This document shows, one piece after another, positions 1 to 44,975 of a DNA stretch of 44,975 nucleotides. Source of the DNA: Gammaproteobacteria bacterium (GTDB lineage: Bacteria > Pseudomonadota > Gammaproteobacteria > Chromatiales > Chromatiaceae). A program made the translations under genes and the position numbers. The notes beneath the pieces were generated by a model. The model made no database searches. It was not told where the DNA came from and saw nothing but the letters and a program-made list of their open reading frames with translations. Each line of letters starts with the position of its first letter. The stretch's first letter is position 1. The stretch is from NCBI GenBank assembly GCA_011390365.1, contig JAABSM010000025.1, positions 1 to 44,975 on the forward strand. Reading direction: 5' to 3'.

Positions 1-68
1 TAAGCGCCATGCCAGGTTCCCGCCCTTGATGCGCCTTACTCCGGGGCAGCCCGGAAATCGCCGGGCCG

Positions 69-124
69 GCATAGGATGTGCCGAATAAAAAGCCTTGTCG
101 CTCGGTCGACGGCACATCCTATGC
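69..124. repeat. 15-bp perfect inverted repeat (hairpin element)
   Basis: The 15 bases at 69-83 are exactly reverse-complemented at 110-124, separated by a 26-base loop. It resembles the dispersed palindromic repeats common between genes of sulfur-oxidising gammaproteobacteria. The rest of 1-248 shows no credible gene. Confidence 0.7.
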
Positions 125-210
125 AGAACCAAAAACGATCGGCGCATCCACGAAATGAGGCGCATCGCTCCCGGAGAATGCCATGGTGGCTTAAGTTAAT
201 GACATTGAGA

Positions 211-237
211 GCGGGCGGCCGGGCGGCCGCCCTTTTG
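211..237 (+). terminator. GC-rich hairpin followed by four T
   Basis: GGGCGGCC and GGCCGCCC are separated by GGGC and followed by TTTT on the plus strand. It lies just beyond the stop of the minus-strand remnant at 249, so it could stop transcription arriving from the left. The T run is short, so this is only a weak candidate. Confidence 0.3.
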
Positions 238-248
238 GGCTGGCGGGG

Positions 249-692
249 TCAGTCGATGGAGGAGAACTGGAACTGCTGGGACTCTACGTTCCAGGTCAGG
301 GTTCCGTCATAAGGGACGCCATTGACCTTCATGTTGGTGACCTGGATCGCGTTGCCCGAGCCCGTGAAGGAGGCGGCGGAGTAGTCGATGGTATCCGAGG
401 CATCAAGGTACTGGTTATCGCCGAAACGTTCCGGGTAGACGTTGCGGGTGACGCTCCTGGAGGAGCCGTCGTTGTCGTAGATCTTGATGGTGACGTTGAA
501 CACTTCCTCTCTGAGGCTGTAGTTGTAGGCCATGGAAAAGCCGGACTGTTCGGCGTCGGGGTAGTCTGGATAGGCGTTGGCGATATCCTTGCGGCTGCCT
601 CCCATGGGGATTTCGGTCTTGAAGGTGTCGTCAAACCACAGCTCCACCCGGTCGATGCCGGCGTCGGATATCGCCCATCCGCGGATGGATGG
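249..692 (-). pseudogene. 5'-truncated Ig-like domain protein remnant
   Basis: The reading frame ends with TGA at 249 and encodes a beta-rich domain that starts around GWAISDAGIDRVELWFDD and continues with aromatic and Asn/Asp-rich segments (SGFSMAYNYS, KIYDNDG). This looks like one Ig-like/Big-type repeat from a large secreted or surface protein, followed by a short C-terminal strand region. The first possible start inside the frame is a GTG at 647, which would cut the domain. Upstream of about 692 the frame runs into low-complexity sequence and hairpins without a start codon or ribosome binding site. I read it as the surviving 3' end of a larger gene. The family assignment is by pattern only. 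Confidence 0.5.
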
Positions 693-743
693 TTGGGGGC
701 TGGCGGGCTGGCCGGCGTGGCGGGAAGGCGATAACCCGCATCG

Positions 744-821
744 CTTTCGTAGCGAAAGATCAATGCCTTTGCTTCGCGAGGATTGTTTAATAGTGCCCGC
801 CGAACCCCCATCTGGGGTTTT
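744..821. repeat. Two small hairpins between the remnant and the ygaP-like gene
   Basis: CTTTCG-TAG-CGAAAG at 744-758 and AACCCC/GGGGTT at 803-819, the latter followed by TT on the plus strand. They sit between the truncated gene at 249-692 and the start at 857. The second may act as a weak terminator. Confidence 0.35.
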
Positions 822-856
822 GTGAGTCCGTTCGATATCAAACCTGGAGAGTGAAC

Positions 857-1060
857 ATGACCGTAGAGCGTATCGTGCTGGCGTTTGCCGGCGTTGTGAT
901 CCTGGCGAGTGTGGCGTTGGCCCATTTCCTGGGGCAGCCCCTGTGGCTGTTGCTGACCGCTTTCGTGGGTCTCAACCTGTTTCAATCCGCCTTTACCGGC
1001 TTCTGTCCCCTGGCGCTGATCCTCAAGAAGATGGGCAAGCAGAGCGGTCCCGCCTTCTAG
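857..1060 (+). CDS. YgaP-like small membrane protein (DUF2892)
   Basis: A 67-residue protein with two hydrophobic segments (about residues 6-22 and 27-43) followed by the motif FTGFCPLALILKKMG, typical of the DUF2892/YgaP transmembrane domain. In YgaP this domain anchors a rhodanese sulfurtransferase; here it stands alone, as in many sulfur oxidisers. I chose ATG 857 because GGAGAG at 846-851 gives a good Shine-Dalgarno spacing; GTG 851 would lie on top of that site. It is a single gene without close co-directional neighbours. Membrane location is secure, the physiological role is not known. Confidence 0.8.
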   Translation: MTVERIVLAFAGVVILASVALAHFLGQPLWLLLTAFVGLNLFQSAFTGFCPLALILKKMGKQSGPAF

Positions 1061-1381
1061 TACAGCCGCGTGGATGTTGTCCGGGTACCGCCATCCCGGA
1101 AATCTCTCACGGAGGCACCGGCGCACGCGGAAACCGTGCTACGTGAGAGATATCATCAAGGCCTTGGCGCAGCGGTACCAGGGCGACTTGCCGGCAATCG
1201 CCCGGCGCGCCGCAATTCGATCGGGGCTGGGCGGGAGGCCCTCCCGCCGCCCCGGCGGAATGCTCGGGTGTTACCCGAAATTGCTTCTCTAATAAGTTGA
1301 GTTGACGAAAAATTAGACAATTCGCCCGACTTATGGAAGAATCGAAGGAAATTGCGGTTTTGTTTCCATGGGATCGAGTGA
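1061..1381. other. Intergenic region with nested hairpins
   Basis: No convincing gene. It holds a perfect 10-bp inverted repeat (1102-1111 with 1142-1151), a GC hairpin GGCGGGAGG/CCTCCCGCC at 1229-1247, and TCGGGT-GTT-ACCCGA near 1264-1278. After about 1290 the sequence becomes AT-richer, as expected for a promoter of the next gene, but I cannot place a good -35/-10 pair. Confidence 0.5.
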
Positions 1382-2218
1382 ATGAAGATCCATTTTTTCG
1401 GTGTACGCGGCTCCATTCCCACCCCGGGACCGGAGACGTCTGAATTCGGCGGCAACACGCCCTGCGTGTTCGTCGAGCTGAACAATGGTGGTCAGGTGAT
1501 CTTCGACGCGGGCACCGGCATCCGCGCGCTCGGCGATCGGCTGATGGCCAACGATCGGCCGATCCACCTGCTGCTCAGCCATACCCATTGGGACCACATT
1601 CAGGGGTTCCCCTTCTTCAAGCCGGCCTACCAGAAGGGGCGGGAGATCTATCTCTACCCCGCCACCGGCAGCGCCGAGCAGACCATGACCACCTTGCTGG
1701 CCCAGCTCGACGGGGTGAACTTTCCGGTTACCGCCAATCAGATCGGCTGCGGCATCATCTGCCACGATTACCACACCCGTTTTTTCGATCGCAAGGATGT
1801 CTCCATCGAGTCCATGCCCCTCAATCATCCGGGCGGGGGATCGGCGTTTCGCCTGAGCGAAAACGGCGTCTCGGTGGCCTATGTCACCGACAATGAGCTC
1901 CGGCCGCCCGGTACGCCGATCACGCCCTTCGACAAGTGGGTGGAGTTCTGCGCGGGTGTGGATGTGCTGATCCACGACTCCCAGTATCTGGAAGAGGACA
2001 TGCCCCTCAAGCATGGCTGGGGGCATTCGGTGCTCAAGGACGTCTGGGAGTTGGCGGAGCAGGCCAGGCCCAAGACGCTGGTGCTCTTTCACCACGAGCC
2101 GGAGCGCAACGACGCACAGATTCGCGCCATCCAGCTGGCGACGGATGAGCACTTCAAGGACCACGTCCGGCCCTTCAAGGTGATGTGCGCCCGCGAAGGG
2201 CTGGTGCTGGAAGTCTGA
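1382..2218 (+). CDS. MBL-fold metallo-hydrolase
   Basis: A 278-residue cytoplasmic protein of the metallo-beta-lactamase fold. It opens with the FFGVRGSIPTPGP signature, followed by FGGNT and the metal-binding motif HTHWDH (about residues 62-67). Further ligands are probably His in MPLNHPGG (about 149), Asp in YVTDNE and His in LFHHEP. This subfamily resembles PhnP/RNase Z-like phosphodiesterases; its substrate is not established. No signal peptide is present. The next gene begins 18 bases downstream, so the two are likely co-transcribed. The fold is certain, the substrate unknown. Confidence 0.9.
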   Translation: MKIHFFGVRGSIPTPGPETSEFGGNTPCVFVELNNGGQVIFDAGTGIRALGDRLMANDRPIHLLLSHTHWDHIQGFPFFKPAYQKGREIYLYPATGSAEQTMTTLLAQLDGVNFPVTANQIGCGIICHDYHTRFFDRKDVSIESMPLNHPGGGSAFRLSENGVSVAYVTDNELRPPGTPITPFDKWVEFCAGVDVLIHDSQYLEEDMPLKHGWGHSVLKDVWELAEQARPKTLVLFHHEPERNDAQIRAIQLATDEHFKDHVRPFKVMCAREGLVLEV

Positions 2219-2236
2219 TCGCGTAGCGCTTGATTG

Positions 2237-2710
2237 ATGACCGCCCGCGAACGCCAGGCCATCCTCGAACTGTTGCGGAACCAGCCTTGGGCGGCGCTTG
2301 CCAGCCTCGATGAGCAGGGGTTGCCCCAGGCCTCCATGGCGGCGATTGCCTTGGCCCCGGGAGATCGGGGCGTGTTGCTCCATCTCAGCACCCTTGCCGC
2401 CCATACCCGTAACCTGGCGCGCAACCCGGCCGCCTCCATCGTCGCCAGCGAGGCCCACCGCCCCGCCGCGGATCCCCAGCAGCTGGCCCGGGTCTCCCTT
2501 GATGGCGAGGTCCGGCGGCTGGGCGCGCGGGACGAGGGCTATGCCACCGCCCGCGCCGCCTATCTGGAGTGCCTGCCAGACGCTGAGCCGCTCTTCTCCT
2601 TCGCTGATTTCGGGCTGTTCCTGTTGGTTCCCAGGGCCGGGCGTTTCGTGGGCGGGTTTGGTCGCGCCCTCTCTTTTGACTGGCGGGAGCTGGTTTCAGT
2701 AAAAGGGTGA
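2237..2710 (+). CDS. Pyridoxamine 5'-phosphate oxidase-like flavin-binding protein
   Basis: A 157-residue protein beginning MTARERQAILELLRNQPWAAL, with the split-barrel pattern of the PNPOx/HugZ-like family: ALASLDEQGLPQASMAAIAL, then LLHLSTLAAHTRNLARNP, VSLDGEVRRL and a C-terminal GRFVGGFGRA. Such proteins bind FMN or heme and act as small oxidoreductases or heme-degrading enzymes; which applies here cannot be told. ATG 2237 is preferred over TTG 2234. It follows the MBL-fold gene by 18 bases. Confidence 0.85.
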   Translation: MTARERQAILELLRNQPWAALASLDEQGLPQASMAAIALAPGDRGVLLHLSTLAAHTRNLARNPAASIVASEAHRPAADPQQLARVSLDGEVRRLGARDEGYATARAAYLECLPDAEPLFSFADFGLFLLVPRAGRFVGGFGRALSFDWRELVSVKG

Positions 2711-2738
2711 TTAGAAAATCAATGTAATGTGGTATACT
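2711..2738 (+). promoter_or_regulatory. Candidate sigma-70 promoter of the DEAD-box helicase gene
   Basis: TTAGAA at 2711-2716 and TATACT at 2733-2738 with a 16-base spacer lie just after the stop of the preceding gene. Transcription would give a leader of about 55 bases before ATG 2801. Sequence inspection only. Confidence 0.45.
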
Positions 2739-2800
2739 GCGCAGTTCACTCGGCCTTCAGTCTGAAGGCCCGCGTCGCTTCTTTCAGGTATCCCTCGCTA

Positions 2801-4570
2801 ATGTCCCAAGAACTTTCCCGCCCCGCCTTTTCCGAGCTGGGTCTGGCGCAGCCGCTGCTGCGCGCCATCGCCGAATCCGGCTACGAAACCCCCTCCGCCA
2901 TCCAGGCCGCCAGCATCCCCCATCTGCTTCAGGGGCGGGATCTGCTCGGCCAGGCCCAGACCGGTACCGGCAAGACCGCCGCCTTCGCGCTGCCGTTGTT
3001 ATCCCGTCTCGATCTCGCCGACAGCGCGACGCAGGTGCTGGTGCTGGCGCCGACCCGCGAGCTGGCGATCCAGGTGGCCGAGGCCTTCCAGCACTATGCC
3101 CGTCATCTGAACGGCTTCCATGTGGTGCCGCTTTACGGCGGCAGCGGCTACGGCGATCAGATTCGCGGTCTCAAGCGGGGCGCGCATGTGGTGGTGGGCA
3201 CCCCCGGCCGGTTGATGGACCACATGCGCAAGGGGACCCTCAAGCTCGATGGCCTGCGCGCGCTGGTGCTTGATGAGGCGGACGAGATGCTGCGCATGGG
3301 CTTCATCGACGATGTCGAGTGGATCCTTGAGCAGACCCCGCCCCAGCGCCAGGTCGCGCTCTTCTCGGCGACCATGCCGAAGGAGATCCGGCGTGTCGCG
3401 GAACGCTATCTGCGGGATCCGGTGACGGTCAAGATGGAGGAGCGGGTGCTCACCGCCGAGTCGGTGGAGCAGCGCTACTGGCTGGTGGATGGCCTGCATA
3501 AACTGGATGCCCTGACCCGCATCCTGGAAGCGGAATCCTTCGATGCCATGATCGTCTTCGTGCGTACCAAGGCGGCCACCGAGGAGCTGGCCGAGAAGCT
3601 CTCCGCCCGCGGCCACGCCTGCGAACCCCTCAATGGCGACATCGCCCAGGCCCAGCGCGAACGGGTGGTGCAGCGCCTCAAGGATGGCCGCGTCGATATC
3701 CTCGTCGCCACCGACGTCGCCGCTCGCGGGCTCGACGTGGAGCGGATCACCCATGTCGTCAATTACGACATCCCCAGCGATCCCGAGGCCTACGTCCATC
3801 GTATCGGGCGCACCGGCCGCGCCGGCCGCACCGGCAGCGCCCTGCTGTTCCTTTCCCATCGCGAAAGACGCCTGCTCAATGCGATCGAACGCACCATCGG
3901 GTGCGCCATCGAACCCATGCAGTTGCCCACCGTCGGCGATGTCAATCGACTGCGTATCGAACGTTTCAAGAACCGCATTCGCGAGACCCTCGCCACCCGC
4001 GACCTGGACTTCTTCGCGCGCCTGATCGCCGAGTACGAGGAGGCGGAGGAGACGGATCCGCTGATGATCGCCGCCGCCCTGGCGGCGATGGCCCAGGGCG
4101 ATGAGCCGCTGATGCTGGAGGAGCGGGAGCGCGCGCGTTCCGCCCCGCGAGAGGGCAAGGAGCGAAAAGGAAGGGATGGACCCGCCAGGGAGAGAGGCAG
4201 GGAGAGAAATAAGGAGGGAGGCAAGGAGAAGGGCAGGGGACGCCGCGAAGAGGGCGGAGGGCGCGACAAGACGCCGGATCTGCCGATGGTGCGCTATCGC
4301 CTGGAGGTGGGCGCGGAACACGGCGTAAAGCCCGGCCAGATCGTCGGCGCCGTCGCCAATGAGGCGGGCCTGGACGGGGCCTATATCGGCAGGATCACCA
4401 TCAACCCGGACCATAGCATCGTGGATCTGCCCGACGGCATGCCCAAGGAGGTTTTTCAGTCGCTGCGACGCGCCCGCGTCTGCGGCCGCCCCCTGGCCAT
4501 CTCTCCGCTTGGCGAAGATTCCGCCGCCGCCAGTGACAGGCCGCGCAAGGGCAAGCCCAACAAGCGCTAG
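2801..4570 (+). CDS. deaD: DEAD-box ATP-dependent RNA helicase (DeaD/CsdA type)
   Basis: A 589-residue helicase with the full motif set: Q-motif (FSELGLAQPLL...TPSAIQ), Walker A AQTGTGKT, PTRELAIQV, TPGR, DEAD, SAT, ARGLDV and HRIGRTGRAG. A C-terminal DbpA-type RNA-binding domain (about residues 495-570, from PMVRYRLEVG to VCGRPLAIS) follows a very basic/acidic Arg-Glu-Gly-Lys linker (about 445-490). It unwinds structured RNA, with likely roles in ribosome assembly, mRNA decay and cold adaptation. ATG 2801 begins MSQELSRPAF, where family similarity starts; an in-frame ATG at 2729 overlaps the predicted promoter and is rejected. The linker DNA at 4130-4270 is strongly purine-biased. Confidence 0.95.
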   Translation: MSQELSRPAFSELGLAQPLLRAIAESGYETPSAIQAASIPHLLQGRDLLGQAQTGTGKTAAFALPLLSRLDLADSATQVLVLAPTRELAIQVAEAFQHYARHLNGFHVVPLYGGSGYGDQIRGLKRGAHVVVGTPGRLMDHMRKGTLKLDGLRALVLDEADEMLRMGFIDDVEWILEQTPPQRQVALFSATMPKEIRRVAERYLRDPVTVKMEERVLTAESVEQRYWLVDGLHKLDALTRILEAESFDAMIVFVRTKAATEELAEKLSARGHACEPLNGDIAQAQRERVVQRLKDGRVDILVATDVAARGLDVERITHVVNYDIPSDPEAYVHRIGRTGRAGRTGSALLFLSHRERRLLNAIERTIGCAIEPMQLPTVGDVNRLRIERFKNRIRETLATRDLDFFARLIAEYEEAEETDPLMIAAALAAMAQGDEPLMLEERERARSAPREGKERKGRDGPARERGRERNKEGGKEKGRGRREEGGGRDKTPDLPMVRYRLEVGAEHGVKPGQIVGAVANEAGLDGAYIGRITINPDHSIVDLPDGMPKEVFQSLRRARVCGRPLAISPLGEDSAAASDRPRKGKPNKR

Positions 4571-4736
4571 TGCAGCCGCGCACAGGTTTTGCGGGTATGC
4601 CGGGCCGGTCGGGAGTTGAACTCGCGGCGCGGGAGGGGGGCAGCCCGGGAAGGCCCTGGAGCCCGGGCTTCAGTCCGGCAATCTTGTCTGCGATACCATC
4701 CTGAAGTCCGGACTCCTCGCCCAGCGGCGCTTGGTC

Positions 4737-5282
4737 TCAAAGGCCCAGGATCGCGACGATGCGGTCCGCTTCGATGGTGACCCGCTTCAGGCCGAAGCGC
4801 GTCGCCAGCGCGTCGCCTTCGCCCGGCTTCAGGGTATAGAGCGGGTTCTGGCTGAAATATTCCGCCATTGCCTGGGTGATCGCATCCCTCGCCTTGCCGG
4901 TGTACTTTTCGGGAATGCCCGCCACCGCCAGATTATCGATCGACGGTTGCGTCAAGTGAAACCCGCCATGTTCGGGACGATAGCCGATCACCCCGGAGAG
5001 GTCTACGGCCCCTTCAAGGGGGGTGTCGCCGTTGTCCACCTTTAGCACTACATCCATCGCCGCCCGCAATCGATTCGACGGCTGCTCCTTGGACAGCCGG
5101 GGGTTTTTCAGCGTTACGTCGATCACGAAGAAATAGGAGCGGGTGATCGGCTGGCTATCCATGAGGTGGTTGGCGATCTCCTGACGGGGGATGTCCACCG
5201 CATATCCCTTGCTCAGATAATAGTACGCGCCGCCGCCCGCCAGCAGCAGGGCGAGAGACAGAAGGGTTAGGGCTTTCTTCAT
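4737..5282 (-). CDS. DUF1439 envelope protein (YceB-like)
   Basis: A 181-residue protein with an N-terminal hydrophobic segment (about residues 4-24) and then a DUF1439-like body similar to Escherichia coli YceB. Conserved-looking stretches are IDVTLKNPRLS, GAVDLSGVIGYRPEHGGF and NPLYTLKPGEGDALATRFGLKRV. YceB is a lipoprotein, but this sequence has no lipobox cysteine; the segment ALLLAGGGAYYY suggests an uncleaved membrane anchor or a signal peptide. The start is supported by AGGAG about seven bases upstream. Its function is unknown; a lipid-binding tubular fold has been proposed for related proteins. It converges with the helicase gene across 166 bases. Confidence 0.8.
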   Translation of the reverse strand: MKKALTLLSLALLLAGGGAYYYLSKGYAVDIPRQEIANHLMDSQPITRSYFFVIDVTLKNPRLSKEQPSNRLRAAMDVVLKVDNGDTPLEGAVDLSGVIGYRPEHGGFHLTQPSIDNLAVAGIPEKYTGKARDAITQAMAEYFSQNPLYTLKPGEGDALATRFGLKRVTIEADRIVAILGL

Positions 5283-5364
5283 AACGGACTCCTGATGATT
5301 CAGCGATTGCGGGGTGCTCCGCCGCGGCTGGCCGAGTCGGCGGGATATAACTCAACTAATCCGA

Positions 5365-5393
5365 ATTGTATTTAGAAAATGAATTTAGTGTAA
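5365..5393 (-). promoter_or_regulatory. Candidate sigma-70 promoter of the DUF1439 gene
   Basis: Read on the minus strand, TTACAC (5388-5393) and TACAAT (5365-5370) have a 17-base spacer and lie about 83 bases upstream of ATG 5282 in an AT-rich patch. Confidence 0.45.
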
Positions 5394-5673
5394 GCATGGT
5401 ATGGCTGGCTTTGCGACCTGGTTGGCGAGTCTGAAAGGCTTCGGATTGAAAACCATGAATCAAGTCACAGTTAGATGAGAATGGCGCTAATAAGGCTGGC
5501 TATTTTCGGGGGGCAGGGGTCCCTGGCCATGGTCGCCGCGGACGGGCGATCGTCGAGGAGCGGCCCGGGGGGGTCGTATGACATTCAGGGCAAGATCAAG
5601 CGCCGCTGTATTTTAGGGTTCGCGGTGTCCTCCGCGGCTCCGTGAGAGAGACGCGGTGAGGGAGTCGGCCAGC
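5394..5673. other. Non-coding stretch between the DUF1439 and DUF58 genes
   Basis: I see no gene. Apart from the promoter just to its left, the stretch is GC-rich with short imperfect hairpins, and it forms the 3' flank of the moxR-DUF58 operon. Confidence 0.4.
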
Positions 5674-6978
5674 TCAGAGCTTGCCGGTGGCCTTGATATT
5701 GAGGTACTGATTGACCAGCGCCACCGGCAGTTCCGGGGCGAGGATGTCGAGGGTGAGGGCGCCGTGGTAGCGCAGCGCCTCGTGGTGACGGCCGCGGGTG
5801 GCGAGGTATTCGTTTACCGCCTGGAAGGTGAGGGCGTCGTCGAGGGTGCGCACCGGCTGATCGAGGGTCTCGTCGAGGAGGCTTTCGCGCAGGTCGGCGA
5901 GCACCACCAAGTGGCGCTTGGCCAGCAGTTGCACCGCCTGCAACAGCTCATGCTGGTCTTCGTCCCGGGTATTGGTCATCAATACGATCAGCGCGCGGCG
6001 GCGTTGCAGGGTGAGCAGCTCCTTGGCGGCGACCAGATAGTCGGCGGCCTCGGTGGTGGAGTCGAGGTCGTAGGTCTGCTCCAACAGTGCCTTGACCACA
6101 TGCCCGCTCTTGCGCGGCGGATACCAGCGCCGCGGCCCGCCGAAGGCCATGAAGCCCACTGCATCATCCTGCCGGGCGGCGACGTAGGCCAGCAGCAGCA
6201 TCGAGTTGAGGGCCTGGTCGAGATGCACCCGTCCCTCCTCCTGATGGCGCATGCGCCGTCCGCAGTCGAGGAGAAAGACGATCTGTTGATCCCGCTCGTC
6301 CTGATACTCCTTGGAGATCAGCTTCTGATAGCGTGACGTCGCCTTCCAGTCGATCTGGCGCAGGCTGTCGCCGGCGCGATACTCCCGCAGTTGATGAAAA
6401 TCGCTGCCCTCGCCGCGACGCTGGCGGCGGCGCACGCCGATCTGACTCAGGCGGTTATCGGTGGCGAGCAGGGCGAAGTGGCTGATCTCGCGAAAGTTGG
6501 GGAAGACCTTGACGCGGCTCTCCAGCTCAGGGGATTGTTTGTTGCGCCACAGCCCCATGGGCGAGGTGACGACCAGATCGACGCGAGGGAACACTGCGTC
6601 GCCGCGTCGGTTGGGGCGTACCCGGTAGGGGATGCGAATGCGCCGCTCGGCGGGCAGGCTCACGCTGCGCGGCAGGTCCGCCGCCTCGAACTCCAGCGGG
6701 TGGTGGTCGTGGACCGTCAGGCGCAGATCCCGCCCCTCCCGGTTGACGATCTGTAGCGCGACCTCGGACCAGACCCCCAACGGCACGCTGCCGCCTACCT
6801 CACGCGCCAGTTCGAGCCGGGCCGGTCGGCGGCCGACAAAATAGTCGATCAAGGTGACCCCGGCGACGGCGGAGGCGACGAGGGTCCACAGCGTCCCCCA
6901 GGCGGGAAAGAAGGCCACCAGCAACGCCCCGGCGCACAGGGCGTAGGCGATGCGCAGCAGCTCCCGGGTTGGCGTCAT
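5674..6978 (-). CDS. DUF58 domain-containing protein
   Basis: A 434-residue protein with two adjacent hydrophobic segments near the N-terminus (about residues 8-45) and a von Willebrand A-like DUF58 core. The diagnostic block GSDFHQLREYRAGDSLRQIDWKATSR sits mid-protein (quoted in part: LREYRAGDSLRQIDWKATSR), followed by FLLDCGRRM, which corresponds to the VWA first strand. ATG 6978 overlaps the stop of the upstream MoxR gene (ATGA, 6975-6978), implying translational coupling. MoxR-DUF58 pairs are thought to act as chaperone or metal-insertion machines for envelope or oxidoreductase clients; no client is identifiable here. The frame is open further upstream, but that part is inside moxR. Confidence 0.88.
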   Translation of the reverse strand: MTPTRELLRIAYALCAGALLVAFFPAWGTLWTLVASAVAGVTLIDYFVGRRPARLELAREVGGSVPLGVWSEVALQIVNREGRDLRLTVHDHHPLEFEAADLPRSVSLPAERRIRIPYRVRPNRRGDAVFPRVDLVVTSPMGLWRNKQSPELESRVKVFPNFREISHFALLATDNRLSQIGVRRRQRRGEGSDFHQLREYRAGDSLRQIDWKATSRYQKLISKEYQDERDQQIVFLLDCGRRMRHQEEGRVHLDQALNSMLLLAYVAARQDDAVGFMAFGGPRRWYPPRKSGHVVKALLEQTYDLDSTTEAADYLVAAKELLTLQRRRALIVLMTNTRDEDQHELLQAVQLLAKRHLVVLADLRESLLDETLDQPVRTLDDALTFQAVNEYLATRGRHHEALRYHGALTLDILAPELPVALVNQYLNIKATGKL

Positions 6979-7961
6979 ACCCGGGGCGCTTCCACGTTGG
7001 CGAGGATGTCCCGCAGCACGTCGTCCGGCTGATAGCCCTCGATCTCCAGATCGGCGGTCAGCTTCAGCCGATGGCGCAATACCGCCGGGGCCATCGCCTT
7101 GATGTCGTCCGGGGTGACGAAGGTGTTGGCCTGGAGCAGGGCGTGGGCGCGGGCGGCGCGCAGTAACGAAATACTGCCGCGCGGGCCGGCGCCGATCTCG
7201 ATGCCGTTCCATTCGCGGGTGGCGCGGATGATGCGCACCGCGTAGTGGATCACCTGCTCATCCACCCGCAACCGCGCGGTGTACTCTTGCAGCTTGGCGA
7301 TCTCGCCCGGGTTGAGGATCTGGCTCAAGGCGGAGACATCCAGACCGTCCCCCACCGAGTTGCCGGTGACCAGCTTCACCAGCGCCCGCTCCTCGCCCTC
7401 GCTCGGGTAGTCGATAAAGATCTTCAACAGAAACCGATCGAGCTGGGCCTGGGGCAGGGGATAGGTCCCCTCCTGCTCGATGGGATTCTGGGTGGCGAGC
7501 ACCAGAAAGGGTTTTTCGAGGCTGAAGGTCTGCCCCTCGATGGTCACCTGCCGCTCCTGCATCACCTCCAGCAGCGCCGACTGGGTCTTGGCGGGGGCGC
7601 GGTTGATCTCGTCGGCGAGCAGGAAGTTGCAGAACACCGGCCCGCGGCGCACCCGAAAGCTCTGATTCTTCATGTCGAACATGATATGCCCGCTGATGTC
7701 GCTGGGCATCAGGTCGGGGGTGAACTGGACGCGGTTGAAGTCGCCGCCGACGGTGGCCGCCAGGCTGCGCACCAGCAGCGTCTTGCCCAGCCCCGGCACC
7801 CCCTCTACCAGCACATGGCCGCCAGCGAGCAGCGCCACCGCCACCTCGCGAATCACCTGTTGCTGGCCGATCACCGCCTTCTGGATCTCGCCCTCCAGGC
7901 GGCGAATGCGTTGCAGGATCTGCTCGGGAAGCGAGCCGGGTTCAGCGATGGGGTCCGTCAT
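6975..7961 (-). CDS. MoxR family AAA+ ATPase
   Basis: A 328-residue ATPase of the AAA_3 class. Walker A is GVPGLGKT (about residues 54-61), Walker B is LLADEINRAPAKTQSALLEVMQE (quoted in part: LLADEINRAP), sensor 1 is VLATQNPIEQEGTYPLPQAQ, and the C-terminal lid ends GAGPRGSISLLRAARAHALL. It is expected to work with the coupled DUF58 protein downstream. It is preceded by a weak AGAGA ribosome binding site. Confidence 0.92.
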   Translation of the reverse strand: MTDPIAEPGSLPEQILQRIRRLEGEIQKAVIGQQQVIREVAVALLAGGHVLVEGVPGLGKTLLVRSLAATVGGDFNRVQFTPDLMPSDISGHIMFDMKNQSFRVRRGPVFCNFLLADEINRAPAKTQSALLEVMQERQVTIEGQTFSLEKPFLVLATQNPIEQEGTYPLPQAQLDRFLLKIFIDYPSEGEERALVKLVTGNSVGDGLDVSALSQILNPGEIAKLQEYTARLRVDEQVIHYAVRIIRATREWNGIEIGAGPRGSISLLRAARAHALLQANTFVTPDDIKAMAPAVLRHRLKLTADLEIEGYQPDDVLRDILANVEAPRV

Positions 7962-8256
7962 GTTCTCTGCCTCGGTCGATTTGGGGTTGCTGGGGTGGAA
8001 TGATATCGATTGAGGTCGCCGATTGCGAGACCCTGGGGCAAGTTATGGGTGAAACTCGATAAAGTGACCGGTAGTGTCGCGGACCGTCGACAATCCCCGG
8101 CGCAAGGCCTACCATGACGAAGGTCGCCCGGCCGCTTGCTCGACACCGCGGCGCGGGCGCCGACCCCAATCCCGAGCGCGCTATCCGCCCCGGCGACTCT
8201 CCGCCAGGCCGGGCAGCGGCCTTGGACCGGCCTACCGATGACAACCGAGTTTGCCC
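7962..8256. other. Divergent intergenic region
   Basis: This 295-base gap separates the minus-strand moxR operon from the plus-strand 8257 gene and should contain both promoters. No gene with plausible codon use is seen, and I cannot place a confident promoter on either strand. Confidence 0.4.
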
Positions 8257-8613
8257 ATGAAAGCCCTCACCGACCCCTACTTCGCCAACAGCCACGCGAT
8301 CCTCGAATCCATCTTTGACGCGAGCGATTACACCTACCTCTTCCACTTCCAGAACTACTACTTTGGCTACCGTCCCGATGCGCGCGCCAACGCCGAATTG
8401 GTGATGGTACCCCTGTCGGAGATGTTGACCCTGGTGATCGAGGCGCTGGAGCGACTCGGCCTGGCCGATGCAAGCATGAGCCAGCAACGTCTGGTCGAAC
8501 TGAACATGCTCTACATGGGCCTGCTCACCATGATCCTGCCCAACGGTCTGTTGAGCGAAGAGCAGTTCCACGACCTCACCGGAACCGGGGAGGAGGGGGG
8601 CGCCCTCCATTGA
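8257..8613 (+). CDS. Hypothetical protein, coupled to mtfA
   Basis: A 118-residue protein rich in aromatic residues near the N-terminus (DASDYTYLFHFQNYYFGYRP), then a mostly helical body ending in FHDLTGTGEEGGALH. I do not recognise the family. It has no signal peptide or clear membrane segment. Its TGA at 8611-8613 overlaps the TTG start of the MtfA-type peptidase gene (TTGA), so the two proteins are probably made together and may work together. The start is set at ATG 8257, where the sequence becomes protein-like. Confidence 0.75.
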   Translation: MKALTDPYFANSHAILESIFDASDYTYLFHFQNYYFGYRPDARANAELVMVPLSEMLTLVIEALERLGLADASMSQQRLVELNMLYMGLLTMILPNGLLSEEQFHDLTGTGEEGGALH

Positions 8614-9395
8614 TCGGCCGTCTCTTCGGCAAAAGGCGTCCCGGCCCCGCCACCGAACGGATCGACGCCGGCATCTGGAACGAACTGCTGGAGGCCTATC
8701 CCCTGTTCGACGGTCTCAATAAGGACCAATTGCAACGGCTGCGCCGCCTCGCCGAGCGATTCCTCGACGACAAGGTCTTCTTCGGCGCGCGCGGCTTCGA
8801 ACCGGAGCTGAAGCACTCCATCGCCGTCGCCGCCCAGGCGGTGTTGCCGGTGCTCGAACTCGGCTACGAGTGGCTCGAAGGCTGGCATGAGGTGGTCCTC
8901 TACCCCGCTGAATTCATCGTCGAAGGGGAGGAGATGGACGAAAACGGTCTGGTCCATCGCTTTCGGGATATTCGCGCCGGCGAGGCCTGGCAGAGCGGGC
9001 GGCTGGTGCTCTCCTGGCACGACGTCTGGGGCAATGGTGAGCTGGATGGCTACAACGTGGTAATCCACGAAATCGCCCACAAGCTCGACGAAAGGGACGG
9101 CGCCCTGGATGGTACGCCTCCCCTCCATCCCGACATGGACCGCCAGGCCTGGATCCGCCACTTCACCCACGCCTTCGGCGAGCTTGGAGAGCTGCTCGAC
9201 GCCGACGCCGAGCCACTCATCGACCCCTACGCCGCCGAATCCCCCGCCGAATGTTTCGCCGTCTTCAGCGAGGCCTTCTTTGAAACGCCGGATTTCCTCA
9301 GCGCCTATTACGGCGAGATATATGGCTTGCTGCGTGGATTCTATCGCCAAGACCCGCTGCTGCGTCTTGGTTCGGAAAAGAAGGGACAGGAGTGA
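8610..9395 (+). CDS. mtfA: MtfA-type zinc-dependent peptidase (M90)
   Basis: A 261-residue protein with the zinc motif HEIAH at residues 153-157 and a downstream AESPAECFAVFSEAFFE segment that should give the third ligand. The N-terminal half (RLAERFLDDKVFFGARGFE, LYPAEFIVEGEEMDENG, SGRLVLSWHDVW) fits MtfA. In Escherichia coli MtfA is a cytosolic aminopeptidase that binds the repressor Mlc and so affects glucose PTS control; whether that partner exists here is unknown. The start is TTG 8610, overlapping the previous stop, with GGAGGAGGGG at 8589-8598 as a strong ribosome binding site. Confidence 0.9.
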   Translation: MIGRLFGKRRPGPATERIDAGIWNELLEAYPLFDGLNKDQLQRLRRLAERFLDDKVFFGARGFEPELKHSIAVAAQAVLPVLELGYEWLEGWHEVVLYPAEFIVEGEEMDENGLVHRFRDIRAGEAWQSGRLVLSWHDVWGNGELDGYNVVIHEIAHKLDERDGALDGTPPLHPDMDRQAWIRHFTHAFGELGELLDADAEPLIDPYAAESPAECFAVFSEAFFETPDFLSAYYGEIYGLLRGFYRQDPLLRLGSEKKGQE

Positions 9396-9480
9396 CGGGA
9401 TTTGCAGAATGTACGGGAAGGGGTTTTGGGGTACACGGCTTGCCGCGACATCTACGGCCATCAACCGGAAGGAGCTCGGT

Positions 9481-9562
9481 TAACCACGAAAAACACGAAA
9501 AACACGAAAAATAAGGAGAATCGGGTGTGATTTTTTCGTGTATTTTGTGTATTTCGTGGTTC
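9481..9562. repeat. ACCACGAAAAACACGAAA-type inverted repeat
   Basis: AACCACGAAAAACACGAAAA on the left faces TTTCGTGTATTTTGTGTATTTCGTGGTT on the right (quoted in part), forming a long imperfect hairpin with a short central loop. Repeats of the ACCACGAA-ACACGAA kind are dispersed in many bacterial genomes. It lies between the convergent mtfA and DUF455 genes, where it may also act as a bidirectional terminator. Confidence 0.7.
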
Positions 9563-9596
9563 AGTCGTCGGCGCCACCGAAGATCCGCCATCCCGT

Positions 9597-10427
9597 CTAT
9601 TCTTCTCCAGAACAGCCAAGCGATCTCAGTTCATCCTCGCTGAACCCGGCCTGCCGGCGGGCGGCGCAGTGGAAGGGGCCGTGCCAGGGCTGTTTGGCGT
9701 ATTGGTCGACCAGTTCCCGGTAAGTGCCCTCCGGAGGCAGTGCGCGTTCGCGGCAGAGGTGGCGAAACCAGTAGTCGCCCCGGCCCACATGGCCGATCTC
9801 GTCGCGCAGGATCACTTCCAGGATCTCCACCCCCCGTTCGTCGCCGGCCTCGCGCAGGCGTTTTTGCATGCCCGGATTGACGTCCAGTCCCCGCGCTTCC
9901 AGATAACGAGGTACCAGCGCCATGCGCGCCAGCGGGTCGGCGTCGGTTTTCCGCGCCATCGCCCACAGGCCGTCGTGGACCGGTAGTGCACCATAATCGC
10001 TGCCCAGTTCCCGCAGCCGTTCCCGGATCATGGCGAAGTGCGCCATCTCCTCCTGGGCGACCTTGAGCCAGTCGCGGTGGTAGTCGATCGGCATCTCCGG
10101 GAAGCGGTAGATGGCGTCGAGGGCGAGGTTGATGGCGGAGAATTCGATGTGGGCGATGGCGTGGAAGAGGTGAATGCGGCCCGCATCGCTGCCCGCCCCC
10201 CGTTTGGGGACGAGGTGGGGCTCCACGAAGGTGAGTTGTTGCGGGTAGCCTGGGTGATCGATGGATTCGATCGACAGCGGTGCGCCAGAAAGCCCCTCTC
10301 CCCGAGAGAGAGGGGTTGGGGTGAGGGCATCCATTTCCGCGCCGAGTTGCTTGGATAGCGCTTGCTTCTGCTCCAGCTCCCCGGCGAGCAGCGCCTGATG
10401 GGCGAGTTGCTGAATCTCCGGGATCAC
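9597..10427 (-). CDS. DUF455 ferritin-like protein, last gene of the soe-like operon
   Basis: A 276-residue protein with the ferritin-like DUF455 pattern: RIHLFHAIAHIEFSAINLAL, QEEMAHFAMIRERL and RDEIGHVGRGDYWF supply Glu/His residues of a likely di-iron centre. GTG 10427 overlaps the stop of the anchor-subunit gene (GTGA, 10424-10427), so it is translationally coupled to soeC. The frame stays open further upstream, but that part lies inside soeC in another frame. Residues about 33-48 (LTPTPLSRGEG) are encoded by a REP-type palindrome and look inserted. A role in tRNA modification or metal redox chemistry is possible by analogy with MiaE-like ferritin folds, but its function is unknown. Confidence 0.85.
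   Translation of the reverse strand: MIPEIQQLAHQALLAGELEQKQALSKQLGAEMDALTPTPLSRGEGLSGAPLSIESIDHPGYPQQLTFVEPHLVPKRGAGSDAGRIHLFHAIAHIEFSAINLALDAIYRFPEMPIDYHRDWLKVAQEEMAHFAMIRERLRELGSDYGALPVHDGLWAMARKTDADPLARMALVPRYLEARGLDVNPGMQKRLREAGDERGVEILEVILRDEIGHVGRGDYWFRHLCRERALPPEGTYRELVDQYAKQPWHGPFHCAARRQAGFSEDELRSLGCSGEE
10287..10330. repeat. REP-type palindrome inside the DUF455 gene
   Basis: On the minus strand this reads CCCTCACCCC-AA-CCCCTCTCTCTCGGGGAGAGGGG (quoted in two parts), the same family as the intergenic copy at 17989-18020. It keeps the reading frame open and encodes the LTPTPLSRGEG insertion. Confidence 0.75.
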
Positions 10428-11404
10428 GCCATGGAGCGGTAGTAGAGGTTCTGGGGGTGGGTCGCCTCGGCGAAGAAGTACCAGCGCTCCAGCAGCAGCC
10501 CAAGGTACTGGATGGCGAAGGCGACCAGCGGCAGGGTCGCGGACTCGGTGAAGTAGGCGGCGGCGATCAGCGCGATGGGGAGCGGGAAGACCAGCACCAG
10601 GAAGAGGTACTTGACGGCCTTGAAGGTGGTGGCCGATGCCCCGTGAAAGAACTCGCGGGTATTGAAGGAGCCGCCCATGAAGCCCTGGGCCTTCTGTTCG
10701 ATGGTGTTGTGGCGCACGCCGATGGCGGTCTGGGTGGTGATCTTGTGTTTCAGATGGGCGTTGCGAATCAGGCTCGCGCCGCGGGTGGCAAGACCGACGA
10801 GGGTGAAGATCACCGCCCAGGTGCCGAAGAAGGCGACCAGATCGACGCCGGTCCAGGCCGAGAAGGCGGCGGCGAGCATGAAGCCGGAGGCGATGCCGAG
10901 CAGCGTGTAGTTGGCGACGGTGAGGGGGCTGTGCCACTCTTGCAGGAACTTCACCCCGGCGTAGATCATGGCGGTGCAGATGAACAGGGCGAAGGCGAGC
11001 AGACTGCCGAGCAGGCCGACGATCAGGCTGGCGTCCACCGGCAGGGCGCCCTGGATCACGAACCAGGTCTGGGTCCAGCCCATGTAGTGGATCACGCCAT
11101 AGAGAAACACCATGAACATGAAGGCGGGCAGGATGATCACCTCCCGTGACAGCCACGAGGTCTTCCACTTGGCGATCGCCCGCCAGGCCCGTTCCGGGTG
11201 GCCCAGGTGGAAAAACGACGCGAACAGCCCGCCGCCGAGCAGAATCAGCGCCAGCAGACTGCCCACGCCATAAAAGGCGCTACTGTCCTGGGCCGGCAGC
11301 AGCTTGGCCAGCGAGTAGACCTGGCCGGTGTAGAGGGCGAGAAACAGACCCTGACCGACGCCGATCAGGGTGGTGAGGAAGATTACGGAAAAGGCTGGAT
11401 GCAT
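10424..11404 (-). CDS. soeC: DmsC-type membrane anchor, probable SoeC
   Basis: A 326-residue integral membrane protein with about eight hydrophobic helices and the DmsC family block FHLGHPERAWRAI followed by SWLSRE. It would anchor the SoeAB complex in the cytoplasmic membrane and pass electrons to quinone. It lies downstream of the molybdenum and Fe-S subunits but is separated from soeB by an 886-base repeat-rich insertion. Its ATG 11404 has no recognisable Shine-Dalgarno; heptad repeats begin about six bases upstream. The DmsC-family call is firm. The Soe assignment rests on the three-subunit set, and other DmsABC-type oxidoreductases remain possible. Confidence 0.85.
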   Translation of the reverse strand: MHPAFSVIFLTTLIGVGQGLFLALYTGQVYSLAKLLPAQDSSAFYGVGSLLALILLGGGLFASFFHLGHPERAWRAIAKWKTSWLSREVIILPAFMFMVFLYGVIHYMGWTQTWFVIQGALPVDASLIVGLLGSLLAFALFICTAMIYAGVKFLQEWHSPLTVANYTLLGIASGFMLAAAFSAWTGVDLVAFFGTWAVIFTLVGLATRGASLIRNAHLKHKITTQTAIGVRHNTIEQKAQGFMGGSFNTREFFHGASATTFKAVKYLFLVLVFPLPIALIAAAYFTESATLPLVAFAIQYLGLLLERWYFFAEATHPQNLYYRSMA

Positions 11405-11408
11405 TTTA

Positions 11409-11780
11409 TAAGTACTGAGTGCTGAGTGCTGAGTGCTGAGTTCCTTGGCGAGTACCGAGTACTGAGTACCTAGTACCTAGTACCTAGTACCTAGTACCGA
11501 GTACCTAGTACTGAGTACCTAGTACTGAGTACCTAGTACTGAGTACCTAGTACTGAGTACCTAGTACTGAGTACCTAGTACTGAGTACCTAGTACTGAGT
11601 ACCTAGTACTGAGTACCTAGTACTGAGTACCTAGTACTGAGTACCTAGTACTGAGTACCTAGTGCCTGGTGCTGAGTACTCAGCACTCAGCACTCCGTAC
11701 TCAGCACTCCGTACTCAGCACTCCGTACTCAGCACTCCGTACTCAGCACTCCGTACTCCGTACTCCGTACTCAGCACTTA
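11409..11780. repeat. Heptad tandem array with orientation switch
   Basis: Units of 7 bases (GTGCTGA, GTACTGA, GTACCTA), mostly arranged as 14-mers AGTACTGAGTACCT repeated about a dozen times from about 11500 to 11660. At 11669-11686 a perfect 18-bp palindrome GTGCTGAGTACTCAGCAC marks a switch, after which the units run in the opposite sense (CTCAGCACTCCGTA) to 11779. Confidence 0.9.
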
Positions 11781-11788
11781 CCGAGCGC

Positions 11789-12169
11789 CTAGTTGGAACT
11801 CTCCCTGGTTGAGTTGCGTAAGCCGATAATCAGCTTTTTCACCTCAATGGATAATGCTTGGAGTTCATGAAACTTCTCCTGGTTGATGTAGTGGAGATCG
11901 AGCGCCACGTAGAGCTGGCTTCTAACCTCCGCCAATGATCCTTTGGCAATCGAGAGATAATGGGCGAACTCTCGATTGCTGTATCGTTCAAAACCTTCGG
12001 CGATATTCGACATCACCGAAACCGAAGCGCGCTGTATCTGGCGACAAAGCCCGTAATCCTGACTGAATGGCACTTGGCCGGTTACCCGATAGACCTCCCG
12101 GGTCAGGTCACGTGCCTTTTGCCAGGCAATCAAATGCTCAAAATTTTCAATCTTGCCTTTATAGTTCAT
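11789..12169 (-). CDS. Four-helix-bundle protein (23S rRNA IVP / S23 family)
   Basis: A 126-residue protein with the family hallmarks FEHLIAWQKARDLTREVYRVT, QIQRASVSVMSNIAEGFER, EFAHYLSIAKGSLAEVRSQL and a helical C-terminus. The first and third are quoted in part: LIAWQKARDL, AKGSLAEVRSQL. Relatives are encoded in 23S rRNA intervening sequences and, more distantly, as the Avd accessory protein of diversity-generating retroelements; they form basic multimeric bundles that may bind nucleic acid. No reverse transcriptase or rRNA is nearby. It shares the strand of the soe genes and would be carried on their mRNA. GGGG lies four bases before ATG 12169. Heptad arrays start within ten bases of both gene ends. 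Confidence 0.88.
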   Translation of the reverse strand: MNYKGKIENFEHLIAWQKARDLTREVYRVTGQVPFSQDYGLCRQIQRASVSVMSNIAEGFERYSNREFAHYLSIAKGSLAEVRSQLYVALDLHYINQEKFHELQALSIEVKKLIIGLRNSTRESSN

Positions 12170-12177
12170 AATCCCCA

Positions 12178-12289
12178 GTACTCAGCACTCCGTACTCAGC
12201 ACTCCGTACTCAGCACTCCGTACTCAGCACTCCGTACTCAGCACTCCGTACTCAGCACTCCGTACTCAGCACTCCGTACTCAGCACTCG
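12178..12289. repeat. 14-bp tandem array (double heptads), eight copies
   Basis: CTCAGCACTCCGTA repeats eight times with essentially no variation from about 12181 to 12288. The array ends two to three bases from the soeB stop codon (TAA, 12291-12293) and begins just upstream of the four-helix-bundle gene. Confidence 0.92.
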
Positions 12290-12290
12290 A

Positions 12291-13016
12291 TTACCAAGCC
12301 ACATCATCGAGGGTGTCCACATCTTCCGGCAGCGCCGCGAGGTCCTCTTTCACCAGCGGGTTGTCGCTGCGCACCAGCTCATCTTCGTGGATGTGGATGC
12401 GTACCTTGCGGCGCGGCAGGTAGTGGTTGGCCGGCTGGGTTCCCCACTCGGGCTGCAACTGATAGCCGCCGCGCTCGCGAATCGCCACCGAGACCTCGGA
12501 GTCCGGGTCGTGCACGTCGCCGTAGAGGCGGGCGTTGGTGGGGCAGGAGAGGACGCAGGCCGGTTTGCGCTCCGCCTCCGGCAGGGTCATGTCGGTGATG
12601 CGGTCGATGCACAGGGTGCACTTCTTCATCACCTTGTTCTTCTCGTCGAACTCACGTACGCCGTAGGGGCAGGCCCAGGAGCAGTATTTGCAGCCGATGC
12701 ACTTGTCGTAGTCCACCAGCACCACGCCATTGTCCTCGCGCTTGTAGCTCGCCCCGGTGGGGCAGACCGGCACACAGGGCGGCTCCTCGCAATGCAGGCA
12801 GGACTTGGGGAAGTGCAGGGTCTCCGTATTGGGAAACTTGCCGATCTCGAAGGTCTGCACCCGATTGAAGAAGGTCCCGCTGGGGTCTGCTTCATAGGGG
12901 TTCTGGTCCGGCAAGGGACCGGCCCAGCCGGAGGTGTTCCACTGCTTGCAACTGGTCACGCAGGCGTGACAGCCGACGCAGACGTTGAGATCGATAACCA
13001 GGGCGAGTTGAGTCAT
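12291..13016 (-). CDS. soeB: Four-cluster ferredoxin subunit, probable SoeB
   Basis: A 241-residue iron-sulfur protein of the DmsB/PsrB type. Cysteine groups suited to four [4Fe-4S] clusters are visible: CVGCHACVTSC (residues 13-23), CLHCEEPPCVPVCP, CIGCKYCSWACP and CTLCIDR with a later CVLSCP. It would carry electrons from the molybdenum subunit to the membrane anchor. No signal peptide is present, in line with the cytoplasmic orientation reported for SoeABC. Its ATG 13016 overlaps the stop of an aspartyl protease gene by four bases (ATGA), so its translation is probably coupled to that inserted gene and not directly to soeA. Confidence 0.9.
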   Translation of the reverse strand: MTQLALVIDLNVCVGCHACVTSCKQWNTSGWAGPLPDQNPYEADPSGTFFNRVQTFEIGKFPNTETLHFPKSCLHCEEPPCVPVCPTGASYKREDNGVVLVDYDKCIGCKYCSWACPYGVREFDEKNKVMKKCTLCIDRITDMTLPEAERKPACVLSCPTNARLYGDVHDPDSEVSVAIRERGGYQLQPEWGTQPANHYLPRRKVRIHIHEDELVRSDNPLVKEDLAALPEDVDTLDDVAW

Positions 13017-13399
13017 ACTGCTAACCGAATTTCCAATGCTTTCATGTCAATAATAGCGCCGACCGCGAGCAGGAAGTCGTTTCCCAGGATCCCGTCGATG
13101 GGGAATCCGTAATCCATGGCGCCGATTTCGATTTCCACTTTACTCTTGCTGATCGTATCAAGGGCAAGAAGATCGATCGTCTTGGTGAACACGAACTCCG
13201 TTCCGTCGACGCCCGCGATTCGGTGAATCGCATCCTGGGGTTCGAGCGCGACCCCGATTTCAGCAACCTTGTCAGCCGCAAATACGGACCTAGCAGAGCC
13301 CGTGTCGATCAGAGCGTTCGGTAACCGAATCTCTCGGTTGCCATAAACCAATTTGGCCTCGACAAATGGCAGCCCATCCTGGACTCTGAAGCCAATCAA
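13013..13399 (-). CDS. Retropepsin-like aspartyl protease, coupled to soeB
   Basis: A 128-residue protein with the clan-AA catalytic motif IDTGSARSVF (Asp32-Thr33-Gly34) and the partner motif GILGNDFL at residues 103-110. Retropepsin-like enzymes of this size act as homodimers, each chain giving one catalytic Asp. No signal peptide, so it should be cytoplasmic. The start ATG 13399 overlaps the stop of the 85-aa gene and its own stop overlaps soeB, both by four bases. Its substrate is unknown; the position raises the question of a link to Soe subunits, but genomic hitchhiking is equally possible. Confidence 0.85.
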   Translation of the reverse strand: MIGFRVQDGLPFVEAKLVYGNREIRLPNALIDTGSARSVFAADKVAEIGVALEPQDAIHRIAGVDGTEFVFTKTIDLLALDTISKSKVEIEIGAMDYGFPIDGILGNDFLLAVGAIIDMKALEIRLAV

Positions 13400-13653
13400 C
13401 GCCCTCTTACTCCGATCCAGTGGCGCTCGCCGATATTCGGCTCATTACGGTCCGTGTGCAGGACGTAAAGTTCACGCTGCGGCGACTCATGATGAAGCTT
13501 CTGGTAGTCGCGCATTGCCTCTTGCGAATCGGCGAATATGCCTAACAGCGCAAGCTCGTCGAGCACCCGCTCACCTGCACGAGAGTGGGCCTTGGTTGCT
13601 TCGATCAGGACCCATTGGTGGGGGTGCGTGTCTCGTATTTGCCGCCAGTTCAT
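13396..13653 (-). CDS. Small conserved-looking protein paired with the aspartyl protease
   Basis: An 85-residue protein beginning MNWRQIRDTHPHQWVLIEA and ending RELYVLHTDRNEPNIGERHW plus a short tail. I cannot name a family. My recollection is that similar short proteins sit next to retropepsin-like proteases in cyanobacteria, but I cannot check this. It overlaps DUF433 upstream and the protease downstream by four bases each (ATGA), so the three are made as a coupled set. No membrane or signal segment is present. Confidence 0.75.
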   Translation of the reverse strand: MNWRQIRDTHPHQWVLIEATKAHSRAGERVLDELALLGIFADSQEAMRDYQKLHHESPQRELYVLHTDRNEPNIGERHWIGVRGR

Positions 13654-13898
13654 TTGCGGTACTCCGCAATGGAAACGCAGCCGTTATGGTTCGACATACC
13701 CCGATCATCCCCGTAGGCAAGACAGGCGAGGATGTCCTGTTCGGTGAGCTTGGGGAAATCATCGATGATTTCACTGAAACTCATGCCGTTCGCGAGCATG
13801 CTCAGTACATCGTATACCGTGATGCGCAAGCCGCGTATGCAGGGTTTGCCTGAGCGTTTTCCTGGCTCGATGGTGATGTATTCTTTGTAGTCGATCAT
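13650..13898 (-). CDS. DUF433 protein (antitoxin-like)
   Basis: An 82-residue DUF433 protein: ITIEPGKRSGKPCIRGLRITVYDVL (quoted in part: GKRSGKPCIRGLRITVYDVL) followed by MSFSEIIDDFPKLTEQDILACLAY, which fits a winged or ribbon helix-turn-helix. DUF433 proteins are usually paired with a DUF5615 PIN-like toxin; that partner is absent and the next gene is the unrelated 85-aa protein. It begins 10 bases after the stop of the first aspartyl protease gene. It may be a DNA-binding regulator of this small module. Confidence 0.85.
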   Translation of the reverse strand: MIDYKEYITIEPGKRSGKPCIRGLRITVYDVLSMLANGMSFSEIIDDFPKLTEQDILACLAYGDDRGMSNHNGCVSIAEYRK

Positions 13899-13908
13899 GG
13901 TTCCACCC

Positions 13909-14304
13909 TCACTTCTGCTCTTGCCAAACGCGCGGCGCCACCTTCTTCAACCGCGTCGCAGGCATCCGCTTCAGCTGCTGGTTGCGCGGATCGATATTTA
14001 TGCCCACCGACTCCAGCGCGGTAACGCCGAGTATTGGTTCGGTTCCGGGTTCCGCGAAGATGATCGTGCCGCCGACGATCTCTCCCATGAATTTGATATC
14101 GCCGGTGGTGATGTCCATCTTGATCTCACTGCCGTCGGCAAGCTCGTAGGTGCGTTGCGCCTTTGCTTGCAAGCCGATGGACTCCAGGGCGTCTCGCGGT
14201 ACCAGTGAATCGATGGCCCCGGAATCTACCAGAAACAAACCTACCCACGCCTTTTCCGGCATCGCCGGATTGCGGATGGTGACCGTTACATGCGTCGCGT
14301 CCAT
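13909..14304 (-). CDS. Clan AA aspartyl protease (second copy)
   Basis: A 131-residue protein with VDSGAIDSLVP (catalytic Asp27) and EPILGVTALESVG near residues 89-101, as in the AF_0612-like clan AA aspartic protease family. It is only distantly similar to the protease at 13013-13399, so this is not a recent duplication. ATG 14304 (MDATHVTVTIRNP) is chosen because family-like sequence starts there; an upstream start at 14433 would cross a hairpin repeat. It is the first gene after soeA on the same strand. Confidence 0.8.
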   Translation of the reverse strand: MDATHVTVTIRNPAMPEKAWVGLFLVDSGAIDSLVPRDALESIGLQAKAQRTYELADGSEIKMDITTGDIKFMGEIVGGTIIFAEPGTEPILGVTALESVGINIDPRNQQLKRMPATRLKKVAPRVWQEQK

Positions 14305-14318
14305 GATTTGCTCTCGTA

Positions 14319-14418
14319 ACACCGCTCCTGCGGTGTTATGTATCTTCAGGCGCTCCGCGCCGAACGTGTGTCGCAGCGCGGGAGCGCTGGCGGATCGGTT
14401 ACACCGCAGGAGCGGTGT
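14319..14418. repeat. Paired 18-bp hairpins in inverted orientation
   Basis: ACACCGCTCCTGCGGTGT at 14319-14336 and its exact reverse complement at 14401-14418. Each copy is itself a hairpin (7-bp stem, 4-base loop). The 64 bases between contain further GC stems. The pair lies between the soeA stop and the first aspartyl protease. Confidence 0.8.
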
Positions 14419-14466
14419 AACCAGAAAAACCACTTGTGCTCACACCGTCTCAGGGCTGTATTCTAA

Positions 14467-14508
14467 ACTCAGCACTCAGCACTCAGCACTCAGCACTCAG
14501 CACTCAGG
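14467..14508. repeat. Heptad array at the soeA stop codon
   Basis: Five full ACTCAGC units plus a partial one. On the coding strand they read TGAGTGC repeated, and the first TGA is the stop codon of soeA (14504-14506). The unit matches the arrays on either side of the four-helix-bundle gene. Confidence 0.9.
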
Positions 14509-17413
14509 AGATCCCCTCCTTCTTCCTGAATGCCCCGGCGATATAGGACTGCCACTTGCGAAAACGGGTCTGCTGGCCCGGCACGGTGTGGTGGCCGTCG
14601 AACTGGGGCCAGCTCTGTTCGGGTTCGCCCTCTTCGGCCTTGTAGACCTTGACGCGCACGTCGAACCAGGCGGCCTGGCCGGTGACCGGGTCGGAGTTGG
14701 AGAGGTGGTCGCCGTCTTCGTGGGCGGGCAGCTCTTCCGGGATGACGTGGTTGAGCAGGAAGCCCTTCTGGGATTCGTTGGCCTTCTTCGACAGGCCCCA
14801 GGCGCCGCTGGCCTTGCCGATGGCGTTCCAGGTCCACACCGTGCCCGGCTCCACCGCCTCCGAGAAACGGCACATGCAGCGCACCTTGTGGGTGGGGGAT
14901 TCGATCCACACCCAGTCGCCGTCGTTGAAGCCCTGTTTCTGGCCCAGTTGTGGATTCACGAACAGGTAGTTGTGGGTGTGGATCTGGCGCAGCCAGGCGT
15001 TCTGGCTGTCCCATGAGTGGTACATCGCCATCGGTCGCTGGGTCAGTGCGTTGAGCGGATACTCGTGGGTATCCACCAGCTTCGCCAGCAGGGTCTCGCT
15101 GTAGAAGGGCAGGGGGTCGAAGTGGGTCTCGACCCGCTTGCGCAGGTGATCCGGCGGCTGCTTGCCGGGCCACTTGCCCTGGGCGGCGAGGCGGAACTTC
15201 TGTAACGGCTCGGAATAGATGTGCAGGGCGATGGGCTCGGCGTAACGGGTCATGCCGTGGGTGCGCGCCCATTGCAGATAGCCCCGGTTCCAGTTGCGCA
15301 TGTACTGGTAGCTGCGAGGCAGTTTGTGGTGGTAGAAGCCGCCGTTCCGCTGGTACATCTCCCACTGGCGCGGATTGGGCTCGCCCTTGAGGAATTTCTC
15401 CCCTGCCGCGCCGCGCCAGCCGGCGAGGAAGCCGATGCCGGAGCCGGGCGAGGTCTCGTAGTTGGTGATGAAGTCCGGATAGTCGCGAAACTTGCGCTTG
15501 CCATTATCATCGACGAAGGCGGGCAGCTTGAGGCGCGTGCCCATCTCCACGATCACATCCTGGAACGGCTTGCAGTCGCCCTTGGGCTTCATCACCGGGA
15601 TGCGCACCGAATCCACCGGGCCGTCGAATTCCGAGATCGGCCTATCGAGCATCGACATCGCGTCGTGGCGCTCCAGATAGGTGGTATCCGGCAGCACCAG
15701 GTCGGCGAAGGCGACGGTCTCGGACTGGAAGGCGTCGCAGACAATAATAAAAGGTATCTTGTACTCGCCGTTCTCGTCCTTGTCGGTGAGCATGTCGCGC
15801 ACATTGGCGGTATTCATGGAGCTGTTCCAGGCCATGTTCGCCATGAACAGCAACAGGGTATCGATCTTGTACGGATCGCCGCGCCAGGCGTTGGTGATGG
15901 CGTTGTGCATCAGGCCATGGACCGACAGCGGGTATTCCCAGGAGAAGGCCTTGTCGAGGCGCACCGGCTCGCCCTTGTCATCCACGAACAGGTCATCCGG
16001 CTTGGCGGGCCAGCCCAGCGGCATGCCGTCGAGCGGGGTATTGGGCTTGACCCCCTCCGGGCTGTTGGGCGGCTTGGGGCAGGGGGGGATGGGGCGCGGG
16101 AAGGGGGCCTTGTGGCGAAAGCCGCCGGGGCGGTCGATGGTGCCCAGGATCGACATCAGGATGCCGAGCGCGCGGATCGACTGAAAGCCGTTGGAGTGGG
16201 CGGCGAGGCCGCGCATGGCGTGAAACGCCACCGGGTTGCCGGTGACCGAGTCGTGCTCCTTGTCCCAGCAGTCGGTCCAGCGGATCGGCAGCTTGATCTT
16301 CTGATCGCGGGCGGTGACGCCCATCTCGTGGGCGAGACGGCGGATTATCGCCGCCGGTACGCCGGTGATCCGTTCCGCCCACTCGGGGGTGTAGAGATCC
16401 ACTCGTTCCTTTAATAACTGGAAGGCGGGCTTCACCGGGGTACCGTCCTCCAGGGTGAACTCGCCCAGCAGGTAGGGGTCGGCCCCCTCGGTGTGGGTGG
16501 AGATGGGCTTGTCCAGCTCCCGATCCCACCAGAGTTTGTTCTGGGGATCGAAGCAGCCCTCCTCGATGTGCATCTCGAAGCGCTTGAAGAGGCCGTGGTC
16601 GTCCCGGCTCTCGTCCTGGATCACCAGCTCGGCGGCGTTGGTGTAGCGCACCAGGAACTCGCGGTCGAACAGGCCGTGCTTGATGATCTCGTGGATGAAG
16701 GCGAGGATCAGCGCGCCATCGGTGCCCGGCTTGATCGGCACCCACTCGTCGGCGATGGCGGAGTAGCCGGTGCGGATCGGGTTGATCGAAACAAACCGAC
16801 CGCCGGCGCGCTTGAAGCGGGAGAGCTCCTTCTTGAGGGGATTGGAGTGGTGATCCTCGGCGGTGCCGATCATCACGAACAGCTTGGCGCGGTCCAGGTC
16901 CGGCCCGCCGAACTCCCAGAAGCTGCCGCCGATGGTGTAGATCATGCCGGCGGCCATGTTGACCGAGCAGAAGCCGCCATGGGCGGCGTAGTTCGGCGTG
17001 CCGAACTGCTTGGCGAAGAGGCCGGTGAGGGCCTGCATCTGGTCGCGGCCGGTGAACAGCGCGAACTTCTTGGGGTCGGTGGCGCGCAGGTGGGCGAGGC
17101 GCTCTTCCATGATCTCGAAGGCCTTGTCCCAGGAGATGGGTTCGAACTCGGACTTGCCCCGCTCGCCGCCCTGTTTTCTCAGTAGCGGCGTGGTGATGCG
17201 CGCCGGCGAATACTGCTTCATGATCCCCGACGAGCCCTTGGCGCAGAGCACCCCCTCGTTGAGCGGATGGTTGGGGTTGCCCTCGATGTGGCGCACCTCG
17301 CCATCGCGCAGATGCACGCGAATGCCGCAACGGCAGGCACACATGTAACAGGTGGTCTCTTTGACTTCGTGACGACCGATCTCGCGGTCGGGGCGCTCTT
17401 CCGGCTGGATCAT
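14504..17413 (-). CDS. soeA: Molybdopterin oxidoreductase, probable SoeA sulfite dehydrogenase subunit
   Basis: A 969-residue (about 109 kDa) enzyme of the DMSO reductase family. The N-terminal [4Fe-4S] motif uses Cys22, Cys25, Cys29 and Cys57 (TTCYMCACRCGIRV, then LCAKG). Further blocks include FTGRDQMQALTGLFAKQFG, GGFCSVNMAAG and, near the C-terminus, the molybdopterin-dinucleotide binding domain (NALTQRPMAMYHSWDSQNAW). No twin-arginine signal is present, so it faces the cytoplasm. In Allochromatium vinosum SoeA has this size and oxidises sulfite to sulfate as part of sulfur oxidation. The Soe call is an inference from size, missing signal and partner subunits; related polysulfide or tetrathionate reductases are less likely. 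Confidence 0.88.
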   Translation of the reverse strand: MIQPEERPDREIGRHEVKETTCYMCACRCGIRVHLRDGEVRHIEGNPNHPLNEGVLCAKGSSGIMKQYSPARITTPLLRKQGGERGKSEFEPISWDKAFEIMEERLAHLRATDPKKFALFTGRDQMQALTGLFAKQFGTPNYAAHGGFCSVNMAAGMIYTIGGSFWEFGGPDLDRAKLFVMIGTAEDHHSNPLKKELSRFKRAGGRFVSINPIRTGYSAIADEWVPIKPGTDGALILAFIHEIIKHGLFDREFLVRYTNAAELVIQDESRDDHGLFKRFEMHIEEGCFDPQNKLWWDRELDKPISTHTEGADPYLLGEFTLEDGTPVKPAFQLLKERVDLYTPEWAERITGVPAAIIRRLAHEMGVTARDQKIKLPIRWTDCWDKEHDSVTGNPVAFHAMRGLAAHSNGFQSIRALGILMSILGTIDRPGGFRHKAPFPRPIPPCPKPPNSPEGVKPNTPLDGMPLGWPAKPDDLFVDDKGEPVRLDKAFSWEYPLSVHGLMHNAITNAWRGDPYKIDTLLLFMANMAWNSSMNTANVRDMLTDKDENGEYKIPFIIVCDAFQSETVAFADLVLPDTTYLERHDAMSMLDRPISEFDGPVDSVRIPVMKPKGDCKPFQDVIVEMGTRLKLPAFVDDNGKRKFRDYPDFITNYETSPGSGIGFLAGWRGAAGEKFLKGEPNPRQWEMYQRNGGFYHHKLPRSYQYMRNWNRGYLQWARTHGMTRYAEPIALHIYSEPLQKFRLAAQGKWPGKQPPDHLRKRVETHFDPLPFYSETLLAKLVDTHEYPLNALTQRPMAMYHSWDSQNAWLRQIHTHNYLFVNPQLGQKQGFNDGDWVWIESPTHKVRCMCRFSEAVEPGTVWTWNAIGKASGAWGLSKKANESQKGFLLNHVIPEELPAHEDGDHLSNSDPVTGQAAWFDVRVKVYKAEEGEPEQSWPQFDGHHTVPGQQTRFRKWQSYIAGAFRKKEGIS

Positions 17414-17451
17414 CTTGGTTCGCTTGCTAGGTCAACACAAAAGAATATTCA

Positions 17452-17480
17452 ACTATACTTAAATTCCACGGCGGCGTCAC
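17452..17480 (-). promoter_or_regulatory. Candidate sigma-70 promoter of the soe-like operon
   Basis: On the minus strand GTGACG (17475-17480) and TATAGT (17452-17457) with a 17-base spacer lie about 40 bases upstream of the soeA start at 17413. Confidence 0.4.
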
Positions 17481-17924
17481 ATTGAAACGCTTTTGCCAGG
17501 CATAAGCCGGGGGCAAAAGATTACATCGTAGTTAGCGATTAAAATGAATCCAGACCCCAGCAATCGACGCTAAGCGCCTGTCTCTTCGCGGGTTCGAGAG
17601 TTTTCCACCAAACCTGTGGATAACTTCGTGGAAAAACGGTGGGAAGGGGCCTTCATGCCAGTGAATTCAAGGCCTCGTGGGGGTTTGTATAATATTTGCG
17701 CAATATAATTAAAGTAAGTAATTACAGTCACTTATGGGGCTATCGTGAGAGTTTGCGTTAGGTCTTTCGGCTAGCCGCCGGAAAAAATGCTGGCTGACAG
17801 CAGCTTGTGGAAAATCAACCCGCGGATTTTGCGCGAGCGTCGATCTTGGGGTTGATTTTTCGGCGAATCCTGGTCCGAGATCGCTGTAGTCCGTCGCCTA
17901 CATTTGCGACCGTTTGTCCCTGCT

Positions 17925-17987
17925 AACGATCATGGCGTTGCGCCACCCCGGATGATGAAACATAGGTGGCGCAACGCCGTGATCGTT
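17925..17987. repeat. 23-bp inverted repeat with 17-base loop
   Basis: The arms 17925-17947 and 17965-17987 are reverse complements with one mismatch (core GGCGTTGCGCCACC). As RNA it would form a very stable stem-loop. It is directly followed by the REP copy at 17989. Confidence 0.85.
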
Positions 17988-17988
17988 C

Positions 17989-18020
17989 CCTCACCCCGGC
18001 CCTCTCCCAGAGGGAGAGGG
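17989..18020. repeat. REP-type palindrome (CCCTCACCCC family)
   Basis: CCCTCACCCC, then CCCTCTCCC-AGA-GGGAGAGGG at 18000-18020. It is the same family as the copy inside the DUF455 gene, and lies about 50 bases beyond the stop of the REC-kinase gene. Confidence 0.85.
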
Positions 18021-18073
18021 GGAATAAGGAATCGCTGCGCGATGTTTCACAGTAAACATGGCTTACGTTAACG

Positions 18074-19240
18074 CTATTTCTGGTTGCCATATTGCTTGAA
18101 CATCTCGTCCAGGTCTTCCCGGGTCACCCGTTTGCTGCGCGTCAGGGTGACCGTGACGCGCGTCTTGTCGTCCACCACATCCATGTCGATCGAGCCGTTC
18201 TGGGTCTCCGCGCACAGGCGCGCCGAGTAGGTGCCAAGCCCCGTGCCCTTGTTCTTGCCGTGGGTCACGTACTTGCCGAAGAAGTGATCGCGAATCTCTT
18301 GCGGCACCGCGCCGGTGTTGGTGATGCGGATCTTGAGCGTCGCCTCGTTTCCGTCGTCCAGGTCGACCTCGATCGCGGCCTGCTCCGGTGATGCCTCGAA
18401 GGCGTTCAGCAACAGGTTCGAGAACATGGGAAAACAGAGCATCTCTTCGCCGTTGGCCCAGACCTGCTCCCCCTCCGGCAGTGGGGCGCCGTTGCGGGTG
18501 ACTCGCCAGGGCTTGTTGTGGGCAATCTTGTTGGCCGCCGCCTCGCGCAGGCTTGAATAGAGGATGGGCGTCATGTTGATGGGCTGGATGCTGGCCTGGT
18601 AAACGCCGGTCTCCATCTTGTAGAGATCCAGCGATCGATTGATCATGTCAAGCATCTTGTGGGCCGAGCGTTCCACGTTCTTCAGCAATGCCAGGTGATC
18701 TTCCGAGAAGGCGTAATATGAGCTGAGCAGGGTCGGGATCGGCAGGATGCTGTTGAGCGGTCCCTTCAGGTCATGGCGGGTGATGCGCTCCACGTCGTCG
18801 CGCAGTTGCGCCGCCGCCACCAGCTCTTCGTTCTGCCGTTCAAGCTGTTCGCGGGCGGCCTTCAGCTCAAGGTGGGTGCGCACCCGCGCCAGCACCTCAT
18901 CCGCCTGGAAGGGCTTGGTGACATAGTCCACGCCGCCGGCCTGAAAGGCCCGCACCTTGTCATCCGTCTCTTGCAGGGCGCTGATGAAGATGATCGGGAG
19001 GTTGCGGGTCGCCTCCTGCTGCTTGAGCCTGGCGCACACCTCGTAGCCATCCATCCCCGGCATCTTGATATCCAGCAGGATCAGGTCCGGCGGCGTGTGG
19101 TTGGCGGATTTCAGCGCCAGCGGCCCGTTGGGCATGGAGCGCACATCGTAGCCGTTGTCTTCGAGGATGCGCTCCAGCAGGTCCAGGTTGGCCGGTGTGT
19201 CGTCGACGATGAGCACGTTTCTCGGGTCTTCGGTGGTCAT
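18074..19240 (-). CDS. REC-histidine kinase protein (receiver first)
   Basis: A 388-residue cytoplasmic protein. An N-terminal receiver domain has acidic residues Asp13-Asp14, phospho-acceptor Asp57 and Lys109. A coiled coil (about 125-150) leads to an H-box RITRHDLKGPL with His156 and a HATPase domain with NLLLNAFEA and GTGLGTYSARL. The receiver at the front suggests that phosphorylation from another kinase gates this one. ATG 19240 overlaps the stop of the upstream GGDEF-EAL gene (ATGA), implying co-translation. The two receivers of the pair are similar in sequence (VDDTPANLDLL in both), pointing to a shared input. Confidence 0.9.
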   Translation of the reverse strand: MTTEDPRNVLIVDDTPANLDLLERILEDNGYDVRSMPNGPLALKSANHTPPDLILLDIKMPGMDGYEVCARLKQQEATRNLPIIFISALQETDDKVRAFQAGGVDYVTKPFQADEVLARVRTHLELKAAREQLERQNEELVAAAQLRDDVERITRHDLKGPLNSILPIPTLLSSYYAFSEDHLALLKNVERSAHKMLDMINRSLDLYKMETGVYQASIQPINMTPILYSSLREAAANKIAHNKPWRVTRNGAPLPEGEQVWANGEEMLCFPMFSNLLLNAFEASPEQAAIEVDLDDGNEATLKIRITNTGAVPQEIRDHFFGKYVTHGKNKGTGLGTYSARLCAETQNGSIDMDVVDDKTRVTVTLTRSKRVTREDLDEMFKQYGNQK

Positions 19241-21789
19241 GAGGCGGTCTCTGGCTGTGGTTGTGTTTTCGATTCGGGAATGAGGGCGCCGGGCGGCGGC
19301 GGCTCGCCGGCCGCGTGCGCGAGCCAGCGGGAGATGGTATCGGCGTCCACCGGACGGCTGATCAGAAAGCCCTGGGCGATATCGCAACCCAATTGCCTCA
19401 GCAGGGTTCGCTGGGCCTCCGCCTCCACCCCCTCGGCGATCAATGCATAGCCCAGGGTCTTGCCCAGGGCGACGATGGCGCGCACGATGGCGGCATCGTC
19501 TTCGTCCGCCGGCAGATCGGTGACGAACGCCTTGTCGATCTTCAGCTTGGTCAGGGGCAGGTTCTTCAGGTAGGCGAGGGAGGAGTAGCCGGTGCCGAAG
19601 TCATCCACGGCGACGCCTATGCCCAGGCTGCGCAACGCCTCCAGCAGCGGTTTGGCCCGTTGCGGGTCCTCCATCACCGCGCTTTCGGTCAGTTCCAGCT
19701 CCAGCCGCTCCGGCGGCATGCCGGTCTCCGCGATGACTGCGCGCACCTGCTCGAAAAAGTCCTCCTTGTGGAGCTGTCCGGCGGAGACGTTCACCGCCAG
19801 CGTGCCGAAGGGCACGCCCTCGTCCAGCCAGCGCCGCCCCTGCTCGCAGGCCATGCGCAGCACTTGCAGCCCGAGCGGGATGATCAGTCCGCACTCTTCG
19901 GCCAAGGGGATGAAACGGTCCGGACCCAACAGCCCGGCGCTCGGATGATTCCAGCGCACCAGCGCCTCCAGCCCCAGCGTTCGCCCGGTATGGAGGCAGG
20001 TCTGGGGCTGATAGTGGAGAGTCAGCTCGCCGTCGCGCAGGGCGTTGTGCAGTTCGCTCTCCAGGCGGATGCGATCGAGGGCGCGGTCCGTGAGATCGCC
20101 GGTATAGAAATGAAACCGGTTGCGTCCCGCCCGTTTGGCGTTATACATGGCATTATCGGCATTGCGCAGCAGGCCCTCGGGATCGCGGGCGTCATCCGGA
20201 AACAGACTGATGCCGATACTGCCGCCGACATGCAACTCCTCGCCCGCCACCTGGAAGGGCGCGTCAAAGGTCCGCAGCAACTTCTCGGCCAGGCGGCTGG
20301 CATCCCGCGGCGCGCGGACGTCTTCCTGAACCAGGGTGAACTCGTCGCCGCCCAGACGGGCCAGGGTGTCCTCTTCGCGGATCACCCCCTTGAGTCGTCG
20401 CGCCACTTGCAGCAGCAGCTCGTCGCCCGCCAGATGCCCCAGGCTGTCGTTGACCAGCTTGAACTGATCCAGGTCGAGAAAGAACACCGCCAGCCCGCCC
20501 TGCTCACGTTCCGCCCGGGCGACGGCGTGCTCCAGGCGGGCGCCGAACAGCAGCCGGTTGGGCAGTCCCGTCAGCGGGTCGTGATGGGCCAGGTGAGCCA
20601 GCTTCTGCTGGGTGCGCTTGAGGTGGCTGATGTCGGCAAAGACCGCCACGAAGTTGGATACCTCGCCCTTCTCGTTGCATACCTGATTGATGCTCATCCA
20701 GGCGGGAAAGGCCTCGCCGCTCTTGCGGCGACTCCAGATTTCGCCCTGCCAGCCGCCTCTCTCCGCGACGCCCCGTGTCACCGTCTCCGCCAGCTCTTGC
20801 TGGTTGCGGGCGGAATAGATCAGGCTCAGGGACGAATCGTTCAGGTCATCCTGGGAGAATCCGGTGATCTGAGTGAAGGCACGGTTGACCTGGATGATGC
20901 GCTGATGCGCGTCGGCGATGGCGACCGCCTCGTTGGTGGTGCGAAACACCGTCGCCGATTGCAGCAGCATCTCCTGCATGGATTTGCGTTCGCTGATGTC
21001 CACCAGCGTCACCACCCGGCCGACGGTCTGGCCATCGTCGGTGAGCGGGTAGCTCCAGCACTCGGCGGAGAACCGCCGCCCAGCGCGGGTGACGAAGGTC
21101 TCGTCCTCGCTGTGATAGGGCTCGTCGGGGTTCCAGGCATGCAGCAGCGGGCATGCCTCCGGCGCGATCGGCTCTCCCTTGTGGCGGTGCTGGATCAGGG
21201 TGTGCATGTTCTCGCCAATGGCCTGTTTCGCCGACTCCAGCCCCAACAGATCGAGACAGGCCTGATTGACGAAGGTGCAGCGACCGTCCCGGTCCAGCCC
21301 GAAGATGGACTCGGCGGTGGAGTCGAGCAGGGCGCGCACATGCTCGCGGCTGGCCCGCAACTGGCGCTGGGTGCGGTAGAGATCGAGATGGGCGTTTACC
21401 CGCGCCAGCACCTCCGCCTCGCGAAAGGGCTTGTTGACATAGTCCACGCCGCCCACCTCGAAGGCGCGCAAGATGTCGTCGGTCTGATTCAGGGCGCTGA
21501 TGAAGATCACCGGGATGCGCCGGGTGCGTTGATCCGCCTTGAGCCGGGCGCAGACCTCGTACCCGTCGAGCCCCGGCATGAGGATATCCAGCAGGATCAG
21601 GTCTGGCGGGAATCGCCGCGCCGAGCGCAACGCCAGTTGGCCGTCGGCGAAGGCGTTCACCCGATAGCCGGCGTCATCCAGGATACGGGTGAGCAGGTCA
21701 AGGTTGGCCGGCGTGTCGTCCACCACCATTGCCGTGGCGGGGGTTTCGGGCGCCGGTGGGAGCGAGAGATGGGGCTTGTCCTTTTTCAT
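19237..21789 (-). CDS. REC-PAS-PAS-GGDEF-EAL cyclic-di-GMP protein
   Basis: An 850-residue cytoplasmic protein. Domains in order: receiver (about 18-135, phospho-acceptor Asp68), PAS (about 145-270), PAS (about 275-395), GGDEF with the intact catalytic motif at residues 480-484, and EAL with the intact motif at 608-610 plus VDDFGTGYSSL. Both cyclic-di-GMP synthesis and breakdown appear possible; which dominates cannot be told. It is the only second-messenger output in this signalling cluster and is translationally coupled to the REC-kinase gene. The next gene upstream ends 86 bases before its start. Confidence 0.93.
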   Translation of the reverse strand: MKKDKPHLSLPPAPETPATAMVVDDTPANLDLLTRILDDAGYRVNAFADGQLALRSARRFPPDLILLDILMPGLDGYEVCARLKADQRTRRIPVIFISALNQTDDILRAFEVGGVDYVNKPFREAEVLARVNAHLDLYRTQRQLRASREHVRALLDSTAESIFGLDRDGRCTFVNQACLDLLGLESAKQAIGENMHTLIQHRHKGEPIAPEACPLLHAWNPDEPYHSEDETFVTRAGRRFSAECWSYPLTDDGQTVGRVVTLVDISERKSMQEMLLQSATVFRTTNEAVAIADAHQRIIQVNRAFTQITGFSQDDLNDSSLSLIYSARNQQELAETVTRGVAERGGWQGEIWSRRKSGEAFPAWMSINQVCNEKGEVSNFVAVFADISHLKRTQQKLAHLAHHDPLTGLPNRLLFGARLEHAVARAEREQGGLAVFFLDLDQFKLVNDSLGHLAGDELLLQVARRLKGVIREEDTLARLGGDEFTLVQEDVRAPRDASRLAEKLLRTFDAPFQVAGEELHVGGSIGISLFPDDARDPEGLLRNADNAMYNAKRAGRNRFHFYTGDLTDRALDRIRLESELHNALRDGELTLHYQPQTCLHTGRTLGLEALVRWNHPSAGLLGPDRFIPLAEECGLIIPLGLQVLRMACEQGRRWLDEGVPFGTLAVNVSAGQLHKEDFFEQVRAVIAETGMPPERLELELTESAVMEDPQRAKPLLEALRSLGIGVAVDDFGTGYSSLAYLKNLPLTKLKIDKAFVTDLPADEDDAAIVRAIVALGKTLGYALIAEGVEAEAQRTLLRQLGCDIAQGFLISRPVDADTISRWLAHAAGEPPPPGALIPESKTQPQPETAS

Positions 21790-21875
21790 GCGCGTCGATC
21801 ACCCCGCGGGGGCTCGGAATCGAATGGGGCGTGCCGCGGCTGGCCGCGGCCTGGCGAAGAAAACGGGTTTTCGGC

Positions 21876-26165
<4,290 letters not shown>

Positions 26166-26200
26166 GACTTTGGCGCGCTTCGATAATGAGAAAAGGGAGG

Positions 26201-26230
26201 ATTATAACCAAATAGTTGGCGCTTTTCGAA
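26201..26230 (-). promoter_or_regulatory. Candidate sigma-70 promoter of the CheB-CheR kinase gene
   Basis: On the minus strand a perfect TATAAT (26201-26206) is preceded at 18 bases by TTCGAA (26225-26230), about 36 bases upstream of ATG 26165. The gap of 218 bases to the next kinase gene supports a separate transcription start here. Confidence 0.5.
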
Positions 26231-26383
26231 TGCTGGGTAAAGGGGCGCGCGGGCCGCTGAACGGGCTGGCGCGAGGGGCGCGGCGGGCGATCAAATGCCT
26301 AAGTAAAAAGCTGCGCAATAGCGGCTCGGCCGGGCTGAAGCCTCGCCCCCCCGGGGCGGAAGCTGGGCCGCGGCGCGGGAGCC

Positions 26384-29300
26384 TCAATCGCCCGCGGGGG
26401 CGCGAGCGGCATTCAGGGCGCTGAGGATGGCGTCGTAGTCGTAGCGGGCGAGGCGTTCCCGTAACTCGGCGGCGAGTCGGGCATGCTCGCCGGCCAGCTC
26501 ATCGGCCAGGCGGTTGAGGGCACGGCCCTTGCCGAGCATCAGCAGCGACTCCAGCTGCTCCAGCCGTTGCGGCGGCAGACCGCGCAGATCCAGCGCCCGG
26601 GCCTTGCCCGGCAGGTCCTCCGACAGCGGGGCCAACGGCGACTTTTCCCGCACCCACTCCAGCGGCAGATGGCGTCCCAGCACCTCGATCAGGGCATTCC
26701 ACTCCAAGGGTTTGGCCAGGTGGTCGCGGCAGCCCGCGGCACGGGTCTTTTCCCGGTCTTCGGCGAAGGCCCGAGCCGAGGCGGCCACCACGCAAAGCCC
26801 CGGCTGCTCGGCCAGCAGCCGGCGGGTGGTCTCCAGGCCGTCCATCTCCGGCATCACGATATCCATCAGCACCAGATCGGGGCAATACGCCGACACCCGG
26901 GCCAGGGCCTCAGCGCCGCTGGCGGCGAGGTCCACGGCGAAGCCCAGCGGCAGTAACAGGCCATGCAGCACATCGCGGTTGTTCTCCTCGTCATCCACCA
27001 CCAGGATGCGCAGCGGTTGCGCGATTCGATCCGTACGGCGGTAACCGGACACCTCCGCATGGCCGTGGCTGGCGGCTATCGGCAAGTCCCCGCGGCTGAT
27101 GGGGGCGGGGATATGCAGCGAGAATCGACTGCCCCGCCCGAGTCGGCTCGTGACCCGGATCTCTCCGCCCATGCACTCCACCAGGCTCTTGCTGATGGCC
27201 AACCCAAGGCCCGTGCCCTGGCGACGATACTTCGCCTCGCCGACCTGACTGTAGGGCGAGAAGAGCTCCTTCAGCTCCGCCTCGCGGATGCCGATGCCGC
27301 TGTCCTCCACCGCGATGCCGAGCCGCTCCTTTTGATACTCGACGCGCAAGGTGATGCCGCCCTGTTCGGTGAACTTGACCGCGTTGCCCAGCAGGTTCAT
27401 CAGGATCTGGCGCAACCGCTTCTCATCCAGGGTCACCGCCGGGGGCAGTTGGTCCAGCCCTTCCAGCTTCAGCTCCAGGCCCTTTTGCGCCGCCTTGAAG
27501 CGGAACTGGTCATGGATCTGTTCGATCAGGGCGGACGGATCCAGGGCGGCGGGAAACAGCTCGAAGCGTCCCGCCTCGATTCGGGCCAGATCGAGGATGT
27601 CGTTGATCAGCAACAGCAGATACTGGCCCGAGCTGGAGATGGCGCTGAGTTCTCGCAGTTGCGTGGGCGGGGTGGCGGGATCCTTGAGCAGGATCTGGGT
27701 ATAGCCCAGCACCGCGTTGAGCGGGGTGCGCAGTTCGTGGCTCATGTTGGCCAGAAAGGCGCTCTTGGCGCGGTTGGCGGCATCCGCCCGTTGGCGCAGG
27801 GTGACCGTTTCCGCGAACTGGCGGGCGTTGTGGATGGCCATGGCGGCGGCGCTGGCGATGGCCTCCAGCAGTTGCCGGGCCTGTTGGTCGAAACGGTCGG
27901 GGCGGGTGTCCACGCACACCAGCACCCCCTGCAACTGCTCCTGAAACAGCAGCGGCAGGGCGATGATGGAGCGGATTTCGATGCCCGTCTCCCGGTCCAC
28001 CCCCTTGAAATGGCGGGAGTCGGCGCGGGTGTCCGCCACCACCACCACCTCGCGGGTCTCGGCGGCCAAGCCGGTGATGCCGACGCCGCGCTTGAGGCGG
28101 TGGCCGCGTATCTTGTCCGCCGCCGGGCCGATGGCGTGGCGACAGACCAGCTCGTCCTCCTCGGCGTGGTAGATCCAGGACGAGTCGCCGGTGATGCTGA
28201 GCACGCTCAAGGCCTCGCGCAGCACCCGGCTGAGCACCTCCTCCAGGTCCAGCGACGAGGAGAAGGAGCGCAGGATGCGGCTGAGAAAGTCGAGAGAGTC
28301 GTTATGCCGTTGCAGGGCGTCTTCCGCCTGTTTCAACGGGGTGATGTCGCGCTCGCTCATCACCACGGCACTGACCGGGCCGTCCGCGTGTTCGCGCAGG
28401 GGATAGTAGGCGACATCCATGAAGCGGCGACCGTCGGCCCGCTCGAACCAAGCCTGATAGCGGACCGGTTCGCCCTGGAGGCAGGCATCGAGCCGCGGTC
28501 GGACGCTGGCGGTGAAGGGCGACTCCCCCAACACCTCGGCCAGGGCGCGGTCGATCACCTCCTCCTTGGGCAAGCCGAAGGCGCGGGCATAGGCCAGGTT
28601 CACCTGACGATAGCGGTAGTCCGCGTCGACGAAGGCCATCAGGTCCTGGGTGGTGTCGACCATCTCCTCGAAGCGCCGCAGTTTCGCCTCCCGTGCCATG
28701 CGCTCGGTGATGTCGCGGGTCACCGCCAGGAACATCGTCTGGCCGCCCAGTTCGATGCGCTTCACCCGCACCTCCTGGTGGATCCGTTGGCCGGTGCGGG
28801 TGCGCCAGGGGCGGATGAACTGAACCGTGCCCGCGTCGCGCATGGCGTCGGCCCGCCGCCGCGCCGTCTCGGGGGTCTCCTCGGCGTCGATCCGCGTAAT
28901 GGACATCCCCCTGAGGGTTTCCGGCGGGTAATCCAGCAGCGCGCACATGGCCGGGTTGAAGTCCACCACCCGCAGATCCCGCTCGCTCACCACGAAGATC
29001 GGGTCGGGCGACTGCTCGATAATCGCCGCGAGCCGCGTCTGGCTCTCCTGCAGGGCGCGGGTCTTGTCCGCCACGCGCTGGTTCAGCTCCTGGTTGAGCC
29101 CCTCGATGCGTCGGCTGTAGCGGCTGATGCGGCGATTGACGACGCGGGCGAACAGCAGCGACAGGGCGGTCGCCAGCGTGATCAGCGCCAGACTGACCCA
29201 CAGGGCGTGACGGAGTCGCGCGGCGATCTCGCCGTCCACGGTCTGGTGGATGCCGGCCACCTCCCGCTCCAGATCATCGAAGTAGAAGCCGCTGGCGATG

Positions 29301-29887
29301 ACCCAGTTCCATGGCTCGTAGCGGTGAAAATAGGACATCTTGCGGCCTTGTTCCTCGCCGGCGGGTTTCAGGTACCAGTAGTCGAGGAAGCCATGCCCCT
29401 GTTCGCGCAACAGCTTGAGATAGTCGCGGCGGTGGCGGTTGCCCTTGGCGTCCCGCCAGTCATCGGAGATGAGCTTGTCCGCGATGGCGGCGTTTTCCGA
29501 CATCAGGACGGTGCCGAAGCCCTCGCCGCCCTGGATGTCATGCAGTTGGATCACCAACAGATAGGTCCGCTCGTCGCGATCCAGGGCCTTCAGCTCCTCG
29601 ATCACCATCCGTTGCTGTTCCGCTTCCACGGCGTCGCGGTCGCTGGTTTCCTCCTTGAGCAGCGCCTCGACGCGGGCATGGTGAAAGCGCGCCAGGGTCA
29701 GTGCCCGCTCCACCTTGTCGCGCACCTTGGCCTTCTTTTGCGCGATGAAGTTGTTGGTGGTCTGTTCGATCATCTGCTGGGCATGCTGCTGAAACTGGCG
29801 GATATTGAAGGCGGTGATAATCGCCGCCGTGAGCACGATGAGGAGCACCGGGAAGAGGATGATTTGCAGGTAGAGTTTGCGGTTCAT
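26384..29887 (-). CDS. Cache-PAS-PAS-GAF hybrid histidine kinase
   Basis: A 1167-residue membrane sensor. A first membrane helix (about 7-27) and a second (about 230-250) bracket a periplasmic Cache domain, recognisable from FLDYWYLKP and YEPWNWVIASGFYFDDLE. It is followed by a coiled region, two PAS domains (about 295-390 and 410-515), GAF (about 530-690), HisKA with His717, HATPase (GTGLGLAISKSL), receiver with Asp1009, and the cluster's common C-terminal helical tail (about 1090-1160). Cache domains of this kind bind small organic acids or similar ligands; the ligand is unknown. The gene begins 46 bases after the triple-flytrap kinase gene ends. Confidence 0.93.
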   Translation of the reverse strand: MNRKLYLQIILFPVLLIVLTAAIITAFNIRQFQQHAQQMIEQTTNNFIAQKKAKVRDKVERALTLARFHHARVEALLKEETSDRDAVEAEQQRMVIEELKALDRDERTYLLVIQLHDIQGGEGFGTVLMSENAAIADKLISDDWRDAKGNRHRRDYLKLLREQGHGFLDYWYLKPAGEEQGRKMSYFHRYEPWNWVIASGFYFDDLEREVAGIHQTVDGEIAARLRHALWVSLALITLATALSLLFARVVNRRISRYSRRIEGLNQELNQRVADKTRALQESQTRLAAIIEQSPDPIFVVSERDLRVVDFNPAMCALLDYPPETLRGMSITRIDAEETPETARRRADAMRDAGTVQFIRPWRTRTGQRIHQEVRVKRIELGGQTMFLAVTRDITERMAREAKLRRFEEMVDTTQDLMAFVDADYRYRQVNLAYARAFGLPKEEVIDRALAEVLGESPFTASVRPRLDACLQGEPVRYQAWFERADGRRFMDVAYYPLREHADGPVSAVVMSERDITPLKQAEDALQRHNDSLDFLSRILRSFSSSLDLEEVLSRVLREALSVLSITGDSSWIYHAEEDELVCRHAIGPAADKIRGHRLKRGVGITGLAAETREVVVVADTRADSRHFKGVDRETGIEIRSIIALPLLFQEQLQGVLVCVDTRPDRFDQQARQLLEAIASAAAMAIHNARQFAETVTLRQRADAANRAKSAFLANMSHELRTPLNAVLGYTQILLKDPATPPTQLRELSAISSSGQYLLLLINDILDLARIEAGRFELFPAALDPSALIEQIHDQFRFKAAQKGLELKLEGLDQLPPAVTLDEKRLRQILMNLLGNAVKFTEQGGITLRVEYQKERLGIAVEDSGIGIREAELKELFSPYSQVGEAKYRRQGTGLGLAISKSLVECMGGEIRVTSRLGRGSRFSLHIPAPISRGDLPIAASHGHAEVSGYRRTDRIAQPLRILVVDDEENNRDVLHGLLLPLGFAVDLAASGAEALARVSAYCPDLVLMDIVMPEMDGLETTRRLLAEQPGLCVVAASARAFAEDREKTRAAGCRDHLAKPLEWNALIEVLGRHLPLEWVREKSPLAPLSEDLPGKARALDLRGLPPQRLEQLESLLMLGKGRALNRLADELAGEHARLAAELRERLARYDYDAILSALNAARAPAGD

Positions 29888-29933
29888 GGCGTGTTTGGGG
29901 TGTTCGCGTGGTGTTCTTTCAGCGGATCCGGGG

Positions 29934-32900
29934 TTAGTGGCGTTGGCGTTCGATCCAGCGCAGGATCTGCTCGTAGGCGTAGCCGTCCGTCCATTCGCGC
30001 AGGCGCGGGGCGAGGGCTTCGCCCCGTTCCTCCCGTTCGCTCAGCAGCCGGCGCAGGGTCTTGGTATCGCCCAGGTTGACGGCGCGTTCCAGGGCGTCGA
30101 GCCACTCGTCGGGGTAGTGGGCCGCCGCGTTGTCCTCTGGCGGGATGCCGGCGGGCGAGCCCTCCCGGGGGGCGGCGTGGCGCCACTCCAGGGGCAGCTG
30201 CTCGGCGAGCACCCGCAGCAGTTGCGCCACCTCGACGGGCTTGCCCAGGTAGGCTACCGCGCCCCGCGCGAGCCCCTCTTGCCGCTGCTCTTGGAACACG
30301 TTGGCGGTGACCAGCACCACCGGCAGGGCCGCGAAGCCCGCCATCGCATGTAACGCCTCCATGGTCTCCAGGCCATCCAGACCGGGCATGCGCACGTCCA
30401 TCAGCACCAGGTCGGGCCGAAAGGCCGGGGCCTGCTCCAGGCAGGCCTCGCCGGAGTCGGCCTCGGCGGTCTCGAAACCCAGCTGGTTCAACAGCGCGGT
30501 CAGTAGTTGGCGATTATCGGTGACATCGTCCACCGCCAGCACCCGCAATTGCTCGCGGTCGGGGCGCAGACAACGATAACCGGTCACCCGGGGATCTTGC
30601 TCGCTCGCGGCGTCGGTCGACGCGGGGGCGTCGACGGCGAAGGTCGCTTGCACCGGGATCTCGAAGTGAAAACAGCTGCCGCGCCCGGGCTCGCTGTCCA
30701 CGCCCAGCTCGCCGCCCATCAGCTCCACGATCTTGCGGCTGATGGTGAGACCGAGTCCAGTGCCCTGGCTCTGGTAGTGGCGCGGGCCGCTTTGGGTGAA
30801 GGGTTCGAAGATGGCTTCGAGGTGTTCGGGTGGGATGCCTGGACCGGTGTCCCCCACTCCGATATCCAGGCAATGATCCGCATAGCGTAGCCGCAGGCGC
30901 ACATGGCCCTGCTCGGTGAACTTCACCGCGTTGCCGAGCAGGTTGAGCAGCACCTGGCGCAGGCGTACGGGATCGGCCGACACGGTGTGCGGCAAGTCCC
31001 CCTCGGGGTCGTACTCGAAGGCCACGCCCTTTTGCTCGGCGCGAAAGCCGATCATCTCGCTCACCTCCTTGAAGAAGGCGTGCAGATCCAGCTCCTCGGG
31101 AAAGAGTTCGATGCGTCCGGCCTCGATCTTGGAGAGGTCGAGGATGTCGTTGATCAGGGTCAGCAGGTAGTCGCCGCCGCGGTGGATCTTTTCGACCTGG
31201 GGGAGCAGCTCTCGCGGCAGCCGAGGTGATCGCAGCAGCACTTGGGAGAAGCCGAGGATGGCATTGAGCGGGGTGCGCAGTTCGTGGCTCATGTTGGCGA
31301 GGAAGGCGGATTTGGCGTGATTGGCCGCCTCTGCCGCCTCGCGGGCCTGGATCAGGGCCTGTTCCGCCTGTTTGCGCTCGGAGATATCGTGGCCTATGCC
31401 CATGACCCCGATCAGCACCCCCTTCTGGTTGTACATTGGGGCCTTGGTGGTTTCGAGGGTTTCGCGGTGGCCGTCGAGAAAGGTGATCTCCTCTTCGTTG
31501 ACCAGCGCCTCACCGGCCGCCATGGCGCGGCGGTCGTGTTCGCGGAAGAAGCTGGCCAGCTCCGGGTCCACGAAGTCGAAATCGGTCTTGCCCAGAATGG
31601 CCTCTTCCGACGCCCCGAAAAAGGCCTCGAAGCGCGGGTTGCAGCCCAGATAGCGACCCTCGGTGTCCTTGTACCAAACCAGGTCGGGGATGGTATTGAC
31701 CAGCAGGCGCAGGCGTTGCCGTTCCCAATCGAGGGCGTTTTCCGCCGCCTTGCGTTCGGTGATGTTTTCGTGCGCCACCACCACCCGCGCCGCCCCTTCG
31801 ATCTCGAAGCGGGTAACGTGGGCAACGAACCAACGCTCGACGCCCGGCGAGTGACAGGGGTATTCGGACTGGAAATGGGTCAGGTCGCCGGCGAGCACGG
31901 CGCGCAGCTTGCGAGCAAAGTCTTGCCGGGCGGAGGAATCGGGGGCGGAGACATCGGGTGCGGGGTCGTCGGGTGCGCGGCCGACGCAGACGGCCAGGTA
32001 ATCGGCGCCCACGCCGTAGTCGGGCGGCGGCGGGGGATTGGCGTCGGCGAAGTCGCGCCAGGCCTGGTTGATGGTGATGATTACGCCCTGCTTATCGAGC
32101 ACGCACAGATGGGCCGAGAGGGCGTCGATGGTGGCGCGGGCGAAGCGCTCCGCGGCCTGCTGCCTCTTCAGCGCCTCGCGCGCGGTCTGCTCCGCCTGCT
32201 TGCGCGGGGTGATATCGGTGATGTAGCCATGCCAGAGGATGCTGCCGTCGGCTTGCCGCTCCGGGACCGCGTCCCCGGCGATCCAGCGCTCGCCCGTGCC
32301 GGGCAGGATGACCCGGTAGTCCAGCCTCCAATTGCTCAACTCCCGCGCCGAGGTCTCGATGGAGGCGGCGACCCGCCCGAGATCGTCGGGGTGGATGCGA
32401 TCGAAGACCTTGCTGGCGTCCTGCCGCACCGCCTCCGGGGTGACGGAGTAGATCCCGTGAATGCCTTTGCTGGAGTATGGGAATCGGGCCGGGCCATCGG
32501 GCCGGTATTCGTATTGATAGACCATGCCCGGTACCCGGTCGGCGATCTTGGTGAGGCGATCACTGATCTCCCGATAGCGGGCCTCGGCCCGGGTGCGCTG
32601 TTCCACCTCACGGCGCAGGCGGCGGTTGACCAGCAGCATGGCCACGAGTATGGCCAGGCCGATGGTGATGATCCGCCACAGCAGGCCAGAGTCCGTCTGT
32701 TTCACCACCTCGCGCAGCATCCACTTCTTGTGAATCGCCAACCGCTCTTCGGCGCTGATGTCGGCGATGGCGCGGTTGAGCAGCGGCGCCAGCGGGGCCA
32801 GTTCGTCGCGCACCATGAATTGCAGGTCGAATTCCACGTCGGTGACGCCGGCCAGGCGCAGGCTGTCGCCGCCATAGAGTTCGATCTGGTACTGCAGCAC

Positions 32901-34988
32901 CGGCAGGATATCCACCGCGGCGAAGGCCTGGCCCTCTTTCACGGCCTCCAGGGCGGCGCGGGTGTCGGCCACTTGCAGGAATTCGATGCCCGGATAGCGC
33001 GCCTTGAGCAGATGGTAGGCGCTGTACTCCCGGCCCGCGGCCACGGTCTCGCCCTCCAGGCCGCGGGCGTCGACGACGAAACTGCCGCCGCGGCGGGTGG
33101 CGATGGCGATGGGGTAGGTTTCGAGGCTGTCGGTGAAGCGGGCGTAGACCTCCCGGTCCGGGGTGCGGGTGGTGCCGGTGTAGAGATCCGCCCGGTCCCG
33201 CCGCATCTCTACCAGGACCTCGCTGAACGGCAGGATCGGGCCGAGCTGCTCTTTCAGCCCCAGTTTGTCCCGCACCAGCGCCCAGTAGTCCTCGGCGATG
33301 CCGATCACCTCGCCCTCTTCGCCGAGAAAGTTGAACGGGATCCAGTCGGTGACGAGGGGCCGGCGCAGGGTGAGGTCGTCGAGCCAGGCGCGCTCCGCGG
33401 GGCTGATACGCAAACCTCCGGCATCCTCTTGCGGCAGCCCCGCCAGCCATCGATTGCGGATTTCTTGACGCGCCTCCGGGGGGATGGCGGCCAGCGCCTT
33501 GTCGAGAATATCCCGCAGGATCGGCCAATCGTTGCGAACCGATATGACCAGCGGAAAACGGCTGCCATCGATGATGCCACTGATCTTGAAGGCGCGCGTG
33601 CTGGCCTCTATCCGCCACCATTCGAGGTTGGCGCTGTGGACCACGACATCCACTTCGCCACTTACCAGCGCCTTGGCCATGCGTTCGTTGCCGTCGAAGC
33701 CGCGCAACTGGCTCAGCGGCGCATCCGCCAGGATCTGTTCGGCCTTCCTCACGCCATTCAGGTAACCGACGCGGCGTCCGGCCAGGTCAGCGATGGTGCG
33801 CGGCGGATCCGGGTCGTCGGTGCGGCTGTAAAAGTAAAAATAGCTGTAGTTGTAGGGGGCGGAATAGAGAAAGTGGCGATCCCATTCCGGGTTGGGCGCC
33901 GAGGAGGCCAAGCCGTCTACTTCGTGTCGAATCGCCATGTCGGCAACCTCGTCCCAGCTCTCTTCCACCCGCAGGCGAATGCGTCCGACCAGGGATTTGT
34001 TGATGAGGCGAATGTAGTCCGGCACCATGCCCGCATAGTCGCCATCGGCGGTGCGAATCAGATCGGGGGGGAATTGGGTGGTGTAACCGAGGACGATTTC
34101 CGGGTGTTCCTTGAGCCAGGCGCGCTCTTCTTTCGTCCATGCGATATCGGTGATTCCCTCGGAGGAGTCTATCCATTTCTCAAAAATCGCCAGCTTGTCC
34201 TGCTCGGCGAGGGCGGCAATGGCTTTATCGAGGATGCTCAACAGGAGGGGGTGTTCGGGGTTGACCCCGATATGCACGGCAACCTCGTTTTCGGTGACCA
34301 AAGCCACTGCCAAGTCCCGTATCAAATACTTATTGATGATATAGGGATAGGTGATGTACCCCACCAGCGCGTCCGCCTCGCCATGGATGACCTTCTGCAT
34401 CTGCTCCAGCGGCGTATCCGCCTCCACCCGGGTGATGTCGCCGATGCGGCGCAGGTATTCCGGGAGGGCGCGGTTGCCTTTCAGAATGGCGATACGCTTG
34501 CCGCGCAGGTCTTGGCGCTTCTGAATGGTGTTCGCATGCTGTTTGCGGGTATAAATATACAGCGGCGCTTCGATGAAGGGGGCGGTAAGCAGGTAGTTCT
34601 GGTCATTGGTTTTGTTTTTCAGCACCGTACCGGCGCCGTGTACGCCCGGCTTTTTGGCTTCTTCATGCAATGCCGATGGGCCGTCCGTCAGGACCGCCTC
34701 TATCGGGTGATCCAGCAGCTCGCTCCACTGGGCGAATATGTCCGCCAGGATGCCGCTGGGCCGCCCCTCCGCCCCGGCCATTGAAAACGGCGGTTGATGA
34801 TCCGCCGCGGTCAGCCGGATACGGGGGTTCGCTTGCAGCCAGGCGCGCTCCGCCGCGCTGAACGTGATCGCGGGTTCCGCGACCGCGGCGGTATGCGGCA
34901 ACCCGGATAGCAGGCAAGTGATCAGCAGGAATACCCAGCGATGGATGCCGGCTGGCTTGCGATGTCCGAGTGGTGCGCGGTGTTTCAT
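29934..34988 (-). CDS. Hybrid histidine kinase with three periplasmic Venus-flytrap domains
   Basis: A 1684-residue sensor. ATG 34988 gives a good signal peptide (to about residue 37); an in-frame start at 35030 lacks a ribosome site. Three tandem SBP_bac_3 (Venus-flytrap) domains follow (about 45-270, 285-515, 530-760), each opening with an ERAWL motif. Next come a membrane helix (about 770-790), three PAS domains, HisKA with His1235, HATPase (GTGLGLTISRKI), receiver with Asp1531 and the common helical tail. The architecture is BvgS-like but with one more flytrap than BvgS. The third flytrap is closely similar to the single one in the kinase at 39523-43521. Confidence 0.93.
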   Translation of the reverse strand: MKHRAPLGHRKPAGIHRWVFLLITCLLSGLPHTAAVAEPAITFSAAERAWLQANPRIRLTAADHQPPFSMAGAEGRPSGILADIFAQWSELLDHPIEAVLTDGPSALHEEAKKPGVHGAGTVLKNKTNDQNYLLTAPFIEAPLYIYTRKQHANTIQKRQDLRGKRIAILKGNRALPEYLRRIGDITRVEADTPLEQMQKVIHGEADALVGYITYPYIINKYLIRDLAVALVTENEVAVHIGVNPEHPLLLSILDKAIAALAEQDKLAIFEKWIDSSEGITDIAWTKEERAWLKEHPEIVLGYTTQFPPDLIRTADGDYAGMVPDYIRLINKSLVGRIRLRVEESWDEVADMAIRHEVDGLASSAPNPEWDRHFLYSAPYNYSYFYFYSRTDDPDPPRTIADLAGRRVGYLNGVRKAEQILADAPLSQLRGFDGNERMAKALVSGEVDVVVHSANLEWWRIEASTRAFKISGIIDGSRFPLVISVRNDWPILRDILDKALAAIPPEARQEIRNRWLAGLPQEDAGGLRISPAERAWLDDLTLRRPLVTDWIPFNFLGEEGEVIGIAEDYWALVRDKLGLKEQLGPILPFSEVLVEMRRDRADLYTGTTRTPDREVYARFTDSLETYPIAIATRRGGSFVVDARGLEGETVAAGREYSAYHLLKARYPGIEFLQVADTRAALEAVKEGQAFAAVDILPVLQYQIELYGGDSLRLAGVTDVEFDLQFMVRDELAPLAPLLNRAIADISAEERLAIHKKWMLREVVKQTDSGLLWRIITIGLAILVAMLLVNRRLRREVEQRTRAEARYREISDRLTKIADRVPGMVYQYEYRPDGPARFPYSSKGIHGIYSVTPEAVRQDASKVFDRIHPDDLGRVAASIETSARELSNWRLDYRVILPGTGERWIAGDAVPERQADGSILWHGYITDITPRKQAEQTAREALKRQQAAERFARATIDALSAHLCVLDKQGVIITINQAWRDFADANPPPPPDYGVGADYLAVCVGRAPDDPAPDVSAPDSSARQDFARKLRAVLAGDLTHFQSEYPCHSPGVERWFVAHVTRFEIEGAARVVVAHENITERKAAENALDWERQRLRLLVNTIPDLVWYKDTEGRYLGCNPRFEAFFGASEEAILGKTDFDFVDPELASFFREHDRRAMAAGEALVNEEEITFLDGHRETLETTKAPMYNQKGVLIGVMGIGHDISERKQAEQALIQAREAAEAANHAKSAFLANMSHELRTPLNAILGFSQVLLRSPRLPRELLPQVEKIHRGGDYLLTLINDILDLSKIEAGRIELFPEELDLHAFFKEVSEMIGFRAEQKGVAFEYDPEGDLPHTVSADPVRLRQVLLNLLGNAVKFTEQGHVRLRLRYADHCLDIGVGDTGPGIPPEHLEAIFEPFTQSGPRHYQSQGTGLGLTISRKIVELMGGELGVDSEPGRGSCFHFEIPVQATFAVDAPASTDAASEQDPRVTGYRCLRPDREQLRVLAVDDVTDNRQLLTALLNQLGFETAEADSGEACLEQAPAFRPDLVLMDVRMPGLDGLETMEALHAMAGFAALPVVLVTANVFQEQRQEGLARGAVAYLGKPVEVAQLLRVLAEQLPLEWRHAAPREGSPAGIPPEDNAAAHYPDEWLDALERAVNLGDTKTLRRLLSEREERGEALAPRLREWTDGYAYEQILRWIERQRH

Positions 34989-35139
34989 GGGCTGCCGTCC
35001 TTTCTTGTTCGCACGCTGGCTGGGGTGCATTGCAATGGGTATTGGGGAAGCCCTGAGAGAAGCGCTGGGAATTCAATGAGCAGGGTCCGCGCTTCGGGCA
35101 TGGCCCCGCGCTGATCCGCCCGACAGCGGGCTCGGGATA

Positions 35140-35166
35140 TGGCGGATGCGTTGCGCTTATCCGCCC
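35140..35166. repeat. GGCGGAT...ATCCGCC palindrome
   Basis: GGCGGATGCG-TTG-CGCTTATCCGCC forms a near-perfect hairpin in the gap between two kinase genes. It looks like the dispersed GGCGGAT/ATCCGCC repeats of many gammaproteobacteria. Confidence 0.6.
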
Positions 35167-35183
35167 ACCGTGATGTGTATTTT

Positions 35184-38100
35184 TCAGGTTTCATGGCGGT
35201 GTTGTTCGATCCATTCGAGGATGCGTTCGTACTGATAACCGTCAAGCCAGTCGCGCAGGGTCTGGGGTACGATCTCGCCCTGGGCCTCGCGGTTGGCCAG
35301 CAATTGGCGCAGGCCCCTGGTGTCGCCGAGGGTGAGGGCGGCTTTGAGGGCCTCGAGCCACGCCAGGGGATAATCGGCTTCGGCGTCCTCGCTCGCCGCG
35401 GATTGTTCCCCCGATGGGCAGGATTGTGCGGCGTATACCCACTCCAGCGGCAGCTGTCGGGCCAAGGCCTGCGCCAGCTCGGGCAGTTCCACGGGCTTGT
35501 TGATGTAATCCGCAACCCCCTTTGCCAGCGCGGCGTCGCGGTCCTCGTGAAAGACGCTGGCGGAGACGATGATCACCGGCAGCTCTTCCATACCGGCCAT
35601 TTGATGCAGGGCGTGCATGGTCTCCAGGCCGTCGCGGCCGGGCATGCGCATGTCCATCAATACCAGATGCGGCCGAAACTCGGGGGCCTGTGCCAGGCAG
35701 GCCTCGCCGCTCTCCGCCTCGGCCACCCGAAAGCCGTATCGACTGAGGAGATGGGCCAGCAGTTGCCGATTGTCGGCGATGTCATCCACCACCATCAGCC
35801 TTAGCGGGGTCTCCTGCTCCAGGGCGGTGACGCGATAGCCGGTGATCTCCCGGGGCGCCTGGGCGTGCGCCTCCGATGATGGTCTGGCCGGTTGCCGGAA
35901 GCCCGCCTCCATTGGCGCCTCGAGGATGAAGCAGCTGCCCTTGCCGGCCTCGCTGCGCACCGAGACCGTTCCGCCCATGCGTTCGGCGATGCGGCGGGTG
36001 ATGGCGAGTCCGAGGCCGGTGCCTTCGCTCTGGTAGTGGCTGGCGCCGGTCTGCTCGAAGGGTTGGAAGATGCGTTCGAGCTGGTCCTCGGCGATGCCGG
36101 GGCCGCTATCTTCGACTTCCAGGCGCAGGATGCCGTCGCGGTAGTCGATGCGCAGGATGATCTGGCCCTGCTCGGTGAACTTGACCGCGTTGCCCAGCAG
36201 GTTGAGCAGCACCTGGCGCAGTCGCTTGGGGTCGGTCCGGATCACGCTTGGCAGGTCGGGCGCGGGCTGGTAGTGGAAGCGCACCCCCTTCTGTTCGGCG
36301 CGGTACTGGAGCATCTGGGTGGCGTCGCTGAGAAAGCCGGCGAGCGGGATCTCCTCCGGGAAGAGTTCGATGCGCCCGGCCTCGATCTTGGAGAGGTCGA
36401 GGATGTCGTTGATCAGGGTCAGCAGGTAGTCGCCGCCGCGGCGGATCTTCTGCACCTGCTCGCGGGCGTCGGCATCGATTCCCGGCGACTGGAGCAGCAC
36501 CTGGGAGAAGCCGAGGATGGCGTTGAGGGGGGTGCGCAGTTCGTGGCTCATGTTGGCGAGGAAGGCGGATTTGGCGTGATTGGCCGCCTCCGCTGCCTCG
36601 CGCGCCCTGTCCAGGGCGATCTCGGTGCGGCGTCGGCTGACGATGCGCCACAGCTCTTCGGCGATCAGCTCCAGCTGGCGCTGGTCCGCTTCGTCGTAGT
36701 CGCTGGGTTTGTCGCCTACGCCGATCACCATGCGCACCTTGCCGCCCTCCAGCACCGGCGCGCCCATGTGCCGGGTCAGCGGCACATGGCCCTCGGGCAG
36801 GCCCTGTTTGGCCTGGACCGCGGCGTAGTCGTTGTGCACTATCAGGCGGCGCTGGCGGGCGGCGTCGGCCCAGATGCCGGCCTGGGAGAGGGGGTAGTGG
36901 TGTTCGGTGGCGACCGCGCAATGTTGCATGACCTTGCCGGACCAGTAGCCCAGATCGATGTTTTCCTGGTCCTCGTTGATGAAGTGCAGGTAGGCGACGC
37001 GGCTATTGGTGAGGCGCTCGGCGTCCTCGAGTCCGGCGCGGAAGATCTCCTCCTCGCTCATCTTCGCGGCGTTGCGGTTGATTTGCAACAAGGCTTGCAG
37101 GCGCGCCTGCTCCATGCGCAGCCGCCCTTCGGTCCGTTTGCGTTCGCTGATGTCCTGAAACACGACGACGCAGCCGGAGGTCTCGCCGTAGCTGGCCTCG
37201 GGGTCCTCCAGCGGCGCGGCGATCACCTGTAACAGGCGCCGGGCGCCGTCGGCGCGGCGCAGCTCCATGTCCTCTACCATGCTGGTCTTGCCGAGCAGGG
37301 CGTTGACCACCGGCATCCGTTCGGTGGGATAGGGCTGATTCGTGTCTTCGATATAGGCCTGAAAGCAGTGGTTCAGCTCCTCCAGCGGCACCGTCAGGTC
37401 GGCATCATCGTCAACCGACAGGATTTCACGGGCGACCGGGTTGGCCAGCACGACCTTGCCTTCCGGGGAGAAGATCTCGATCGCCACCGGCAGGTTGTCG
37501 ATCATGGTTTGCAGCAGGCGGCGTTCCCGTTGCAGTTGCCGCTGGCTGTCGAGCAGTTCGGTGATGTCGGTGAAGGTGGCCACGGCGTCGGGGCGGTCTG
37601 TCTTCCGGCTGAAGAGGGGAATGGCGTTGACCTTGATCCAGCGCAACTGTCCCTTTCCGGTGTGTATGCCATGAATGATGTCTGTCTGGGGTTGGCCGGT
37701 GCGCAGGGCCGTGGGCAGCGGGTGCTCCTCGCCGGGATAGGGGGTGCCGTCCTGCCTGATCGCCCGCCAGCGCGGGTCCATGGATGTGAGCCCCATCAGC
37801 TGTTCGCGGCTCAGGCCGAGAATGCGTTCGGCGGCCCGATTGCACTCGGTGATGCGACCGTCGCGATCCTGCATGATCACCCCCTCGGCCATGGTGGAGA
37901 CGAGACGGCGGTAGCGCTCCTCGTTCCGGAACAGTTGGCGCTCGGCCTGTTTGCGGGCGTTGATGTCCCGCACCACGACGGTACAGCCCAGGTAGCGCGC
38001 TTCGGCGTCATGGCGGGCGCTGACCACCGCATTGTACCAATGCTTCCCCTCCGGCATGGGCAGCGCGTATTCGAAGCGGGTCGACGAACCTTGGCGCGCA

Positions 38101-38987
38101 TCCGCCAGGGCCTGACTCAAGCGCTCACCGACGTCGGCCGGCAGCACCTCGCGGTAGTGTTTGCCGGTGAAGGCCTCTCGCGGCTGATAGAGTCGATCGT
38201 GATCGCCCTGGTGGGAATCCAGAAAGCGGCCCTCGCTGTCGAGTACGAACACCAGGTCGTCCATGGAGGCGAGGACGGAGTGCAGGTAGGCGTCGGTCTC
38301 TTGCAGTTGCCGGTCGACCTCGCGTTTGGCGGAAACGTCGGTGAAGGTGGCCACCACGCTGTCGGGGCGGGCATCGCCGTTGCGGTAGATGGGCGCGGTA
38401 TTGACTTGCAACCAGCGCAGGCTTTCATCCGGGGCGTACAGGCCCATCAGGGCGTCGCGCTGGGGCTGGCCGCTGCGCAGGGTGACCATCGCCGGATGGT
38501 CGTCGCCGGGCCAGGGGCTGCCGTCTTCGCGAATCGCCCGCCATTGGGGGTCGGTGGAGCAGGTGCCGAGGATCTGATCGCAATGGATGCCGAGCATTGC
38601 CGCCGCGGCAGGGTTGCAGGTGATGATTTCGCCCCGTTCGTCGTGGGTAATGACCCCCTCGCTCATGGCATCCACCAGCGATTGGTAGTGGCGTTGGCTG
38701 TACTGCAAACGCGCCTTGGCGCGGCTGAGCTTGCGGTTCCAGTAGGCCATCAGGGCGATGATCAACAGCGCCAGTGCCAGTGCCAGCGCGGGCCAGATCG
38801 GACGCTCACCGCCGCTGGGGGGCGTGGCGTGGCAGATGGACGGGGTGGATGAAGGGGCATCGCGGCGGACCGCCTCCCGCGCCGCGGTTTCCACGGACGA
38901 ATGGCCAGCGGAGGCGGAGGCCATGGCCGGCGGCATAAGGGCGGCCAGGAGAAACAGGCCGAATCCCAGCGCCACGCGCCGGGCCAT
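35184..38987 (-). CDS. PAS/GAF hybrid histidine kinase with reduced periplasmic part
   Basis: A 1267-residue protein from ATG 38987, chosen because MARRVALGFGLFLLAALMPP forms a normal signal peptide; in-frame starts at 39047 and 39053 are possible. Only about 45 residues separate the signal from a membrane helix (PALALALALLIIALMAYW), so no periplasmic sensor domain exists. Inside the cell are four PAS domains, of which the first and third share a WRAIR.DG..PG..HP pattern, then GAF (about 640-790), HisKA with His815, HATPase (GTGLGLAITRRI), receiver with Asp1112 and the common helical tail. From HisKA on it is very similar to both flytrap kinases next to it. Confidence 0.92.
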   Translation of the reverse strand: MARRVALGFGLFLLAALMPPAMASASAGHSSVETAAREAVRRDAPSSTPSICHATPPSGGERPIWPALALALALLIIALMAYWNRKLSRAKARLQYSQRHYQSLVDAMSEGVITHDERGEIITCNPAAAAMLGIHCDQILGTCSTDPQWRAIREDGSPWPGDDHPAMVTLRSGQPQRDALMGLYAPDESLRWLQVNTAPIYRNGDARPDSVVATFTDVSAKREVDRQLQETDAYLHSVLASMDDLVFVLDSEGRFLDSHQGDHDRLYQPREAFTGKHYREVLPADVGERLSQALADARQGSSTRFEYALPMPEGKHWYNAVVSARHDAEARYLGCTVVVRDINARKQAERQLFRNEERYRRLVSTMAEGVIMQDRDGRITECNRAAERILGLSREQLMGLTSMDPRWRAIRQDGTPYPGEEHPLPTALRTGQPQTDIIHGIHTGKGQLRWIKVNAIPLFSRKTDRPDAVATFTDITELLDSQRQLQRERRLLQTMIDNLPVAIEIFSPEGKVVLANPVAREILSVDDDADLTVPLEELNHCFQAYIEDTNQPYPTERMPVVNALLGKTSMVEDMELRRADGARRLLQVIAAPLEDPEASYGETSGCVVVFQDISERKRTEGRLRMEQARLQALLQINRNAAKMSEEEIFRAGLEDAERLTNSRVAYLHFINEDQENIDLGYWSGKVMQHCAVATEHHYPLSQAGIWADAARQRRLIVHNDYAAVQAKQGLPEGHVPLTRHMGAPVLEGGKVRMVIGVGDKPSDYDEADQRQLELIAEELWRIVSRRRTEIALDRAREAAEAANHAKSAFLANMSHELRTPLNAILGFSQVLLQSPGIDADAREQVQKIRRGGDYLLTLINDILDLSKIEAGRIELFPEEIPLAGFLSDATQMLQYRAEQKGVRFHYQPAPDLPSVIRTDPKRLRQVLLNLLGNAVKFTEQGQIILRIDYRDGILRLEVEDSGPGIAEDQLERIFQPFEQTGASHYQSEGTGLGLAITRRIAERMGGTVSVRSEAGKGSCFILEAPMEAGFRQPARPSSEAHAQAPREITGYRVTALEQETPLRLMVVDDIADNRQLLAHLLSRYGFRVAEAESGEACLAQAPEFRPHLVLMDMRMPGRDGLETMHALHQMAGMEELPVIIVSASVFHEDRDAALAKGVADYINKPVELPELAQALARQLPLEWVYAAQSCPSGEQSAASEDAEADYPLAWLEALKAALTLGDTRGLRQLLANREAQGEIVPQTLRDWLDGYQYERILEWIEQHRHET

Positions 38988-39522
38988 GGCGTGGATGCCG
39001 GGATAGATCGACTGGGGATTGAGGCAGGTCTTTGCTGGGTTACGCATGGGCATTGTCTGTATCTGTACAGATATTAAGTTAGACGGGTTGGCCGCGCCAA
39101 TGCCGATCACCGTGAGTGGTTGCGAACACCTCCTCGCGGCGACACCGGCAAGGCCCTTGCGGATATTGTGCCGGTGGTCGGGGGAGTCGGCGAACGGGAC
39201 GGACCCCGCCGCGGATTGGGGGTGTTGTCCAATATATTACGCCGTTAATCGGCGTATTTCATCTTGCCGTTTTCTGGCTCCCGCGCGGCGTGTGTGGAAA
39301 GATGTCGCGTTATCCTATAAACCGCAGATGAACGCAGATTTACGCAGATATATAATGGAGAAATCCTTCGCTGTGATCTCTGTGCCTCGGTGAGAGATTT
39401 TATGATAAAACCTTGGTGCGGCTGCACTAGTGCAGCACCCGCCAAGTGACTATGAATAGAGCGTGTCATATGGTATTTATTTTTATGTAAAATGAGTTAT
39501 TGCTTATTTAGCGGGTGCTGCA
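38988..39522. other. Intergenic region with several repeats
   Basis: No gene seen. It contains a perfect 12-bp palindrome ATCTGTACAGAT (39061-39072) just upstream of the kinase start, which could be an operator, a CGCAGAT-type dispersed repeat (39317-39400) and a small element with 17-bp terminal inverted repeats (39426-39527). Confidence 0.5.
39317..39400. repeat. Dispersed repeat of the AACCGCAGATGAACGCAGAT type
   Basis: AACCGCAGATGAACGCAGAT followed by another ACGCAGAT, then GTGATCTCTGTGCCTCGGTG. Repeats of this wording are found between genes in many unrelated bacteria; they are not coding. Confidence 0.6.
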
Positions 39523-39527
39523 CTAGT
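39426..39527. mobile_element. 102-bp MITE-like element with perfect 17-bp terminal inverted repeats
   Basis: ACTAGTGCAGCACCCGC at 39426-39442 is exactly inverted at 39511-39527, around a 68-base AT-rich core. The left end is also the half of a 16-bp palindrome (GCTGCACTAGTGCAGC, 39421-39436). The right end contains the TAG stop (39523-39525) of the flytrap kinase. It has no coding capacity. Confidence 0.55.
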
Positions 39528-42500
39528 CCGGGTCTTGCGGCTGTTGCCGGGAGATCCATTCCAGGATGCGTTCGTATTGGTAGTCGTCCACCCAGTCGTG
39601 GAGGGCGCGGGGCAGGGCGACGCCTTGCCGTTCCCTTTCGGCCAGCAGGCCGCGCAGGATCTTGCCGCTGCCGAGGATGACGGCCTGTTGCAGGGCGTCG
39701 AGCCAGGGGGCGGGGTGGGGGGTCGCTGGGGCCGGGTCGTCGCTTGCCGCGGGTTGCTCTTCGGCGTATTGCCACGCCAGCGGCAGGTTTGCGGCGAGGG
39801 CGTCGAGGAGTTCGGCCAGGTTCACCGGTTTGCCCAGGTAGGCCGCGCCGCCGCGGGCCAGGCCTTCGTCGCGGTGTTCCCTGAAGGCCTGGGCGGAGAT
39901 CAGGATCACCGGCAGGTTCTCGAAGCCAGGGCTCTGGTGCAGCGCCTCCATGGTCGCCAGGCCGTCGCGGCCGGGCATCAGCACGTCCATCAGCACCAGG
40001 TGGGGGCGGAAGCGGGGGGCCTGATGCAGGCATTCGTCGCCGGAGCCGGCTTCGGCGATGTCGAAGCCGAGCGGGGCGAGCAGGTCGCGCAATATCTGGC
40101 GATTATCCGATAGGTCATCGACCAGCAGCAGGCGCAGCGGCCCTCGATTGGCGTCCGCGCGGCGGTATCCGGTGATGGCGCGGGGCGTCGTGCTCGCCCG
40201 CGCAAGGGTTTCGCTGGCGGCGGCCTCGAAGCTCGCCGCTAGCGGGATGCGGAAGCGAAAGCGACTGCCGCGCCCGATCTCGCTCTCCGCCCGCAGTTCG
40301 CCGCCCATGAGTTCGATGATCTTGCGGCTGATGGAGAGGCCGAGTCCGGTACCCTGCTGTTTTTGCTGCTGGCTGCCGCTCTGGGCGAAGGGTTCGAAGA
40401 TCTGTTCCAGGTGTTCTTCGACGATGCCGGGGCCGGTATCTTCGACGGCGACGGCGAGATGGCCGTCACGGTAATCCACGCACAGGCGCACCTCGCCCTG
40501 GTCGGTGAACTTGACCGCGTTGCCGAGGAGGTTGAGCAGCACCTGGCGGAGGCGCTTGGGGTCGGCCTGGATGCGGGTGGGCAGATCATTATTGGCGAGG
40601 TATTCGAAGACCACCCCCTTTTGTTCGGCGCGAAAGCGGATCATGTCCGTGACCTCGCGCAGGAAGTGGCCGAGGCTGAGGGGCTCGGGAAAGAGTTCGA
40701 TGCGTCCCGCCTCGACCTTGGAGAGGTCGAGGATGTCGTTGATCAGGGTCAGCAGGTAGTCGCCGCCGCGGCGGATCTTGTCGACCTGGGGCGTCAGCTC
40801 GGCGGGCAGGCGCGGGGATTGCAGCAGCACCTGGGAGAAGCCGAGAATGGCGTTCAGCGGCGTGCGCAGTTCGTGGCTCATGTTGGCGAGGAAGGCGGAT
40901 TTGGCCTGGTTGGCGGCGTCCGCCGCCTGACGGGCCTCGATCAAGGCCCTTTCCCCTTGTTTGCGCGCGGTGATGTTCTCGGCGATGGACCAGATGGAGT
41001 GTTCGCCATCCTTGCCATGCAGCAGGATGCCCCTGAGGTTGATCAGCACCCGGGTTCCGTCCTTGCGGCGAATCTTCGTTTCGAAGGGGCCGTAATAGCC
41101 CTGTTCGATGAGGTGGCGCAGTTGTTGTTGCGCCTTCTCGTGGTCTTCGTTGGGCGACAGTCGCCAGTAGTCGAGGCCGTGGAGTTCGCGCTCCGAATAG
41201 CCCGTGAGTTCGCGAAAAGCCCGATTGCATTCCAGGAAACGGGTCGCCATGTCGTTGCGGGCTATGCCGAGGGGGGAGAGCTCGAAAAGGCCGCGCAGTT
41301 TCTCCTCGCTGGCGCGCAAGGCGGCCTGGGTGTTCTGCATGCGGGTGATGTCGCGGGAGATGCCGAAGATCCCGCAGACCTTGCCGGCGCGGTCCTTCAG
41401 CGGCCACTTGCTGGTCATCACATAGCCGTGTTGGCCGCGTTCGTCGTAATAGGGGTCGATGCGGTTGAGGATGGCGACGCCCTGTTCGAAGATGGGGCGT
41501 TCTTCCTCTTCGTAGATGCGTGCGGTGTCGGCGGGGAAGACCTCGCGGTCGTGCTTGCCGATCATCTCGCGCCAGTTGGCATGGCCGGTGATGTTGGCGA
41601 GGGGCTGGCTGCAGAAGAGAAGGCGGCTGTGGTCGTCCTTGAAGTAGATGAAGTCGCTGGTCTGGTCGAGAAAGGCCTCGAAGTTGCGGCTGAATCTTTG
41701 CAGGCTTGTTTCCGCCAGGCGGCGGGCGGTGATGTCTTCGTGGGCGATCACGACCCGGGGTTTGCCGGCGATCCTGAAGCGGGTGACGCGGGCCACGAAC
41801 CAGCGTTGCTGGCGGGGGGAGTGGCGGGGGTATTCGTGGCTGAAGGCGTCGATCTCGCCGCCGAGTACCTTTTGCAGCTGTTCGGCGAAGGCGGTGGCCG
41901 CGGCGCTGGATTCGTCGTCGTCGGCGACGTGGGGGATGCCGGGGTAACGCGCGCCTATGCCATAGTCGGGAGGGGCCGGCGGATTGGCGTCGGCGAAGTC
42001 TCGCCAGGCCTGGTTGACGTTGATCACCACGCCGTTTTCGTCGAGCACGCAGAGTTGCGCGGAGAGGGCGTCGATGGTGGCGTTGGCGAAGTGTTCGGCG
42101 GCGCGTTGCTGGCGCAATGCCTGTTGCAGGGCCAGTTCCGCTTCGCGGTCATCGGTGATGTCCTCGCCGGAGCAGATCACGCCGCCGATTGCGCCGGTAT
42201 CATCCCGAAAAAAGGCGTTGTGCCAGGTGACGAGGCGCTGGCCGCCATCCCGGCATAGGATGCGATTTTCAAAGGTCTCCAGCTGCTCCAGCGAGCCCTT
42301 GATGAGGCGCTGGAACATCGGGAACACGCGCTCCAGTCCCTCGGGTTGCGGCAGGCAGTCGGTGAACCAGTGGCGACCGATCAGCTCCTCTTCCCGGTCG
42401 TAGCCGAGGAGTTCGCGGCCCGCGGGGTTGATCATGGTGATGCGTCCTTCCCGATCCAGGGCGATCATCAGGGTCTGCACCGTGTCCAGGTAGCGTTGCG

Positions 42501-43521
42501 CGGTGGCCCGTTCCCTGGCGATCTGCCGATGGGCGGCGGCCAGGCGGCGGTTCCAGAACAGAATCACCGCGAAGATCGCCAGCGCTCCGGCGGCGGCCTG
42601 CCAGAGCAGCTGGTAGTCGGGCTCTTTCACCACGTCCCTGAGCATCCATTTCTTGTGGATCGCCAGCCGCTCCTGGGGGCTGATGGCGGCGATGGCGTGA
42701 TTGAGGAGGGGGATCAGTGGCGCCATCTCCCGGCGTACCATCATCTGTAACGCGAACTGGACATCCGTCACCCCGGCGAGGCGGACCTGTTGCGAGCCGA
42801 AGGCCTCGATCTGATATTGCAGCACTGGCAGGATATCCACCGCGGCGAAGGCGGCGCCGTTTTCCACCGCCTCCAGCGCGGCGCGGGTGTGTCGCACTTG
42901 CAGGAAATGAATGCCCGGGTAGCGGGTCTTGAGGAGGCGGTAGGCGCTGTAGTCTTCGCCTACCGCCACGATCTCCCCCTCCAGGGCCTTGGCGTCGGCG
43001 ATGAAGTTGGCGGCGCGGCGGGTGGCGATGGCGATGGGGTAGCTTTCGTAGCCGTCGCTGAACAGCGCATAGGCCTCGCGGTCGGGGGTGCTGGTGGTGC
43101 CGGGGTAGATGTCCACCTCGCCGCGCTCGATGCGTTGCAGGACCTCGGCGAAGGGTAGCGCCGGGGTGACCGTTTCGCGAATGCCCAGCTTGGCCCGGAT
43201 CAGCGCCCAGTAGTCCTCGGTAATGCCGCTCACCTCGCCCTGGGCGTTGATGAAGTTGAAGGGCATCCAGCCTTCGGCGCGGGCGCGATGGATCACGGTG
43301 TTTTTCAGGAAGGCGCGTTGCTGGGGGCTCAGCTCGCTGGCCAGTCCTTGTTCGGGGGGTTGCGCCACCGTCCGCGCCCCCGTTTGGCCCAATGTCTGGG
43401 CCATTGTCTGCAAGGGCATCGCCGCGGAGAGGACGCAGACCAGCAACGGTACCGCCCAGCGCCAAAGCGCGCGGGGCGCCGGCGTGCGGCGTGGAATGGG
43501 GCTTTCAGGAGGGTGTGGCAT
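39523..43521 (-). CDS. Hybrid histidine kinase with one Venus-flytrap domain
   Basis: A 1332-residue sensor from ATG 43521, which gives a signal peptide ending near PLQTMAQ. One SBP_bac_3 flytrap domain (about 65-300; [47 protein letters not shown]) is followed by a membrane helix (about 307-325), four PAS domains, HisKA with His883, HATPase ([12 protein letters not shown]), receiver with Asp1179 and the common helical tail. It is a clear paralogue of the triple-flytrap kinase: the flytrap, one PAS ([14 protein letters not shown] versus [14 protein letters not shown]) and the whole kinase-receiver half match. The stop codon lies inside the small inverted-repeat element at its 3' end. Confidence 0.93.
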
Positions 43522-43658
43522 GGCGGTTTTACCGAGTCCCGGGGCGCGGGTGGATCCCCCAAGTTTAGCAATATCTGGGGGGCGATGCTGGCTGTTTGGT
43601 CCCATGATTGTCGTGCGGATTGCGCATCGGGAGACTTAGGCGATTTCCGGCAATCGCC

Positions 43659-44474
43659 TTACTTCAACATCCCGAGCGCAAGGTAAGCGTCCGCCTCTTG
43701 GTGTTTGCCCCGTTTGCTTGCGCCGGCGGCGAGGATGCGGCATTTCCTTTGCAGCATCTCTCGGGTCGCGGCGCGTTCGGCGTCGTTGAGAGCCGGGTGG
43801 TCGAGCATCCCATGCAGCGCCCGTACCCGAAACCGGTCCATCCCCCAGTGGGCGCGGGAGAGCTGGTCTTCATGGCCGCCGTATTTGACGATCTGCGGTT
43901 GCCGTACGAAGGCGACCGCCTCGCTGGCGCAGATGCGCAGCCACAGGTCGTAGTCCTCGCAGGCGGGCAGGGTCTCGTCGAACAGGCCCGCCTCGTCGAG
44001 CAGGTCGCGGCGCAGCAGCACCGACGAGGGGGAGATGACGCACAGCGGCAGGCAGTCGAGATAGATCCGCCCACCGCCCTTGGCGTGCTTCTTCATGGCG
44101 TTCACCCGCTTGCCGTCGCGGATCCAGATCTCCTCGGTGTGGCAGATGCGCAGGTGCGGGTTGGACTCGATGAGGGCGCGTTGGGCGGCCAGCTTGCCCG
44201 GCAGCCACTCGTCGTCGGAATCGAGCAGCGCGATCCAGTCGCCGCGGCTCTTGCCAACCCCCAAGTTGCGTGCCGCGCTCACGCCCCGGTTTTGCTGGTG
44301 TAGATAGCGCACCTGGGGGTAGCGTGTCGCGAGCAGTTGGCGGGTAGCGTCACCGGAGCCATCGTCCACCAGGATGACTTCAGACGCCGGCTCGGATTGG
44401 GCCAATACCGAGTCAAGGGCGCGGGGCAGGGTGTGGGCGCGGTTGTGGGCGGGGATGATGACGGAGATGTTCAT
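43659..44474 (-). CDS. Family 2 glycosyltransferase
   Basis: A 271-residue GT-A type glycosyltransferase. The nucleotide-sugar binding start is SVIIPAHNRAHTLPRALDSVL, with ILVDDGSGDAT, then the DxD-like motif LLDSDDEWLPGK and the acceptor-side block ACEDYDLWLRI (ED...W). It should transfer a sugar onto a cell-surface glycan or lipid at the cytoplasmic face of the membrane. No other glycan gene is in the window, and its relation to the signalling cluster downstream is unclear. It ends 137 bases before the flytrap kinase begins. Confidence 0.92.
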   Translation of the reverse strand: MNISVIIPAHNRAHTLPRALDSVLAQSEPASEVILVDDGSGDATRQLLATRYPQVRYLHQQNRGVSAARNLGVGKSRGDWIALLDSDDEWLPGKLAAQRALIESNPHLRICHTEEIWIRDGKRVNAMKKHAKGGGRIYLDCLPLCVISPSSVLLRRDLLDEAGLFDETLPACEDYDLWLRICASEAVAFVRQPQIVKYGGHEDQLSRAHWGMDRFRVRALHGMLDHPALNDAERAATREMLQRKCRILAAGASKRGKHQEADAYLALGMLK

Positions 44475-44520
44475 GATCTGGGAGGGCTTGACCTGATCTC
44501 AAAAACCGCAAAAATTACAA

Positions 44521-44544
44521 GAACTCATCACTCAGCACTCCTCC
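44521..44544. repeat. Short heptad run at a stop codon
   Basis: GAACTCATCACTCAGCACTC; on the minus strand it reads GAGTGC-TGAGTGA-TGAGTTC. The TGA at 44532-44534 is the stop of the truncated gene to its right, the same arrangement as at soeA. Confidence 0.5.
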
Positions 44545-44805
44545 GGCGCACAGTCGCATCCGCAATCCCCGTCGATGCCTTCGCCCCGAATGACGATCCG
44601 ATCGCTGTAGATCGATAGGGTCAAGGTCGGGTCGAGAGGCCGTCCCAGAAAAGTGCCGTTGACGATCGCGCCCCAGGTTCCCGGGCCGACTTCGTGGTAC
44701 TCCTCCAGCAGGCGCTTGAACAGCTTGCGTCCCTCCGCGGTGCGGGTGAAGTCGTCTGGTTCGTCGCCGGGATTCTGGCGCTGAAAGTGGTTCAGATTCC
44801 TTCGC
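44532..44805 (-). pseudogene. 5'-truncated gene with cysteine-rich C-terminus
   Basis: The frame ending with TGA at 44532 encodes a protein-like stretch: EGRKLFKRLLEEYHEVGPGTWG, VNGTFLGRPLDPTLTLSIYSDRI (quoted in parts: LFKRLLEEYHEVGPGTW, TFLGRPLDPTLTLSIYSD) and the tail DGDCGCDCAPEEC with four cysteines. It has no ATG or GTG, and its 5' side runs directly into the hairpin at 44806. I interpret it as the last 85-90 codons of a gene cut by that repeat. I do not recognise the family; the tail suggests metal binding. Confidence 0.5.
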
Positions 44806-44830
44806 CGGACGGGTTTTGCAAACCCGTCCG
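44806..44830. repeat. Perfect 11-bp hairpin (CGGACGGGTTT)
   Basis: CGGACGGGTTT-TGC-AAACCCGTCCG. It resembles common GGACGG/CCGTCC terminal repeats of small non-autonomous elements and marks the point where the truncated gene loses its reading. Confidence 0.75.
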
Positions 44831-44928
44831 CACCGTTACCAATCCCCCGATCATCGCGGCATCAACCACATTTCGACCTGATTAGCAAGATGCCCCAGTT
44901 GTCCGATGCCGTCGCGCCTAGACGAGGT

Positions 44929-44955
44929 TCTCAGTCGCCGAAACGACGACTGAGA
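44929..44955. repeat. 9-bp inverted repeat near the right edge
   Basis: TCTCAGTCG at 44929-44937 and CGACTGAGA at 44947-44955. No gene is visible between 44831 and the window end. Confidence 0.5.
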
Positions 44956-44975
44956 GCGGGAAAAACGCCTCCAGA

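Follow-up and report, generated by a model that had tools for sequence, protein, structure and literature searches.

Inverted arrays of seven-nucleotide repeats around S23 (IVP-type) genes: a recurrent bacterial unit, found here between two subunit genes of a molybdopterin enzyme operon

That S23 (IVP, PF05635) genes stand between inverted tandem arrays of 7-nt units in many bacterial groups is, in our opinion, nearly certain. The locus described here, in which such a gene separates two genes of one operon, would be one instance of this widespread unit, and we moderately favour the view that S23 protein and heptads work together as a mobile or satellite system resembling that of REPINs. S23/IVP genes have been known for decades from rRNA intervening sequences and, to our knowledge, have no settled function, and in many bacterial genomes heptanucleotides have been noted as the most frequent of the long simple repeats, their cause being equally unsettled. 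Should S23 protein and heptad array prove to be partners, these two old puzzles may share one answer.

Results

Organization of the locus

The window, i.e. the whole stretch of 44,975 nt that was analysed, is contig C87 of a 4.26-Mb draft genome and carries a minus-strand operon for a molybdopterin enzyme. Its genes had been named soeA, soeB and soeC; profile matches (molybdopterin oxidoreductase, 4Fe-4S, DmsC-like anchor) uphold the subunit types but give no support to the specific enzyme. The features are the following, in the order of the operon:

17413-14504, minus strand: catalytic subunit, soeA-like (molybdopterin oxidoreductase), profile match
14467..14507, minus strand: lone six-copy array, ACTCAGC on the plus strand, a dispersed single arm without IVP gene, overlapping the end of the soeA-like gene
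12291..13016, minus strand: 4Fe-4S subunit, soeB-like, host gene upstream in the operon, ORF and profile match
12176..12288, minus strand: soeB-side array, ACTCAGC / ACTCCGT on the plus strand, AGT-type on the transcribed strand
11789..12169, minus strand: IVP / S23 gene, 126 aa, PF05635 / TIGR02436, profile match
about 11678-11778, minus strand: second array, ACTCAGC / ACTCCGT on the plus strand, AGT-type on the transcribed strand
11449 to about 11680, plus strand: long heptad array, AGTACTG / AGTACCT alternating (14-nt super-unit)
11411..11441, plus strand: outer part of the soeC-side array, about 4.4 heptads, AGTGCTG sense
10424..11404, minus strand: DmsC-like anchor, soeC-like, host gene downstream in the operon, ORF and profile match

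The soeB-soeC gap spans 11405-12290 (886 nt; the soeC-like ORF starts at 11404 and the soeB-like one ends at 12291, both on the minus strand). It had been described as filled by array, gene and array, and indeed the heptad arrays and the PF05635 gene cover about 855 of the 886 nt, with Tandem Repeats Finder scores of up to 370. In the transcript the order is soeB, an AGT array (12288-12176) upstream of the IVP start codon, the S23 gene, another AGT array (11778-11678), an ACT array (11680-11411) and soeC, the array at 11449..11680 being an ACT-type arm when read on the transcribed minus strand. The proposed inversion of the arrays stands in so far as complementary arms flank the gene; the left flank, however, is compound, and only the long ACT array on the soeC side is the inverted partner. 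This array can pair with both AGT arrays. It abuts the second one (79% complementary over 101 nt, zero loop), and its segment 11569-11680 forms with 12177-12288 an inverted pair of 112 nt at 72% complementarity; 31-nt inverted pairs at 90% are also present in the gap. Because the left flank is compound, our automatic measure gives this locus 5/7 for both the inverted and the direct match.

A transcript folding with the gene inside long stems, as first suggested, agrees with the predicted RNA fold of the gap: its energy is far below that of 20 shuffled sequences (-461.8 versus -299.4 +/- 9.0 kcal/mol, z -18), with both AGT arrays paired to the long ACT array and the S23 gene occupying a branch.

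PF05635 is the sole gene between the arrays; neither a transposase of the kind expected of an insertion sequence or MITE nor a RAYT (HUH tyrosine) transposase was found there. The S23 ORF is enclosed by terminal inverted repeats, as in 23S rRNA intervening sequences, but the unit lies between two protein genes, and the window has no Rfam match over the gathering score.

The neighbouring soeA-soeB gap (13013-14433) holds a clan AA aspartic protease (TIGR03698), a DUF433 gene, an ORF without family match and a second protease-like ORF.

The S23 protein

The assignment of the encoded protein to the IVP family, made at the outset from sequence alone, is secure, with 134.6 bits against PF05635 (cut-off 33.8) and 123.9 bits against TIGR02436 (cut-off 24). 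Its predicted structure is a four-helix bundle (pLDDT 93.6). The nearest solved folds are 2GSC, which is XCC0516 of Xanthomonas campestris, and 2RLD, followed by Avd of diversity-generating retroelements (DGR), alone and in complex with the DGR reverse transcriptase; TM-scores by query length are 0.80-0.85 for the 2GSC chains and 0.69-0.77 for the Avd folds. The 2GSC and 2RLD entries contain five chains each, and we take these S23 proteins to be pentamers like Avd. We know of no catalytic site in S23 proteins. Avd works with RNA and a reverse transcriptase, and nucleic-acid binding is therefore the natural guess for the S23 protein as well; we regard it as an Avd-fold protein that probably binds nucleic acid. 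The sequence likeness is weak, and the protein misses the cut-offs of both Avd profiles (NF033474, 28.5 bits versus 80; bAvd, 30.3 versus 40). That PF05635 resembles Avd has been published before (PMC10053308).

The soeB-soeC gap in other genomes

The gap was compared in nine other genomes that have the soeB-soeC gene pair, and the S23 gene is absent from it in eight of them. Six members of the window's family (G004, G005, G007, G009, G010, G011) and one of its class (G023) have only 12-127 nt between the two genes, as expected if the unit was inserted between two subunits, which had been proposed. G001, of the window's genus, has an 849-nt gap (G001:C210, L213) with a different small ORF and no PF05635 match there; this ORF, we believe, resembles a PIN-type toxin. 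G003, of a different genus, contains the decayed remains of an S23 gene, interrupted by an in-frame stop, together with eroded arrays or heptad traces. Since the gap lacks the gene in eight of nine genomes and the remaining one has a decayed copy, the gene is an insert, and probably an old one.

The G003 insert lies in the same gap and orientation as that of the window and is, among the loci compared, the closest DNA relative of the window S23 gene (69.5% over 321 nt). The two are probably one old insertion; two separate insertions are possible, the margin of G003 over other loci being small. The gap sequence is too diverged between relatives to define a target-site duplication. On G003:C82, a 27-residue piece like the soeB N-terminus is located about 1.7 kb upstream of soeB. 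This piece and the G001 ORF make the soe operon an apparent hot spot of small insertions.

Arms around S23 genes across bacteria

PF05635 loci were gathered in three ways, all blind to the flanks: from 38 genomes of relatives (12 with a PF05635 match, 10 over the cut-off), from 398 Pseudomonadota genomes (62 matching, 58 of them above the cut-off) and as a named set, the best 80 of 446 loci, the query being the window protein aligned with two relatives. The named loci are labelled with 19 phyla by record titles, many being metagenome bins; some labels are wrong, since L095 (titled Spirochaetaceae) and L096 (titled Deltaproteobacteria) have identical sequence around the S23 gene. From the 168 pooled loci we dropped L055, L056 and L060 (HMM match absent), L062 and L210 (repeats of L061 and L090) and L096 and L200 (exact duplicates), which left 161 distinct loci, 79 of them named and 156 with both flanks of at least 150 nt. 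The 93 match rows of the Pseudomonadota sample divide into 30 with loci, 39 added (40 regions, one a repeat), one identical to L002 and 23 omitted, mostly weak, split or second matches.

Around the named loci, period-7 arrays (score at least 14, within 300 nt) occupy 41 of 74 left and 46 of 79 right flanks, compared with 100 of 2145 distant windows of the S23-bearing contigs. Other periods between 2 and 20 occur 0-2 times per side, except 14; only periods 7 and 14 stand out, which rules out chance repeats. Of 73 named S23 loci, 44 have both arms with inverted-matching units, versus 6 of 488 other genes of the same contigs, predicted by a simple longest-ORF rule (p 4e-39); 5 of 147 control genes of 100-200 codons have them. 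Five of the six positive controls are themselves S23 genes unused by the first search (five of seven such S23 controls have these arms). The arms are therefore not a general property of genes on these contigs: a single one of the 481 non-S23 controls has them, and its polarity is reversed. Single arms at a low threshold are common near control genes (94 left and 108 right of 488); thus it is the matched inverted pair that marks an S23 gene.

The initial annotation had made its reading depend on array-gene-array loci existing in related genomes, and they are numerous. At a score of at least 9, 91 of the 156 two-flank loci have two arms, 46 one and 19 none. An inverted match of at least 6/7 is reached at 45 of 77 named loci versus 28 of 79 from the window's genome, the relatives and the Pseudomonadota sample, and loci without any arm number 0 of 77 versus 19 of 79 in the same two sets. 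Common as it is, the layout is less marked beyond the subfamily to which the window protein belongs.

Scanning the surroundings of the 80 named loci for inverted pairs separated by 150-1500 nt gave 20 rows. Five of them (four genes: L101, L127, L164, L167) enclose further S23 genes; in twelve the polarity is opposite and the enclosed genes are others; the remaining three, all at L123, are correctly oriented but contain no S23 gene (loops of 184, 413 and 1071 nt). Phage records gave no match; among plasmid records 25 matched, mostly cyanobacterial. L123 (titled Desulfobulbaceae) carries at least three unlike heptad families (CCTTGAA, AGAGGCA, TGAGGAC) on 16 kb with two S23 genes.

Unit, polarity and protein

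The arms of one locus share their heptad unit, which varies between loci. For the 91 two-arm loci, the mean inverted unit match is 6.16/7 versus 4.14 +/- 0.10 when right arms are dealt among loci; the inverted match is the better one in 82, the direct one in 8, and one locus is equal. Polarity is also constrained: the arm before the S23 gene has G>C in 85 of 94 cases and the arm after it G<C in 95 of 104. Moreover, heptad similarity tracks protein identity (137 loci with an arm score of at least 10; none of 500 permutations as high), units matching at 6 or 7 of 7 positions in 27% of pairs at 60-80% protein identity versus 3% at 30-50%. This link fits joint transfer as well as recognition.

Mutation bias of the host alone is ruled out as the origin of the units, S23 genes of one genome mostly carrying unlike ones: among ten same-genome pairs with units, two match at 6 of 7 and eight at 5 or fewer. 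The window's genome has just two PF05635 matches. The second gene lies on contig C128, represents a divergent branch (18% identity) and is flanked by inverted, degenerate heptads; by eye, the two units are AGTGCTG and, on C128, GAAGTTT.

Inheritance, selection and movement

Many close S23 pairs occupy a shared place in related species and are therefore vertically inherited. In 16 of 18 shared-site pairs dN/dS is 0.03-0.26 (two with saturated dS); of the other two, one shows no amino-acid change and one (window/G003) has no dS value. These ratios indicate that the S23 gene is under purifying selection at sites common to species. Arm length differs in most, but not all, of the 18 orthologous pairs.

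Other comparisons bear on movement. S23 proteins 75-83% identical occur in differently labelled phyla with flank similarity absent, for example L150 (a deltaproteobacterial bin) and L129 (a Nostoc contig), where bin contamination is possible, and one genome has two 83% identical copies at different places (L198, L211). The S23 protein tree contains 36 phylum changes, which are only a hint of transfer since few of its branches are firm (8 starred of 77). Genome comparisons revealed no fresh insertion, excision or target duplication. L199 and L200 (G253:C1:1861760-1866083 and 2098178-2102501) are identical stretches of 4324 nt, each with an S23 gene; we rejected them as a jump of the unit, the event being a segmental duplication of at least 4.3 kb.

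Gene-less arrays and their co-occurrence with PF05635

Tandem 7-nt units lie between genes at the window's locus and elsewhere in its genome. AGTGCTG-kind arrays are present at seven further places (C22, C99, C111, C113, C116, C121 and window 14467-14507), those on C22 and C99 being gene-less inverted pairs with short loops. Gene-flanking inverted repeats thus coexist with dispersed gene-less copies, as in REPIN / RAYT systems. In G013, 15 array places were examined: 11 are single-armed and four two-armed, with loops of 12-56 nt, one of the latter (L246) having an unlike second unit.

Across the 398 genomes, at least three hits of AGTNNNN arrays are found in 32 of 58 PF05635 genomes versus 15 of 340 others (odds ratio 27, p 3e-20), as raw genome counts that ignore kinship and with four genomes having only sub-cut-off PF05635 matches counted as lacking the gene. 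Among the relatives, where G001 and G019 were counted likewise, at least five hits occur in 7 of 10 genomes with PF05635 versus 1 of 28 without, the latter being G001 (32.7 bits versus 33.8). Genomes with and without PF05635 were compared instead of using the reversed pattern, which is unusable as a control: TGANNNN also reads heptad arrays and in array-rich genomes can be as high or higher (87/123 against 95/85 in G013, 82/84 against 192/211 in G003), and the GAAGTTT pattern is identical to its own reverse, leaving that control empty. For one precise unit, AGTAGGC, the link is specific. All six genomes whose analysed S23 gene has it contain such arrays, and in every one of them at least one copy lies apart from the gene; five of the six belong to one genus. 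Among the 392 other genomes, five have AGTAGGC arrays, and three of these five have a PF05635 gene (p 9e-11).

The correspondence is incomplete on both sides. No AGTNNNN hit occurs in 18 of the 58 PF05635 genomes, and 13 Pseudomonadota genomes with at least five hits are below the cut-off for both PF05635 and TIGR02436 (G043, G077, G133, G216, G241, G324, G339, G342, G348, G376, G386, G398, G429). Seven of these have S23-carrying congeners in the sample, so that loss of the gene after spread is possible. Near the 80 named loci, the resemblance between arrays lying over 1 kb from the gene and the unit of the S23 gene itself exceeds chance only modestly (4.67 versus 4.30 +/- 0.09; 38 of 147 at 6 or more). 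Since 46 of these 147 lie inside open stretches of at least 200 codons, the dispersed arrays are partly not plainly intergenic.

Discussion

A unit related to known systems but distinct from them

The layout had been likened to that of 23S rRNA intervening sequences (IVS), and the kinship turns out to be closer still. As described in PMC4990558, the Coxiella IVS has an S23 ORF between inverted repeats, preceded by three GACAGAT heptads whose number is strain-dependent; RNase III cuts it, with a site at the first heptad repeat, and mobility has been proposed for S23-type intervening elements. Unlike this IVS, the window unit stands between protein genes, its inverted repeats are themselves tandem heptad arrays, and similar arrays are dispersed in the genome.

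RAYT genes are kept by selection and flanked by inverted repeats whose relatives disperse as inverted pairs, the REPINs. The S23 unit likewise combines a selected gene, inverted repeat flanks and dispersed inverted-pair relatives, but it has no tyrosine (HUH) transposase between its arms, and tandem heptads replace the palindromes. We file the window unit as a kind of its own, distinguished from IVS by its location outside rRNA and from RAYT loci by the lack of a RAYT transposase between the arms.

Heptad arrays, many of them intergenic, have also been described in Xanthomonas and Nostoc (GGGAATC, GGGGA(T/C)T); according to PMC4692102, the GGGAATC heptads of Xanthomonas campestris form 70 convergent pairs and are generally not tied to mobile elements. 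One of our loci, L209, has CGGGAAT arms around a PF05635 gene, to be compared with that repeat. The terms S23 and four helix are absent from the main text of PMC4692102 and PMC4679880, and XCC0516 from the former paper. Among the matches listed from the open-access literature, we found no link of S23 genes to heptad arrays beyond the Coxiella case, and priority is not certain.

A possible division of labour between gene and arrays

In the scheme that we prefer, the unit would have entered the soeB-soeC gap in the window's lineage. The S23 protein would most likely recognise its own heptad arrays, as DNA or as an RNA hairpin, and assist their copying to further intergenic sites, whereby gene-bearing units would gain gene-less satellites in the form of short-loop inverted pairs or single arms. 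Labour would be split as between RAYT genes and REPINs, though the protein is unrelated to RAYT and the repeat is of another kind. The anatomy and its generality, arm matching, polarity, the link of heptads to protein subfamilies and their co-occurrence with the gene are observed, as are purifying selection and gene-free sites; from them we infer recognition, spread by transposition and a source for the enzyme. If true, a mobile or satellite system would exist that encodes no recognisable nuclease or recombinase itself, and the nucleic acid bound, the specificity for the unit and the spread of arrays with an active gene would become testable together.

A broader version would make S23 genes and heptads one ancient, cross-phylum class of mobile satellites, with every subfamily recognising and spreading a unit of its own, accounting for most of the heptanucleotide excess long noted in scattered bacterial genomes and including the rRNA IVS; this extension is tentative, and we hold it slightly more doubtful than probable. 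The 23S rRNA intervening sequences may be one form of the S23-heptad unit, the best hint, by analogy, being the Coxiella heptads.

Alternative readings

The initial annotation emphasised the RNA level: the arrays would pair, RNase III would cut the stem, free the gene and separate the soeC message from that of soeAB, and heptads would simply be the form taken by the stem. The strong predicted fold argues for this, as does the Coxiella IVS with its inverted repeats, RNase III cuts and heptads. An excision role leaves the gene-less pairs and single arms unexplained, and as an account of the whole we consider it unlikely, though less so than the readings that follow. It is compatible with the mobile unit; a mobile or satellite-spreading unit, rather than RNA cleavage as the main point, is the best-supported reading.

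The arrays could instead be host features born of polymerase slippage, in or beside which S23 genes land as safe sites. An earlier survey, as recounted in PMC4679880, put heptanucleotides first among the long repeats in most of the genomes it covered and suggested slippage as their origin; in our data, most orthologous loci differ in arm length, a direct match of 6/7 or more is seen at 8 of the 91 two-arm loci, and the window gene looks placed inside an AGT array. Slippage alone would give, however, neither a same-unit inverted partner, nor a fixed polarity, nor a heptad-protein subfamily link, nor an excess of arrays in PF05635 genomes, and we judge this reading quite improbable.

Still less probable is an RNA-templated mobile unit, in which the S23 protein, like Avd, would act with a host reverse transcriptase on hairpin RNA and heptads would grow by repeated copying of a short template. 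The Avd folds, next after 2GSC and 2RLD, the weak bAvd match and the published likeness of the families speak for it. Counted per genome in the 38 relatives, reverse transcriptases are present in 7 of 10 with PF05635 and 14 of 28 others; no clear link appears, and dependence on such an enzyme finds no support. Moreover, the array-rich G002 and G030 show none in assemblies that are 83% and 75% complete.

Finally, upstream heptads might act in ribosome binding or regulation, either of the S23 gene or of the host gene that follows. This would agree with the G-richness of upstream arms (GAG in 72 of 128 heptad units, GGA in 31) and with the TAACTGA repeats of Beggiatoaceae, intergenic, before start codons and possibly regulatory according to PMC4679880, but would explain neither the downstream inverted arm nor the genome-wide link to PF05635, and we give this reading very little credit.

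Other repeats in the window

Two short 9-nt arrays, CACGAAAAA (x3) and TTTCGTGTA (x2.8), are found at 9485-9558; they are separated by about 22 nt and in part mutually inverted. Positions 24036-24164 are occupied by a 21-nt/42-nt tandem repeat (CAGCTCCTCGTT...) which, judged by its period, is probably in a coding region.
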